A stretch of 55,656 nt of DNA from an uncultured Thiodictyon sp. GTDB taxonomy: Bacteria > Pseudomonadota > Gammaproteobacteria > Chromatiales > Chromatiaceae. The notes under the pieces were generated by a model, which did not search any database, was not told where the DNA came from, and was given only the letters and a program-made list of their open reading frames with translations. Below, one piece after another: positions 1 through 55,656 of the stretch (its first letter is position 1; every line of letters starts with the position of its first letter). Location: positions 1 through 55,656 of the forward strand of contig CAILVI010000168.1 of the NCBI GenBank assembly GCA_903837595.1. Direction: 5' to 3'. Made by a program: the position numbers and the translations under genes.

Positions 1-390
1 CGGTGGCCACATCTATGGTCAAGAGCTACCTCCGGCAGCTCTTACAGAACGGTCTCAACGACTTAACGTCAAAGGTACCATCTTGTTAGTCGAGATACGT
101 CACCGAGGTCGGCCCGATCAACCAAAGAAAACGCACTAGATTTACTCTGGTATAACCTAACGTGTAAAATAGTGGTTCTTAGTCTTGCTATTTCTACCCT
201 AACTGTTGAAGTTTTTACTTGGCCCGGACGCATCTCGCGCTGTGGATAACTTAACGCTCCAGCGCTAGACTGGAGTCCACCGGCGACAGAAAACATGGCG
301 CCGCTGGATCAAGCGGTACCCCACGACCCGGGACCGGTGGGGAGTGTAGGGTTGAGATTCGAGATGTTCGACTGGTAACTGAGGAAAAAT
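1..390. other. Region upstream of dnaA, no gene supported
   Basis: No convincing coding region is seen; short open frames here resemble no family I recognise. In most relatives rpmH-rnpA lie divergently upstream of dnaA, but the window starts too close to show them. The stretch contains one perfect DnaA box (241-249) and the dnaA ribosome binding site GAGGA just before position 391. It probably carries the dnaA promoter and may be one side of a bipartite origin; that is inference. Confidence 0.6.
241..249 (-). promoter_or_regulatory. DnaA box upstream of dnaA
   Basis: TGTGGATAA on the plus strand is the perfect complement of the consensus DnaA box TTATCCACA. Its place about 140 bases before dnaA fits autoregulation of dnaA or an upstream part of the origin. 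Confidence 0.7.
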
Positions 391-1716
391 ATGAATCCCT
401 GGCAGGACTGCATTCAAAGACTCAAAGCGGAATTGACAGCGGCTGAATTTAACACCTGGATTTTGCCCTTGCAAGCTCGCAGAGAGGGCGAGGTACTGCG
501 TCTGCTGGCCCCTAATAAGTTTGTACAAGACTGGGCGCGACAGCACTATGAACAGCGCTTGCTCGAATTATGTCGTCACAGCAGCGACGGAGCCATCACC
601 CAGTTAAGATTTGATGTTGGTGGATTGGATCGTGTCGAGACGCGTAGCACTATCGTTGCAGAAGTTCAGTCCCTGGGACTGAGCGAACGACGAGCAGAAG
701 CCAATCTTAACCCGGAGTTTTGTTTTAACAGCTTCGTTGAGGGAAAATCAAACCAACTGGCACGGGCTGCATCCATCCAGATCAGTCAGAACCCAGGAGT
801 TGCCTACAACCCTCTGTTTATATATGGCGGAGTCGGTCTGGGTAAGACCCACTTGATGCACGCAGTGGGTAATATGATATTGGAAACAAACCCTACTGCG
901 CGCGTCATTTATCTTCACTCAGAACGGTTTGTTGCGGAAATGATTCGGGCACTTCAGCACAACCGTATTGATGAGTTTAAGAAAACGTATCGATCCCTGA
1001 ATGCCTTACTGATTGATGACGTTCAGTTTTTCGCGGGAAAAGAGCGCTCGCAAGAAGAGTTTTTTCACACATTTAATGCTCTGTTCGAATCGCGCCAGCA
1101 GATCGTCCTATCCAGCGATCGTTTTCCAAGAGAGGTCGTAGGACTGGAGGAAAGGCTAAAGTCGCGATTTGGGTGGGGCCTGACGGTCTCAATTGATCTG
1201 CCTGATCTGGAAACCAGCGTAGCGATCTTACAAAGTAAGGCGACACAACTCGGCGTTGTCCTACCAGAGGATGTTGGGTTTTTCGTCGGCCGGCGCATCC
1301 GCTCCAATATTCGCGAGCTCGAGGGAGCTCTGCGTCGATTAGTTGCCAACGCGCAATTTACCGGCCGAGCCATTACCGTTGAGTTTGCCAAGGAGACGCT
1401 GCGGGATATGTTGGCCGCGCAAGATAAACGGGTGACTATTGATAGTATTCAAAAAACCGTCGCTGAGTACTTCAAAGTGCGAACCGCCGACCTTTTGTCA
1501 GCAAAGCGCAGTAGGTCTATTGCGCGACCACGACAGATTGCTATGACCTTAGCAAAAGAACTGACGAAACATAGTTTACCGGAAATTGGTAGCGCTTTCG
1601 GCGGACGAGATCATACGACAGTGCTTCATGCGACACGGAAGATTCGCGATCTGCGGGATAGTGATCCTGCTCTTGAAGAGGACTTTAGGAATCTGTTGCG
1701 TAGTCTGTCGTCTTAG
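391..1716 (+). CDS. dnaA: Chromosomal replication initiator DnaA
   Basis: DnaA binds DnaA boxes at oriC, opens the duplex and loads the DnaB helicase. The 441-residue product has the family layout: domain I at the N-terminus (from [15 protein letters not shown]), a short linker, the AAA+ domain with Walker [11 protein letters not shown] (about residues 146-155) and Walker [10 protein letters not shown], and a C-terminal helix-turn-helix with the signature [14 protein letters not shown] that reads DnaA boxes. The start is set by GAGGA five bases before the ATG. Length is close to the usual 440-470. dnaN follows after a DnaA-box-containing spacer, the standard arrangement. GC at third positions looks lower than in genes after 9.4 kb. 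Confidence 0.98.
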
Positions 1717-1910
1717 CTGTGGATAACCTGGGTGAAAGATTTGCTGGGGGTTTTCGCAAGAAGTTATACACAGGTTTCAGGGGCTGTTTGGCCGTAGAAA
1801 ATATGACATAACACTTTGTTAGAAAAAGAAAAAAGCAAGTAGCGCACATTTCCACAGCCCTTATTACTAAGAACTTACTAAATATTGTTTGTTTAAGAGA
1901 GGTGAGCAGT
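1717..1910. other. Probable oriC in the dnaA-dnaN spacer
   Basis: This 194-base spacer starts with a perfect DnaA box on the minus strand (TGTGGATAA, 1718-1726) two bases after the dnaA stop. It has a second box of the R2 type (TTATACACA, 1764-1772). After that the sequence becomes A/T-rich (about 1800-1895), as expected of a DNA unwinding element. The dnaN promoter must also lie here. With the box at 241-249 the origin may be split around dnaA. Origin function is inferred from position and motifs. Confidence 0.65.
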
Positions 1911-3011
1911 ATGGATGTCAAGGTCAACCGTGAAGAAATGCTTCCAGTCTTAAATCGTGTGGTGTCTGTGGTTGAGAGGAGGCAAACACTACCAATTTTA
2001 GGAAATATACTATTACGTGCAGATAATGATTCGTTAACCGTTATTGGTACGGATATGGAGATTGAGATTCGCGCAATTTGTCCGGCTCAGGTGATAGAAA
2101 CGGGGGAAGCGACAGTTCCTGCCAGGAAGCTAGGGGACATTTGTCGCTCTCTTGCAGAAGGCTGCGAAATGAGACTTAAGGTGGGAGGGGAGCGTTGTGT
2201 TTTGACGGCTGGTCGAGGACGATATGTTCTTGGGACCCTGCCCGCACAGGATTTCCCCGCGATGGAATCGATATCGCCGGATCTTGCTTTCACACTAGAG
2301 GGGGGTGTGCTAAAGAGGATATTCGAGAAGACGGCTTTTGCGATGGCCCAGCAGGATGTGCGATATTACTTGAACGGACTGCTCTTGGAGGTGGACGGGA
2401 GTGGTGTGAAGGCCGTGGCAACTGACGGGCATCGCTTGGCGTGTTATGTGCATCCCTGTTCACTAGGGGTAACAGGGGCACGATCGGTTATTATTCCCTT
2501 CAAGACGGTTAACGAAGTGCGGAGGCAGTTGACTTCAGGAACGATGCCTGTGCAGATCGAGATTGCAGAGCGACTAATACGATTTATTGTTGGAGAGACT
2601 GTTTCGTCGTCAAAGCTTGTAGATGGTCGTTATCCTGAGTATGGGCGAGTTATTCCGGCGGGCCTGACGAAGATTGCTATTGCTAACCGTGATTCGTTGC
2701 GGAAAGCTCTAGCGCGGACGGCGATTCTCTCAAATGAGAAGTATCGTGGTTTGCGGGTGACCTTTGAGCCTGGCGTTCTTAGGCTGGTTGCACATAATCC
2801 TGAGCAGGAAGAGGCCGTAGAGGAAATGGAGTTGGATTATACTGGTGAGCCAACGATTGTGGGATTTAACGTTGCTTACTTGTCGGATCTGCTTGGCGCG
2901 GTGGATAGCAATGAGGTTGAAGTGCATTTTGATGATGGGAATAGTAGTTCTCTTTGGCGAGGAGTCGCGGCTGCTGGGGAAACGTACGTCGTTATGCCGA
3001 TGCGGCTTTAG
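1911..3011 (+). CDS. dnaN: DNA polymerase III sliding clamp (beta subunit)
   Basis: DnaN forms the ring that tethers polymerase III to DNA. The product begins MDVKVNREEMLPVLNRVVSV, contains the family stretch LPILGNILLRA near residue 25 and ATDGHRLACY in the second domain, and ends in VMPMRL, the usual C-terminus that closes the peptide-binding pocket. Length is 366 residues, as in the family. I chose ATG 1911 because AGAGAGGTG sits just upstream; a GTG at 1902 in the same frame would add three residues but would overlap that ribosome binding site. It follows dnaA, but recF and gyrB do not follow it. Confidence 0.97.
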   Translation: MDVKVNREEMLPVLNRVVSVVERRQTLPILGNILLRADNDSLTVIGTDMEIEIRAICPAQVIETGEATVPARKLGDICRSLAEGCEMRLKVGGERCVLTAGRGRYVLGTLPAQDFPAMESISPDLAFTLEGGVLKRIFEKTAFAMAQQDVRYYLNGLLLEVDGSGVKAVATDGHRLACYVHPCSLGVTGARSVIIPFKTVNEVRRQLTSGTMPVQIEIAERLIRFIVGETVSSSKLVDGRYPEYGRVIPAGLTKIAIANRDSLRKALARTAILSNEKYRGLRVTFEPGVLRLVAHNPEQEEAVEEMELDYTGEPTIVGFNVAYLSDLLGAVDSNEVEVHFDDGNSSSLWRGVAAAGETYVVMPMRL

Positions 3012-4248
3012 TGTCTGTGGGTTGCGGGATATGGTCATCACATTGAACCTCGCCGCTAATCGAAATGCGCCTACTTCCGCTAAGAAAAACGGACCCACCC
3101 AGTGCGCATTGGATGACTGCGGAGGTGGGTTGGTTACCGCGCAACAAGCCGCTGTCCTGGTCTGGTTTCCCAAGAAACCGGACCACGATAGGAGGCTCAA
3201 GTGCGGGAGTGAATCGGTGGACGGGAGAGACTCTCGACCGGCGCCTCAGAGGCGCTTGGACGGCCGGTCAGGATACGGCTTGATGCGGTGATGCCGCAGG
3301 TGGTCGCGCCCCGCTTCGACCAGGGCTTGCGGAGCAGCGCTTACCACTGCATAACGTCGAGATTGGGACTGCGTGCGCGAGGCCTTGCTGTCGTTGCTTA
3401 TCCCTGCCTGGCCAAGCCTGCCGATCGTTGGCAGCAAACGCGGGCATACGGCGCAAGAACTTCAGTCGATCCTGGCAGATGACCAGCCAGTCGCCTATCA
3501 TGCGCGACAAAAATAACGCAAGATTTTGATACTAAAAACCATTCGCTATGCGTAGGGGATCTAATACCCTGGCGGTGCGCCTTTTCAGCACCGCGGCTTG
3601 GGTGTCCCGCGCTGCACACGCTGGGGTGAGCGCCGCCAATGGCCAGGGCGTCGTCCTGGCGGTTATCCCGTGGTGGCCGTAGCACGCAGCCAACTCTTGG
3701 CGATGGGCAACGATCGAAAGCCACATTCAAGTACCGGGCGCTGCGCGTGTCGGCGCGCGCCAACACCAGCAACGCCCACCGCAGAGCCTATCCGTAAATG
3801 CTTCCTTGGGAAACTGCCGCCTGAACAGGCCCAGGTAGCGGTAGCAGCGGCGCCGAACCCCGATCGCTACGCTCGCGCTCACGGAGCAACTACAATAGCC
3901 ATTGTAGGCACAGAGCTGGCGGCGGTCGAGAGGGATCATTTCGTTTAGCGCAGATGGTTCCGAGCCCGGGGGTGGGTCCCAATTATTATCATGAGGAAAC
4001 CTCCGGCTCCGTCGGCGGATCGTTACTTGTAATAGAACCGGGGTAGATTCGTTGGGCGGATAGCGGGAGTGCGACAGCTGGGAGGTTTTTCTTGGCCGTT
4101 TTAGGCGGTGAATGATTCCGTTCTTTGGTGGCGTGGATAGGTTCTCTGGGTCGGAAAAGCGTGTCGTGTGCTTCCGGCACGTCTGCCCCAGACCAACGCC
4201 AGCGTGGCGCGCTGCATCGCCGAGATTACCACTCCTCCAACTTCTTGT
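3012..4248. other. Non-coding stretch where recF and gyrB would be expected
   Basis: About 1.24 kb with no gene I can support. Open frames are short and overlap each other on both strands without recognisable motifs. There is a terminator-like hairpin at 3159-3183 (GGTCTGGTTTC with GAAACCGGACC around a 3-base loop) that may end dnaN transcription. The rest reads like decayed sequence. In many gammaproteobacteria recF and gyrB fill the gap between dnaN and the plsC-like/gmhB/glyS/glyQ block; no fragment of either can be read here. Confidence 0.55.
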
Positions 4249-4980
4249 CTAAAGGGGGGCTTGTGCTGACTGCGCAAGGGACGAGACTGTCGTCTCAATC
4301 CACTGCTCTACCTTCTGGTTGATCTCTTGGGCGGTCCTTCCCTTGCTGGCGATGACCTCGCCTATGACGAGTTCAATTGTTCCTGGGCGCTTGATGAGGC
4401 TTCGCCTGCCCCAGAATACCCCAGCGTTATGCGCGACCGGTACGACTGGATATCCCGTCCGCTCCGCAAGTAGCGCACCACCGATGCTGTAGGGTATCCG
4501 AGTGCCCGCCGCGACGCGAGTACCTTCCGGAAAGATCATGACCCAGCGTCCGTCTTTGAGTGAGATTGCACCATCCTTCAATAGCTGCTTAACGGCCTTT
4601 CGGCCGGCAGAACGATCAATCGCGATTGGCACAAACTGTCGGAGCGCCGAGCCCAAAATCGGTATGCGGAGTAACTCCCTTTTTAATACCCATGTTTGGT
4701 CACTTGGAAACAGCCCTCGCAGCGCGATGGTTTCCCATGCTGACTGGTGTTTGCACAGAACAATCGCCGTCGTTGCCGGTAGGTGCTCGAGACCGGTGAT
4801 CCGATAATTGAGTCCGCATAAGTGTTTAAGTGCGAACAAATTCGACAATCCCCACGCACGGCCCAATCGACCAACGGTACGGTACGGAACGAAGCGACCA
4901 GCAATTGCTATCGTAATGCCAAAAAGTGCTACCGATGCAATGAGAAATACTTGGTAGGCCAGCGAGCGTAGTAGAGTCAA
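4249..4980 (-). CDS. Lysophospholipid acyltransferase family protein (PlsC-like)
   Basis: Members of this family transfer an acyl chain to lysophosphatidic acid or related lipids at the inner membrane. The 243-residue protein has an N-terminal membrane segment (about residues 5-28), a motif I variant KHQSAWET around residue 76 in place of HX4D, and motif III FPEGTR around residue 150. The HQSAWE form is typical of the gammaproteobacterial proteins found beside gmhB and glyS near the origin (the Pseudomonas LptA/PA0005 type). Its start overlaps the gmhB stop by four bases, so the two are translationally coupled. The exact substrate cannot be told from sequence. Confidence 0.88.
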   Translation of the reverse strand: MTLLRSLAYQVFLIASVALFGITIAIAGRFVPYRTVGRLGRAWGLSNLFALKHLCGLNYRITGLEHLPATTAIVLCKHQSAWETIALRGLFPSDQTWVLKRELLRIPILGSALRQFVPIAIDRSAGRKAVKQLLKDGAISLKDGRWVMIFPEGTRVAAGTRIPYSIGGALLAERTGYPVVPVAHNAGVFWGRRSLIKRPGTIELVIGEVIASKGRTAQEINQKVEQWIETTVSSLAQSAQAPL

Positions 4981-5537
4981 GAGCTACCCCAACGACAAAT
5001 TAATTCTTCGGAAACCGACTTTAAGTCGTCAAAAATGGCAACGCCATCGAGAGCGGCACCTCCCTGCGCCAGGGTCCTGGCTCCCTTCCCGGTCTTCACG
5101 AGGATTGGTTCCATCCCTACGAGCCTTGCCGCTTGTATATCGGTGAGCGAATCCCCGACAAACGGCAATCCTCGCAGAATTAGGCCAGTTCGATCGCCGA
5201 TTTCCCTGAACAGACCCAAACGTGGTTTGCGGCACAGGCATCCCTCATGCGGCGCATGTGGGCAAAACATAACCATCTCTATCTGCCCGCCCAAGAGATA
5301 TGCCGATTCCCTTAGCTTGCGGTGCATTCTGTTGAGCGAACCGAGATCAAAAAGTCCCCGGGCGAGCCCCGACTGATTCGATACAACCACGATACGAAAC
5401 CCCGCATGCGTCAATTCCGCAATTGCCTCGAGACTCCCTGGGATTGGCACCCATTCGGCTTCTGACTTGATGTAGTCATCAGAGTCTTCGTTGATGACCC
5501 CGTCTCGATCAAGGATAAGAAAGCGCTCAAGCTGCAT
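4977..5537 (-). CDS. gmhB: D-glycero-beta-D-manno-heptose 1,7-bisphosphate 7-phosphatase
   Basis: GmhB removes the C7 phosphate in ADP-heptose synthesis for the lipopolysaccharide core. The 186-residue protein is a HAD phosphatase: nucleophile motif LDRDGVINED near residue 9, the second motif VVSNQSGLARG near residue 50, the zinc-binding loop CPHAPHEGCLCRKP near residue 92 that distinguishes GmhB from other HAD enzymes, and GDSLTDIQAA near residue 128 for magnesium. It overlaps the acyltransferase gene and lies 40 bases after glyS, in a conserved origin-proximal cluster. Confidence 0.95.
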   Translation of the reverse strand: MQLERFLILDRDGVINEDSDDYIKSEAEWVPIPGSLEAIAELTHAGFRIVVVSNQSGLARGLFDLGSLNRMHRKLRESAYLLGGQIEMVMFCPHAPHEGCLCRKPRLGLFREIGDRTGLILRGLPFVGDSLTDIQAARLVGMEPILVKTGKGARTLAQGGAALDGVAIFDDLKSVSEELICRWGSS

Positions 5538-5577
5538 ACTGAAACACCAGCGGTAACTGCGCAGTGTGCAAGGCCAC

Positions 5578-7650
5578 CTAACGTAACAACGAGACGTCAG
5601 CGACGTTCAAAAACAGCGCCTGCATACGCTTCAAAAGTATCAGCCTGTTTTCTCTAATAGCCGCGTCTTCGCACATCACCATCACATCTTCGAAGAATGC
5701 GTCTACATCTTCTCCTAGTTCTGCAAGTCGAACTAATACGCCCGAGAAGTCTTGCTGGCTGATCAGTGGTTCAATAACCTGCTCGAGTTTGCATACGCTT
5801 TGCCACAGTTTATGTTCAGCACTTTCAGAGAACAGCGTCGGGTCTGGTTGCCTCGCTGACTTGCAGGAAATGTCGGATCGAGCAAGAATATTGCTGATAC
5901 GCTTATTGGCTGCGGCCAAGGACTCGCTTGCTGGCAGGTTCCGAAATGCCTGCACCGCTCTAATTCGCCGGTCCAATTGACTGATTATCGCCCCCCCAGC
6001 AGCGATAACCGCTTCAATGCAGTCCAGCGAGACGCCTTGTTCTTGGTAATATCCCTTAAGTCGGGCGAGCATGTAAATTACGACCGCGTCAGCCGTATCA
6101 GGACTCAGACTCGCGGATGGAAAGTGCCCCACAGCGCCCGCGAGTAATACTTTGAGATCAAGATCCAGCGGTGTCTCCACGAGCATGCGGACGATTGCGA
6201 TGGATGCCCGACGCAAGCCGTACGGGTCTTTAGCCCCAGTCGGACGCTGGCCAATGCCAAAGACTCCAACCAACAGATCTAACCTGTCCGCAAGGGCAAG
6301 TACTAAGCCAATTTCTGTTCCGGGCAATGTATCACCGGCGTAGCGGGGATAATACTGTTCGGCGATCGCCGAGCAAACGGCGAGCGGCTCTCCTGAATGT
6401 TTCGCGTAGTAGCCGCCCATCACGCCCTGAAGGCTTGGGAACTCAATCACCAACGAGGTCACTAAATCACACTTAGCAAGCAGCGCGGCGCGCTTTGCCA
6501 ACAGCGGGTCTACCCCGATCAACGTGGCGATCATCGTCGCGAGTTTCGCAACACGCCTGCTCCGGTCTGCGACAGAACCGAGTTTATCCTGAAACACAAC
6601 AGACTCGAGCTTGCTAAAATAGGCGGCGAGTGGGCAACGTCGGTCTTGTTCCCAAAAAAATTTGGCATCGGCGAAACGGGGGCGAAGCACGCGTTCGTTG
6701 CCCTTTCTTACTTCCTCAGGGTTCTTGCTTTCGATGTTGCATATTGCAACGAAGCTTGCCGAAAGTTGGCCATCACCGCTGCGTACCGGAAAATATTTCT
6801 GGTTTTTCTGCATCGTCTCGATCAGGACCTCTGAGGGCACTGACAAGAATGCTTCATCAAAGAACCCATAAAACGCGATCGGCCATTCGACGAGCGCCGT
6901 TACCTCATCAAGCAAATCCGGCGGCAGATCAACTGCAACGCCGTGATTATTGGCGGTCTGCGCGATCTGCCTCGCGATTACTGCTCTACGTTGTTCAAAC
7001 GACGGTTCCACAAACCCACCCTCTCGTAACAATTGAGGGTAGAGCGATGCATGCGTGATGGCGCGCGGCCCGGGTGCGTGAAATCGATGACCGAAGGTGT
7101 CGCGACCAGCGTTTACGCCTAGTACCCGCCCTGGTATCGTTTCGTCACCAAAGACCAGGCAAATCCAATGCACCGGCCGCACGAATTCCGCATCCCCGGT
7201 GCCCCATCGCATGCGTCTTGCAATAGGTAGATCGGCGAGAGCCAACTCGACTATTTGCGGGATCAGCCGTATTGTGAGGTCACCTGATTCAACCGTACGA
7301 AAGACAAGCCATACCCCTTTTTCTGACTCCTCGCGCCCAAGGTTCTCTACCGCCACCCCACAGGAGCGGGCAAAGCCGGTCACTGCCTTCGTCGGCCGAC
7401 CCTCTGGATCGAAGGCCGCAGCCACCGAAGGGCCTCGCCGCGAAATTACCCGCTCAGCCTGTCGTACCTGCACCTCGGCAACGAGGATCGCAAGGCGACG
7501 AGGGGTGCAGAAAACGGAGTAGCTGGAGTGCCCAATCCCCTGTGCGGTCAATCGCTCCTCGACCCCGCGAGCGAAAGCGACCGCCAAGTCCCGCAATGAG
7601 GCTGGTGGGAGTTCCTCAGTACCAATTTCTATCAGCAGATCCTTAGTCAT
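5578..7650 (-). CDS. glyS: Glycine--tRNA ligase, beta subunit
   Basis: The beta subunit of the bacterial alpha2-beta2 glycyl-tRNA synthetase binds tRNA-Gly. From ATG 7650 the protein is 690 residues, the usual length, beginning [19 protein letters not shown], the family N-terminus. It also shows [15 protein letters not shown]-type sequence near residue 95 and AKFFWEQDR in the middle, and it ends in the anticodon-binding-like region. A TTG at 7662 in the same frame is a weaker start. The start overlaps the glyQ 3' end by eight bases, so both subunits are made from one message. Confidence 0.96.
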
Positions 7651-8575
7651 GCGCGCACTCAAGTGGAAATGGTCGTTTCAGCATCGGGAACCCCAGCGTT
7701 TCACGCCTTTCGAGGTACGTCTGCGCGACGTCTCGTGCGAGCGCACGAACCCGCAGGATAAACCGCTGTCGCTCGGTCACCGAGATGGCACCACGTGCAT
7801 CCAACAAATTGAACGCATGCGACGCCTTTAGTACCTGTTCATACGCCGGCAGCGGCAGTCCGTCGGTAACCAGTTGCCGACTCATCCGTTCGCTCGCGTC
7901 GAATGTCGCCAACAAGGCTGCGACGTCGGCCTTCTCAAAATTATAGGTCGACTGTTCAACCTCGTTCTGATGGAAAACGTCCCCGTAGGTGATCAACCCC
8001 TCAGAAGATCGGCTCCAGACAAGATCATAAACGCTTTCAACTGACTGTAAGTACATGGCGATGCGTTCCAGACCGTAAGTAATTTCCCCGCTAACCGGGC
8101 GACAATCGAGTCCTCCGATCTGTTGAAAATAGGTGAACTGGGTGACCTCCATACCATTTAGCCAGACCTCCCAGCCGAGTCCCCAGGCACCAAGTGTGGG
8201 TGATTCCCAGTTATCTTCCACAAAACGGATATCATGGACGAGCGGATCGATCCCGAGGTATCGCAGGGACTCCAAGTAGAGTTCTTGAATATCGAGCGGC
8301 GCAGGCTTCAACAGAACCTGAAACTGATAATAATGTTGCAGCCTGTTTGGGTTTTCCCCATAGCGGCCATCAGTTGGTCGCCGCGAAGGCTGAACGTAAG
8401 CGCAACGCCAAGGTTCCGGGCCGATCGAGCGCAGAAATGTGGAAGGATGAAAGGTGCCGGCGCCGACCTCCATATCATGAGGTTGGACAATGACGCACCC
8501 CAAGGCCGCCCAATAGCGCTGCAGCGCAAAAATGATGCCCTGGAATGTGGCGACATCCACCGGCTCAAGATTCAA
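7643..8575 (-). CDS. glyQ: Glycine--tRNA ligase, alpha subunit
   Basis: The catalytic subunit that activates glycine and charges tRNA-Gly. Family signatures are unmistakable: [14 protein letters not shown] near the start, [40 protein letters not shown], and the C-terminal region. The open frame extends to an ATG at 8656, but those extra residues do not look like GlyQ. I prefer TTG 8575, which follows GGGGG by six bases and gives 310 residues; GTG 8593 is an alternative. The gene opens the leftward glyQ-glyS-gmhB-plsC-like block. Confidence 0.92.
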
Positions 8576-9465
8576 GCTATACCCCCGCTGCACGTTGACT
8601 AGATAAGTGCCCAGTATAGCTGTTGTGCAGCCTCGGTTGAAGCTTCTTCCCGCCAAGGTAGGGCCGGTCTGACTTATCCCTGCCCAGCAGCGGGGCTAGA
8701 GTGAGAGCAGTTCGGCTAACGCGCCAGCAACAGGGCACCGAGCCTGTGAGCTTTCCGTGTATACGAAAGGGTATGGCGGACGCGCCGTGAGCGATTTCTG
8801 GCCGGGCTGGGACAGTTCGGGCCTGGAGGGCATTGCTTAACATGTTGGTATGTTTGGACAGTTTTCTTGCTGCTCGGGGCGGCGCTTGGGCGGGAGTCGG
8901 ATTGGCATGGTGCTTGTCACCTGCCTCGTCGGGCCATGGCAGTGCTTGAACGACCAGGCGAGAGGGGGCTCCTTCGCATCCGCAGGCATGAGGAGTGAAG
9001 CGGCCTTCGCCTGGGCGGACTTGTGAGACGATGCGCCATCACCGCTGTGTGTCCGCAGTCACTTGGTAGCGCTCGTACACGCGATGCTGGCGATGCGGCC
9101 GTGCGGCACCACAAGGCCCGGCTGGTCTACCCGTACTCCTGGAAGTCCTGTCTAGCCTTGCCCTTGGCCTCGTCTATCTGCTTGGGTGCGTAATTTTTTT
9201 GGCCAGAGCAAGGAGGGGGTGAAGAGGGTATGATATCCGAGTGGCGACGACAAGCCGAATACTGCTGGCCTGCCATCAATGGCAGGCCTCGGCGGAACAA
9301 TTGAGTGAGGCTATAGTAAATTGGGTAACAGCATTGCGGACGCGGTCCACGAAAGCGACCGTAGACTTGCCAGGCCGGTAGTGATGGCATTGTTACCCGG
9401 CATGAACTCGCCGCCCAGCAGGGTGTTTTTGTGGCATCGTGGCGTGGGCTAGCCCTGCATTTCAG
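8576..9465. other. Intergenic region between glyQ and tsaC
   Basis: Nearly 0.9 kb without a gene I can support. It must hold the leftward glyQ promoter. A perfect inverted repeat lies at 9267-9288 (GGCCTGCCAT, two-base loop, ATGGCAGGCC). Short frames on both strands show no recognisable domain and look like decayed coding sequence. The local GC content rises from the dnaA side towards tsaC. Confidence 0.5.
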
Positions 9466-10032
9466 ATGACTGCTCCCTTGCGTCATCACCGCTTGCGGCT
9501 GGCCGCCCGCGTTATTGCTCATGGCGGCCTGCTCGCTTATCCGACGGAGGCGGTCTATGGGTTGGGTTGCGATCCATGGAACGCAACCGCGGTCATGCGA
9601 CTGCTTGCGCTCAAGCGCCGCGATCCGGCGAAGGGGCTGATCGTGATCGCCTCCCAGGTCGAGCAACTCGCGCCGTTCGTCTTACCCCTGTGGCCCGAGC
9701 GGATGTCGGAGATACTCGCCTCCTGGCCTGGGCCCAACACCTGGCTGATGCCCGCCCGCAGGGGTGTGCCGGACTGGCTCCGGGGCCGTTTCGACACCCT
9801 CGCGGTGCGCGTCACCCAGCACCCCCTGGCGGCGGGTTTGTGCCGGGCATACGGTGGCGCCATCGTCTCTACGAGTGCCAACGTCGCGGATCGCCCGCCG
9901 GCCCGGTCCGCCATTGAGGTTCGCCGCCGCCTCTCCGGTGGACTCGACCTGATCCTCGCGGGGGCCTGCGGCGGGGCGGACCGGCCCTCTATCATTCGCG
10001 ACGGGCGCACCCGCCAGGTACTGCGCACCTGA
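9466..10032 (+). CDS. tsaC: L-threonylcarbamoyladenylate synthase (YrdC/Sua5 domain)
   Basis: TsaC makes threonylcarbamoyl-AMP from threonine, bicarbonate and ATP, the first step of t6A37 tRNA modification. From ATG 9466 it has 188 residues, the size of E. coli TsaC. It shows GGLLAYPTEAVYGLGCDP (about residues 21-38), LKRRDPAKGLIVIAS, and the AIVSTSANVADRPP motif near residue 138, all in the YrdC nucleotide-binding fold. A GTG at 9439 would extend the N-terminus by nine residues; neither start has a strong ribosome binding site. Confidence 0.94.
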   Translation: MTAPLRHHRLRLAARVIAHGGLLAYPTEAVYGLGCDPWNATAVMRLLALKRRDPAKGLIVIASQVEQLAPFVLPLWPERMSEILASWPGPNTWLMPARRGVPDWLRGRFDTLAVRVTQHPLAAGLCRAYGGAIVSTSANVADRPPARSAIEVRRRLSGGLDLILAGACGGADRPSIIRDGRTRQVLRT

Positions 10033-10207
10033 CCAGCAATCCCGGCGACGCTGGCGGATCTGCGAGCGACCGCCGCGCCCCCCCAGACCGCACGGCCCTT
10101 TACCGCGGCCTTGCTCTGAGGCCATCATCGTCGGCCGCGGAGTATCGCCCTGGCGGGCCGGTCCGACCCAAACGTGATAGTAATCCCCAACAATCCGGAG
10201 AATCAGG

Positions 10208-10423
10208 ATGCTTGACAATAACTTACTGGAAATCCTCGTGTGCCCGGTCACCAAGGGGCCGCTGATTTATGACAAGGCGCACGCCGAACTCGTCTCGGTC
10301 TCCGCTCGCTTGGCCTACCCGATCCGTGACGACATCCCGGTCATGCTTGAGGAGGAGGCGCGCACCCTGTCTGCCGAGGAGGCGGAGACCTACCGCAAGC
10401 GCGGCACCTCGCAGCATGCCTGA
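10208..10423 (+). CDS. Trm112 family protein
   Basis: A 71-residue protein of the bacterial Trm112-like (YcaR) family. The start [19 protein letters not shown] and the later [19 protein letters not shown] are family hallmarks. Bacterial members resemble the eukaryotic activator of methyltransferases, but their role is poorly defined. It retains one cysteine in the CP motif, like the non-zinc E. coli version. It lies between tsaC and yajC on the same strand; CCGGAG lies a few bases before the start. Confidence 0.88.
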
Positions 10424-10553
10424 GGACCGCGCCGCGATAGGAGGGTAACTTCAGCGGTGCTGTGACATAATGCGGGGCTGTTTTTGCGCGGGTTTGCGCC
10501 GCCGCCGCCGCACCCCGACCTGATCCGACCATCGGTAACCAACAGGAACCCCC

Positions 10554-10892
10554 ATGAGCTTCTTGATCTCTGACGCACTCGCCGCGGCCCCCGCCGCTGG
10601 CGCCAGCCCCATGACGGACTCGCTGATGTCCTTTCTACTGCCGGTGTTTATGCTGGTGGTCTTCTATTTCCTGCTGATCCGCCCCCAGGCGAAGCAGCGC
10701 AAGGAGCACCAAAAGCTGATCAATGCACTGACCAAGGGCGACGAGGTGGTCACCCTGGGTGGCATCGCCGGGCGCGTTGCGGATCTGGGTGACAACTTCG
10801 TCCTGCTCGAGATCGCCGAAGGCGTCCAGGTCAAGGTTCGCCGCCCGGCCGTCGAGGCCGTCCTGCCCAAGGGCTCCCTGAAGGATCTGTGA
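10554..10892 (+). CDS. yajC: Preprotein translocase subunit YajC
   Basis: YajC is the small inner-membrane partner of SecDF and part of the holo-translocon. The 112-residue protein has a single membrane segment around residues 25-44 (SFLLPVFMLVVFYFLLIRPQ), the conserved RPQAKQRKEHQ at its cytoplasmic end and a small soluble domain with GDEVVTLGGIAGRV. It begins the yajC-secD-secF order found in nearly all gammaproteobacteria, here without tgt or queA upstream. Confidence 0.97.
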   Translation: MSFLISDALAAAPAAGASPMTDSLMSFLLPVFMLVVFYFLLIRPQAKQRKEHQKLINALTKGDEVVTLGGIAGRVADLGDNFVLLEIAEGVQVKVRRPAVEAVLPKGSLKDL

Positions 10893-10978
10893 CCCGGTAG
10901 GGCCGCCTAGCCGAGGCTGGGGTGCTGTTGACCCGGTACCCCGCGACCCTCCCCGCCGCGTGAGCGATTGGAAGTGCG

Positions 10979-12835
10979 ATGAACCATTACCCGCTGTGGA
11001 AGAACCTCTCGATCCTGGCCATCGTTCTGGTCGGCCTGGTGCTGGCCTTGCCGAACCTCTTCTCCCAGGACCCCTCCATCGAGATCACGGCCGCCCGCGG
11101 CGGCCACGTGACCGAGGCCAGCGCTGGGGAGCTGCGTGCCGCCATGGAGAATGCGCAGATCCCATTCAAACGCTTCGACGCCCTGTCCGGGGGCAAGCTC
11201 CTCGTGCGGTTCCACACCTCGGGCGATCAACTGCATGCCGAGGAGGTGATCGAGAACACCCTCTCTGACCGCTACCGCAGCGCACTCACGCTGTCGGCTG
11301 ACCTGCCCCGCTGGGTGCGTGCGATGGGCCTCAAGCCCATGAACCTGGGCCTTGATCTGCGCGGCGGCATCTACGTGTTGATCGATGTCGACATCGACGC
11401 GGCCCTGGACCAGGCGCTGGAGCGTTATGTAGAGGATATCCGCACCCAACTGCGCGACGCCAAGGTGCGCTATATCACGGTCGCGCGCGAGAAGGGGCGC
11501 GTGGTCGTGAAGTTTGCCGATGCGGCGTCCCGAGATGCGGGCTCGAAGGTCATCGGCAAGGAGTTCCGCGACCTCAAGCTGCAGGCGGTGGAGGAGGGTG
11601 GTGAGTTCCTGGTGACGGTGGCCCAGACCCCGACCCAACAGAAGCAGATCCAGGGCTTCGCACTCCAGCAAAACGTGACGACGCTGCGAAACCGCGTCAA
11701 CGCGCTGGGGGTCGCCGAGCCCAGCATCGCCCGTCAGGGCGATCGGCGCATCGTCGTGCAGCTACCGGGCGCCCAGGACCCGGGCCGGCTCAAGGAGATC
11801 CTCGGGGCGACCGCGACGCTGGAGTACCGGCTGGTGGATACCGAGCATAGCGCGACCGACGCGGAGGCCGGGCGTCCCGCGGCGGGCAGCCGGCTCTACA
11901 AGACCCGCGACGGCAAGCCGGTGCTGCTCAAACGCCGGGTCATTGCGACCGGCGACCAGATCACGGACGCCTCCTCGGGCTTCGATTCACAGAGCGGCAC
12001 CCCGATGGTCAGCGTGAGTCTCGACGCCCAGGGCGGGCGGCGGATGCGCGACATGACCACCGAAAACGTGGGCAAGCCGATGGCCGTTGTCTTCATCGAG
12101 AACCGTACGACCACCAAGATGGTGGACGGCAAACCGGTGAAGCGCACCGAGAAGGTGGAAGAGGTGATCAGCGTCGCGACCATTCGCGAACCGTTCGGCC
12201 GGCGCTTTCAGACGACCGGGCTCGACAGTGCCGACGAGGCCCATAATCTGGCCCTGTTGCTGCGTTCCGGGGCACTCGCCGCGCCGATCCAGATCGTGGA
12301 GGAGCGCACCGTGGGCCCGAGCCTGGGGCAGGACAACATCGACAAGGGCGTGCGCTCGGTGCTGGTCGGGTTCCTGCTGGTGTGCCTCTTCATGGGCATC
12401 TATTACCGCGTTTTCGGCCTGATTGCCGACCTGGTCCTGCTCGTCAACGTCGTCCTGCTGGTCGCCATCCTGTCGGCCATCCAGGCCACCCTGACCCTGC
12501 CGGGTATCGCCGGTATCCTGCTCACGGTGGGTATGGCGGTAGACGCCAACGTACTGATCTACGAACGTATCCGCGAGGAGTTGCGCAACGGCAATTCGGT
12601 GCAGGCGGCGATCTATACCGGCTATGACAAGGCCATGGCGACCATCATCGACTCCAACGTCACCACCATGATCGCCGCCATCGTGCTGTTTAGCTTCGGT
12701 ACCGGGCCGGTCAAGGGCTTTGCCATCACGCTGTTTTTCGGCATCCTGACCTCTATGTTCACCGCCGTGATCGGCAGCCGTGCCATCGTCAATCGCCTGT
12801 ACGGCCACCAGCGCCTGACCAGCCTGCCCATCTGA
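10979..12835 (+). CDS. secD: Protein translocase subunit SecD
   Basis: SecD with SecF uses the proton gradient to pull secreted proteins out of SecYEG on the periplasmic side. The 618-residue protein has the first membrane helix at about residues 9-27, the motif LGLDLRGGIYVLIDVD (about residues 120-135), a large periplasmic P1 region with ALGVAEPSIARQGDRRI, and a block of five membrane helices in the last 180 residues containing the GMAVDANVLIYERIREE motif. GGAAG precedes the ATG. secF starts 23 bases after its stop. Confidence 0.97.
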   Translation: MNHYPLWKNLSILAIVLVGLVLALPNLFSQDPSIEITAARGGHVTEASAGELRAAMENAQIPFKRFDALSGGKLLVRFHTSGDQLHAEEVIENTLSDRYRSALTLSADLPRWVRAMGLKPMNLGLDLRGGIYVLIDVDIDAALDQALERYVEDIRTQLRDAKVRYITVAREKGRVVVKFADAASRDAGSKVIGKEFRDLKLQAVEEGGEFLVTVAQTPTQQKQIQGFALQQNVTTLRNRVNALGVAEPSIARQGDRRIVVQLPGAQDPGRLKEILGATATLEYRLVDTEHSATDAEAGRPAAGSRLYKTRDGKPVLLKRRVIATGDQITDASSGFDSQSGTPMVSVSLDAQGGRRMRDMTTENVGKPMAVVFIENRTTTKMVDGKPVKRTEKVEEVISVATIREPFGRRFQTTGLDSADEAHNLALLLRSGALAAPIQIVEERTVGPSLGQDNIDKGVRSVLVGFLLVCLFMGIYYRVFGLIADLVLLVNVVLLVAILSAIQATLTLPGIAGILLTVGMAVDANVLIYERIREELRNGNSVQAAIYTGYDKAMATIIDSNVTTMIAAIVLFSFGTGPVKGFAITLFFGILTSMFTAVIGSRAIVNRLYGHQRLTSLPI

Positions 12836-12858
12836 CCTGCCTGATTCGGAGCCGCGCC

Positions 12859-13797
12859 ATGGAACTCTTCAAACGCACCAATATCGATTTCATGTCCATC
12901 CGCTGGCCGGCTATCTGGCTGTCCTCGCTGGTGAACCTGATCGGTATTGGCTCCTTCATTTTCCTTGGGTTCAACTTCGGGCTCGACTTCACCGGCGGCA
13001 CCGTGGTCGAGGTCGGTTACGAACAGCCCGCAAACTTGGTCCAGGTCCGCTCGGCACTGACCGAAGGCGGGTTCAAAGAGGCCGGCGTGCAGCATTTCGG
13101 CAGCACGCGGGAGGTCCTGATCCGGTTGCCCCCCGTGGCCGCTGGTACCGGTTCCACCCTGGGTGACCGGGTCATCGCCGCCCTGAGCGCTACGCCGGAG
13201 GTGGGCAAAATCCAACTGCGCCGCGTCGAGTTCGTCGGCTCGCAGGTCGGCGGGGAGTTGGTCGAGCAAGGCGGTCTGGCCATCCTCTATACCCTGATCG
13301 GCATCCTGATCTATGTGGCTATCCGGTTCGAATGGCGCTTCGCGGTGGGTGCGGTCATCGCCACGGTACATGACGTGATCGTGGTCCTGGCCGTTTTCTC
13401 GCTGTTTCAAATTGAGTTTGACCTCACGGCCTTGGCCGCAGTGCTGGCGATCATTGGTTACTCGCTCAACGACACGGTCGTGATCTATGACCGGATTCGG
13501 GAGAACTTCCGCAAGGTGCGCAAGGGCACAGTACTCGACGTGGTCGACCTGTCTATCAACGAAACCCTCTCCCGGACCATCATCACCCACGGCGTCACCA
13601 TGTTGGCGGTGCTTGCCCTGTTCTTCCTGGGTGGTCAGGTGATTCATGGATTCGCCCTCGCGTTTATCGTCGGCATCTTCACTGGCACCTATTCGTCTAT
13701 CTATGTGGCGAGCAGCTCCGTCGTGTTGTTGGGGATCAGCCGGGCGGACCTGTTGCCGGTGCCCAAGGAAGGCCCGGGAGTGGATGCACGGCCCTAG
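12859..13797 (+). CDS. secF: Protein translocase subunit SecF
   Basis: Partner of SecD. The 312-residue protein has a first membrane helix near residue 20, GLDFTGGTVVEVGY (about residues 43-56), a periplasmic loop, and five C-terminal helices with GYSLNDTVVIYDRIREN (about residues 205-221), the SecF counterpart of the SecD proton-path motif. GGAG precedes the ATG. The gene is the last of the yajC-secD-secF unit, but apbE follows after only 30 bases and may be co-transcribed. Confidence 0.97.
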   Translation: MELFKRTNIDFMSIRWPAIWLSSLVNLIGIGSFIFLGFNFGLDFTGGTVVEVGYEQPANLVQVRSALTEGGFKEAGVQHFGSTREVLIRLPPVAAGTGSTLGDRVIAALSATPEVGKIQLRRVEFVGSQVGGELVEQGGLAILYTLIGILIYVAIRFEWRFAVGAVIATVHDVIVVLAVFSLFQIEFDLTALAAVLAIIGYSLNDTVVIYDRIRENFRKVRKGTVLDVVDLSINETLSRTIITHGVTMLAVLALFFLGGQVIHGFALAFIVGIFTGTYSSIYVASSSVVLLGISRADLLPVPKEGPGVDARP

Positions 13798-13827
13798 TTT
13801 CCGGCGCCGTCGGGGCGAGTGTAATCA

Positions 13828-14889
13828 ATGAAGAAGCCGGCAATGAGACTATTGCCTCGCCGAGTACGCGCCGCCTGGCTGGCGCTCGTCGCATGCGCCG
13901 GGCTCATCGCCTGCGGTGCGGCGCCGGACCCTCAGCTCGAGGTCACGGGCCCCACCATGGGGACCTACTACGCGGTCAAGGTCGCCCGCCCCCCCGCGGG
14001 GCTCACCGCCGACACCCTGCGCGCCGGGGTGGAGCGCCTGTTGAGCGGCGTGATCGCCACGCTCTCCACCTATGACCCAGCGTCCGAACTCTCCCGCCTG
14101 AATCGCAACCCAAGCACCGACTGGGTGCCGGTCTCGGCCGCTCTCTATCCGGTCCTCGCGCAGGGCCAACGACTCAGCGCAGTGTCAGAAGGCGCCTTCG
14201 ACATCACGGTCGGACCGCTCGTCAACCTATGGGGCTTTGGCCCCGGTGCCCACTCAGACGCGGTGCCCGCCCCGGAACTGATTCAGGCGGCCCGGGAGCG
14301 GGTTGGGTATGGAAAACTCGAACTGCGTACCGAGCCGGCGGCCATCCGCCGGCAGCGCGGGGACCTCTATATCGACCTCTCGGCGATGGGGGAGGGCGAA
14401 GGCGCGGATCAGATGGCAGCCTGGCTCGAGTCTATCGGCGCGACCGACTATATGGCCGCGGTGGCCGGGACCCTGAGGGTTCGCGGCAAGAACGCCTTGG
14501 GTCGTCCCTGGGGCATCGCCATCGAAGTACCGGACCCGGAGCAACGGTCGGTGCAACGCATTCTGCCGGTCACCGATCGCGCCGTTTCAACTTCAGGCGA
14601 CTACCGTAATTTCTTCAAGGCCGGTGGCAAGCGCTACTCACACCATATTGATCCGCATACCGGTACCCCGGTCGAGCAGTCCCTGGCCTCGGTGACCGTG
14701 GTGCTGCCGGCCGGCACGGACAGCGCCCGGCGCGCGGACGGGCTGGCTACCACCCTGATGGTCATGGGCGAGGCGCGGGGCCTCGCCCTGGCGGAGGCCC
14801 AAGGGCTCGGGGCCTATTTCATCCTGCGCGAAGAGGGGGGCTTTCGCGAACTGACCACCACGGCCTTCAAGCGGATCGCGGTGGAATAA
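13828..14889 (+). CDS. apbE: FAD:protein FMN transferase, lipoprotein
   Basis: ApbE attaches FMN to a threonine of partner proteins such as NqrB/C and RnfD/G outside the cytoplasmic membrane. The 353-residue product carries a lipoprotein signal peptide ending in the lipobox LIAC near residue 29. Family motifs are GPTMGTYYAVK, the flavin-site region DLSAMGEGEGADQMAAWL, SGDYRNFFKAGGKRYSHHIDP with the metal-binding aspartate, and DGLATTLMVMG with the second metal-site residues. No client genes (rnf or nqr) are in the window. It follows secF by 30 bases. Confidence 0.95.
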   Translation: MKKPAMRLLPRRVRAAWLALVACAGLIACGAAPDPQLEVTGPTMGTYYAVKVARPPAGLTADTLRAGVERLLSGVIATLSTYDPASELSRLNRNPSTDWVPVSAALYPVLAQGQRLSAVSEGAFDITVGPLVNLWGFGPGAHSDAVPAPELIQAARERVGYGKLELRTEPAAIRRQRGDLYIDLSAMGEGEGADQMAAWLESIGATDYMAAVAGTLRVRGKNALGRPWGIAIEVPDPEQRSVQRILPVTDRAVSTSGDYRNFFKAGGKRYSHHIDPHTGTPVEQSLASVTVVLPAGTDSARRADGLATTLMVMGEARGLALAEAQGLGAYFILREEGGFRELTTTAFKRIAVE

Positions 14890-14919
14890 GTAATTGTTTT
14901 TCTAGGGCGGAGACGTCAC

Positions 14920-16302
14920 ATGACCGGACTGCTGCGTACCAAGGCGATCAACGCCGACCACCATCTTGCGGACACCGGGTTGCGGCGTGTCCTCGGGCCA
15001 GTGGATCTCACCCTGCTCGGTATCGGCGCCATCATCGGCGCCGGCATCTTCGTCCTCACCGGGGTCGCCGCGGCGACCAAGGCATGGCCGGCCATCGTGC
15101 TCTCCTTTGTGGTCGCCGGGTTCGCCTGCGCCTTTGCCGCCATGGCCTATGCGGAACTGGCAGCGGCCATCGGCGGTTGCGGCAGTGCCTACGGTTACAG
15201 CTACGCCGGCCTAGGCGAGCTCATTGCCTGGATCATCGGCTGGGACCTGATCCTGGAGTACGCGGTGGCGGTCTCGGCGGTCGCCATCGGCTGGTCGGCC
15301 TACGCGAATAATGCACTTCAGGCAGCCGGTCTCGCACTCCCCGCGACGCTTCTCAAAGGCCCGCTCGAGGGGGGGCTGATCAATCTCCCAGCGGCCGCAA
15401 TCGTACTGATTCTCGGCGTATTGCTGTCTCTGGGGGTGCGCCAGAGCGTGCGCATCAACGCGGTCATGGTCCTGATCAAACTGTTGGCGATCACCGTCTT
15501 CATCGCCATCGCGCTCTCCCATGTGCAGCCGGCCAATTGGAGCCCCTTCATGCCCTTCGGCTGGAGCGGCGTGATGGGGGGCGCGGCCCTGGTGATCTTC
15601 GCCTATCTCGGCTTCGATGCCGTCTCCACCGCGGCGGAGGAGGCGCGCGACCCCCAACGTGACCTGCCGATCGGCATCCTCGTCTCGCTCGCCGTCTGCA
15701 CTGTGATCTATATCCTGGTCGCCGGGCTCCTGACCGGCGTCGTCCCTTACGCCACGCTCAACGTCGGCTCCCCGGTGGCGGACGTGGTGCTCCGGCTGGG
15801 CTATCCCTGGGGTGCCGGTCTGGTGGCGGCCGGGGCCATCGCGGGCCTGACGACGGTCATGCTGGCCATGTACTACGGCCTGACCCGGGTCTTCCTCGCC
15901 ATCGCCCGAGACGGGCTGTTGCCGCCACTGTTTGCCCGGATCAATCCGCGCACCCAGACCCCGGTCCGGGTGATCCTGGTGAGTGGCTTGCTGATGGCGG
16001 CGATCGCCGGGTTTACCCCCATCGGTGACGTGGCTGAGCTGGTGAACATCGGGACCCTGGGCGCCTTCTTCCTGGTCAGTATCGGTGTGGTGGTCCTGCG
16101 CTATACACAACCGGACCTGCCGCGCCCATTCCGCACCCCGTTCTCGCCGCTGGTGCCGCTACTGGGGGCCGTGTCCTGCCTGTACCTGATGGCGAGCCTG
16201 CCGCTGGTGACATGGATGCGTTTTGGTCTCTGGCTGGCGCTCGGACTGGTCATCTATTTCGCCTGGTCTCGTCGCCACAGCGCCCTGGCGGGGAGTGACT
16301 GA
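14920..16302 (+). CDS. APC family amino acid permease
   Basis: A 460-residue integral membrane protein of the amino acid-polyamine-organocation superfamily. The first helix carries the substrate-binding glycines in LLGIGAIIGAGIFVLTG (about residues 32-48), and helix 6 has the matching unwound region in VIFAYLGFDAVSTAAEEARDPQRDLP (about residues 225-250). About twelve membrane segments can be drawn. The cationic amino acid transporter (CAT) subgroup looks closest, but the substrate is not readable. GGCGGAG precedes the ATG. Confidence 0.9.
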   Translation: MTGLLRTKAINADHHLADTGLRRVLGPVDLTLLGIGAIIGAGIFVLTGVAAATKAWPAIVLSFVVAGFACAFAAMAYAELAAAIGGCGSAYGYSYAGLGELIAWIIGWDLILEYAVAVSAVAIGWSAYANNALQAAGLALPATLLKGPLEGGLINLPAAAIVLILGVLLSLGVRQSVRINAVMVLIKLLAITVFIAIALSHVQPANWSPFMPFGWSGVMGGAALVIFAYLGFDAVSTAAEEARDPQRDLPIGILVSLAVCTVIYILVAGLLTGVVPYATLNVGSPVADVVLRLGYPWGAGLVAAGAIAGLTTVMLAMYYGLTRVFLAIARDGLLPPLFARINPRTQTPVRVILVSGLLMAAIAGFTPIGDVAELVNIGTLGAFFLVSIGVVVLRYTQPDLPRPFRTPFSPLVPLLGAVSCLYLMASLPLVTWMRFGLWLALGLVIYFAWSRRHSALAGSD

Positions 16303-16435
16303 TCCCGTGACGCTTTTTCTGCTCGCCAGGGGGCCGCGAACAGCCGGAACTGACCCGTTGTCGCTGATTTCAGCAAGCGAGTGCCGCAAGTGACGGCATC
16401 ATAATGATAAGACCAATCGACAGAGAGGAGGAGAC

Positions 16436-16990
16436 ATGAACAAGACGATCGCGGGCGCGCTGTGTGCCGGATTAATCGCCATCGGTAACGCCGGTGGCGC
16501 ACTCGCTGGTGCTTATGACACCTTTCAGGAGATGATCGGGGGAAGCGACTTTCCGCCGGTGACCAACGAACGTTATCGCGCCGAGTGCGGCGGCTGTCAC
16601 CTGGCCTTCCCCCCGCGGCTGCTGACCGCCGCTGCCTGGCGGGACATGATCGGCAAGCTCAAGAACCACTTCGGCGATGATGGCACCCTGGCCCCGGCCG
16701 TGACCAAGGAACTCCTGGACTATCTGGTTGCGAATGCCGCGCAGTGGAATATCCAGGATCATACCCCGTTCGCTGTGAGCAGCGGAAGCGCCAATGATGG
16801 GCCGCCGCGCATTACCGAAACCTTCTTTTTCACCACCAGGCATTCCCGCCGGGTATCCTTGCAGGAGGTCAAAGCCAATCGCAAGGTCGGAAGCTTCGCG
16901 AATTGCGCGGCATGCCATCCCAACGCCGATAAAGGCAACTTCAGTGACCACGAGGTCGCTATTCCCGGGAAGAGCAAGCCACACGACTGA
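16436..16990 (+). CDS. Diheme cytochrome c (DHC family)
   Basis: A periplasmic electron carrier. The 184-residue protein begins with a signal peptide (about residues 1-26, ending in ALAGA) and has two CxxCH heme sites, CGGCH near residue 52 and CAACH near residue 159. The pattern, including the HLAFPPRLLTAAAWRDMI stretch directly after the first heme and a C-terminal second heme, is that of the DHC family first known from Rhodobacter sphaeroides. A strong GAGAGGAGGAG ribosome binding site precedes the ATG. Its redox partner (often a b-type membrane cytochrome or SHP) is not in the neighbourhood. Confidence 0.9.
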   Translation: MNKTIAGALCAGLIAIGNAGGALAGAYDTFQEMIGGSDFPPVTNERYRAECGGCHLAFPPRLLTAAAWRDMIGKLKNHFGDDGTLAPAVTKELLDYLVANAAQWNIQDHTPFAVSSGSANDGPPRITETFFFTTRHSRRVSLQEVKANRKVGSFANCAACHPNADKGNFSDHEVAIPGKSKPHD

Positions 16991-17024
16991 GCGCCCGTGG
17001 AGGCCTGCGGCGCAGGGGCGGGTT

Positions 17025-17047
17025 TCAAACCCGCCCCGACGCCATTT
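17025..17047. repeat. Palindromic repeat, family A (copy 1)
   Basis: Perfect 11-base arms GGGGCGGGTTT and AAACCCGCCCC around one base, 35 bases after the diheme cytochrome gene. It may serve as a terminator and is also a dispersed repeat, because the same palindrome recurs at 50825-50853. Confidence 0.8.
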
Positions 17048-17086
17048 TCTTAAAGCATAATGAGGCAGACGAGGTGCCCCCAGACC

Positions 17087-17689
17087 ATGTTGCACGAATT
17101 GATCAATTGGCTCCTGCTCACCGTCCACGACTGGGGCTACGCGGGTATCTTCATCCTGATGGCCCTGGAATCGACTGTCCTGCCCGTCCCAAGTGAACTG
17201 GTGGTGATCCCGGCCGGCTATTTGGCGTATCAAGGTGAGATGAGCATCTACCTGATCTTCCTCGCGTCCACCCTAGGGAGCCTGGCCGGGGCCTTCATCA
17301 ACTATACCTTTGCCCTTCTGGTGGGCCGGCCCTTCCTCGAGCGTTACGGGCACTATTTCTTCGTGCGCCCCGCGCTCCTGCATAAGACCGACGCTTTTTT
17401 CGCCCGGCACGGTGCCATCTCGACCTTTACCGGCCGCCTGGTCCCCGGTATTCGTCACCTGATCTCGCTGCCTGCCGGATTGGCCCGGATGAACATGCTC
17501 ACCTTCAGTCTCTATACCAGTCTCGGTGCCGGCCTGTGGACCATCGTGTTGATCGCCATGGGTTGGTTCATCGGCGGCAACGAGAACCTATTGAAAGAGA
17601 ACCTGCCGTTGGTCACCGGCGCGGTCCTGCTGTTCGTGGGTCTGATCCTGGTCGGCTATACTCTGTGGCAACGGCAACGCTCGCGCTGA
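17087..17689 (+). CDS. DedA family membrane protein
   Basis: DedA proteins are inner-membrane proteins of the SNARE-associated/VTT fold, several of which move undecaprenyl phosphate or phosphatidylethanolamine across the membrane. From ATG 17087 the protein has 200 residues, with ESTVLPVPSELVVIPAGYLA (about residues 24-43), the family motif FTGRLVPGIRHLISLPAGLARM with the two conserved arginines (about residues 115-136), and four or five hydrophobic segments. GAGGTG lies ten bases before this ATG; an in-frame ATG at 17060 is the alternative start. Confidence 0.92.
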   Translation: MLHELINWLLLTVHDWGYAGIFILMALESTVLPVPSELVVIPAGYLAYQGEMSIYLIFLASTLGSLAGAFINYTFALLVGRPFLERYGHYFFVRPALLHKTDAFFARHGAISTFTGRLVPGIRHLISLPAGLARMNMLTFSLYTSLGAGLWTIVLIAMGWFIGGNENLLKENLPLVTGAVLLFVGLILVGYTLWQRQRSR

Positions 17690-17722
17690 ACTGTGGCGAC
17701 CTGCGCGGGCGGCCGCGCCCGG

Positions 17723-18871
17723 TCACGGTGTACCCGCCGCTCCGGTGAGCCGCGCCTTTACATCCAGCCCCATCCCCTTGCCGATAAAGCGGGTGTCGGC
17801 GACCTGGCTCAGGTCAACATCATTGGGGCGATAGAGCCCGGCCGCGACCATCGCGTCATAGAACGCCCGGATACGCTCCATCGTCATGGCGCCGATGCCC
17901 TGGGTCAGGGCTGCGCCTGAATCGACGATACCCTGCGACTTGAGAAGCGCCAGGGAGGCCTCGAGCTCGATCTCGGTCATCTCCGGGTTCTCCTTGAGTA
18001 TCAAAGTATTGGCGGCTCGGTGGTCGCCATACAGATAGTTGGTCCAGCCGATGATGGAGGCGTCGACAAAGCGCTGGACCAGGTCCGGACGAGTGCGCAC
18101 CGTCTCCTCCCGCGCCTCGATCAGGGTCGAATAGGTGGAGAACCCGTGATCGGCGAGCAGGTGTACCACGGGGACGAAGCCTGCCTCGCGCTCCACATAG
18201 ATGGGTTCGGCCACCGAGTAGCCCTGCTGGAGCGCCCGCGGGTTGGTCAGGAATTGCCCCAGCGCATAGTTATAGGGCCGCAGCTGCTCGTCCCGGAAGC
18301 CGTGGGCGGCCTTGAGCCACTGCCACCAGGTGAATTGTGCGTCCTTGGCGATCAGCACTACCGGCGCGCCCTTGAGCGAATCGAATGACTCGTAGCCTTG
18401 TCCCGGGTGGGCGATGAGCGCCTGTGGGTCCTTCTGGAACAGGGCCGCTACCGCCCGTGTGGGCACACCGTTCTTCACATTGTCGAATGATTGCAAGAGG
18501 TTGCCGGTCAGCAGAAAGTCGATCCTGCCGGCGGGCAACAGCGGGCGGTTGTTGACCTGGGGGCCGCCCTGGCGGATCTCGACCGCGAGCCCATGGGCGA
18601 GGTAGGTGCCGTCCGCCAGCGCCTGATAGAAGCCGCCCTGGGCGGCCTGGGCCTTCCAGTTATTGGCGAAGACCACAGGCTCGGGTGCGGGGGGCGCCGG
18701 ATCGGCCAGGACGGCAGTCGCCGCCAGGGCGAGCAGGCCGATCATCAGGCGTGCGCGGCAGGCGGCTTTGCGCGTTCGTCCTGGCCAGGACGCCGGGACC
18801 CAAGCCAAGGCGGGCAACCTCGGAGCAGCAACGCCGTCGCAAAACCTAGCGAGAATCTCTAAGTCTGCCAT
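17723..18871 (-). CDS. ABC transporter substrate-binding protein (NMT1/THI5-like)
   Basis: A periplasmic binding protein of the nitrate/taurine/thiamine-precursor type. The family look is clear in VFANNWKAQAAQGGFYQALADG after the leader and GRIDFLLTGNLLQ further on. I chose ATG 18871 because GGAGG lies six bases upstream. This leaves an unusually long basic N-terminal stretch (about 40 residues) before the hydrophobic signal core MIGLLALAATAVLA, so translation could also begin closer to that core or at ATG 18913, which overlaps the permease stop. It pairs with the permease upstream; no ATPase gene is near. The ligand is unknown. Confidence 0.82.
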   Translation of the reverse strand: MADLEILARFCDGVAAPRLPALAWVPASWPGRTRKAACRARLMIGLLALAATAVLADPAPPAPEPVVFANNWKAQAAQGGFYQALADGTYLAHGLAVEIRQGGPQVNNRPLLPAGRIDFLLTGNLLQSFDNVKNGVPTRAVAALFQKDPQALIAHPGQGYESFDSLKGAPVVLIAKDAQFTWWQWLKAAHGFRDEQLRPYNYALGQFLTNPRALQQGYSVAEPIYVEREAGFVPVVHLLADHGFSTYSTLIEAREETVRTRPDLVQRFVDASIIGWTNYLYGDHRAANTLILKENPEMTEIELEASLALLKSQGIVDSGAALTQGIGAMTMERIRAFYDAMVAAGLYRPNDVDLSQVADTRFIGKGMGLDVKARLTGAAGTP

Positions 18872-18912
18872 CGTCGCCTCCGCAAGTGGTTTGATCAACA
18901 ATGATGGGGCCA

Positions 18913-19689
18913 TCAGTGCCCGCTAGCCGCGTAGCGTCGCCTCAACAGGAGGCGCGCCAGCAGGTCCAACAGCAGGAAGATCGCGACGCCGGTGAGCGCG
19001 ATCAAGAGCAGGGCCGCGTACATCTTGGGGATCTCGGTCCGAAAGCTGGCCTCCAGGATGCGCGAGGCGAGCCCGGTCTCGCGCCCGGCCGCACCCGCCG
19101 CGAACTCCGCCACCACCGCCCCGATCAGTGCCAGACCGCCGGAAATCTTGAGCCCGGCGATGAAATAGGGGAGCGCCGTGGGTACCAACAGCCAGCGCAG
19201 CCGCTGCCAGGGCGAGGCGCGGTAAAGCCGGAACAGGTCCTTGAGCCCCGGGTCCGCGGCGCGTAGCCCGATCAGAGTGTTGGACAGGATGGGGAAGAAA
19301 GCGACGATCCAGGCACAGATCAGCAGTGCCGCGGTGGTGCTGTCCACATAGATCAGGATCAGCGGGGCGATGGCGACGATCGGGGTCACCTGCAGGACCA
19401 CGGCAAAGGGGAAGAGCGCCAGTTCCAGGGTACGCGATAGGGCGAACAGTGCCCCGAGCAGGATACCGCTGAAGATTGCGAGCACCAGTGCGCCGACAGT
19501 GATCTTGATGGTGAAGAGCCAGGACAGGGCGAGCGAGTCCAGGTTGGCCCACAGGGTGGTCAGGATCAGGCTCGGAGCCGGCAGTATGTAGTGTGGGATG
19601 CCGGCCAGGCGCACCGTCGCCTCCCAGCTGCCGAGCGCCGTGCAGAAGACCAGGGTCGGCAACCAGATGCGGGCGGGTGGCGGCTTCAT
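18913..19689 (-). CDS. ABC transporter permease (TauC/SsuC/NrtB type)
   Basis: A 258-residue membrane subunit of an importer for small anions or aromatic precursors. It has an N-terminal helix, several further membrane segments and the cytoplasmic loop RAADPGLKDLFRLYRASPWQ (about residues 143-162) that contacts the ATPase, close to the family EAA motif. It lies nine bases after the L,D-transpeptidase gene and is followed directly by the binding protein. The missing ATPase must be supplied from elsewhere or the system is incomplete. Confidence 0.88.
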   Translation of the reverse strand: MKPPPARIWLPTLVFCTALGSWEATVRLAGIPHYILPAPSLILTTLWANLDSLALSWLFTIKITVGALVLAIFSGILLGALFALSRTLELALFPFAVVLQVTPIVAIAPLILIYVDSTTAALLICAWIVAFFPILSNTLIGLRAADPGLKDLFRLYRASPWQRLRWLLVPTALPYFIAGLKISGGLALIGAVVAEFAAGAAGRETGLASRILEASFRTEIPKMYAALLLIALTGVAIFLLLDLLARLLLRRRYAASGH

Positions 19690-19698
19690 CCTGGAGCT

Positions 19699-20364
19699 TC
19701 AGCGGGTAATGACGATCGGGTCGCCCGGACGCAGGCGCGAGAACAGGTATTGGGCATCCCCGCCGTGCAGGCGCACGCAACCATGGGAGGCAGGATAGCC
19801 TGGCAGGCGGCCCTGGTGGATGAAATAATTGCTGCGGAACTGGATCGCGTAGGGCATGGACGCCGGCCGCCCGTTGGAGCCAGCGTAGCGGCTGGAGAAC
19901 TTATGGCGCTGCTTACTCAAGACCCGGTAGGAGCCACCCGGGGTGCCGTAGCCCCGTTTCCCGGACGACACTGGCCCGCTGCGCACCACTTGCCCACCCT
20001 CCGAATAGGTGAAGCGCTGAGAGCCCAGATGAATCGTCAGTCGGCGCGACGGGCCCGCGGGCACGGCCGGCGTCTTCTGCACGTTGGCCGGAGCCGCCTC
20101 GGTCGTCGGTCCGCCGGCCCCCGCCGCTTCCCCGCCCGGCGCCGGCGCCGGCGGCGCGCTACCGGCACCCAGAGCGCCCTGTCGTGGCGCCGCCGGTGCC
20201 GTCGGTGGCGCCGCGGGTGGCGCTGGGACTGGGACGGGCACGGCCGACCCGGCCCCAACGGCCGGGGAGGGGTCTTGCGCCCAACCCTGTGCCAACGGCA
20301 TGGCGGCGCCCAACGCGACGGCAGCCAATCCGATCAGTAACCCATTCACTCGCTTGACCGCCAT
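19699..20364 (-). CDS. L,D-transpeptidase family protein (YkuD domain)
   Basis: Such enzymes cross-link peptidoglycan or anchor proteins to it using a catalytic cysteine. The 221-residue protein has a signal peptide (residues 1 to about 29, ending in GWAQ), a low-complexity Pro/Ala/Gly linker (about residues 30-95), and a YkuD domain with the active-site motif SHGCVRLHGGDA (about residues 189-200), including the His, Cys and Arg. The protein ends soon after this motif, and no LysM or other binding domain is seen. It sits three bases after the histidine decarboxylase gene and nine before the permease, suggesting one transcript. Confidence 0.92.
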   Translation of the reverse strand: MAVKRVNGLLIGLAAVALGAAMPLAQGWAQDPSPAVGAGSAVPVPVPAPPAAPPTAPAAPRQGALGAGSAPPAPAPGGEAAGAGGPTTEAAPANVQKTPAVPAGPSRRLTIHLGSQRFTYSEGGQVVRSGPVSSGKRGYGTPGGSYRVLSKQRHKFSSRYAGSNGRPASMPYAIQFRSNYFIHQGRLPGYPASHGCVRLHGGDAQYLFSRLRPGDPIVITR

Positions 20365-20367
20365 CGC

Positions 20368-21330
20368 CTAAAATCCAACCGCTTTTTGCCATTCGCCGAG
20401 GTTCATGCCGGCCAGCGCCTTGAAGCCGCCGGCCGGGATCGCGCCTCTAGCCAGCGACACATAGGGCGCCGCGGTCAGTGCCATACCGACATGGCCCGGT
20501 TGCATGATCCGGTGGGCATAGGCGATATAGGTACGGTCATAGATCACACTCTGGTCCTTGCCGCAATCGACCACGGACCCGACCACGACCTTACGATGCT
20601 CATCAAGAAAACGTACCAGCTCGGCCTCCCGATCATTCTTGGTCCAGACGCCCGCGTCCTCGATAAACAGGCTGGCTGCCTGGGTCCGGTCCTTGGCAAT
20701 GGAGATCGCGACATAACTCCAGACACCATAGCCCTCGCCTTGCGCTGTATCAGGCGTGCCGTTCACCGGGCGTAAGGCCATCGCACTCTTATTGGCACAG
20801 ACCACATGAGCGCCCGGGGCCGGGGGGAAGCGGCGCTGGTTCTCGGTGCCAAACAGGGCCACGCCGGCCCGCAGCAGGGGCGCGGCATCGAATACTGGAA
20901 GCGCTGAGCCATCGTACTGGGTGAGCGTCAATAGGGGTTTTTCCGTCTTCGTCTGAATCTCCTCGGCTACCGCCAGGTCATAGCCCCAAATGCTCCCCGC
21001 CGGGCCATTGAACGAGGACGCGGTCAGCATATTGATCTGCCCGATATAGGCATCGGTCGCCTCGGCTCGATCATAGGCCACGATACCGTCGATGAGCCTG
21101 TCATCGGTCCTCTTGGTCTCGCCGGTGGAGACCTTGAGAACCGAGACATAGCCGAGCCCCTCCGCGCCCGGCATTCCATAGCCGTCGCAATAGCGGTCGA
21201 ACGGACTAATGGCCGTCTTGTCGAGAACCAGTGGCCCAGGACCGCCGGCCGGGTCAGCTGCTGCAATCATCGCTAACAGCAACGTCGCGGCGAATGCCTT
21301 GCCAAGAACCGCAGCAGGCGCGTTGTGCAT
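20368..21330 (-). CDS. Pyruvoyl-dependent histidine decarboxylase with signal peptide
   Basis: The family converts histidine to histamine and CO2 with a pyruvoyl group made by self-cleavage. From ATG 21330 (GAGGA upstream) the product is 320 residues. It has an N-terminal hydrophobic leader (about residues 10-25), then ISPFDRYCDGYGMPGAEGLG, AYDRAEATDAYIGQIN with the substrate-site aspartate (about residue 87), and the processing site TASS (residues 103-106), where chain cleavage between the serines gives the pyruvoyl group. IEDAGVW contains the catalytic glutamate (about residue 224). These match the Lactobacillus 30a enzyme closely as I remember it. The leader suggests export, unlike the cytoplasmic Gram-positive enzymes. 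The open frame continues upstream into an unrelated antitoxin remnant. Confidence 0.88.
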   Translation of the reverse strand: MHNAPAAVLGKAFAATLLLAMIAAADPAGGPGPLVLDKTAISPFDRYCDGYGMPGAEGLGYVSVLKVSTGETKRTDDRLIDGIVAYDRAEATDAYIGQINMLTASSFNGPAGSIWGYDLAVAEEIQTKTEKPLLTLTQYDGSALPVFDAAPLLRAGVALFGTENQRRFPPAPGAHVVCANKSAMALRPVNGTPDTAQGEGYGVWSYVAISIAKDRTQAASLFIEDAGVWTKNDREAELVRFLDEHRKVVVGSVVDCGKDQSVIYDRTYIAYAHRIMQPGHVGMALTAAPYVSLARGAIPAGGFKALAGMNLGEWQKAVGF

Positions 21331-21374
21331 CAGGCTAAGTCCTCGAGTGTGTTGGTGATTGGGGCGAACCGCGG

Positions 21375-21501
21375 CTACGACACCCGCGTGATCCCGTAAT
21401 CGTCGAACCGCGAGTCGACTGATGACATTTTCCCCGGCCAGTGCGCGGCGGGTGAGTTCCGAGAGTTGGGCCTTGGCCGCGGCGATGTTGTACTGGCTCA
21501 T
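21375..21501 (-). pseudogene. Remnant of a Phd-type antitoxin / PIN-type toxin pair
   Basis: The first 27 codons from 21501 read MSQYNIAAAKAQLSELTRRA then LAGENVI, the N-terminus of a Phd/YefM-like antitoxin. The antitoxin then breaks off. In the next frame the sequence reads DSRFDDYGITRV followed by a stop at 21375-21377, which resembles the C-terminal end of PIN-domain toxins. The simplest reading is a toxin-antitoxin locus collapsed by an internal deletion. The antitoxin part is fairly clear; the toxin part is a short match and less certain. Confidence 0.5.
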
Positions 21502-21724
21502 AGGGTTGGATTCTGTGGGCGCTTCTGGATCGCTAGGGTGATGGTCATTCTAGGTGACTAACCCAGACCAAGGGAAGTCGGGTGCCCCCCAGGGCGGTGC
21601 GCCCGGCAGGCCCACGGCCGCGCCGAAGCTCAACCGCGCCGCCCGCAAGAACCTCTCCCGCCTGGCGTCAATCATTCATGTGCGTTAACTTGCCTCGACT
21701 TACGAACACTGTCCCCACCCCGGC

Positions 21725-23956
21725 ATGACTGAACGCAGCCCCCCCTACCAGGCCCCGGCACCTGAGCACCTCTCTGGCTCCATTGAGCGCGTGACCTTCC
21801 ACAGCCAAGAGAGCGGGTTCTGTGTCCTGCGCGTCAAGGTCCGCGGGCAACGCGACCTGGTGACGGTGATCGGGTCGGCGGCCTGTGTCACCCCGGGTGA
21901 GTATCTGGAGTGCCAGGGCGAGTGGATCAATGACCGGCAGCACGGACTGCAGTTCAAGGCCGCGCAGCTGCGCTCGGTTCCGCCCTCCACGCTCGAGGGG
22001 ATCGAGCGCTATCTGGGCTCCGGCATGGTCAAAGGCATCGGCCCACACTTTGCCCGCAAGCTGGTCCACGCCTTCGGCGAGCGCGTCTTCGACGTGATCG
22101 AGGACAACCCGGAGGCACTGCTGACACTCCCCGGCATCGGCCCCAAGCGCCAGGCGCGGGTTACCAGCGCCTGGGCCGAGCAGAAGGTGATCCGTGAGAT
22201 CATGGTCTTCCTCCAGTCACACGGGGTCGGCACCGCGCGCGCGGTTCGCATCTACAAGACCTACGGCGATGAGGCCATCGCCCGGGTGACCGAGAACCCC
22301 TATCGCCTTGCGCTCGACATCCACGGCATCGGCTTCAAGACGGCAGATGCCATCGCCCAGCGCCTCGGCATCGCCCCCGACTCGCTGATGCGCGCCCAAG
22401 CGGGGGTGCGCCACTGTCTCCAGGAGGTCGCGGGCAACGGACACTGCGCCGCCTTTCGGGAGGTGCTGGCCGAGCAGGCGGTGAAGCTGCTGGAGATCCC
22501 TCCGCCAGTCATTGAGCAGGCAATCCGCGCCGAGGTGCGGGAGGAAAACCTGGTCGAGGAGTCCATCGACGCGCGCCCGGCACTGTTTCTCACGCCCTTG
22601 CAGCGCGCGGAGCAGGGCATAGCGCTCGGCATGCGGCGGCTGCAACTGCGCCTGCCGCCCTGGGGTCACATCGACCCGGAGCGCGCCATCCCCTGGGTGG
22701 AGGGGCGCACCGGCCTCAACCTGTCGCCCTCGCAGCGCACCGCGGTGGCCGCGGCCATCAAGGGCAAAATCACGGTCATCACCGGGGGCCCCGGGGTGGG
22801 CAAGACCACGGTGGTGCGCTCCATCCTGGACATCCTGGCCGCCAAGGGGGTGGAGATGCTGCTGTGCGCCCCGACCGGGCGCGCCGCCAAACGCCTGGCG
22901 GAGTCGACCGGGCGGGAGGCGCGCACCATCCATCGCCTCCTGGAGTTCGACCCCAAAGCGATGGGTTTTAAGCGCGACCAATACTCGCCACTCGAGACCC
23001 ATCTGGTGGTGGTGGACGAGTGCTCCATGGTCGACGTGGTACTGATGAACCAGCTCCTGCGGGCGGTGCCGACCGCGGCAGCCGTGCTGCTGGTGGGCGA
23101 CGTGGACCAGTTGCCATCCGTGGGGCCGGGGGCGGTGCTCGCTGACCTGATCGGCTCCGGGGTGCTTCCCACCTGCCGGCTGACCGAGGTGTTTCGCCAG
23201 GCGGCGGCCTCCCGGATCATCGTCAATGCCCACCGCATCAATGCCGGGCGGATGCCGGAGCGCGCCGAGGAGGGTCCGGTGGACAGCGATTTCTATCTCA
23301 TCCCCTGCACCTCACCGGAGGAGATCCAGGACCGGTTGATGCGGGTCGTGCTCGAGCGCATCCCCCAGCGGTTTGATCTGGACCCGGTGGCGGACGTGCA
23401 GGTGCTCACCCCCATGAACCGGGGAGGGCTGGGCGCCCGTTCACTCAACGTGGCACTGCAACAGCGCCTCAATCCGACCGCCACCCCGCGAATCACCCGC
23501 TTCGGCTGGACCTATGCCCCGGGGGACAAGGTCATTCAATTGGTGAACAACTATGACAAGGAGGTCTTCAACGGCGATATCGGGCGCATCACCGCCATCG
23601 ACCAGGAGGATGGTCTGGTGCAGGTGGAGATTGACGGACGGCAGGTGGAATATGACCTGGGCGAGCTCGACGAGCTGTCACTCGCCTACGCCACCACCAT
23701 CCACAAGGCCCAGGGGTCGGAATATCCGGCAGTCGTGATCCCACTCGCGGTACAGCACTATATGCTGCTCGAGCGCAATCTGCTCTATACCGCCGTCACC
23801 CGCGGCCGGCGGCTGGTGGTGCTGATCGCCGAACCGCGCGCGCTGGCGATGGCCGTTAAGCGCGTCGGCTCCAATCAGCGCTTGACCCGGCTGCGGCAGC
23901 GCTTGCTCGAGGCGATGGCGGACGCGGCCGAATTGACCGAGAGTTCCCTTTCATGA
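21725..23956 (+). CDS. recD2: RecD2-type ATP-dependent DNA helicase
   Basis: A superfamily 1B 5'-3' helicase of the RecD2 type (present in bacteria independently of RecBCD). The 743-residue protein has an N-terminal OB-like region, helix-hairpin-helix segments with [14 protein letters not shown] (about residue 135) and [15 protein letters not shown] (about residue 200), Walker [13 protein letters not shown] (about residues 353-364), Walker [11 protein letters not shown] (about residue 430), and the C-terminal [17 protein letters not shown] of motif V near residue 660. Length suits the family. It stands alone, 12 bases before a strong hairpin. Confidence 0.95.
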
Positions 23957-23974
23957 CACCGCTCCGCTCCCTCT

Positions 23975-23999
23975 GGTGACACCGCTGCGCGGTGTCACC
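23975..23999. terminator. Hairpin downstream of recD2
   Basis: Perfect 11-base stem GGTGACACCGC / GCGGTGTCACC around a three-base loop, 19 bases after the recD2 stop. There is no T-run, so it is a terminator-like structure rather than a classical intrinsic terminator. Confidence 0.55.
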
Positions 24000-24385
24000 C
24001 CCGTGTCAGCCGCTCTGCGGCGCGAGACGTCGTGTGCTCACGAGGCCACATTTGCCCTAGCGACCTGCGTCGCTGCACCAGCAACCCAACCGCTCGGCGC
24101 CCGAGCATTTGCGGTACCGGCAAGGACCGCACCATGCCTGACGAACCGATAAAGCCCTTGAAACCGATCGACACCCGGTGACTCAGTTTATTCGTAACGC
24201 CGATGACCACCGCCGTGGTGGTCATTTGGCGCCCGACCGAGTGGCCCCGATGAGGCGGGCATGGGTGGTATATTGGCGGCCGCGTCTTCAGACGGGAGGT
24301 CGGCTGATCCGGAACGGCCTGGCCAACAAAGTCGGCATGCGCTTCGCTGACCCGACCCAAAAAATTACCGCGCTTCCTCCATAAA
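24000..24385. other. Intergenic region between recD2 and the diguanylate cyclase
   Basis: No gene can be supported. Besides a CCGC-rich imperfect inverted repeat just after the recD2 hairpin, I see only unremarkable sequence. The cyclase promoter is presumably here, but no clear -35/-10 pair stands out. Confidence 0.4.
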
Positions 24386-26272
24386 ATGATCCGATCGCTC
24401 ATCCTCTTGGCCGGCTTGCTGCTCCTGTTGAGCGTGGCGGGAGGGTGTTTGGCGCACCCGACGCAGCCGGACCCGGGGCCAATCGATATCGCCCTCACCC
24501 CGACGATCAAAGAATTGGCCCGGCATGTCGAGATCTTGGAGGACCCCACCCAGAGGCTCGATCTGGCGGCGGCCCTGGTCTCCGTGGACTGGCAGCAAAA
24601 CCGCTATGACAACCTCAACTTCGGGGCCAGTAGCGCTGTCTGGTGGGTGCGATTCGACCTATCCAACGATTCCGGGCAGGACCGTCGTGTGGTGCTCGAG
24701 GTCGACTGGCCGCTGCTGGATTGGTTGGATGTCTATCTGATCCGCACGGGGCGGGTGATAGACGCTTGGCGCACGGGGGATCAGCGCCCCTTTGCCAGCC
24801 GGCCGCTGAATTCCCGGGACTTTGCCTTCCCCCTCGAGGTGCCGGCCGGGCAATCCCGCCAGGTGGTGATGCGCCTGGCGTTGAGCGATGGCATCTATGA
24901 TCCCGTGCCGCTGCACCTGTGGGCGCCGACGGCTTATACCGACGCCCGCCAGTGGGACAATTTGCTGACCGGGGCCTATTACGGCGCATTGCTGGCCTTG
25001 CTGCTCTATAACCTGTTGCTGTTCTTCTCCACCCGGGAACGCAACTTCCTGAACTATTCGCTCTATCTGAGCCTGCTCGTCCTGTGGAATCTGGGCTTTT
25101 TGGGATATGGCTATCAATATCTATGGCCGGATCACTCGTGGTGGAATAACCAGGTGGATCTGGGCCTCTCATGGCTGCCTCATATCGGTGCCGCGCTCTT
25201 TGTGACCCAGTATCTGGAGACCCGCAAACGGATGCCAGTCTTCCATTGGCTGATTTTGGGCGTGACCGCCGGGATGGGCATTCCTGTCTGCCTGGCGTTG
25301 GCCGACTCGCTGGGATGGATCGCGCCCAGCGCGTGGGTGGTCAATGGCGCCATGGTCATGAGCAGTGTGCTGGCCCTGCTGTTTCTCAGCGCCGGTGTGC
25401 TCGCCGTGCGCCAGGGATTCCGTTCTGCCTACTGGTTCGTATTCGCTTGGTCGTTCCTCACCGTCGGGGTGCTGATCTATGCCTTGACTTCGTTTCCCGG
25501 CCTGCTGCCGACCAATATGTTCATCAAGAACAGCGTGAACATCGGCAGCGCGCTGGAGTTTCTCTTTCTGGCCCTGGCGTTGGGCAGTCGATTCAATCAG
25601 CTAAAAGACGAGAAGCTGGCGGCGGAGCGACATGCCGTCGAATTGCAGACTGCCCATGCGAACACCCTGGAACTGCGGGTCCAGGAACGTACCAGCCAAT
25701 TGCGCGAGGCCCTGCTGAGGATCGATGAGCTTGCCCGCCGCGACGATCTGACCCAGCTGCTCAACCGGCGGGCCTTCAATGAAATTTATCGGCGGGAATT
25801 CAGCCGCAGCCGGCGCGAAAACGCCTGGATCGGCTTTTGTATGATGGATGTCGATCATTTCAAGCGCTACAACGACCATTATGGCCATATGGCCGGCGAT
25901 GAGGCCCTGAGACGGATGGCCGGTGTCTTGTCCGACAGCTTACGCCGCCCTGCCGATTATGCCTTCCGGCTGGGTGGCGAGGAGTTTGGGCTGCTGCTGG
26001 TCAGTGCGGCCTTTCCGCAGCGTGCCATCGGTCTGATCGAGCAGATTCGCACCCGCATCCTCGATCTAGCGATTCCCCATGTCCGCAATGGCGCCGGCGT
26101 TGTGTCCAGTTCGTTCGGTCTCGTTCTTGCTCACGCCCCAGACCTTTATTCGCCGGAATCGCTGTATCGCGATGCCGATCTGGCCCTTTACCGGGCCAAG
26201 CAAGAGGGCCGAAACCGGGTGGTGGTGGTCCATCCTCAAGAGTCTAGGTCGGCCGATATCCCTGACGACTGA
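24386..26272 (+). CDS. 7TMR-DISM diguanylate cyclase
   Basis: A membrane receptor that makes cyclic di-GMP. The 628-residue protein has a signal peptide (to about residue 23), an extracellular 7TMR-DISMED2 sensory domain (about residues 35-165), seven membrane helices (about 180-395), a coiled-coil linker (about 400-445) and a GGDEF domain from about residue 450. The catalytic motif is GGEEF, with the inhibitory-site RxxD as RPAD exactly five residues before it, so both catalysis and product inhibition look intact. DISMED2 domains are thought to bind carbohydrates. The gene lies alone, before the restriction island. Confidence 0.93.
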   Translation: MIRSLILLAGLLLLLSVAGGCLAHPTQPDPGPIDIALTPTIKELARHVEILEDPTQRLDLAAALVSVDWQQNRYDNLNFGASSAVWWVRFDLSNDSGQDRRVVLEVDWPLLDWLDVYLIRTGRVIDAWRTGDQRPFASRPLNSRDFAFPLEVPAGQSRQVVMRLALSDGIYDPVPLHLWAPTAYTDARQWDNLLTGAYYGALLALLLYNLLLFFSTRERNFLNYSLYLSLLVLWNLGFLGYGYQYLWPDHSWWNNQVDLGLSWLPHIGAALFVTQYLETRKRMPVFHWLILGVTAGMGIPVCLALADSLGWIAPSAWVVNGAMVMSSVLALLFLSAGVLAVRQGFRSAYWFVFAWSFLTVGVLIYALTSFPGLLPTNMFIKNSVNIGSALEFLFLALALGSRFNQLKDEKLAAERHAVELQTAHANTLELRVQERTSQLREALLRIDELARRDDLTQLLNRRAFNEIYRREFSRSRRENAWIGFCMMDVDHFKRYNDHYGHMAGDEALRRMAGVLSDSLRRPADYAFRLGGEEFGLLLVSAAFPQRAIGLIEQIRTRILDLAIPHVRNGAGVVSSSFGLVLAHAPDLYSPESLYRDADLALYRAKQEGRNRVVVVHPQESRSADIPDD

Positions 26273-26524
26273 GGTTCGCAGGGAAGTCCCGGTCGAACGG
26301 GTCAGCAAGGTTTACGCCGTGGCACCGAAGCGGCAGACATCCACCGCCGACTAGGTCTGGGGTTGGTGCCCGTCTTGCCGACCATCCGCCAGCTCGGGCG
26401 CCGGAACGCACCGCCTGCCCGGCCAACGTCCACTAAGCGCCGATGCACGGCTGCGTCGGGTATCATGCCCAGTCACCGCAGACGGCGCGCCGCGCTGCCT
26501 GATCACTGGAACCCACGAGAGCGC

Positions 26525-28633
26525 ATGAACACGGAGACCCACGCCCAACTCGCCGCCTTTATCTGGGACATCTGCAACCTGCTGCGCGGTCCCTACCGGC
26601 GTAACGAGTACCGCAAGGTCATCCTGCCGCTGACGGTGCTGCGGCGCTTCGACTGCATCCTGGCCCCGACCAAGCAGGCGGTACTGGCCGTCTACCGGGC
26701 CAACCTGGCCAAGCCGGAGACCGTGCGCCAGCGTCTGTTGCAGCAGGCCGCGGGTTTGAGCTTCTACAACACGAGCCGGCTGGACTTTCCCCGACTACTC
26801 GACGATCCCAACCAGCTTGCGCCCAACCTGACGGCCTACATCGACGCCTTCTCACCCAACGTGCGAACCATCATGGAGCGCTTCGGCTTCGAGCAGCAGA
26901 TCGCCAAGATGGCCGAGAAGAACATCCTGTTCAAGGTCGTCAAGGCGTTCTGCGACCCGCGGGTGGACCTGTCAACGCAGCGCGTCGACCACATGCAGAT
27001 GGGCTATGTCTTCGAAGAGCTGATCCGGATCGGCGCCGAGCAGGCCAACGAGGAGGCCGGGGAGCACTTCACCCCGCGGGAGGTTATCAAGCTGATGGTC
27101 AACCTGCTGCTCTCGCCGGAACGCGACTTGGCGCGGGCCAACGTGGTCAAGACCATCTACGACCCGGCCTGCGGTACCGGGGGCATGCTCTCCGAGGCCG
27201 AGAAGTACATCCGCCAATTGAACGCCGATGCCCAGCCCCACCTCTACGGCCAGGACTGGAACGACGAGGCGTGGGCGGTCTGCAAGTCGGACATGCTGAT
27301 CAAGCGCGAGGATGCCGAGAACATCAAGCGCGGCGACAGCTTCATGGAGGACTATTTCGACCGCGACGCCCGCGGCCGGCGCTGGACCTTCGATTACATG
27401 CTGGCCAATCCGCCCTTCGGCGTCACCTGGAAGCAGCAGGAGGACTTCATCGTCAAGGAGCGCGACCGCCTGGGATTCGACGGCCGCTTCGGCGCCGGTA
27501 CGCCCCGGGTCAATGACGGAGCACTGCTGTTCCTTCAGCACATGCTGGCCAAGAGCCGTGCCCCCGAGGACGGCGGCACCCGCATTGCCATCGTCTTCAA
27601 CGGCTCGCCACTCTTCACCGGGGATGCCGAAGGCGGCGAGAGCAACATCCGGCGCTGGATCATCGAGAACGATTGACTCGAAGCCGTCGTCGCCCTGCCG
27701 GACCAGCTCTTTTACAACACGGGCATCGCCACCTATATCCGGGTCCTGACCAACCGCAAGGAGCAGCACCGGCGCGGCCGTGTCCAACTCATCGACGCCC
27801 GCCGTTTCTACGTCAAGATGAAGAAGAGCCTGGGGAACAAGCGCAATAAGATCGGGGACCCCGGCGAGCCGGGCGAGCCGGACCATCTCGGCGAGATCAC
27901 GCGCATCCATGGCGACTGCCGGCATGACGACGGCCGCGTATCCAACATCGACGGGCGGGACAAGCGTCTGACGGTCTCCAAGGTCCTGGACAACGCTGAT
28001 CTTGGGTACCACAAGATCACGGTGGAGCGCCCGCTTCGACTCAACTTCCAGGCGAGCGAGGCACGTATCGCACGGCTCGACCTACAAAGCGGCTTTCGCG
28101 CCCTGGCGACGCCCCGAAAAATGGCCGAGGACGCCCGGCGGGTCGAGATCGAGGAAGGTCTAAACCGTCAGGACGCACTGCGGGATTTCTGCCGCACCCT
28201 GGGCGAGCAGACGCAGGAGCGGCTATTCACGGACCGCCCGGAGTTTCAGGCGGCGATCAGCGGGACGGTGCGCGCGACCGGCTTGAAGCTCTCGCTGCCC
28301 GAGCGCAAGCTGATCCTGGCCGCCTTGGGCGAGCGCGACGAACAGGCCGCCATCTGCACCGATGCCCAAGGCAACCCGGAGCCCGACCCGGAGTTGCGTG
28401 ATACCGAGATCGTACCCCTGACGGAAGCAATCCAGACCTACTTCGAGCGCGAGGTCCTGCCCCATGTGCCGGATGCCTGGATCGATCACGAGAAGACCCG
28501 GATCGGCTATGAGATCCCGCTCAACCGCCACTTCTACCGCTACGAGCCGCCGCGCCCGCTGCCAGAGATCGAGGGCGATATCAAGCGGCTGGAGCAGGAG
28601 ATACTGACCCTCTTATCGGAGGTAACCGCATGA
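26525..28633 (+). pseudogene. hsdM: Type I restriction-modification methyltransferase HsdM, interrupted by TGA
   Basis: HsdM is the N6-adenine methyltransferase subunit of type I systems. From ATG 26525 the frame encodes the HsdM N-terminal helical domain, the SAM-binding motif DPACGTGGML (about residue 218) and the catalytic NPPFG (about residue 298), then meets an in-frame TGA at 27674-27676 (codon 384). Translation in the same frame continues after it with LEAVVALPDQLFYNTGIATY, ordinary HsdM sequence, to 28633. The family usually has tryptophan at the interrupted place (ENDWLEA), so a TGG-to-TGA change is likely. Full length would be 702 residues. The stop overlaps the next gene by four bases. 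Confidence 0.9.
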
Positions 28634-29735
28634 TCACGCGTCTCTATGTCGACAACTTCCGCTGCCTGGTCAACTTTGAGCTGAAGTTTCAGGATTTCAC
28701 CCTGTTGGCGGGTCTCAATGGCTCGGGTAAGTCCTCCGTACTCGATGTGATGTACGCGCTTCAGCTTTTGCTCTCTGGTCAAGCCAATATCAACCACAAG
28801 CATGTGCTGCCGAACGCCAGTCGCACCCGTTGGAGCGAGCGCGACACGCAGGTTGTCGAACTGAACGCTCAAGTCGGCGACGAGGAAATGCGGTATCGCC
28901 TGAAGGTGCAGCATGAAGCGGGGGGCGCAAGGCACGAATCGTCGAAGAGCGGCTTCTGTCGCCGGATGGACCATTGTTCGTGTTCGAGAACGGGGAAGTA
29001 CAACTTTACCGCGACAACCTCAGCGAGGGACCCAAGTTCTCGGAGGATTGGAGCGAGTCTGCGCTGGCTCGCGTCCCCCCCCGGCCCGACAATCGGCGAC
29101 TGACCGGCTTTCTAGACCTGATGAACAGGGTCCATGTCTGTCGGTTGAATCCATCGACATTTGGTGGCGACAGCCCTCACGAAGAGCAAGTCCTGCAGCG
29201 CGAAGGAAACAACTTCTCTTCCTGGTATCGACACCTGGTTCAGGAACACGGGGACAGCTTTGAGTACCGTTCGGTTCTCCAGAGCACCATCAACGACTTC
29301 CAGAAGCTTCGCCTGGAAAAGGTCGGCGCCGATGCGCGGACACTCGTGGCGGTCTTCGGCACGGGCAAGGCAGAGTACGAGTTGGGACTTGAGGAACTGT
29401 CCGACGGTCAACGCGTACTCCTCATCCTTTACGGCCTGCTCCACTTCCTGGACAAGTCCGGACATCTTCTTTTCTTGGACGAACCTGACAATTTTTTGGC
29501 GGCTTCGGAGATTCAGCCATGGCTACTTTCGGCTGAGGATGCGATTGAGGAAGGTCTGCCGCGGGTGGTGATCGCCTCTCACCATGCCGAGGTGATTGAC
29601 TACCTTGGGGGAGATCGCGGCATCCTGCTGGAGCGTGAGGATACTGGGGTGACGAAGACCCGGCCACTGCGGGATGTCGGCATCCCCGATACGATGAAGC
29701 TGTCCGAGGTTCTCACCCGAGGCTGGGAGCGATGA
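28630..29735 (+). pseudogene. AAA/ABC-type ATPase of an embedded defence-like module, frameshifted
   Basis: An ATPase of the SMC/ABC-like AAA15/AAA21 kind seen in OLD, RloA and PARIS-type systems. The first frame starts MITRLYVDNFRCLVNFELKF and holds Walker A GLNGSGKSS (about residues 30-38). After a six-G run at 28920-28925 the family sequence continues in another frame (IVEERLLSPDGPLFVFENG onward) with a signature-like LSDGQR, Walker B HLLFLDEPDNFL and the H-loop VIASHHAEVID. A single missing base in or near the G run restores a 368-residue protein. It overlaps hsdM by ATGA and the next gene by ATGA. Confidence 0.82.
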
Positions 29736-30348
29736 CCCGGCGCCGCGTCCAACTCGTCATCCTGTGTGAAGTCGCCAGCACGCGGCCTTTGCGCGCCGCT
29801 TCGCCTACGCCAACGGCTGGAACAAGCGACAGATCGATGTTATTCCGAATCCTTACGGCCGCGAGGGCCGTGGTAGCGGGGAACAATGGGTCAGAAAGCG
29901 CTATGCCGTTGAAGTGGCTAAGCTACGCCGCGCACCGCATGTCGCTCGGGCACTCGTGGTTATAATCGATAATGACATGAAAAATCTGCCGCCTGCCCAA
30001 CCAGCGGGAGAAGCGGTCCAGCCGTTCAAGAAAGCCCACGAGAAACGAATCAAGAGTCGCGAAGAGCAGCTGGCGCTAGCACTGGAGGAAGCGGGTTTGC
30101 CGGCAAGAACGCCCGACCAGGCCGTGCTGCATATCGTTCCGGCCCGCAACATCGAAACCTGGCTCGAATATCTGAAGGGCGAAGAGGTCGACGAGCGCGG
30201 AAAGAAACTTTATAAGGATTCACCAGAACGCGATTGCCGCCCGATGGTCGAAAAACTCAAAGCGATGTGCGACGCCCAGAGGCTTCGCGAGCCCGCACCA
30301 GCCTCGCTTGAGCGCGCCTGCACCGAATACCGGACAAGGATGCAATGA
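29732..30348 (+). pseudogene. TOPRIM-like putative nuclease partner of the ATPase, frameshifted
   Basis: The frame starts MTRRRVQLVILCE and then shifts; adding one base near 29771 gives a continuous 205-residue protein continuing QHAAFARRFAYANGWN. The conserved acidic CE near residue 13 and LVVIIDND near residue 75 (E...DxD) resemble a TOPRIM core, as in OLD-associated, RloB-like or AriB-like nucleases that work with AAA ATPases. I cannot assign the exact family. It is coupled to the ATPase gene by an ATGA overlap and lies before hsdS. The predicted role is an antiphage effector triggered through the ATPase, by analogy only. Confidence 0.65.
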
Positions 30349-30463
30349 GACAGATTCACTCTGCGGAGAAATGCCTGCTGGTGGCAATAGCGGGTCTTGG
30401 TCGAGGCGCGAGGCTGGCCCTATCGGGCCGAGGTTGGGTCTTGAATCGCGGGAGGTTCGCGCG

Positions 30464-31909
30464 ATGAAGTGGCCGGCTTATCCCGAGTACAAGGAGAGCG
30501 AGGTCGAATGGTTGAGAGAAGTGCCAAGAGATTGGGAAGTTAAGCCCGTCAAGCGTATCGGCCGTATCCGGTACGGCTTGGGCGAACCGCCGGAGCTAGC
30601 CGAAGACGGCATCCCATTTATTCGCGCGACGGATATGAAGAAAGGCCATATCGTGCTCGAAACTGCGCTGCGGGTTAATCCCAGCGAAGTTCCTTGGGGT
30701 CGTGGACCGCAACTTCGGACGGGAGAGATTCTTGTTGTCAGGAGTGGCGCTTACACGGGCGATTCGGCATTAGTCACCGAGGAGTGTGACGGATGAATCG
30801 CGGGATACGACATGGTTGTTACCCTGCAATCCGTTGTTCCGCGCTTTGTCGCCTGGGTATTCCTATCTAAGTATGTGGTGGAGAGCCAATTCGAGATTGC
30901 GAGGTCTCGGGCAGCACAACCGCATCTCAATGCCGAGGACCTCGCCAGCGCGATATTGACGTTACCTTCGATATCCGAACAGGAGGAGATTGCTGACTTT
31001 CTCGACGCAAAGACCGCGAAAATTGATGTCCTGATCGCAAAAAAACGAGAATTGATCGGCCAACTTAAAGAGAAGCGTGCGGCCCTGATCGCCCACGCAG
31101 TGACCCGCGGCTTACCTCCCGACGCTGCCGCGGCGGCCGGCTTCGATCGCGATCCTCCGCGCAAGCCTTCAGGCATTCAGTGGCTTGGGGATATCCCTGA
31201 TCACTGGGGCTTGGCGCCCCTATGCTACCTGGTTAAGTTTCGCGGGGGTTCGACCCCGAGCAAAGACAATCCGGAATTCTGGGACGGCGAAACTCCTTGG
31301 GTATCCGCGAAAGATATGAAAGTCTGGGAGATCGGTGATTCGATCGATCACGTTTCAGAAGAAGCCCTGCGCGAAACCAGCCTGACGGTCTTGCCCCATG
31401 ATTCGGTGCTTATCGTGGTGCGCGGCATGATTCTGATTCATACGTTCCCGGTCGCCCGGACAACGGCGAATGTCACGATCAATCAGGACATGAAGGCGCT
31501 GCTTGCAGGCCCGCGCATCCTGCCCGCATTCCTTCAGTTCGCCTTGTCTGGTTTTTCGAAGGTTTTCATTTCCCTCACCGATGAATCGGCGCATGGAACA
31601 CGTAAGATCGAGCAGGCGGTTCTTGCGCGCTTCATGCTGGCTATTCCACCAATCCGCGAGCAAGAAGCTATCGTCAATTACCTGGAATTGGAGCGTGAAC
31701 GAACGGATTTGCTTCTTTCCAAGGTCATGGTGATTGTCGCGCAACTGTCGGAATACCGGTCGTCCCTCATCACCGCTGCCGTCACCGGCAAGATCGACGT
31801 GCGCGGTTGGCGGGAAGCGAGCAACCGCGCCTCTCCCGAGGTCGTCGCGATGGGTTTCGCTGCGCTCTACCCATCCTACCCCGGCCAACCGCACGGCACG
31901 AGATCGTAG
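30464..31909 (+). pseudogene. hsdS: Type I specificity subunit HsdS, interrupted by TGA
   Basis: HsdS reads the DNA target for methylation and cleavage through two target recognition domains. ATG 30464 follows GGGAGG. The first domain runs through WPAYPEYKESEVEWL to GDSALVTEECDG, where an in-frame TGA (30794-30796, codon 111) interrupts it. The same frame resumes IAGYDMVVTLQS, typical HsdS. The central helical spacer SEQEEIADFLDAKTAKID, the second domain starting SGIQWLGDIPDHWG and the second spacer REQEAIVNYLELER are all present. The last residues (GFAALYPSYPG and beyond) are encoded by a REP palindrome, so the natural C-terminus has been replaced. Full length would be 481 residues. Confidence 0.88.
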
Positions 31910-32056
31910 CATGGTCAGAGCGCAGCGAAACCCATCATCCCCCAACCACCGGATAGCGCGGCGTCGTAGGATGGGTAGAGCGCAGCGAAACCCGTCATCC
32001 CCCAACCGCCGGATAGCGCGGTATCCTAGGATGGGTAGAGCGCAGCGAAACCCATC
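31849..32056. repeat. REP palindrome cluster upstream of the RAYT gene
   Basis: One inverted copy (31849-31879, GATGGGTTTCGC then GCTCTACCCATCCTAC) overlaps the end of hsdS. It is followed by three direct copies of the complementary unit starting at 31906, 31966 and 32026, so the direct copies have an exact 60-base period. Each contains GTAGAGCGCAGCGAAACCC or a near match. Such units are substrates of the adjacent REP-associated tyrosine transposase. Confidence 0.88.
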
Positions 32057-32080
32057 GTTGCCGGGCGCGGAGCCAAGGTT

Positions 32081-32614
32081 ATGACCGATTACCGTCGCTG
32101 CCGCGTCCCGGGTGGGACCTATTTCTTTACCCTGACGCTACAGGAGCGGGCTGCGTCGCTGCTCGTCGACCGTATCGATGACCTCCGCAACGCCTTTCGG
32201 GAGGTCCGCACGCAGCACCCGTTCACAATCGAGGCGATCGTGGTTTTGCCCGCGCATCTGCATTGCATTTGGTCGCTGCCCGACGGCGACAGCGATTACA
32301 GTATGCGCTGGCGTCAGATCAAGTCGGCCTTTTCGCGTACCATCCCCAAGGAGGAGCGGCTGTCGGCAAGCCGACGGCGCAAGGGCGAACGGGGTATCTG
32401 GCAACGGCGATTCTGGGAGCACACCATTCGTGACGACCGGGGATACGCGACCCGCTTCGATTACATTCATTACAATCCCGTGAAACACGGGTATGTCAAA
32501 CGGGTGAAGGATTGGCCGTTTTCTTCCTTCCATCGTTATGTTCGGCTGGGGGTTTATCCGGAGGATTGGGGCGGCGATCCGGATCTGGCCCAGTTGGATT
32601 TGGAAGAGGACTGA
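32081..32614 (+). mobile_element. REP-associated tyrosine transposase (RAYT)
   Basis: A single-domain Y1 transposase that nicks and joins REP palindromes. The 177-residue protein has the HUH motif as LPAHLHCIW (about residues 56-64), the catalytic tyrosine in FDYIHYNPVKHGY (about residues 125-137), and the typical RDDRGYATRFDYIH and WPFSSFHRYV stretches. It is flanked by three direct REP units and one inverted unit on the left and an inverted unit on the right (32650-32680), a complete REPtron-like arrangement. It lies inside the type I operon between hsdS and hsdR and shows no lesion. Confidence 0.93.
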
Positions 32615-32649
32615 CGGGCGGCCGGGCGGCGTTCCACTTGGGCGGGGGT

Positions 32650-32680
32650 GATGGGTTTCGCTTCGCTCTACCCATCCTAC
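32650..32680. repeat. REP palindrome downstream of the RAYT gene
   Basis: GATGGGTTTCGCTTCGCTC followed by TACCCATCCTAC, the same unit as at 31849-31879 with one base different, in the same orientation. With the left cluster it brackets the transposase. It lies 50 bases before hsdR and would add spurious codons if hsdR were started at the upstream ATG. Confidence 0.88.
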
Positions 32681-32728
32681 GAACGGCGAATGGCGAACGA
32701 TAAACATAATGAAGACGGCAGGATCGCG

Positions 32729-35700
32729 ATGAGCCAGACGAACGAGCACGCCTTCGAGTCCTATTGCGAGCAGATGCTGCTGACCCAGGGCGGATGGGAG
32801 CGGGGCGACCTGGCCGAATGGGATCGGGGCCTGGCGCTCTTTCCCGCCCGAGTCTGCGCCTTTCTGGCGGATTCACAACCGGTCTTGTGGCAGAAGCTGC
32901 ACGACCTGCACGGCGACGCTCTGAGGACCAGGGTGGTCGCGGTCCTGGCCAAGGAACTGGACCTCAAGGGGATGCTGCATGTCCTGCGCCGCGGCTTTAA
33001 GTTCCAAGGCAAGACCTTGCGCATGGCCTACTTCAAGCCGGCCCATGGGCTGAACGCGGCCGTGGTCGAACTATTCGCCAAGAATCGCCTCACGGTGACG
33101 CGACAGGTGCCGTGCCACGCCAAGGGCGGTAAGACCTTGGATATGCTGCTGGCACTCAATGGACTGCCCATCGGGACCTGCGAACTGAAGAATCCGGGTA
33201 CCGGCGAGAACTGGCGGCATGCAGTGCAGCAGTACCGCAGCCGCCGGGACCCCGCTGCCCCCTTGTTCCAGTTCAAGGCCCGTGCCCTAGTGCACTTCGC
33301 CGTCGACCCGGATGAGGTGCATATGACGACGCGCCTGCTGGGGGAGCGCACGCGCTTCCTGCCCTTCAACCGGGGTAGCGACCCCGGGACCATCGGCTGC
33401 GGGGCCGGGAATCCGGCGCACCGGTCCGGCTATCGCACCGGCTATTTCTGGGAGGATGTGCTGGCCCGGGAGGGGCTGCTGGAGGTGCTGGGCAGCTTCA
33501 TGTTCATCGAGCGCAAGGAGGAGAAGCAGGAGGACGCCAAGGGCAAGGTCCGCCGCGTCACCAAAGAGACGCTGATCTTTCCCCGCTATCACCAACTCGA
33601 TGCGGTGCGTCTCTTGGTGCGGTTGGCCGGTGTAGAGGGGGCCGGGCACAATTCGCTCACCCAGCACTCGGCCGGCAGCGGCAAGACCAATACCATTTCT
33701 TGGCTGGCCCATCGGTTGGCGAGCCTGCATACCGACGGCGATCTGAAGGTCTTCGATTGCGTCGTCGTCATCACGGATCGCCGGGTGCTAGACCGCCAAT
33801 TGCAGGACGCGATTTACCAGATCGAACACGCACAGGGCGTGGTCAAGGCCATTGACGAAGACTCGGCTCAACTCGCCCTGGCCCTGGTCGATGGGACCAA
33901 GATCGTCATCACGACCTTGCAGAAGTTCCCGTTCGTGCTGCGCGGCCTGCTCCGTGCGGCCGGGGCCGAGAGCGTCGATGCGCCGTCCGCGGCTGCTCGC
34001 GAACGGGCGGCTGCCTGGAAGGCGCAGATTGCCACCCGCCGATACGCAATCATCGTGGATGAGGCCCATTCCAGCCAGACCGGCGAGACGGCCCGCGAGA
34101 TGAAGGCGATTCTGGGCGCCGGGTCTGGCTTTTCGGACCCCGAGCACGCGGAACCCACCGCGGTCGACGAGGCGAACCCGGACGAACCGCCGGCCAACGA
34201 CTGGCAGGATGGGCTTGCCGCGGTCCTGGAGACCCGCGGACCCCAGCCGAACCTGAGCTTCTTCGCCTTCACGGCGACGCCCAAGCCTCGGACCCTGGAG
34301 TTGTTCGGGCGGCGGATCGATTCGGAAATTCCGCAGGCGATCCACGTTTACAGCATGCGTCAGGCCATCGAGGAGGGATTCATCCTGGATGTGCTGACGA
34401 ACTACACGACCTATGAGGTGTATTACCGCCTGCTCAAGAAGGTCGCCGACGATCCGCTCCTGCCGGAACGCAAGGCGACGAAGGCCCTGGCGCGCCACAT
34501 GAGTCTGCACGAGTACAACATTGAGCAGAAGACGGCGATCATGGTGGAGCATTTCCGCGGGAAGGTCATGCCGCGTGTGCAGGGCCAGGCCAAGGCCATG
34601 GTGGTGACCGGCTCGCGCCTTCATGCCGTGCGCTACATGCTGGCCTTCCAGCGCTACATCAGCGCGCACGGTTATCCGGATGTGCGCCCGCTGGTCGCCT
34701 TCAGCGGCACCGTACGTGACCCGAAGAGCCATCTGGAGCACACCGAGCCCCGGATGAATCCTGACTGCGTGACCGGCAAGCCGATCGGCGAGGCGGCCCT
34801 GCCCGAACGTTTCGATTCCAGCGACTACAACCTCTTGCTGGTCGCCGACAAGTATCAGACCGGCTTCGATCAGCCCAAGTTGCTCGCCATGTACGTGGAC
34901 AAGCGCCTGGACGGCGTGCAGGCGGTGCAGACGCTCTCCCGCCTCAATCGCAACTTGCCCGGCAAGGATGCCCAGTTCGTGCTGGACTTCGTGAACAAGG
35001 CCGAGGACATCTTTAAGGCGTTCAAGCCCTATTTCGACGTCGCCCACCTTGAGGAGACGTCAGACCCCGCGTTGCTGAACCGGCTGAAGCATGAGCTGGA
35101 CCAGACACAGGTCTACCACTGGCGGGAGGTCGAGGCGTTCGCCCGGGTCTTCTACCGGGCGCCGGAGCGCCAGGCCCCGGCCGATCACGCAGCGATGGAG
35201 AAGCAGCTTCAGCCTGCCGTCGATCGCTTCCGCGAGCTTCCCGACGATGAGGCACGGCAGGCGTTTCTGGACCGCCTCAGGGGCTTCGTCCGCGCCTATG
35301 CCTTTCTCAGCCAGATCATTCCCTACGCTGACCAAGAGCTTGAAATGCTCTACAGCTTCGGCCGCTTTCTGCTGCCCCATCTGCACGTTGGGGACGCCGA
35401 AACGCCGGTGCGGCTGGCGGATGAGGTCGCGCTGGAATACTACCGGGCTGACCGCGCCTTCTCCGGCCTCATTGACCTGCGCGACGGGGACCCGGTACCG
35501 CTCAAGCCGACGAAAGATATCGGCACTGGCCGGGCCGAAGACCCGCCCGCGCCGCTCTCGGAGATAATCAAGGCACTGAACGAGCGCTTCAGCACTGCCT
35601 TCAGCGAGGAAGATCGGCTGTTCCTGGCCCAGATCGAGGAACGGGCGCTCAAAGATGAACAGATCGCCGGCACGGCCCGAGCGAACCCGCTGGACAAGTT

Positions 35701-35881
35701 CAAGGTCGGGGTACGCAAGGCCGTCGAAGGCCTGCTGGTGCAACAGGTGGAGGAGAACGATGCGTTCGTGACGCGCTACCTGGAAGACGAGGCATTCCAG
35801 CAAGTGGTCTTTGAGGGACTGGCCGAGGCGATCTTTGCAAACCTTAAGGACGAGCCGTCGGATCGGCCCGTGCGCCATTAA
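32729..35881 (+). CDS. hsdR: Type I restriction endonuclease subunit HsdR
   Basis: HsdR is the motor and nuclease subunit. From ATG 32729 (AGGA five bases upstream) it has 1050 residues and is uninterrupted. The N-terminal PD-(D/E)xK nuclease is visible as LDMLLALNGLPIGTCELKNP (about residues 137-156). The SF2 translocase follows: Walker A SAGSGKT (about residue 314), DEAH box IVDEAHSSQTG (about residue 446) and FTATPKPRTLELFG (about residue 515). The helical region that contacts HsdM is at the C-terminus. With hsdM and hsdS broken it should have no partner unless one is encoded elsewhere. Confidence 0.94.
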   Translation: MSQTNEHAFESYCEQMLLTQGGWERGDLAEWDRGLALFPARVCAFLADSQPVLWQKLHDLHGDALRTRVVAVLAKELDLKGMLHVLRRGFKFQGKTLRMAYFKPAHGLNAAVVELFAKNRLTVTRQVPCHAKGGKTLDMLLALNGLPIGTCELKNPGTGENWRHAVQQYRSRRDPAAPLFQFKARALVHFAVDPDEVHMTTRLLGERTRFLPFNRGSDPGTIGCGAGNPAHRSGYRTGYFWEDVLAREGLLEVLGSFMFIERKEEKQEDAKGKVRRVTKETLIFPRYHQLDAVRLLVRLAGVEGAGHNSLTQHSAGSGKTNTISWLAHRLASLHTDGDLKVFDCVVVITDRRVLDRQLQDAIYQIEHAQGVVKAIDEDSAQLALALVDGTKIVITTLQKFPFVLRGLLRAAGAESVDAPSAAARERAAAWKAQIATRRYAIIVDEAHSSQTGETAREMKAILGAGSGFSDPEHAEPTAVDEANPDEPPANDWQDGLAAVLETRGPQPNLSFFAFTATPKPRTLELFGRRIDSEIPQAIHVYSMRQAIEEGFILDVLTNYTTYEVYYRLLKKVADDPLLPERKATKALARHMSLHEYNIEQKTAIMVEHFRGKVMPRVQGQAKAMVVTGSRLHAVRYMLAFQRYISAHGYPDVRPLVAFSGTVRDPKSHLEHTEPRMNPDCVTGKPIGEAALPERFDSSDYNLLLVADKYQTGFDQPKLLAMYVDKRLDGVQAVQTLSRLNRNLPGKDAQFVLDFVNKAEDIFKAFKPYFDVAHLEETSDPALLNRLKHELDQTQVYHWREVEAFARVFYRAPERQAPADHAAMEKQLQPAVDRFRELPDDEARQAFLDRLRGFVRAYAFLSQIIPYADQELEMLYSFGRFLLPHLHVGDAETPVRLADEVALEYYRADRAFSGLIDLRDGDPVPLKPTKDIGTGRAEDPPAPLSEIIKALNERFSTAFSEEDRLFLAQIEERALKDEQIAGTARANPLDKFKVGVRKAVEGLLVQQVEENDAFVTRYLEDEAFQQVVFEGLAEAIFANLKDEPSDRPVRH

Positions 35882-35924
35882 GCCTGTGAACAGATTGTTC
35901 CGCCCCAGCGCCCTATAAACGAAA

Positions 35925-35949
35925 AACGCCAGCTTTTTGGGCTGGCGTT
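35925..35949 (-). terminator. Intrinsic terminator after tRNA-Phe
   Basis: A perfect nine-base stem (AACGCCAGC / GCTGGCGTT) with a seven-base loop. Read leftwards it is followed by a T-run, so it terminates the tRNA-Phe transcript about 16 bases after its CCA. It may also help stop hsdR transcription from the other side. Confidence 0.8.
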
Positions 35950-35964
35950 ATCACTTGTTTGATA

Positions 35965-36040
35965 TGGTGCCCAGGGGCGGAATCGAACCACCGACACGAG
36001 GATTTTCAATCCTCTGCTCTACCAACTGAGCTACCTGGGC
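35965..36040 (-). tRNA. tRNA-Phe (GAA)
   Basis: A 76-base cloverleaf on the minus strand: acceptor stem GCCCAGG/CCTGGGC, encoded CCA end, D-loop AGCTCAGTTGGTAGAGC, anticodon loop TTGAAAA with GAA, and T-arm GGTTCGATTCC. The sequence closely resembles E. coli tRNA-Phe. Its 3' end faces the hsd island. Confidence 0.97.
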
Positions 36041-36259
36041 GAGAAAGAGTCAGCAACAACCGCTGGTATCAAGCGGATCGATCCGTATCCGCACCTACGT
36101 TACTGACAAGCCACCTATTAAAGCCGGACAGCGGTCCTGCGTCAAGCCTGAAATCAGGGCTTCTGTTTGCCGGTGACAGGCCGTTAGCCCGTGCCGACAT
36201 GCACAAACCCGAAGCCCCAACTGCGGCCAATAGCGGCGGCTCACGGCCTCTTCAAACAT

Positions 36260-36287
36260 GAAGGGGGCCAGTAAAACTGCCCCCTTC
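36260..36287. terminator. Hairpin between the two tRNA genes
   Basis: GAAGGGGGC and GCCCCCTTC form a nine-base stem around a ten-base loop that can pair further (CAGT/ACT). It lies just after the CCA end of tRNA-Asn in its reading direction, a likely terminator or processing structure. No clear T-run follows. Confidence 0.5.
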
Positions 36288-36294
36288 CAGCATT

Positions 36295-36370
36295 TGGCTC
36301 CCCGGGACGGGCTCGAACCGCCGACCTAATGATTAACAGTCATCCGCTCTACCGACTGAGCTACCGGGGA
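36295..36370 (-). tRNA. tRNA-Asn (GTT)
   Basis: A 76-base cloverleaf on the minus strand: acceptor stem TCCCCGG/CCGGGGA, encoded CCA, D-arm AGCTCAGTCGGTAGAGC, anticodon loop CTGTTAA with GTT, T-arm GGTTCGAGCC. It matches the asparagine isoacceptor pattern. About 250 bases separate it from tRNA-Phe, with no gene between. Confidence 0.96.
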
Positions 36371-36466
36371 ATGTCGCGAGCCCGAAATATTAAACTATGC
36401 GGGCGTCATCAGTCAACAGCCAGGTGCGGCGAATTTGCCGCTCGCCGGTCGGCACTCGCCGCATCC

Positions 36467-36493
36467 CGTCGCGGCCTGGGGGCCGCTCCTAGG
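36467..36493. repeat. REP-like palindrome, family B, overlapping the aminotransferase stop
   Basis: CGTCGCGGCCTGGGGGCCGC followed by TCCTAGG. The complementary strand supplies the TAG stop codon of the aminotransferase gene. The same unit occurs at 37799-37850 (two inverted copies) and 46839-46866. Confidence 0.8.
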
Positions 36494-37673
36494 CAACCGC
36501 GGTGGCGATCCGCTCCAGGGCCTGGTCGAGGTTGCTGCGGCTGGTGGCGATGGAGATGCGCACATGCCCGGTGAGCCCGAAGGCGGCGCCCGGCACCAGG
36601 GCCACGCCGACCTTCTCCAGCAGGTACTCGGCGAACTCCAGATCGTTGTTGACCCCGGGCAGGCGCTCGATGGCATGCTGGACCCGGGGGAAGACGTAGA
36701 AGGTCCCGTCGGTGGGCAGGCACTCGATGCCGGGGATGGCGTTCAGGCCGGCCACCACATGGTCGTGCCGCTCCTTGAATGCCTTGACCATGGTACCGAT
36801 GCAGTCCTGGGGGCCTTCCAGCGCGGCCTGGGCGGCGACCTGGGAGATCGAGGTCGGGTTGGATGTGCTCTGCGACTGGATCTTGGCCATGGCCTTGATC
36901 ACCTCAACCGGGCCGCCGGCATAGCCGATGCGCCATCCGGTCATGGCATAGGCCTTGGAGACGCCGTTGAGCACTAGGGTGCGGGGGGCGAGATCCGGGC
37001 AGACGTTGACGATGTTGACGAACGGGGCCGCGTCCCAGCGGATGTGTTCGTACATGTCGTCGGTGGCGATCAGCGCCCGCGGGAAGTCCCGCAGGACCTC
37101 GCCCAGGGCCTTCAACTCGTCAGCGCTGTAAGACATCCCGGTGGGGTTGGACGGGCTGTTGATGACCACCAGCCGGGTCTTGTCGTTCATGGCCGCCTTG
37201 AGCTGCGCCGGGGAGATCTTGAACTGTTGATCGGCAGCGGCATGCACCAGCACCGGGGCGCCGCCGGCCAGGAGCACGATGTCCGGGTAGGAAACCCAGT
37301 AGGGCGCCGGGATTACTACCTCGTCGCCCGGGTCGATGACCGCGAGTGCCAGGTTGAAGAAGCTCTGCTTGCCACCGCAGGAGACCAGGATTTGGTCTGG
37401 GGTGTAGTCCAGTGCGTTCTCGCGCTTGAACTTGGCAACCACGGCGGCCTTGAGGCCAGGTGTGCCGTCGACCGCGGTGTACTTGGTGAAGCCCTGGTTG
37501 ATGGCCTCGATGGCGGCGGCCTTGATGTGGTCCGGGGTGTCGAAGTCGGGCTCACCGGTGCCCAGGCCGATCACGTCCTTGCCGGCTGCCTTGAGGGCCT
37601 TGGCGCGGGCGTCGACTGCGAGGGTGGCGGAGGGCTTGACGGCCTGGACGCGGGCGGCGAGCTTGATGGTCAT
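36489..37673 (-). CDS. Pyridoxal phosphate-dependent aminotransferase (aspartate aminotransferase type)
   Basis: Class I aminotransferase, most like the bacterial Ib-type aspartate aminotransferases. From ATG 37673 it has 394 residues starting MTIKLAARVQAVKPSATLAV. It shows GLGTGEPDFDTPDHIK (about residue 36), NSPSNPTGMSYS with the conserved PLP-site asparagine (about residue 173), and the lysine motif LNGVSKAYAMTGWRIGYAGG (about residues 232-251), where the lysine holds the cofactor. The frame is open further upstream, but that part is REP sequence and not protein-like. Its stop codon TAG lies inside a REP unit. Confidence 0.93.
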   Translation of the reverse strand: MTIKLAARVQAVKPSATLAVDARAKALKAAGKDVIGLGTGEPDFDTPDHIKAAAIEAINQGFTKYTAVDGTPGLKAAVVAKFKRENALDYTPDQILVSCGGKQSFFNLALAVIDPGDEVVIPAPYWVSYPDIVLLAGGAPVLVHAAADQQFKISPAQLKAAMNDKTRLVVINSPSNPTGMSYSADELKALGEVLRDFPRALIATDDMYEHIRWDAAPFVNIVNVCPDLAPRTLVLNGVSKAYAMTGWRIGYAGGPVEVIKAMAKIQSQSTSNPTSISQVAAQAALEGPQDCIGTMVKAFKERHDHVVAGLNAIPGIECLPTDGTFYVFPRVQHAIERLPGVNNDLEFAEYLLEKVGVALVPGAAFGLTGHVRISIATSRSNLDQALERIATAVA

Positions 37674-37798
37674 CGGCAAGGGTCTCGAGTGAACTGGTGC
37701 GGTTGGACGGAAGTCTGCGATCCCTAATGATATCGGATCGCGCGGGCGCGGACACCCGTCCCGCGCACATGCCCGAGCGCGGGGGATTGCGCACTCCT

Positions 37799-37850
37799 CG
37801 TCGCGGCCGGGGGCGCTCCTACGCTGTAGGAGCGGCCCCCGGCCGCGACG
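37799..37850. repeat. REP-like palindrome pair, family B
   Basis: Two head-to-head copies: CGTCGCGGCCGGGGGCGCTC then CTAC, a three-base centre, and GTAGGAGCGGCCCCCGGCCG then CGACG. The pair lies eight bases beyond the cysNC stop codon and could fold into a long hairpin acting as terminator for the leftward cys transcript. Confidence 0.88.
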
Positions 37851-37858
37851 CACCTAGC

Positions 37859-39742
37859 CTAAGTGACAGTCTCCAGCGCGCCGACCAAGGCGTCGACACA
37901 CGCCTGCGTGCTCAGTTGCCCGGCGTGCAGGTGTAACTCCGGCGCTTGCGGCGCTTCGTAAGGGCTGTCGATGCCGGTAAAGTTCTTCAGGGTACCCGCA
38001 CGCGCCTTCGCATAAAGACCCTTCACGTCGCGTCGCTCGCATTCCTCAATGGGGGTATCGACGAACACCTCGAGGAACTCGCCCGGGGCAAACAGCTCGC
38101 GAGCCATCCGGCGCTCGCTGATGAATGGTGAGATGAAGCTCACGAGCACGATCAGGCCCGCATCGACCATCAACCGCGCCACCTCGGCCACCCGGCGGAT
38201 GTTCTCGACCCGGTCGGCCTCGGTGAAGCCCAGGTCGCGGTTCAGACCATGGCGAACGTTATCGCCATCGAGCAGGTAGGTATGCTTACCCTCCGCATGC
38301 AGGCGCTTTTCCAGCACGTTGGCAATGGTCGATTTGCCGGAGCCCGACAGCCCGGTAAACCAGATGCAGCGCGGCGCTTGGTGCTTCTGCGCGGCCCGCA
38401 CGGTCTTGCTCAGCTCGAGCGCCTGCCAATGGATGTTGTTGGCCCGCCGCAGCGCGAAATCGATCATGCCGGCGCCGACCGTCTCAAACGTCAACTTATC
38501 GATGAGGATAAAGCCGCCGAGCACCCGATTCGCACCATACGGTTCAAACACCAGGGGCGCGCTGGTGGACAGATTGACCGTCGCGATCTCATTGAGCCCC
38601 AGGGTCTTGGCTGCCAGGTGCGTACCGGTGTTCACATCCTCGCGATACTTGATGTCGGTGATCGTGGCCGTGACCTCCTTGCAGGCCAGTTTCAACAGAT
38701 ATTGCCGCCCCGGCGACATCGGATGTTCAACCATCCACAGCAACTTGGCTTCGAACTGATCGGCGACCTCCGCCGGCGCGGCCGCCGCCACCAGCACATC
38801 GCCCCGGCTGGCGTCGACCTCTTCGGTCAGCGTCAAGGTCACCGCGTCGCCCGCGGTCGCCATATCCACCTCATCAAAACCCGCCAGGATCGCCTTCACC
38901 TGGACCGTCACGCCTGATGGCAATACGCGCACGGTGTCGCCCGGGCGCACGGCGCCCTCGGCGATGCGTCCGCAAAAGCCCCGGAAGTCCAGATTGGGCC
39001 GATTCACCCACTGGACGGGCAGGCGGAAGGCGTCGCGCTCATTGGGTGCGTGTACCCCCACCGTATCGAGGTATTCCATCAGGGTGGGACCGCTGTACCA
39101 GGGCATCCGCGTGCTGTGATTCAGCACATTGTCCCCGTCCAGGCCGGACAGCGGGATCGCCTGGATACTCGAGAAGGCAAACCCCGCGGCAAAGGTCTGG
39201 TAATCCGCGACGATTCCGTCGTAGATCGCCTGATCGCACCCCACGAGATCCATCTTATTGACTGCCAATACCACGTGACGAATACCCATCATCGCCACGA
39301 TCCGGCTGTGGCGGCGGGTTTGCGTCAGTACCCCTTTGCGCGCGCCGATCAGGATCACCGCGAGATCCGCGGTGGAAGCACCGGTGGCCATATTGCGCGT
39401 GTACTGTTCGTGGCCCGGGGTATCGGCAACGATATAGCGGCGCCGCTCGGTGGCAAAAAAGCGGTAGGCCACGTCGATCGTGATGCCCTGCTCGCGCTCG
39501 GCCTGGAGCCCGTCGACCAGCAGCGCCAGGTCCATCTTTTCACCCTGGGTGCCATACTGGCGCGAATCGGTCTCGAGTGCCTGCAATTGGTCGTCGAAGA
39601 TGCTCTTGCTCTCGAACAGCAGGCGGCCGATCAAGGTGCTCTTCCCGTCATCAACGCTACCGCAGGTGATGAAGCGCAGCGTCTCCTTGTTACGCTGACC
39701 GTCGAGAAAGGACGCAATATCTTGGGCGTGTAGGATGCTCAT
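37859..39742 (-). CDS. cysNC: Bifunctional sulfate adenylyltransferase subunit 1 / APS kinase
   Basis: CysN is the GTPase that drives sulfate adenylylation by CysD; the fused CysC part phosphorylates APS to PAPS. The 627-residue protein has the EF-Tu-like G domain with [15 protein letters not shown] (about residues 28-42), [12 protein letters not shown] (about residue 107) and NKMDLVG (about residue 162), then beta-barrel domains. The kinase has its own P-loop [12 protein letters not shown] (about residues 453-464) and [16 protein letters not shown]. It shares one base with the cysD stop. PAPS can serve reductive assimilation or sulfation of a polysaccharide; the exopolysaccharide-type genes nearby make the second worth considering. 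Confidence 0.96.
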
Positions 39743-40626
39743 CAGAAATACCCTTCCTGCTTTTTCTTTTCCATCGAACCCGGCGTATCGGAATCGATCA
39801 GCCGACCTTCCCGCTCGGAGCCGCGGGCATTGAAGGTCTCAGCGATGACCGCCTCGAGCGTATCCGCATCACTCTCGATGGCTGCCGTCAGCGGCCAGCA
39901 GCCCAGCGTGCGAAAGCGCACGCGCTTAAGTTGCGCCTGCTCTCCCGGGGCGAACGGAAAGCGCTCGTCGTCGACCATGATCCACTGCCCATTGCGATTG
40001 ATCACCGGCCGCTCCGCTGCCAGGTAGAGTGGCACGATCGGGATGCGTTCGGCGTAAATGTATTGCCAGATGTCGAGTTCGGTCCAATTGCTGATGGGGA
40101 ATACCCGGATCGTCTCGCCGGGTTTAACGTGAGTGTTGTAAAGATTCCACAATTCCGGGCGCTGGGCCTTCGGGTCCCAGCGATGGCCGGCCGCGCGAAA
40201 CGAGAACACCCGCTCCTTGGCCCGACTCTTTTCCTCATCGCGGCGGGCGCCGCCGAACACCACATCGCTGCCCAGTTCATCCAGTGCCTGCTTCAGCCCC
40301 TGGGTCTTCATGACATCGGTGTGATAGTTACTGCCGTGAGTAAACGGACCCACCCCCCCCGCAATCCCTTCAGGGTTGGTATGCGTGATGAGCTTCATAC
40401 CGCTCTCCGCGACCATGCGCGTGCGGTGAAGGTACATCTCCTGGAACTTCCATCCGGTATCGACATGCAGCAGCGGGAATGGCGGTGGTGCCGGATAGAA
40501 GGCCTTGCGCGCCAGATGCAGCATCACCGACGAGTCCTTCCCGATCGAGTACATCATGACCGGGTTGCGGGCCGTCGCGACGGCCTCACGGATGTTTTCT
40601 ATAGACTCTGCTTCAAGGGTTATCAT
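39742..40626 (-). CDS. cysD: Sulfate adenylyltransferase subunit 2
   Basis: CysD is the PP-loop enzyme that makes APS from sulfate and ATP. From ATG 40626 it has 294 residues beginning [20 protein letters not shown], with the PP-loop motif [19 protein letters not shown] (about residues 25-43), [12 protein letters not shown] (about residue 54), and [14 protein letters not shown] (about residue 125). The extra upstream codons of the open frame are not family-like. It overlaps the cysNC start by one base (TGATG). This places both subunits in one transcript. Confidence 0.96.
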
Positions 40627-40802
40627 CGGCCTGCCAGATTTTGAAATCGAAAAAAGTGATAAAGACAGCCCGCGATCGGCTCTATCGTCGATAGTAGCTG
40701 GGCGGGGGGCGGGCGACAAGCACGCATCTGGCGGGGACGGGGCGGCGCTTAGTGCCGAGCACGCGACCTGCCGTGTCTCGGCCGCGTAGGCGGCGCCGGC
40801 GT

Positions 40803-41372
40803 CTAATCCTTTGTAATTTGGCGCAAATGATTGAAGAGTTGGGGGAGCGCAGTGCGCTGTTCATAGCGAAGTAAGGCATCCGGCAGGGCCGTCTTCGGCA
40901 CGGCATGGACCCGATATACCGCCAACGTGCGCTCACGATCGTCGCCGTAGCGCGTCAGTGTCCAGCGGCCTTCATTGACCTCGTAGTCGCCGCGCAGCAG
41001 GTGCCAGGTGCGGGACCACTCGGGCGGACCCACGACCAAGACCGCCGCGGTGACGCCGACCAAGTTCGAAAACGCAGCCGGCAGGCCGATCTCCACTTCG
41101 CAGACGACGCTCTGACCTTGCCGTGACAATTCCCTCGAACGCGTGATATGCGGCATCGTCTTCTTGAAATTGCCGCAGTCCTGGATGATCGCCCAGACCC
41201 GCTCCGGCGGCGCCTCAATGAGTCCGCGGGCGGTGACCTCCGGCAGGTTGCTACCGGCGATCGTGCGCATCGTGACCGTGACCTCACCGTTTTCCAAGCG
41301 GGTTTCCCGATCGGCATCCGCCAGGACCACCATGGCGGCGCAAAGTTCAAGGACCAGTATCAGCCAACGCAT
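40803..41372 (-). CDS. SRPBCC-like (START/polyketide cyclase fold) exported protein
   Basis: A 189-residue protein with a signal peptide (about residues 1-19) and a lipid- or ligand-binding SRPBCC-type fold, seen in [21 protein letters not shown] (about residues 48-68) and the following [12 protein letters not shown]. The closing [20 protein letters not shown] is typical of exported SRPBCC proteins. The ligand is unknown. It stands between cysD and the Wzz-like gene on the same strand but with gaps of more than 140 bases on both sides. Confidence 0.7.
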
Positions 41373-41515
41373 AGCGCTTTCCTACAGCATGGCAATGCGC
41401 GCTGCCCGGGTAACCTGACGATCGCGAGTTTTCGTCACGATCGCGGCCTTCAGCAATACCGGGGGCAACCAACACCGCAGCCCGCAGCGCAAGGCCTACA
41501 GGTGCTGGTGCCCCG

Positions 41516-42274
41516 CTAATCCGGCAGGGCTCGCACCAGTGGTTCCGCATTCGGCAGCGCACCCAAGACCGGGACCCCCAAATACTGAGCCATTTGCCGT
41601 TCTGACTTGAATGATGGGTCAGTCAGTTCGAACACTGCGATCAGCACCAATACGCCGAGGCCGGACGCTGCCAGTATAATCAGCGCTGGCCGCAGCCGCT
41701 CGGCGTCCCACATGGACCGCTCTCCGACCACCACGATTTCGCCCACCGCGATGTTGCTCACGGACCGCAGGGCGAGCGGCCCCGGAGCGGTCCGGGGCGC
41801 AGTGCGCAGCATCCCATCTTTGATTCTCATCAGGAGTCGATCGGTATAGAAACCCACCAGCGAGCCACCGAGCAGCGGGTCTTTACCGCGATAGCTCAAG
41901 CGCAGCCGAGCGTCGCCCAGATCAACCAGCGACAGTGTGGAATGTGCCAGATTCCGTAGCGCAGCGTCATCCCCCAGCGGGCCGGAATTGTCCCCCCGGC
42001 CGAACCTTTTCTGTAGCCGCGCTACCGTGAATTCATCAAGAAACAGGAGGTCGGGTTTCGCCACCAGCTCTTCTAGCTTTAGCGTGTTGACCGGGCTATT
42101 GGACCCGGCCACCGGGGTGTCGCCGGAATAAGGGGAGAAATCGCGCGACACCTTGAATGTCAAATCATTGAACACCGCAAGCATCAGGTACAGGGCGGGC
42201 GGCAGTAACGCCAGCAGTGCCCATCTCTTGTTAACCCGCAGTGCCCTAGTATACCGTGAGAGATAAAAGCCCAT
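41516..42274 (-). CDS. Wzz-like polysaccharide chain-length/co-polymerase family protein
   Basis: A 252-residue membrane protein with one helix near the N-terminus (about residues 18-36) and one near the C-terminus (about residues 200-220), a periplasmic region between them, and a short cytoplasmic end with SERQMAQYLGVPVLGALPN. This tail is what is usually seen where Wzz/Wzc-type proteins meet their kinase domain. The predicted role is control of exopolysaccharide length together with the P-loop protein upstream. It is shorter than usual and has no long coiled-coil region, so the assignment rests mostly on topology and the C-terminal motif. Confidence 0.6.
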   Translation of the reverse strand: MGFYLSRYTRALRVNKRWALLALLPPALYLMLAVFNDLTFKVSRDFSPYSGDTPVAGSNSPVNTLKLEELVAKPDLLFLDEFTVARLQKRFGRGDNSGPLGDDAALRNLAHSTLSLVDLGDARLRLSYRGKDPLLGGSLVGFYTDRLLMRIKDGMLRTAPRTAPGPLALRSVSNIAVGEIVVVGERSMWDAERLRPALIILAASGLGVLVLIAVFELTDPSFKSERQMAQYLGVPVLGALPNAEPLVRALPD

Positions 42275-42395
42275 GTTGTTTCCTCAAAATTCGTGCGACC
42301 ACCGGCGGGGCGCAACCCTATCGATTTGGTCAGCGTGGGAACCAAGCACGATCAGCTGGTGCCAACGCCTTGCCCGGTTATCCGCTCGAGTGCAA

Positions 42396-43049
42396 CTAGC
42401 TGCGTGCCGACATCCGGCGCTGATTGGCGATGACACCCAGGATATTCGCTCCGGCGCCCTCCATGATTTTTTGCGCCTTCCTGACCTGCTGTCTGGGTGT
42501 CGCGGCGGTTAACACCATCATCACCACGCCATCGGTGATGCCCGACAGCATCACGGGGTCCATCATCATCCGATTGGTCGGGAAAATTGCCGCACTATCG
42601 ACGATTACCAGGTCATAGGCGGCCTTGGCTTGCGTAATCAGGCGACTGGTCAGCGGCGCTACCAAAGCATTCAGGTCGCAATCGTCGGAATAATCGGCGG
42701 GCGCGGTGAGAATATCCAACGCATCCTGCCCCGAAGGACCCACCAGATCGCTCAACGCGGTGCCAACAATGTCCTGTAAGGAGTGACTTAGATCAAGATC
42801 AAAAAACGCGTGCAGCGCCGGACGATGCCAATTCAGGTCAAGGGCGGCGACGCGATATTTCCCACTCTGCGCTGCGGTTGCCGCGAGCACCGCCGCAAAC
42901 AAACTCTTGCCTTCTGCCGGTGCGGCGCTGGTGACCAACAGAGTCGCCGGCATCCTGTTTTCCATGGCGTGTTCGGTCGCGCACAAGATCCGTTTGACCT
43001 CGGCGATTTGTTCGAGCGAATGCCGCTGTTGTTTTTCAATAAGAGACAT
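42396..43049 (-). CDS. CpsD/CapB-like P-loop protein with weakened kinase motifs
   Basis: A 217-residue protein of the bacterial tyrosine-kinase (BY-kinase) / MinD-like type. The P-loop is SAAPAEGKS (about residues 41-49), with LDLNWHRPALHAFFD (about residue 70) where BY-kinases usually have a DxDxRRP type Walker A', and LVIVDSAAI (about residue 148) in place of the usual Walker B DTPP. No tyrosine cluster exists at the C-terminus. It may therefore be a regulatory ATPase rather than a true kinase. The Wzz-like gene follows 121 bases downstream. Confidence 0.7.
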   Translation of the reverse strand: MSLIEKQQRHSLEQIAEVKRILCATEHAMENRMPATLLVTSAAPAEGKSLFAAVLAATAAQSGKYRVAALDLNWHRPALHAFFDLDLSHSLQDIVGTALSDLVGPSGQDALDILTAPADYSDDCDLNALVAPLTSRLITQAKAAYDLVIVDSAAIFPTNRMMMDPVMLSGITDGVVMMVLTAATPRQQVRKAQKIMEGAGANILGVIANQRRMSARS

Positions 43050-43316
43050 GTGGTTTTACTCGCCTAAATCAAGCAACCAAGTGATAATGCCCAAGGACGC
43101 CACCGTGCCCCGCGCCGGTCGCTCCGGGCCGCGGCGCGGCCGGCCGGTGGGTCCTCGCCCTGCCCTACGCGAATGGCTCGACCGGACGACCGCCCAATGC
43201 GACTGGGCGCGACTGGTCAGCAACCGGGCCGTCCGGCGGTAACCGGGAGTCGTCCCGCTCGCCATGCCGGTGCAGCAGTCGCGCCCGCATCGATCAGTAT
43301 AGCCGGAGCTTCAGTC

Positions 43317-45326
43317 ATGTCGAAACAGTTCGAACTGGTCGCCCTGTTCGCCCCGGCCGGTGACCAGCCGGAGGCGATCCGCCGCCTGGTCGCGGGCCTC
43401 AACGACGGCGAGGCGGCCCAGACCCTGCTCGGGGTCACGGGCTCCGGCAAGACCTTCACCATCGCCAACGTCATTGCTCAGGTGCAGCGCCCGGCGCTGA
43501 TCCTCGCGCCGAACAAGACGCTCGCCGCCCAACTCTATGGTGAGATGCGCGACTTCTTTCCGCACAACGCGGTGGAGTACTTCGTCTCCTATTATGATTA
43601 TTATCAGCCGGAGGCCTATATTCCGGCTAGTGATACCTATATCGAGAAGGACTCCTCGATCAACGAACACATCGAGCAGATGCGGCTCTCGGCGACCAAG
43701 GCGCTGCTGGAGCGCCCCGACGTCATCATCGTGGCGAGCGTGTCCAGCATCTACGGCCTGGGCGATCCGGATGCCTATCTGAAGATGGTCCTGCATCTGT
43801 CCCGTGGCGAGGTGATCGACCAGCGGGGGCTGCTGCGGCGGCTCGCCGACCTGCAATACCGCCGCAATGAGATCGAGCTCGCTCGCGGCACCTATCGGGT
43901 GCGGGGTGACGTCATCGATATCCACCCGGCGGAATCCGACGAGGAGGCGGTGCGCATTGAGCTGTTCGATGATGAGATCGAGGCCCTGTCGGTCTTCGAT
44001 CCGCTTACCGGTGAGGTCCTGCGCAAGGTGCCGCGCTATACCGTATTCCCCAAGACCCATTACGCAACCCCGCGTGCGACCATGCTCAATGCCATCGACC
44101 AGATCAAGGTGGAACTGAAAGAGCGACTCACCTGGCTGCGCGACAATGACAAACTCGTGGAGGCGCAGCGCCTGGAGCAGCGGACGATTTTTGACATGGA
44201 GATGATGATGGAGGTAGGCTATTGTTCCGGCATCGAGAACTATAGCCGCTACCTTTCCGGCCGCGGCCCCGGCGAGCCCCCGCCCACCCTCTATGATTAC
44301 CTGCCGGCCAACGCCATCGTGGTGATCGATGAGAGTCATGTCACGGTCCCGCAGCTCGGCGGCATGTATCGCGGCGACCGCTCGCGCAAGGAAAACCTGG
44401 TCGAATACGGCTTCCGCCTGCCCTCGGCCCTCGACAATCGGCCCATGCGCTTCGAGGAGTTCCAGGCGCGCCAGCCGCAGACCATCTATGTCTCCGCCAC
44501 CCCCCGCCAGTATGAACTGACGCACTCCGGGGGGGCCGTGGTGGAGCAGGTGGTGCGGCCCACCGGCTTGGTCGATCCGGACCTGGAGGTCCGCCCGGCC
44601 CTGTCCCAGGTGGATGACCTGCTGTCCGAAATCACCCTGCGTGTCGCCGTCGGCGAGCGCGTGCTGGTGACGACGCTGACCAAGCGCATGGCCGAGGACC
44701 TGACCGAATATCTGAATGAACACGGAGTCAAGGTCCGCTATCTGCATTCCGATATCGACACCGTGGAGCGGGTGGAGATCATCCGCGACCTGCGCCTGGG
44801 CGAATTCGACGTGCTGGTGGGTATCAACCTGCTGCGTGAGGGGCTCGATATGCCCGAGGTATCCTTGGTCGCCATCCTCGATGCGGACAAGGAGGGCTTC
44901 CTGCGCTCCGAGGGCTCGCTCATCCAGACCATCGGCCGCGCCGCCCGTAATGTCAACGGCAAGGCCATCCTCTATGCTGACCGCATCACCGGCTCGATGG
45001 AGCGGGCGATGGACGAGACCGAGCGGCGCCGCACCAAACAGACCGCCTTCAACCTGGTCCACGGCATCACCCCGCAAAGCATCCAAAAGTCAGTCGCCGA
45101 CATCCTGGAGGGCTCAACCCCCGGCGCCCCCCGCTCGGCCCGTGCCTATGCCCGGGTGGCGGAGGAGGTCGTCGAGTACGCCAACCTCACGCCGGTGCAG
45201 ATGGCCAAAAAGATCAAGGCCCTGGAGAAGGAGATGTACGGCCACGCCAAGGACCTCGAGTTCGAGAAGGCGGCGGCGGTGCGCGACAAGATCAAGGAAT
45301 TGCAGGGAAAGGGGTTGGCGGCTTGA
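43317..45326 (+). CDS. uvrB: Excinuclease ABC subunit UvrB
   Basis: UvrB verifies DNA damage and guides UvrC incision in nucleotide excision repair. From ATG 43317 it has 669 residues: [20 protein letters not shown], Walker [15 protein letters not shown] (about residues 39-52), the beta-hairpin region [20 protein letters not shown] (about residues 92-111), the DESH box VVIDESHVT (about residue 339), [19 protein letters not shown] (about residue 510), and a C-terminal UvrC-binding coiled coil. Upstream codons of the open frame are not part of the family. Confidence 0.97.
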
Positions 45327-45607
45327 CGGCAGCACGGTCTGCAACTCGCTAGCGCGCTGGACAAGTCTCCCGTCATCTTGCACCCTTGCTCGGCGCCTGC
45401 ATCGCCCGCCAAGCCTGGCCAATTCGCTGAATGTCCGGAATGGTGTGCCGACGCCTGGGACGACGCCCTGGACGCCGCCACCCGTGAGACCGGCCTCGCC
45501 GATTTACCGCGGACCTGCCCCGGGATCAGGCGCAAGTCCTCGCCCATGACTGGCTGCCGCCCGCAACGCCTTGACGCGGCGATGACATCGCCTTGGAGCA
45601 CTAAGAC

Positions 45608-45793
45608 ATGAACATGAACATCGAAGTCCTCGGTCCGCTCGGCCTGATCCATTTGGTCTTGATGGTCTATGCCATCGTCAAGATCGTGCAGAGTCGCGCC
45701 GGGACCGGCAGCAAGGTCATCTGGATCGTGGTGATCCTGCTGTTACCGGTGCTCGGGCTGATCCTGTGGTTTATCTTCGGGCCAGGGGACTGA
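45608..45793 (+). CDS. Small membrane protein, PLDc_N (phospholipase D nuclease N-terminal) type
   Basis: A 61-residue protein with two hydrophobic helices (about residues 10-27 and 37-57), the basic loop VQSRAGTGSK between them and the closing LPVLGLILWFIFGPGD. This two-helix pattern with final W-x-x-GPGD-like end is that of the PLDc_N family, which also occurs as a stand-alone protein of unknown role. GGAG lies upstream. It ends two bases before cbbY, so the two should be co-translated. Confidence 0.75.
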   Translation: MNMNIEVLGPLGLIHLVLMVYAIVKIVQSRAGTGSKVIWIVVILLLPVLGLILWFIFGPGD

Positions 45794-45795
45794 GC

Positions 45796-46575
45796 ATGTG
45801 CCGCTTCAAGGCCATCATCTTCGATGTCGACGGCACCCTCGCCGACACCGAGCGCGACGGGCATCGGCCCGCCTTCAACGCCGCCTTCGCCGAGGCCGGG
45901 CTGGACTGGCACTGGGACCCCGAGCTCTATGGCGACTTGCTGGCGGTGACCGGCGGCAAGGAGCGCATTGCTTATTTCCTGGACAAGGAAAAGATCACCC
46001 TGCACCCGGGTGTCGACTGCGAGGCGCTGATCGCGGCCTTGCACCAGGCCAAGACCCGCCATTACCTGGCCCTGCTGCGCACCGGCGCCATCCCACTGCG
46101 ACCTGGCGTGCTGCGGCTGCTGAGCGAGGCACGCTCCGCCGGTATCCGCCTGGCCATCGCCACCACCACGACCCCGGAGAATGTGACCGTCCTGCTCGAT
46201 CAGTGCGGTGAGCCCGGGGTGCGGGACTGGTTCGAGGTCATTGCGGCCGGGGACGTGGTGCCGCGCAAGAAGCCGGCACCCGATATCTTTGAACTGGCCC
46301 TGTCGCAACTGGGGCTGGCGGCGGCGGACTGTGTGGTGGTCGAGGACTCGGAGGCCGGCGCCCAGTCGGCCCAGGGGGCGGGCTTGCAGGCGCTGGTGGT
46401 GACCGTCAGTGCCTACACCGCGGACCAGGATTTCACGGGTGTGCCTTTGGTGGTGGATCGTCTCGGCGGACCGGGTGAGCCTGCAACCGCGCGCCAGGGG
46501 GACCTTGGCGGGGCCGAGTATGTGGACCTGGGGGTGCTCGGGCGCGTGCATGAGACTGCCTATCCCTTGGTCTGA
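45796..46575 (+). CDS. cbbY: CbbY-type HAD phosphatase
   Basis: CbbY dephosphorylates xylulose 1,5-bisphosphate, an inhibitor of Rubisco. From ATG 45796 (GGGGA upstream) it has 259 residues with the nucleophile motif FDVDGTLADTERDGHRPAFN (about residues 8-27), whose ERDGH segment marks the CbbY subgroup, then IATTTTPENV (about residue 119), RKKPAPDIFELAL and VVEDSEAGAQSA for magnesium. It implies Calvin-cycle capacity, although cbbL, cbbM and cbbP are not in this window. Confidence 0.92.
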   Translation: MCRFKAIIFDVDGTLADTERDGHRPAFNAAFAEAGLDWHWDPELYGDLLAVTGGKERIAYFLDKEKITLHPGVDCEALIAALHQAKTRHYLALLRTGAIPLRPGVLRLLSEARSAGIRLAIATTTTPENVTVLLDQCGEPGVRDWFEVIAAGDVVPRKKPAPDIFELALSQLGLAAADCVVVEDSEAGAQSAQGAGLQALVVTVSAYTADQDFTGVPLVVDRLGGPGEPATARQGDLGGAEYVDLGVLGRVHETAYPLV

Positions 46576-46652
46576 ACGCTTATTTGGGCTTTGCCAGGGC
46601 TTGATGGCCTTGATCATAATCCCGGCCATTGGTTCCTGAGGTGCTGGGCGCC

Positions 46653-46761
46653 GGGACGCTGGGGGCGCCGCACCCCAGTGCGGCCCGGCCACTCCGCCGC
46701 ACCCCACGCCCCGGGCGTTCGCGAGATTTCGCCGCACTGGGGTGCGGCGCTCCCAGTGTCC
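46653..46761. repeat. Inverted repeat pair, family C
   Basis: Two inverted copies of a roughly 31-base unit: left (46653-46684) GGGACGCTGGGGGCGCCGCA then CCCCAGTGCGGC, right (46731-46761) GCCGCACTGGGGTGCGGCGC then TCCCAGTGTCC, separated by 46 bases. Each unit is itself partly palindromic (CCGCACCCCAGTGCGG). It lies between convergent cbbY and cysB. Confidence 0.8.
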
Positions 46762-46838
46762 GCGTGTGCCCCAGCGTGGCAGCACGGCCGCTTGGCAGGG
46801 ATTGCGATCAGGGCCGCCGACCGATCCTTGCGGCAACC

Positions 46839-46866
46839 CGTCGCGGCCTGGGGGGCCGCTCCTACG
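46839..46866. repeat. REP-like palindrome, family B, overlapping the cysB stop
   Basis: CGTCGCGGCCTGGGGGGCCG followed by CTCCTACG. On the complementary strand the unit's GTAGGAG supplies the TAG stop codon of cysB, as in the aminotransferase gene. Confidence 0.8.
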
Positions 46867-47797
46867 CGTCGGGCGTCTTGGCGAACACCGCCTCTTTCAC
46901 CTGCTCCTCGGTCACCGTCGGGGCGCAGAAGGTAATGAAACGCAAGGCAAAATTGCGCAGGTAATGACCGCGGCGCAGGGCGATACGCGTGGTGTTGATC
47001 GCGAACAGGCCGTTGCTGGGGATCAGCCGCAGGCCGGCATCGCGCGCCGGATGGAACGCCATGGCGGCCAGGATGCCCACCCCGAGACCGAGCTCCACAT
47101 AGGACTTGATGACATCGGCGTCGACCGCGGACATGACGATGTCCGGTGCCAACCCCGCGGCCGCGAAGGCCTCATCGATGCGGGCGCGGCCGGTATAGCC
47201 CTCGTGATAGGTGATGATCGGATACTCGGCCAGGGCCTCCAGGGTAAGCCGGTCGAGCGCCGCCAGCGGATGCCCGTCCGGGACGATCACCGCATGATGC
47301 CACTGATAGTAGGGGAAGCTGACCAGGTCCTCTTCCTCGCCCACCGCCTCGGTGGACAGACCGATGTCGACCTCGCCCGCCCGCAGCAGGGCGGCGACCT
47401 CCTTCGGGCCGCACTGACGTAACTCCAGGTGCACCTTGGGGAGTTCCTGCTTGAACCGCGTCACCACCGGCGGCAGGGCATAGCGTGCCTGGGTATGGGT
47501 GGCGGCGATGATCAGGCGCCCCTCGTCGCGCTGGGCAAACTGCTCGCCGAGCCGCTTGATGTTGGCGGTATCGAGCAGGATGCGCTCCACGATGGGCAGC
47601 AGCTCCTTGCCGGGTTCCGTCAGCCCGAGCAGTCGCTTGCCGCGGCGCACAAAGATCTCCACCCCCAACTCGTCTTCCAGGTCCTTGATGTGCTTCGACA
47701 CCCCGGACTGGGCGGTGAACAGCGCGTTGGCGACCTCGGTGAGGTTGAAATTGTTGCGGACCGTTGCGCGCAGGATGCGTAGCTGCTGGAAATTCAT
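46862..47797 (-). CDS. cysB: LysR-family transcriptional regulator CysB
   Basis: CysB activates sulfate uptake and cysteine synthesis genes in response to acetylserine. From ATG 47797 it has 311 residues: the winged helix-turn-helix MNFQQLRILRATVRNNFNLT, EVANALFTAQSGVSKHIKDL and EDELGVEIFVRRGKRLLGLT, all highly characteristic of CysB. A sensor domain with ATHTQARYALP (about residue 101) follows. It begins one base after the cysA stop, so it is the last gene of cysT-cysW-cysA-cysB. Its stop lies in a REP unit. Confidence 0.96.
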   Translation of the reverse strand: MNFQQLRILRATVRNNFNLTEVANALFTAQSGVSKHIKDLEDELGVEIFVRRGKRLLGLTEPGKELLPIVERILLDTANIKRLGEQFAQRDEGRLIIAATHTQARYALPPVVTRFKQELPKVHLELRQCGPKEVAALLRAGEVDIGLSTEAVGEEEDLVSFPYYQWHHAVIVPDGHPLAALDRLTLEALAEYPIITYHEGYTGRARIDEAFAAAGLAPDIVMSAVDADVIKSYVELGLGVGILAAMAFHPARDAGLRLIPSNGLFAINTTRIALRRGHYLRNFALRFITFCAPTVTEEQVKEAVFAKTPDA

Positions 47798-47798
47798 C

Positions 47799-48878
47799 TC
47801 AGGCGGCCTCTTGCCGGAACACCCGCAGCGGCGTGGGCACGAGGCGCACCTGCTGACCCTGGGTGAGCGTGCCGGCCCGTTCCCGCGGCAGCACGACCTC
47901 GTAATGGGTTGGCTCGGCCCCGGCCTTGACCTCCTCGATGCCGTCCAACTCCACGCGGGCGCTGCCGCCGAAGGCGAGTATCCGCCGCACCAGTGCATCC
48001 ACCCCATTGGGGGCACTGAGATCGGTGACGATGTCCAGTTCGTGGGGGCGCACGAAGGCGACTACGTCGGCGCCATGGTCCGCGTCGCTCCCGTCATGGT
48101 TCAGGGTCGCTTCGCCCACGCGGACATTGGCGCCCTCGACCCGTCCGCGGAAGACGTTTGCGGCACCCAGGAAGCTGTAGACAAAGGGGCTGGCCGGGCG
48201 CTCGTAGACCTCGTCCGGGGTCCCGATCTGTTCGACCCGTCCGCGATTCATCAACACCACGCGGTCGGCGACCTCTAAGGCCTCCTCCTGGTCATGGGTG
48301 ACGAAGATGGAGGTGACGTGCAGGTCGTCGTGCAGGGCGCGCAGCCAGCGCCGCAACTCCTTGCGCACCTGGGCATCCAGTGCACCGAAGGGCTCGTCGA
48401 GCAGGAGCACCCGCGGCTCGACCGCCAAGGCGCGGGCGAGCGCGATGCGCTGGCGCTGACCGCCGGAGAGTTGCTGCGGAAAGCGGTCGGCCAGCCACTG
48501 CATTTGCACCAGCTCCAGCAGGCGCGTGACGCGGCGGCGGATCTCCGGCTCCTTGGGCCGCTGCTTACGCGGCTGCACGCGCAGCCCGAAAGCGACATTC
48601 TCGAACACCGTCATATGCCGGAACAGGGCATAGTGCTGGAAGACAAAGCCGACCTGGCGTTCGCGCACATGGGTGCGGGAGGCGTCCTCCCCCTCCAGGA
48701 TGACGCGGCCCGCGTCGGCCGTCTCCAGCCCGGCGATCACCCGCAACAGCGTGGTCTTGCCGCAGCCCGACGGGCCCAGCAGGGCCACCAGTTGACCGGT
48801 GGGGAAGTCGAGCGACACCCGGTCCAGCACGGTGACGCCGGCAAAGGTCTTGCTGATCTCTTCGACCTGGATGCTCAT
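47799..48878 (-). CDS. cysA: Sulfate/thiosulfate ABC transporter ATPase
   Basis: CysA powers sulfate and thiosulfate import. The 359-residue protein has Walker [19 protein letters not shown] (about residues 35-52), the Q-loop region [11 protein letters not shown], the signature [15 protein letters not shown] (about residues 137-151), Walker [13 protein letters not shown], and the H-loop VTHDQEEA, followed by a TOBE-like regulatory domain. The start is directly adjacent to the cysW stop. It is 1 base from cysB. Confidence 0.96.
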
Positions 48879-49781
48879 CTAAATGATCTCTTGTTGGGCC
48901 ACTGGGCGATTGGCCTGCCATTCCACCCACGACTTCAGTGCCAGGGTCACCAGCGCGAGCATGGCGAGCAGTGAGGCCACGGCGAAGGCGGCGGCAAAAT
49001 TGTATTCGTTGTACAGGATCTCGACATGCAGCGGCATGGTATTGGTCTGGCCGCGGATATGCCCCGAGACCACACTCACCGCGCCGAACTCACCCATGGC
49101 CCTGGCGTTACACAGGATGGTCCCATAGAGCAGGCCCCATTTGATGTTGGGCAGGGTCACCCGCCAGAAGGTCTGCAGGCCGCTCGCGCCGAGCACCGTG
49201 GCCGCCTCCTCGTCGTCGCGGCCCTGCGCCTGCATCAGCGGGATCAACTCCCGGGCGACGAAGGGGAAGGTGACGAACATGGTGGCCAGCACGATGCCCG
49301 GCACCGCAAAGACGATCTTGATGTCGTGCTCGATGAACCAGTGGCCGAACCAGCCCTGGGCGCCGAACATCAGCACATAGATCAGGCCGGCGATCACCGG
49401 CGAGACCGAGAAGGGCAGGTCGATCAGGGTGCTCAGGATCTGCTTGCCGCGGAACTCGAAACGGGCGATCGACCAGGCCGCGGCCACCCCGAAGACCAGA
49501 TTGAGCGGCACCGCGATCCCGGCGGCCAACAGGGTGAGCCGCACCGCCGCCAGTGCGTCGGGGTCGGTCACGGCGGCAAGTGCCGCCCCCCAGCCCTTGG
49601 CCAGTGCCTGGTGGAACACCACCACGAGCGGCATGAGCAGAAACAGGACGAAAAAGGCCAGGGCGAGGGTCAGGATGAGGCGCCGTACCCAGGGTTGCTC
49701 CCGGGTGGCGGCGTTGTTCTCGTAACGGTGGGCGCCGTGCGCGATTGGGCTGCCCCCGTGCAGGGTCGCGGTGATGGCCAT
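48879..49781 (-). CDS. cysW: Sulfate/thiosulfate ABC transporter permease CysW
   Basis: One of the two membrane subunits of the sulfate importer. The 300-residue protein has six hydrophobic segments, the family stretch [20 protein letters not shown] (about residues 118-137), the EAA-type coupling loop [21 protein letters not shown] (about residues 190-210), and [19 protein letters not shown], which marks CysW. Start shares one base with the cysT stop. Confidence 0.96.
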
Positions 49782-50641
49782 CAGCGGTTTCTCCCGGTCC
49801 GTTTCGCGCTCCAGGCCTGTAACAGGTTGATGGTGAGCAGCATGAGAAAGGAGAATAACAACATGACCACCGCGACCGCGGTGGCCCCCGACTCGTCGTA
49901 CTGTTCCAGCTTGGTGATGATGATGATCAGCGGCGTGATCTCAGACACCATTGGGATGTTGCCGGCGATGAAGATAACGGACCCGTACTCGCCCACACCG
50001 CGGGCGAAGGCCAGGGCAAAGCCGGTGAGCAGGGCCGGCGTGAGCACCGGCAGGAGCACCCGGGTGAAGGTCTGGCGCCGGTGCGCCCCCAGGCTCGCCG
50101 CCGCCTCCTCCAGTTCGGTCTCCAGGTCCTCCAGCACCGGCTGCACCGTGCGCACCACGAAGGGCACCCCGATGAAAATCAGGGCCACCAGCACCCCCAG
50201 CGGGGTGAAGGCGACCTTGATCCCGAAGGGCACCAGCAGTCCGCCGAGCCAGCCGTTGCTGGCCCAGAGTGCACTAAGCGAGATACCCGCCACGGCCGTG
50301 GGGAGCGCGAAGGGCAGGTCGATCAGGGCATCCACCAGTTTCTTGCCGGGGAAGCTGTAGCGCACGAGTGACCAGGCCAGCATCAGCCCGAAGACGACGT
50401 TGATGGCCGCGGCCGCCAACGCGGCGCCGAACGACAACTTATAGGTGGCCACCACGCGGGGGGCGGAGACGATGGCCCAGAACTCGGCCCAGGTGAGCGA
50501 TGTGGTCTGGATGAAGACCGCCGAGAGCGGGATCAGGACCACCAGCGACAGATAGACGAGCGTGTAGCCCAGTGACAGGCCGAAGCCCGGCAGCACCCGG
50601 GTCTGACCGGTCGGGTTGAAGAAGCTGACGGCGGCGCTCAT
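49781..50641 (-). CDS. cysT: Sulfate/thiosulfate ABC transporter permease CysT
   Basis: The second membrane subunit (also called CysU). The 286-residue protein shows the first helix after the N-terminal [40 protein letters not shown] (about residues 109-128), the coupling loop [21 protein letters not shown] (about residues 178-198), and [15 protein letters not shown] (about residue 214). It is the first gene of the leftward operon and faces sbp across a 336-base intergenic region. Confidence 0.95.
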
Positions 50642-50741
50642 GGCGGCCCCGCCGTCAGGGGGCTGTGAGGTGTCATAGGTCCGGTCTCGGGCTCGAAAAT
50701 TTAGGGTGACAAATCTGAATCGAGCTTAACAAAGGGGGCAA

Positions 50742-50774
50742 ATAACGGGAACCGATAAATAGTTATCTCGTTAT
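50742..50774. promoter_or_regulatory. Imperfect palindrome, candidate CysB site
   Basis: ATAACGGGAAC and GTTATCTCGTTAT are imperfect inverted repeats around an A/T-rich centre (GATAAATA). The dyad sits centrally between cysT and sbp, and CysB is encoded in the operon. CysB sites are poorly conserved, so the assignment is positional inference only. Confidence 0.3.
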
Positions 50775-50824
50775 CCCAGATTCATATATAGCGTTCGTAC
50801 CTGATATCCAGGCAGACGCTTGAT

Positions 50825-50853
50825 GTAGGGGCGGGTTTGAAACCCGCCCCTAC
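50825..50853. repeat. Palindromic repeat, family A (copy 2)
   Basis: A 29-base palindrome: GTAGGGGCGGGTTT, one base, AAACCCGCCCCTAC. Its central 23 bases equal the element at 17025-17047 except for the centre base. It sits between the divergent cysT and sbp genes, where it could act as terminator for antisense reading or merely be a dispersed repeat. Confidence 0.82.
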
Positions 50854-50977
50854 GCCCGGTTAGCCAGGGTGCCGCAAGCGTCCGGGGGCGCTAACCTTCG
50901 CAGGTTTTTTTTGTTCGGAACCTGGCACCGCCGCGGTCTAATTGCAGCTGATAAAGTTCACTGCGAGGAATACACCC

Positions 50978-51988
50978 ATGACCGATCGTTTGCCTCTGAA
51001 ATCGCTCGTTGCCGCAACCCTGCTGGGGCTCGCCGTGCTCACCGGCACCCAGGCCGCCGAGACCACCCTGCTCAACGTCTCTTACGACCCGACCCGCGAG
51101 CTCTACCAGGCGTTCAACCCCGCCTTCGCCAAACAGCGGGAGGCCAAGTCCGGGGGCAAGGTTACCCTCCAGCAGTCCCATGGGGGCTCCGGGAAACAGG
51201 CGCGTGCGGTCATCGACGGGCTGGCGGCGGACGTCGTCACCCTGGCCCTGGCCTACGATATCGACGCCATCGCCGCGAAGGACCTGCTGGCCAAGGATTG
51301 GCAGCAGCGCCTGCCCCACAACAGCTCGCCCTACACCTCTACCATCGTGTTCCTGGTGCGCAAGGGTAACCCCAAAGGGATCAAGGACTGGGGGGATCTC
51401 ACCAAGGAGGGCGTCAGCGTGATCACGCCCAACCCCAAGACCTCGGGCGGGGCGCGCTGGAACTATCTGGCCGCCTGGGCCTGGGCGCAGAAGCAATACG
51501 GCGGTGACGAGAGCAAGACCAAGGACTACATCACCCGCGTCTACAAGAACGTGCCGGTGCTCGACTCCGGCGCCCGCGGCTCCACCACCACCTTCGTCCA
51601 GCGCGGCCTGGGCGACGTGCTGCTGTCCTGGGAAAACGAGGCCTTCCTGGCGCTCAAGGAGTTTGGCGCGGACAAGTTTGAGATCGTGGCCCCCTCACTC
51701 TCCATCCTCGCCGAGCCCCCGGTGGCCGTGGTGGACAAGAACGTCGACCGCAAGGGTACCCGCGAGGTCGCCGAGGCCTACCTGAAGTACCTGTATTCAG
51801 CAGAAGGGCAGGAGATCGCGGCGCAGAATTTCTATCGCCCAACCAATGCGGCAGTCGCCGCCAAGTACAAAGACAAGTTCCCCCAGATCAAGCTGGTGGA
51901 GATCGCCGACCTGGGCGGCTGGGCCGCGGCGCAGAAAAAGCACTTCGCCGACGGCGGTCTGTTCGACCAGATCTATAACCCGAAGTAA
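50978..51988 (+). CDS. sbp: Sulfate-binding protein
   Basis: Periplasmic binding protein for the CysTWA importer. From ATG 50978 it has 336 residues: a signal peptide (1 to about 27, cleavage after TQA), then [18 protein letters not shown] (about residues 34-51), [17 protein letters not shown] (about residue 66), [19 protein letters not shown] (about residue 151), and [13 protein letters not shown] near the end, all standard for Sbp/CysP. GAGGAA precedes the ATG. Sulfate versus thiosulfate preference cannot be told. Confidence 0.96.
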
Positions 51989-51993
51989 GGTAG

Positions 51994-52020
51994 CAGGGGC
52001 AGGCCAGGGGGCCTGCCCTG
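51994..52020. terminator. Hairpin after sbp
   Basis: CAGGGGCAGGCC pairs with GGCCTGCCCTG with one bulged base and a four-base loop, five bases after the sbp stop. There is no T-run; it is likely a terminator-like structure. Confidence 0.55.
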
Positions 52021-52040
52021 GTAAACCTAGAAAGCGCATT

Positions 52041-52197
52041 CAGCCGCGAATGAACGCAAACGAACGCAAATAAATATAAGAGGTTATCGGTTTTTCGCTG
52101 AAGCATATAGTTCACCGGGCGGGTGAGCCGAGCCTGCTCAATGCGAACCAATAACCCACTGTTTTGTTTTGCGTTTTTTGCGTTCATTTGCGGCTTA
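52041..52197. repeat. Inverted repeat of AACGCAAA-type sequence
   Basis: The left end reads GCCGCGAATGAACGCAAACG, then AACGCAAATAAAT; the right end reads GCGTTTTTTGCGTTCATTTG, then CGGCTT, an inverted version of the same sequence. About 95 bases of A/T-richer sequence lie between. No gene is present. It looks like a dispersed non-autonomous repeat rather than a gene remnant. Confidence 0.6.
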
Positions 52198-52261
52198 ACT
52201 GCTCTTTTTGGGGTAAAGCGTTCCGTCGTCTTGCCGGCCGCCTAAGCCCCGCAGGGGCGCA

Positions 52262-52420
52262 ACATACCAGCCCAGGGCAACGCCCTGGGTATGAGGTAAA
52301 TAGGGGCGCCCAGCCCTGAAAGGGCGTGACATACGCAGCCTCGCCGTTATGTCACGCCTTTTCAGGGCTGCACCGATGACGCCATGCTCTCCCAGGGCGT
52401 TGCGCCTTAAGCTGGTATGT
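52262..52420. repeat. Large nested inverted repeat, family D
   Basis: Outer arms: 52262-52289 (ACATACCAGCCCAGGGCAAC, GCCCTGGG) against 52391-52420 (CCCAGGGCGTTGCGCC, TTAAGCTGGTATGT). Inner arms: CAGCCCTGAAAGGGCGTGAC then ATA at 52311-52333, against TATGTCACGCCTTTTCAGGG then CTG at 52348-52370, 22 of 23 positions pairing. The element could form a large cruciform or RNA hairpin. Its right end overlaps the last codons and stop of the CheW-like gene. Confidence 0.8.
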
Positions 52421-52901
52421 TCGACTCCGTTGGGGTCGGTGATGCTCCAGCTATCCCGACATTGGGAAGCGCGAAGAGGCGTGCGAGATCCAAGACCGGG
52501 AGTGCTCGCCCATCACGCTCGAAACAGGCACAGGCGATCGGCCGCCATCCGCTGAGCTCCGGCGGCAGCGTGCAGGCCCAGGCGTCATCAACATCAATGC
52601 GCTGCGCAGGGGTTGTCAAGAGCAATCCGCCGAACCCAGGCGCCGTATCGCCGTCCGCCTGGAAGCCGACGATGGCGATGACTGGTGCCTCAATGCCGGC
52701 AGTGGCTGGATCGGACCAGACGCCGACATCGAAGACCGGCAAGACACCCTGCTCCCAGACGAGGACGCGCCGACAATACGCGGGTGCGCAGGGGACCTCG
52801 TGCGTCTGCGGCTGGGTAATCAGGTGGAGCAATTCCCGCTGGCCCACGACCGCCGCTGCTCCGCCACTCAAATGCAGTAGCCACCCGGTGCAGCGACTCA
52901 T
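52407..52901 (-). CDS. CheW-like domain protein (second)
   Basis: A 164-residue protein with a CheW-like fold: RVLVWEQGVLPVFDVGVWSD (about residues 44-63), VIAIVGFQADGD (about residue 74), FGGLLLTTPAQRIDVDDAWA (about residue 91) and LPVLDLARLFAL (about residue 140). From ATG 52901 it overlaps the upstream gene's stop by four bases, so the three genes of the cluster are coupled. The last codons and the TAA stop lie in the nested inverted repeat. CheW-like proteins link receptors to CheA; members at this place in Chp-type clusters are adaptors. Confidence 0.75.
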   Translation of the reverse strand: MSRCTGWLLHLSGGAAAVVGQRELLHLITQPQTHEVPCAPAYCRRVLVWEQGVLPVFDVGVWSDPATAGIEAPVIAIVGFQADGDTAPGFGGLLLTTPAQRIDVDDAWACTLPPELSGWRPIACACFERDGRALPVLDLARLFALPNVGIAGASPTPTESNIPA

Positions 52902-53404
52902 GCCTCGACTCCTGCGCGCCCAACGCGCGCTGGTGCTTGATCGCCGCGAATCGCGACCCCGATGCACCGGCCCAGGCGATTGGCATCGGTGCCGCACAGC
53001 AGACCACGCGCATCCAATGCCAGGTCCCGGATGGGCAACCCAGGAGCCTGCATGGACGGTGCGAGCGGTCGAAACACCGGGCCGGCTCCTCGCATGATCT
53101 GGATGTCATCGCACAGCAGCGCGTAAAGCGCTGAGCCGTGGCCCAGGACGGCACACATCGGTCGCGCCGCCGCTGCCTCGTCGACCACCGGCGCCAGATC
53201 AAAAGAAAGCGCATAGACTGGCCGCCATTGCTCGAGCATCGCGATCCAGCCGATCCCGCGCGCCGGCGGATCAGTGCGCACCACATCCCCAGGTGCGGCG
53301 ATGATGCGCAAATCGCCGGGGGCCAGGACGAGATGCGCCCCAGCGAAGGACAACAGCCCCCGCGCATTGCCGGTATCGCCGATGGTGCGGATCGTCTCGC
53401 TCAT
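52898..53404 (-). CDS. CheW-like domain protein (first)
   Basis: A 168-residue protein, degenerate CheW-like fold: GLLSFAGAHLVLAPGDLRII (about residues 16-35), YALSFDLAPVV (about residue 64), CAVLGHGSALYALLCDDIQI (about residue 84) and LPIRDLALDARGLLCGTDAN near residues 123-142. It overlaps the kinase gene upstream by ATGA and the second CheW-like gene by four bases. The sequence is divergent, and the identification leans on its place and length. Confidence 0.65.
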   Translation of the reverse strand: MSETIRTIGDTGNARGLLSFAGAHLVLAPGDLRIIAAPGDVVRTDPPARGIGWIAMLEQWRPVYALSFDLAPVVDEAAAARPMCAVLGHGSALYALLCDDIQIMRGAGPVFRPLAPSMQAPGLPIRDLALDARGLLCGTDANRLGRCIGVAIRGDQAPARVGRAGVEA

Positions 53405-55656
53405 GGCTGGGGCGCTGCGCGATCGGTCAGGGTGCCGACTTGGCTGAGGAGTTCCTCCGCACTGAATGGCTTGGTGAGATAGCGATCGACACCATTCGTG
53501 AACGCCTGTTGGCGATGCTTCTCCGTGGAGCGCGAGGTGATCATGACGATGGGGACCTGTTGTGTCCTCGGGTTGGCGCGAATGTGTGCAGTTAGCTCCA
53601 GTCCATTCATGCGCGGCATTTCCAGATCCGTCAAGATGACGTCCGGCACGCTCCGGTTGAGGATCGCGACCGCGTCGAGTCCGTCGATCGCGGTCTGGAC
53701 CTCAAATCCTGCGTCTCTGAACAGCTGCGCCGTCATCCGCCGGGCGGAGAGCGAGTCATCCACGACCAATGCCGTGCGGGCGTTGCCAACGGCCACCTCG
53801 CGATCGACCGCGTCGGCGCGGGGAAGCGCAGTGCCATGGGCCGGCCGCGGCGCACGACTGGCCGCACGCAGCAGGTCAGGCAAGTCGATCACCGGGGCCA
53901 CGCTGCCGTCGCCCAAGATCGTTGCGCCGATCACGCCGCCGATTTGCCCCACGTAAGGTCCGAGCTTCTTCACGACGACACTGCGGCTTTCAGCGATCGC
54001 CGCGACGGTGACGGCGGTGCTGGCGCCCGAACTCATCCGCACCATCAGCACGGCCTGTTCGGCCTGAACCTTGCTCGCCCCGTGGCCGATATTGAGTAAA
54101 TCAAGCAATTGCACCACATCGTGCAACTGGTCGCCCTGGCGGTAAGCGAGCTGGGCGCCGACCGTCTGGAACTGATCGGCCGTGGCGAAATGGATCCCTT
54201 CGATGCCGCGGGTGGTCAGCGCAAGCACTGCCCCGGGCAAGCGGATCAGGAGCACCTGGGCTGACAACAGCGTGGTGGGCAGGCGGATTTCGACCGTCAG
54301 CCCATGGCTTGGTTGGTTACGCAGTCGGATGGACCCCTTCAGGTCCTCGACCATGGTATTCACCGCATCAAGCCCGATTCCGCGGCCCGACACCTGAGTT
54401 GCATCGTGGCGCGTGGAGAAGCCGGCGATGAGGATGAAACGGGCAACCTGATCGTCGGACAGGACATCGGTCGAACCGACCAGATTGCGGCGTTGCGCGA
54501 CGAGGCGAAGGTGATTGAGGTCGAGCCCCTGGCCGTCGTCGCGGCAGGTCACCGACACGACCTCACCCTCGCGTTTGAACGCGAGCTCAATGTGTCCAAT
54601 CGGGTCCTTACCCCGTGCCAGACGCACCTCAACCGGCTCGATGCCATGGTCGACCGCATTGCGCAGCACATGCATCAGTGCCTCGACCAGCGCGTTCAGG
54701 GCGCTTGAATCGATCAGGGTTTCGGTCCCCTTCAGGACCAGATGCACCTCCTTGTCGAGTAGACGACCGGCCTGGCGTACCGCCCGCTGCAGCCGCGCGA
54801 CCACCGAGACCACGGGCACCATGCGGGAGCGCAGCACCGCGTCCTGGTTGGCCAGATGCAGGCGTGTCTGCAACCCGACCAGCTCGCCGAGGTTACTGAG
54901 ATACTCCTGCGTGGTGCGGCTCATCTCACTGGCATCGGTCGTCACCTCGACCAGGCGTCGTGTCACCGTATGCAGTTCGCCATACTGATCGAACTCGAGC
55001 GCATCGAACCCCGTGTCCGCCTTGACCGGCTGCGGCAATGCGATCCCGCGCAGGTCCACGAGGTCTTCCAGTTCGTTCACCAGCTGCCGCAGCAGCTGAT
55101 TCTGAAGATTGACTGCCATGACCTGCTGCATCGCCGACTGCAGACGGTTTTGGATCTGAGCGGTCGAGGTCATCGACTCACCCAGCAAACGCAGCTGTTC
55201 GTCCACCAAGGTCGTGGGGACCCGCAGCATCGGCGCTATGGCATGATCCTGCCGGTGATGCGGTGCCTCGACGGGGTGCTCATCGGATTGCGCCGGCACT
55301 GGGGTGTCGGAGGGGTCGGCGGCGGCCACCGCGATACCCTCTGCATCCAGCCGATTCGCCCAGTCCAGCACATCCTGCAAGACATTGACCGCGTCCGCGG
55401 GCGGCTCCCCCAAACCCGCCAATGCCTCGCTCATCCCCTCCAGACAATCCGCTGCATGGGTCAGGGTCTGGGATAGCCCGGGGTTGGGGAGCGCCGAATG
55501 CTCCGCGAGCTCGACCAGGATGTCTTCGAGTGAATGGGTGAGGGTCGCGATTCCCTTGATTCCCACGGTGTTGGCTGCGCCCTTCAGGGTGTGGGCGGCA
55601 CGCTTGGCAATCTCGATATCGGCCACACCACCCTGACCGGACGCAATGCGGTGAAC
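53401..55656 (-). CDS. CheA/ChpA-type hybrid histidine kinase, 5' part outside the window
   Basis: A chemotaxis-family kinase with a C-terminal receiver. The frame is open to the window's right edge, so the N-terminus is missing. The visible part starts inside an Hpt domain with the phosphorylatable histidine in RAAHTLKGAANTVG. It continues with a dimerisation region, the HATPase with NAVDHGIE, DDGQGLD and GRGIGLDAVNTMV, a CheW-like domain, and a receiver (TALVVDDSLSARRMTAQLFR, phospho-acceptor in VILTDLEMPRMNG, lysine in YLTKPF). This order (Hpt...HATPase-CheW-REC) is that of ChpA in type IV pilus/twitching control. It is coupled to two CheW-like genes downstream. Confidence 0.9.
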   Translation of the reverse strand, partial: VHRIASGQGGVADIEIAKRAAHTLKGAANTVGIKGIATLTHSLEDILVELAEHSALPNPGLSQTLTHAADCLEGMSEALAGLGEPPADAVNVLQDVLDWANRLDAEGIAVAAADPSDTPVPAQSDEHPVEAPHHRQDHAIAPMLRVPTTLVDEQLRLLGESMTSTAQIQNRLQSAMQQVMAVNLQNQLLRQLVNELEDLVDLRGIALPQPVKADTGFDALEFDQYGELHTVTRRLVEVTTDASEMSRTTQEYLSNLGELVGLQTRLHLANQDAVLRSRMVPVVSVVARLQRAVRQAGRLLDKEVHLVLKGTETLIDSSALNALVEALMHVLRNAVDHGIEPVEVRLARGKDPIGHIELAFKREGEVVSVTCRDDGQGLDLNHLRLVAQRRNLVGSTDVLSDDQVARFILIAGFSTRHDATQVSGRGIGLDAVNTMVEDLKGSIRLRNQPSHGLTVEIRLPTTLLSAQVLLIRLPGAVLALTTRGIEGIHFATADQFQTVGAQLAYRQGDQLHDVVQLLDLLNIGHGASKVQAEQAVLMVRMSSGASTAVTVAAIAESRSVVVKKLGPYVGQIGGVIGATILGDGSVAPVIDLPDLLRAASRAPRPAHGTALPRADAVDREVAVGNARTALVVDDSLSARRMTAQLFRDAGFEVQTAIDGLDAVAILNRSVPDVILTDLEMPRMNGLELTAHIRANPRTQQVPIVMITSRSTEKHRQQAFTNGVDRYLTKPFSAEELLSQVGTLTDRAAPQP

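Follow-up and report, generated by a model that had tools for sequence, protein, structure and literature searches.

The window, which is the whole stretch of 55,656 nucleotides analysed here, belongs to an uncultured relative of the purple sulphur bacterium Lamprocystis and contains a disrupted type I restriction operon. The plus strand encodes, in this order, hsdM, a Rad50/OLD-like ATPase, a small TOPRIM-like partner, hsdS, a REP-associated tyrosine transposase (RAYT) and hsdR, placing an ATPase and TOPRIM-like unit inside the operon (Table 1). This order, the strand and the coordinates were confirmed as given by an earlier note on this DNA, as were the ATGA overlaps at the hsdM/ATPase and the ATPase/partner junctions.

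Table 1 Features of the restriction operon and its embedded unit, in positions of the window.
Feature	Position	Strand	Basis and remarks
hsdM, type I methyltransferase	26525..28633	+	Pfam HsdM_N, N6_Mtase; PADLOC MTase_I; in-frame TGA
ATGA overlap hsdM/ATPase	28630..28633	+	shared start/stop bases
Rad50/OLD-like ABC ATPase of the dyad	28630..29735	+	family matches, fold of intact relative; frame change near 28920
Cargo slot, exchanged in same-genus relative L086	28634..30425		limits of window–L086 alignment
ATGA overlap ATPase/partner	29732..29735	+	shared start/stop bases
Small TOPRIM-like partner	29732..30348	+	motifs, fold of intact relative; frame change near 29771
hsdS, specificity subunit	30464..31909	+	PADLOC Specificity_I; in-frame TGA; 3' end enters REP
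REP-like palindromes upstream of transposase	31849..32060	no strand	
RAYT, frame intact	32081..32614	+	NF047646
REP-like element downstream of transposase	32644..32682	no strand	
hsdR, restriction/translocation subunit, frame intact	32723..35881	+	Pfam, PADLOC, TIGR00348, L086 alignment

The three hsd genes match type I families, supporting the proposal that an ATPase/TOPRIM-like pair, as a second putative defence unit, sits within a type I system. The two pieces of hsdM scored 547 and 316 bits against PADLOC MTase_I, with HsdM_N and N6_Mtase of Pfam in the first piece and N6_Mtase in the second, and the carboxy-terminal piece of hsdS reached 250 bits against Specificity_I. For hsdR, SWI2_SNF2 and HSDR_N were above the Pfam cut-off, and TIGR00348 matched with an E-value of 3.9e-47 at 161 bits, below the model cut-off of 285. 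The hsdR start is more likely at 32723 (MSQTNEHAFE, as in L086) than at the previously assigned 32648, judging from the reading frame of the latter, which comes out of a REP. The transposase matched NF047646, the REP-associated tyrosine transposase model, with 206 bits (cut-off 80) and is flanked by REP-like palindromes on both sides, bearing out the REPtron. The GC content is 0.58–0.59 for the ATPase and its partner, 0.64 for hsdM and hsdR and 0.57 for hsdS; since hsdS is also low in GC, base composition is neutral.

The type I set of hsdM, hsdS and hsdR is complete within the one operon, although its subunits are not all intact. Both previously reported frameshifts are present, each a single-base change, in the ATPase and in the partner. 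Their count was incomplete, as in-frame TGA codons interrupt hsdM (27674–27676) and hsdS (30794–30796) as well, bringing the broken genes to four of six and leaving only hsdR and the transposase open. The window copy of the operon is a fossil. Its broken genes were scored as separate pieces, and profiles and folds were taken from open relatives instead.

Despite its frame change, the ATPase gene still encodes Walker A, LSDGQ, DEPDN and SHH, and the partner gene LCE, DND and PARNIETW spread over two frames. The TOPRIM superfamily is characterized by a glutamate after the first strand and a DxD after the third. In all 12 partner relatives we found LCED and DxD, following strands 7–12 and 73–78 of the predicted model, and the corresponding window versions are VILCE and DND. 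The structure predicted for the partner of the intact relative L014 had as its best structural match the Toprim domain of the OLD nuclease 6p74, with modest support. This is consistent with the TOPRIM-like fold proposed earlier, whereas Foldseek alone yielded no significant match for the same model, only an assortment of unrelated entries. The window partner piece matched no family at E <= 1 in Pfam, NCBIfam or PADLOC, in line with the previous impression that it resembles no known pair clearly. Its relatives matched DUF4276, DUF3226, HEC-01B and mad4 weakly, NCBIfam returned only weak, unrelated names for the 12 partners, and the partner profile, searched against PDB sequences, hit a single irrelevant entry (E 0.043).

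Of 25 partner places beyond the window, 24 have the ATPase immediately upstream. The fetched flanks of 22 of the 24 relative loci contain no match to the hsd proteins of the window. Open copies of the pair, under purifying selection, adjoin an hsdM stub in Lamprocystis purpurea (L014, 7859–9513) and in a related MAG. A class-wide search of 369 genomes returned the window as the sole match; plasmids yielded nothing for the window partner piece and phages nothing for the Lamprocystis ATPase, and of 62 candidate stretches on viral contigs not one was confirmed. The 12 rows of alignments A1 and A2 comprise eight from the 12 places of one search and four from a second, leaving out the window, L006 (no LCED frame found, profile match absent) and L010 and L011, the second pieces of L003 and L004. 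In L126 a TAA was flagged inside the profile match, yet its partner was readable in one frame elsewhere in the analysis. As relatives of the unit mostly stand alone, the unit is likely a defence module in its own right and not a component of the restriction enzyme.

The joint between hsdM and hsdS was compared across related operons. Alignments of the window with the same-genus locus L086 stop at 28633 and restart at 30426, and in L086 this slot spans roughly 400 bp and contains another gene. Related hsd loci carry Abi_2, RhuM, Fic, Schlafen-AlbA, PIN or DUF1016 in the same position, as seen for 20 slot proteins chosen by eye and run against Pfam, and a four-base overlap after hsdM is common to unrelated cargo in 10 of 25 loci tested. 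Of the 41 hsdM places outside the window, all but G843 were fetched, and L116 is without an hsdS match; the gap measurement is off for L086, where the slot gene merged into the hsdS frame, and for L093, where an extended frame gave a negative gap.

We compared the pair with known systems of similar composition. MADS comprises the mad2 methylase, the mad3 ATPase, mad4 and the mad5 specificity subunit, in the gene order mad2–mad5. The likeness lies in a methylase, an ATPase, a small protein and HsdS standing together, with mad3 matching all 12 ATPases and mad4 two of the 12 partners (best 5e-5). The window differs in carrying an ordinary hsdR, and its hsdS carboxy-terminal piece reached 81 bits against PADLOC mad5 compared to the 250 for the plain type I model. 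With the pieces of the broken genes scored apart, NCBIfam gave 44 of 720 bits for MADS2 (hsdM piece), 44 and 20 of 420 bits for MADS3 (ATPase pieces) and 16 of 400 bits for MADS5 (hsdS piece); as all three fell below their cut-offs in this piecewise scoring, membership in MADS was rejected. HEC-01A, from the embedded candidate system HEC-01 of PADLOC, likewise matches all 12 ATPases. Matches to HEC-01B are weak: its commonest model hits 5 of 12 partners, the best match of any model is 5e-5, and neither the partner of L014 nor the window partner piece is matched. Distant ATPase relatives with small partners lie inside BREX operons (L137, L138). These ATPases share 22–26% identity with that of L015, whereas the likeness of the partners rests on a short motif (IPKPxSEAWL versus PxRNIETWL), hhalign giving non-significant probabilities of 0.8 and 3.7%.

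PARIS is alike in consisting of two genes, for an OLD-like ABC ATPase and a separate TOPRIM protein, and passages of PMC12839542 describe its recruitment to BREX restriction loci. The ATPase similarity is distant, however, with AriA matching all 12 ATPases (best 2.5e-20; 4e-17 for L014) but ranking behind PDC-M25A, mad3 and HEC-01A, and the window-type partner has about 180 aa. PARIS was rejected, as neither AriB nor DUF4435 matched at E <= 1 in the 12 partner relatives or the window pieces; the absence of AriA/AriB chains among the structural matches listed for the L014 partner and ATPase models carries no weight. RloA/RloB of Campylobacter hsd loci likewise represent an additional defence system within a type I operon, and were rejected on account of PF13707 (RloB), which had no match in the window's own genome or the 12 partner relatives. 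By these profile comparisons, the pair is neither PARIS nor RloAB. Further embedded second defence genes are TgvAB, which sits in a type I operon of Vibrio, and RloF in Campylobacter hsd loci (in sections of PMC11411939), and PrrC in the EcoprrI type I system (in part of PMC12707154); TgvAB differs in being a GmrSD-related restriction system and PrrC in being a single anticodon nuclease. OLD nucleases of classes 1 to 3, including Gabija GajA, share the ABC ATPase and Toprim domains, which they combine in one chain according to portions of PMC10568477, whereas the window unit has them in two genes that share an ATGA. The pair appears to be a divergent member of an established class, that of dyads formed by an OLD-like ABC ATPase and a TOPRIM protein, making "undescribed variant" a fair label, while a wholly new system is unsupported. 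The literature search did not find the pair, and with most subscription papers outside its reach this leaves absence from the literature unproven.

Taken together, we favour as the probable reading an autonomous two-gene anti-phage dyad of abortive type, inserted as cargo into a host operon that decayed. The OLD/Rad50-like ABC ATPase would most likely serve as sensor and gate, which upon infection releases or licenses the separate small TOPRIM-fold protein, a predicted nuclease. The dyad may have entered at the hsdM–hsdS joint and thereby come to overlap hsdM; host operon and cargo have by now decayed in the window genome, and a sister lineage would have lost its hsd genes and retained the pair. 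Of this reading, the anatomy, the lesions, the pairing, the replacement of the slot and the purifying selection were observed, whereas nuclease activity, the split into sensor and effector and the role against phages are inferred.

A toxin–antitoxin-like or selfish addiction cassette, or a DNA-repair or housekeeping pair, appears unlikely in place of phage defence. Such a role would suit a small two-gene cassette scattered among housekeeping genes, a copy adjoining sbcD- and sbcC-like genes (L142, judged by eye) and slot cargo that elsewhere includes PIN and Fic, families common in toxin–antitoxin systems. The PADLOC matches of the ATPases (PDC-M25A, mad3, HEC-01A and AriA among the 12 relatives) are, however, all to defence or candidate defence families, the only ones this library holds, and the BREX-embedded relatives argue in the same direction.

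We consider it rather improbable that the pair serves specifically to guard the host restriction enzyme, being held inactive by the Hsd complex or sensing its inhibition and then killing the infected cell. The ATGA coupling to hsdM is what a guard would display, with precedents in PrrC of EcoprrI (PMC12707154, in part) and in the sensing of Ocr by PARIS (passages of PMC12839542). But unrelated cargo has the same overlap, nearly all relative loci are devoid of window-hsd matches, and selection maintains the Lamprocystis pair next to a mere stub of hsdM. Given these same observations, the earlier view of a pair made to function together with hsdM is not supported.

There is only a small chance that errors of sequencing or assembly created the lesions and that the operon is functional. 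Although the assembly is a draft of 576 contigs and two of the four lesions are single-base frame changes, the other two are stop codons without a change of frame, and all four fall within a stretch of 3.2 kb, with hsdR and RAYT open. Two further hsd operons of the same assembly (L090, L108) have long open hsdM and hsdR, arguing against poor base quality, and the L086 locus has decayed likewise, through deletions. Least of all do we expect that the order hsdM–ATPase–TOPRIM–hsdS, recalling mad2–mad5, reflects a minimal or precursor methylation-guided defence that originated when the pair inserted at the stop codon of hsdM, in which the ATPase–nuclease could borrow its sequence or modification recognition from the methylase and specificity subunits and stand-alone pairs would be the uncoupled form.

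The pair contributes a distinct small TOPRIM-like partner, which has no name in the libraries searched, to an expanding class of ABC-ATPase and TOPRIM dyads, and is testable, as open copies are available. The hsdM–hsdS joint of one operon lineage behaves as a cargo slot, the contents of which can be exchanged at the stop codon, often with a common overlap; slot and overlap together provide a simple rule for finding more embedded candidates. Lamprocystis represents a case of cargo outliving its restriction operon.

The six genes that the earlier note had placed in this operon were all confirmed in position on the plus strand, as were the ATGA overlaps at both joints, hsdM/ATPase and ATPase/partner. 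REP-like palindromes flank the transposase on either side. Genes for tRNA-Phe and tRNA-Asn (35965–36040 and 36295–36370) lie directly 3′ of hsdR on the opposite strand; islands commonly insert at tRNA genes.

Genes of the type I restriction operon with the embedded ATPase and small TOPRIM-like partner
Feature	Position	Strand	Remark
hsdM	26525–28633	+	
ATPase	28630–29735	+	
Small partner	29732–30348	+	
hsdS	start 30464	+	downstream of partner
REP-associated tyrosine transposase		+	between hsdS and hsdR; NF047646, 206 bits (cut-off 80)
hsdR	likely start 32723	+	downstream of transposase

By comparison with relatives, the two frameshifts reported before are both single-base changes, in the ATPase and the partner. 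In addition to these lesions, hsdM and hsdS carry an in-frame TGA each, at 27674 and 30794, respectively. Only the transposase and hsdR (2/6) are open. In two more hsd operons of the same genome (C267 and C248, our loci L090 and L108), the frames of hsdM and hsdR are long and open, making decay likelier than bad sequence. The window copy of the pair is a fossil. Its lesions are probably recent, judged by the dN/dS values of 0.08–0.13 for the ATPase pieces and 0.20–0.25 for the partner relative to the loci of Lamprocystis purpurea (L014) and a related MAG (L013).

The window ATPase pieces matched Pfam AAA_15 (2.5e-11) and AAA_21 (1.1e-6) as well as many defence ATPases in PADLOC. The partner piece (29770–30345) yielded no match at E ≤ 1 in Pfam, PADLOC or NCBIfam. 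Alignments built from 12 relatives of each protein showed LCED, DxD and a PxRNxExW-type motif in all 12 partners, and Walker A, DEP(D/E)N and SH(H/N) in all 12 ATPases, with LSDGQ in 11. Searched as single proteins in Pfam, two of the 12 partners matched DUF3226 weakly (best 2e-4) and one DUF4276 (4e-4), which we take to be TOPRIM-like families. Within PADLOC, the commonest HEC-01B model gave weak matches to five partners (best of any HEC-01B model 5e-5) and mad4 to two (5e-5), while PDC-M25A, mad3, HEC-01A and AriA each matched all 12 ATPases with best E-values of 1.5e-25 to 2.5e-20.

The partner piece, used as query, had relatives in 9 of the 398 phylum genomes; a named genome collection yielded four loci, belonging to Lamprocystis purpurea, a Chromatiaceae MAG, a cyanobacterial MAG and a Desulfobacterales bacterium. 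The partner profile found 10/194 genomes in the family, 1/369 in the class and 10/398 in the phylum; the window's own genome is included in each of these genome counts. Among 28 loci examined together, four of them plasmid loci reached via the ATPase, 24 loci outside the window contained 25 clear partner places, and a Kovacikia plasmid one more, weak place (2e-4). The ATPase lies directly upstream on the same strand in 24 of the 25 clear places, the exception being L041. Across the fetched flanks, whose lengths differ, the window hsd proteins had no match (E ≤ 1e-5) in 22 of the 24 loci, the other two being L013 and L014. Nine stand-alone loci sit, by eye, mostly amid housekeeping genes and not in defence islands; at L140, the neighbour of the pair resembles a STAND-type NTPase. 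Split or broken places amounted to 6/14 in the window's family, window included, and 0/10 in other classes of the phylum. One locus (L037, 7800–11280) carries the pair in two tandem copies with split frames in both.

The two loci with an hsd match have lost hsd genes and kept the pair. Both align with the window up to about hsdM codon 55 (26454–26690) and again from just 5′ of the ATPase (28617 for L014, 28596 for L013); hsdS and hsdR were not found in their fetched DNA. The pair is open in both, with a dN/dS between them of 0.20 for either gene (368 and 183 codons; dS only 0.07 and 0.17), and the ATPase tree, containing the window's C-terminal piece only, unites them with the window in one clade (99/99). 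The hsdM stubs (L013 7825–7859, L014 7846–7859) have restart points before the pair 21 bases apart, and may stem from two independent deletions or from a single one that was trimmed afterwards. Downstream of the pair, L013 (9541–10740) and, by tblastn, L014 encode a protein family whose L013 member has no Pfam match. By its opening sequence this family also occupies the hsdM–hsdS joint of L088, from 4712, and its C-terminal part occurs at that of the same-genus locus L086 (5860–6285), in a frame without Pfam match.

The N-terminal piece of the window hsdM detected 42 places in 37/194 family genomes (E ≤ 1e-100); all but one of the 41 lying outside the window were fetched. The listed frames of these 40 loci contained no match to the window ATPase or partner (E ≤ 1e-5). 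Of the 40 operons with a measurable hsdM–hsdS gap, the window's among them, 24 have more than 300 nt between the two genes; in 11, hsdM and hsdS overlap directly, by four bases or one, three are in between, and two (L086, L093) were mis-measured by the script. Ten proteins chosen by eye from this slot comprised RhuM (3), Abi_2 (2), Fic, Schlafen AlbA_2, DUF1016_N, PIN and one without family. As in the window, 10 of 25 loci tested (L086, L088, L090, L097, L112, L114, L115, L117, L118, L123) have a cargo frame of 100 residues or more whose start codon, ATG or GTG, lies in a 4-base overlap with the end of hsdM. In L090, of the window's own genome, this is a RhuM-family gene. The closest case is L086, with hsdM 94% identical over 186 residues: its alignment with the window stops at 28633 and restarts at 30426 with another gene in between, and its operon decayed through its own deletions.

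Nine hsdS–hsdR cargo proteins, likewise chosen by eye, included AAA_21 ATPases (2), HNH, FRG, an IrrE-type peptidase and a DUF5655 protein; two had no family and one fell below the family cut-off. In this gap, L115 (5497–7437) and L117 (6088–8193) carry an ATPase-like gene and, after it, another gene, an arrangement that by eye resembles Septu; Pfam assigned the L115 ATPase to AAA_21 and the second L117 gene to HNH, and the second gene of L115 had no match. Downstream of another hsd locus (L105, 10457–14096), a PRRIRRG string recurs in mechanical ORFs that seem to read through an array of repeats, perhaps CRISPR.

The observation of an embedded pair in the earlier note is real and was well described there. 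Published work reports TgvAB within a Vibrio type I operon, with RloF of Campylobacter as a further case (PMC11411939), the PrrC gene embedded in a type I operon (PMC12707154), auxiliary OLD-ABC and TOPRIM dyads in BREX loci (PMC12839542), the ATPase–TOPRIM fusion HEC-04/IbfA as a defence protein (PMC12111858), and discovery by embedding as an established approach (PMC12988326). BREX operons on Oceanisphaera and Acinetobacter plasmids contain distant relatives of the window ATPase paired with small proteins, although these have no demonstrable relation to the window's partner. In L137 (6001–7915) and L138 (5001–6869), such partners have 252 and 245 residues; in L137, pglX is followed by genes for an ATP-binding and a DUF4435 protein, PARIS-like by annotation. 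The partner subfamily and its hsdM–hsdS placement had no named counterpart in Pfam, PADLOC, NCBIfam or the literature searched. The kind of system is therefore already known, and these two features, as far as searched, appear to be what is new.

The pair has the anatomy of a sensor/effector dyad, given an SMC-like ATPase head in which every catalytic motif is present, a separate small TOPRIM-like protein, a near-constant order and overlapping or adjacent genes. In PARIS, the ATPase AriA is reported to detect phage proteins, and the TOPRIM nuclease AriB to be released and to cut tRNA (PMC12409363). By analogy, the ATPase would sense infection and license nucleic acid cleavage by the partner. 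The position of the insertion, after hsdM, points to co-expression rather than to joint action, and an autonomous dyad carried as cargo is the likeliest reading of the pair.
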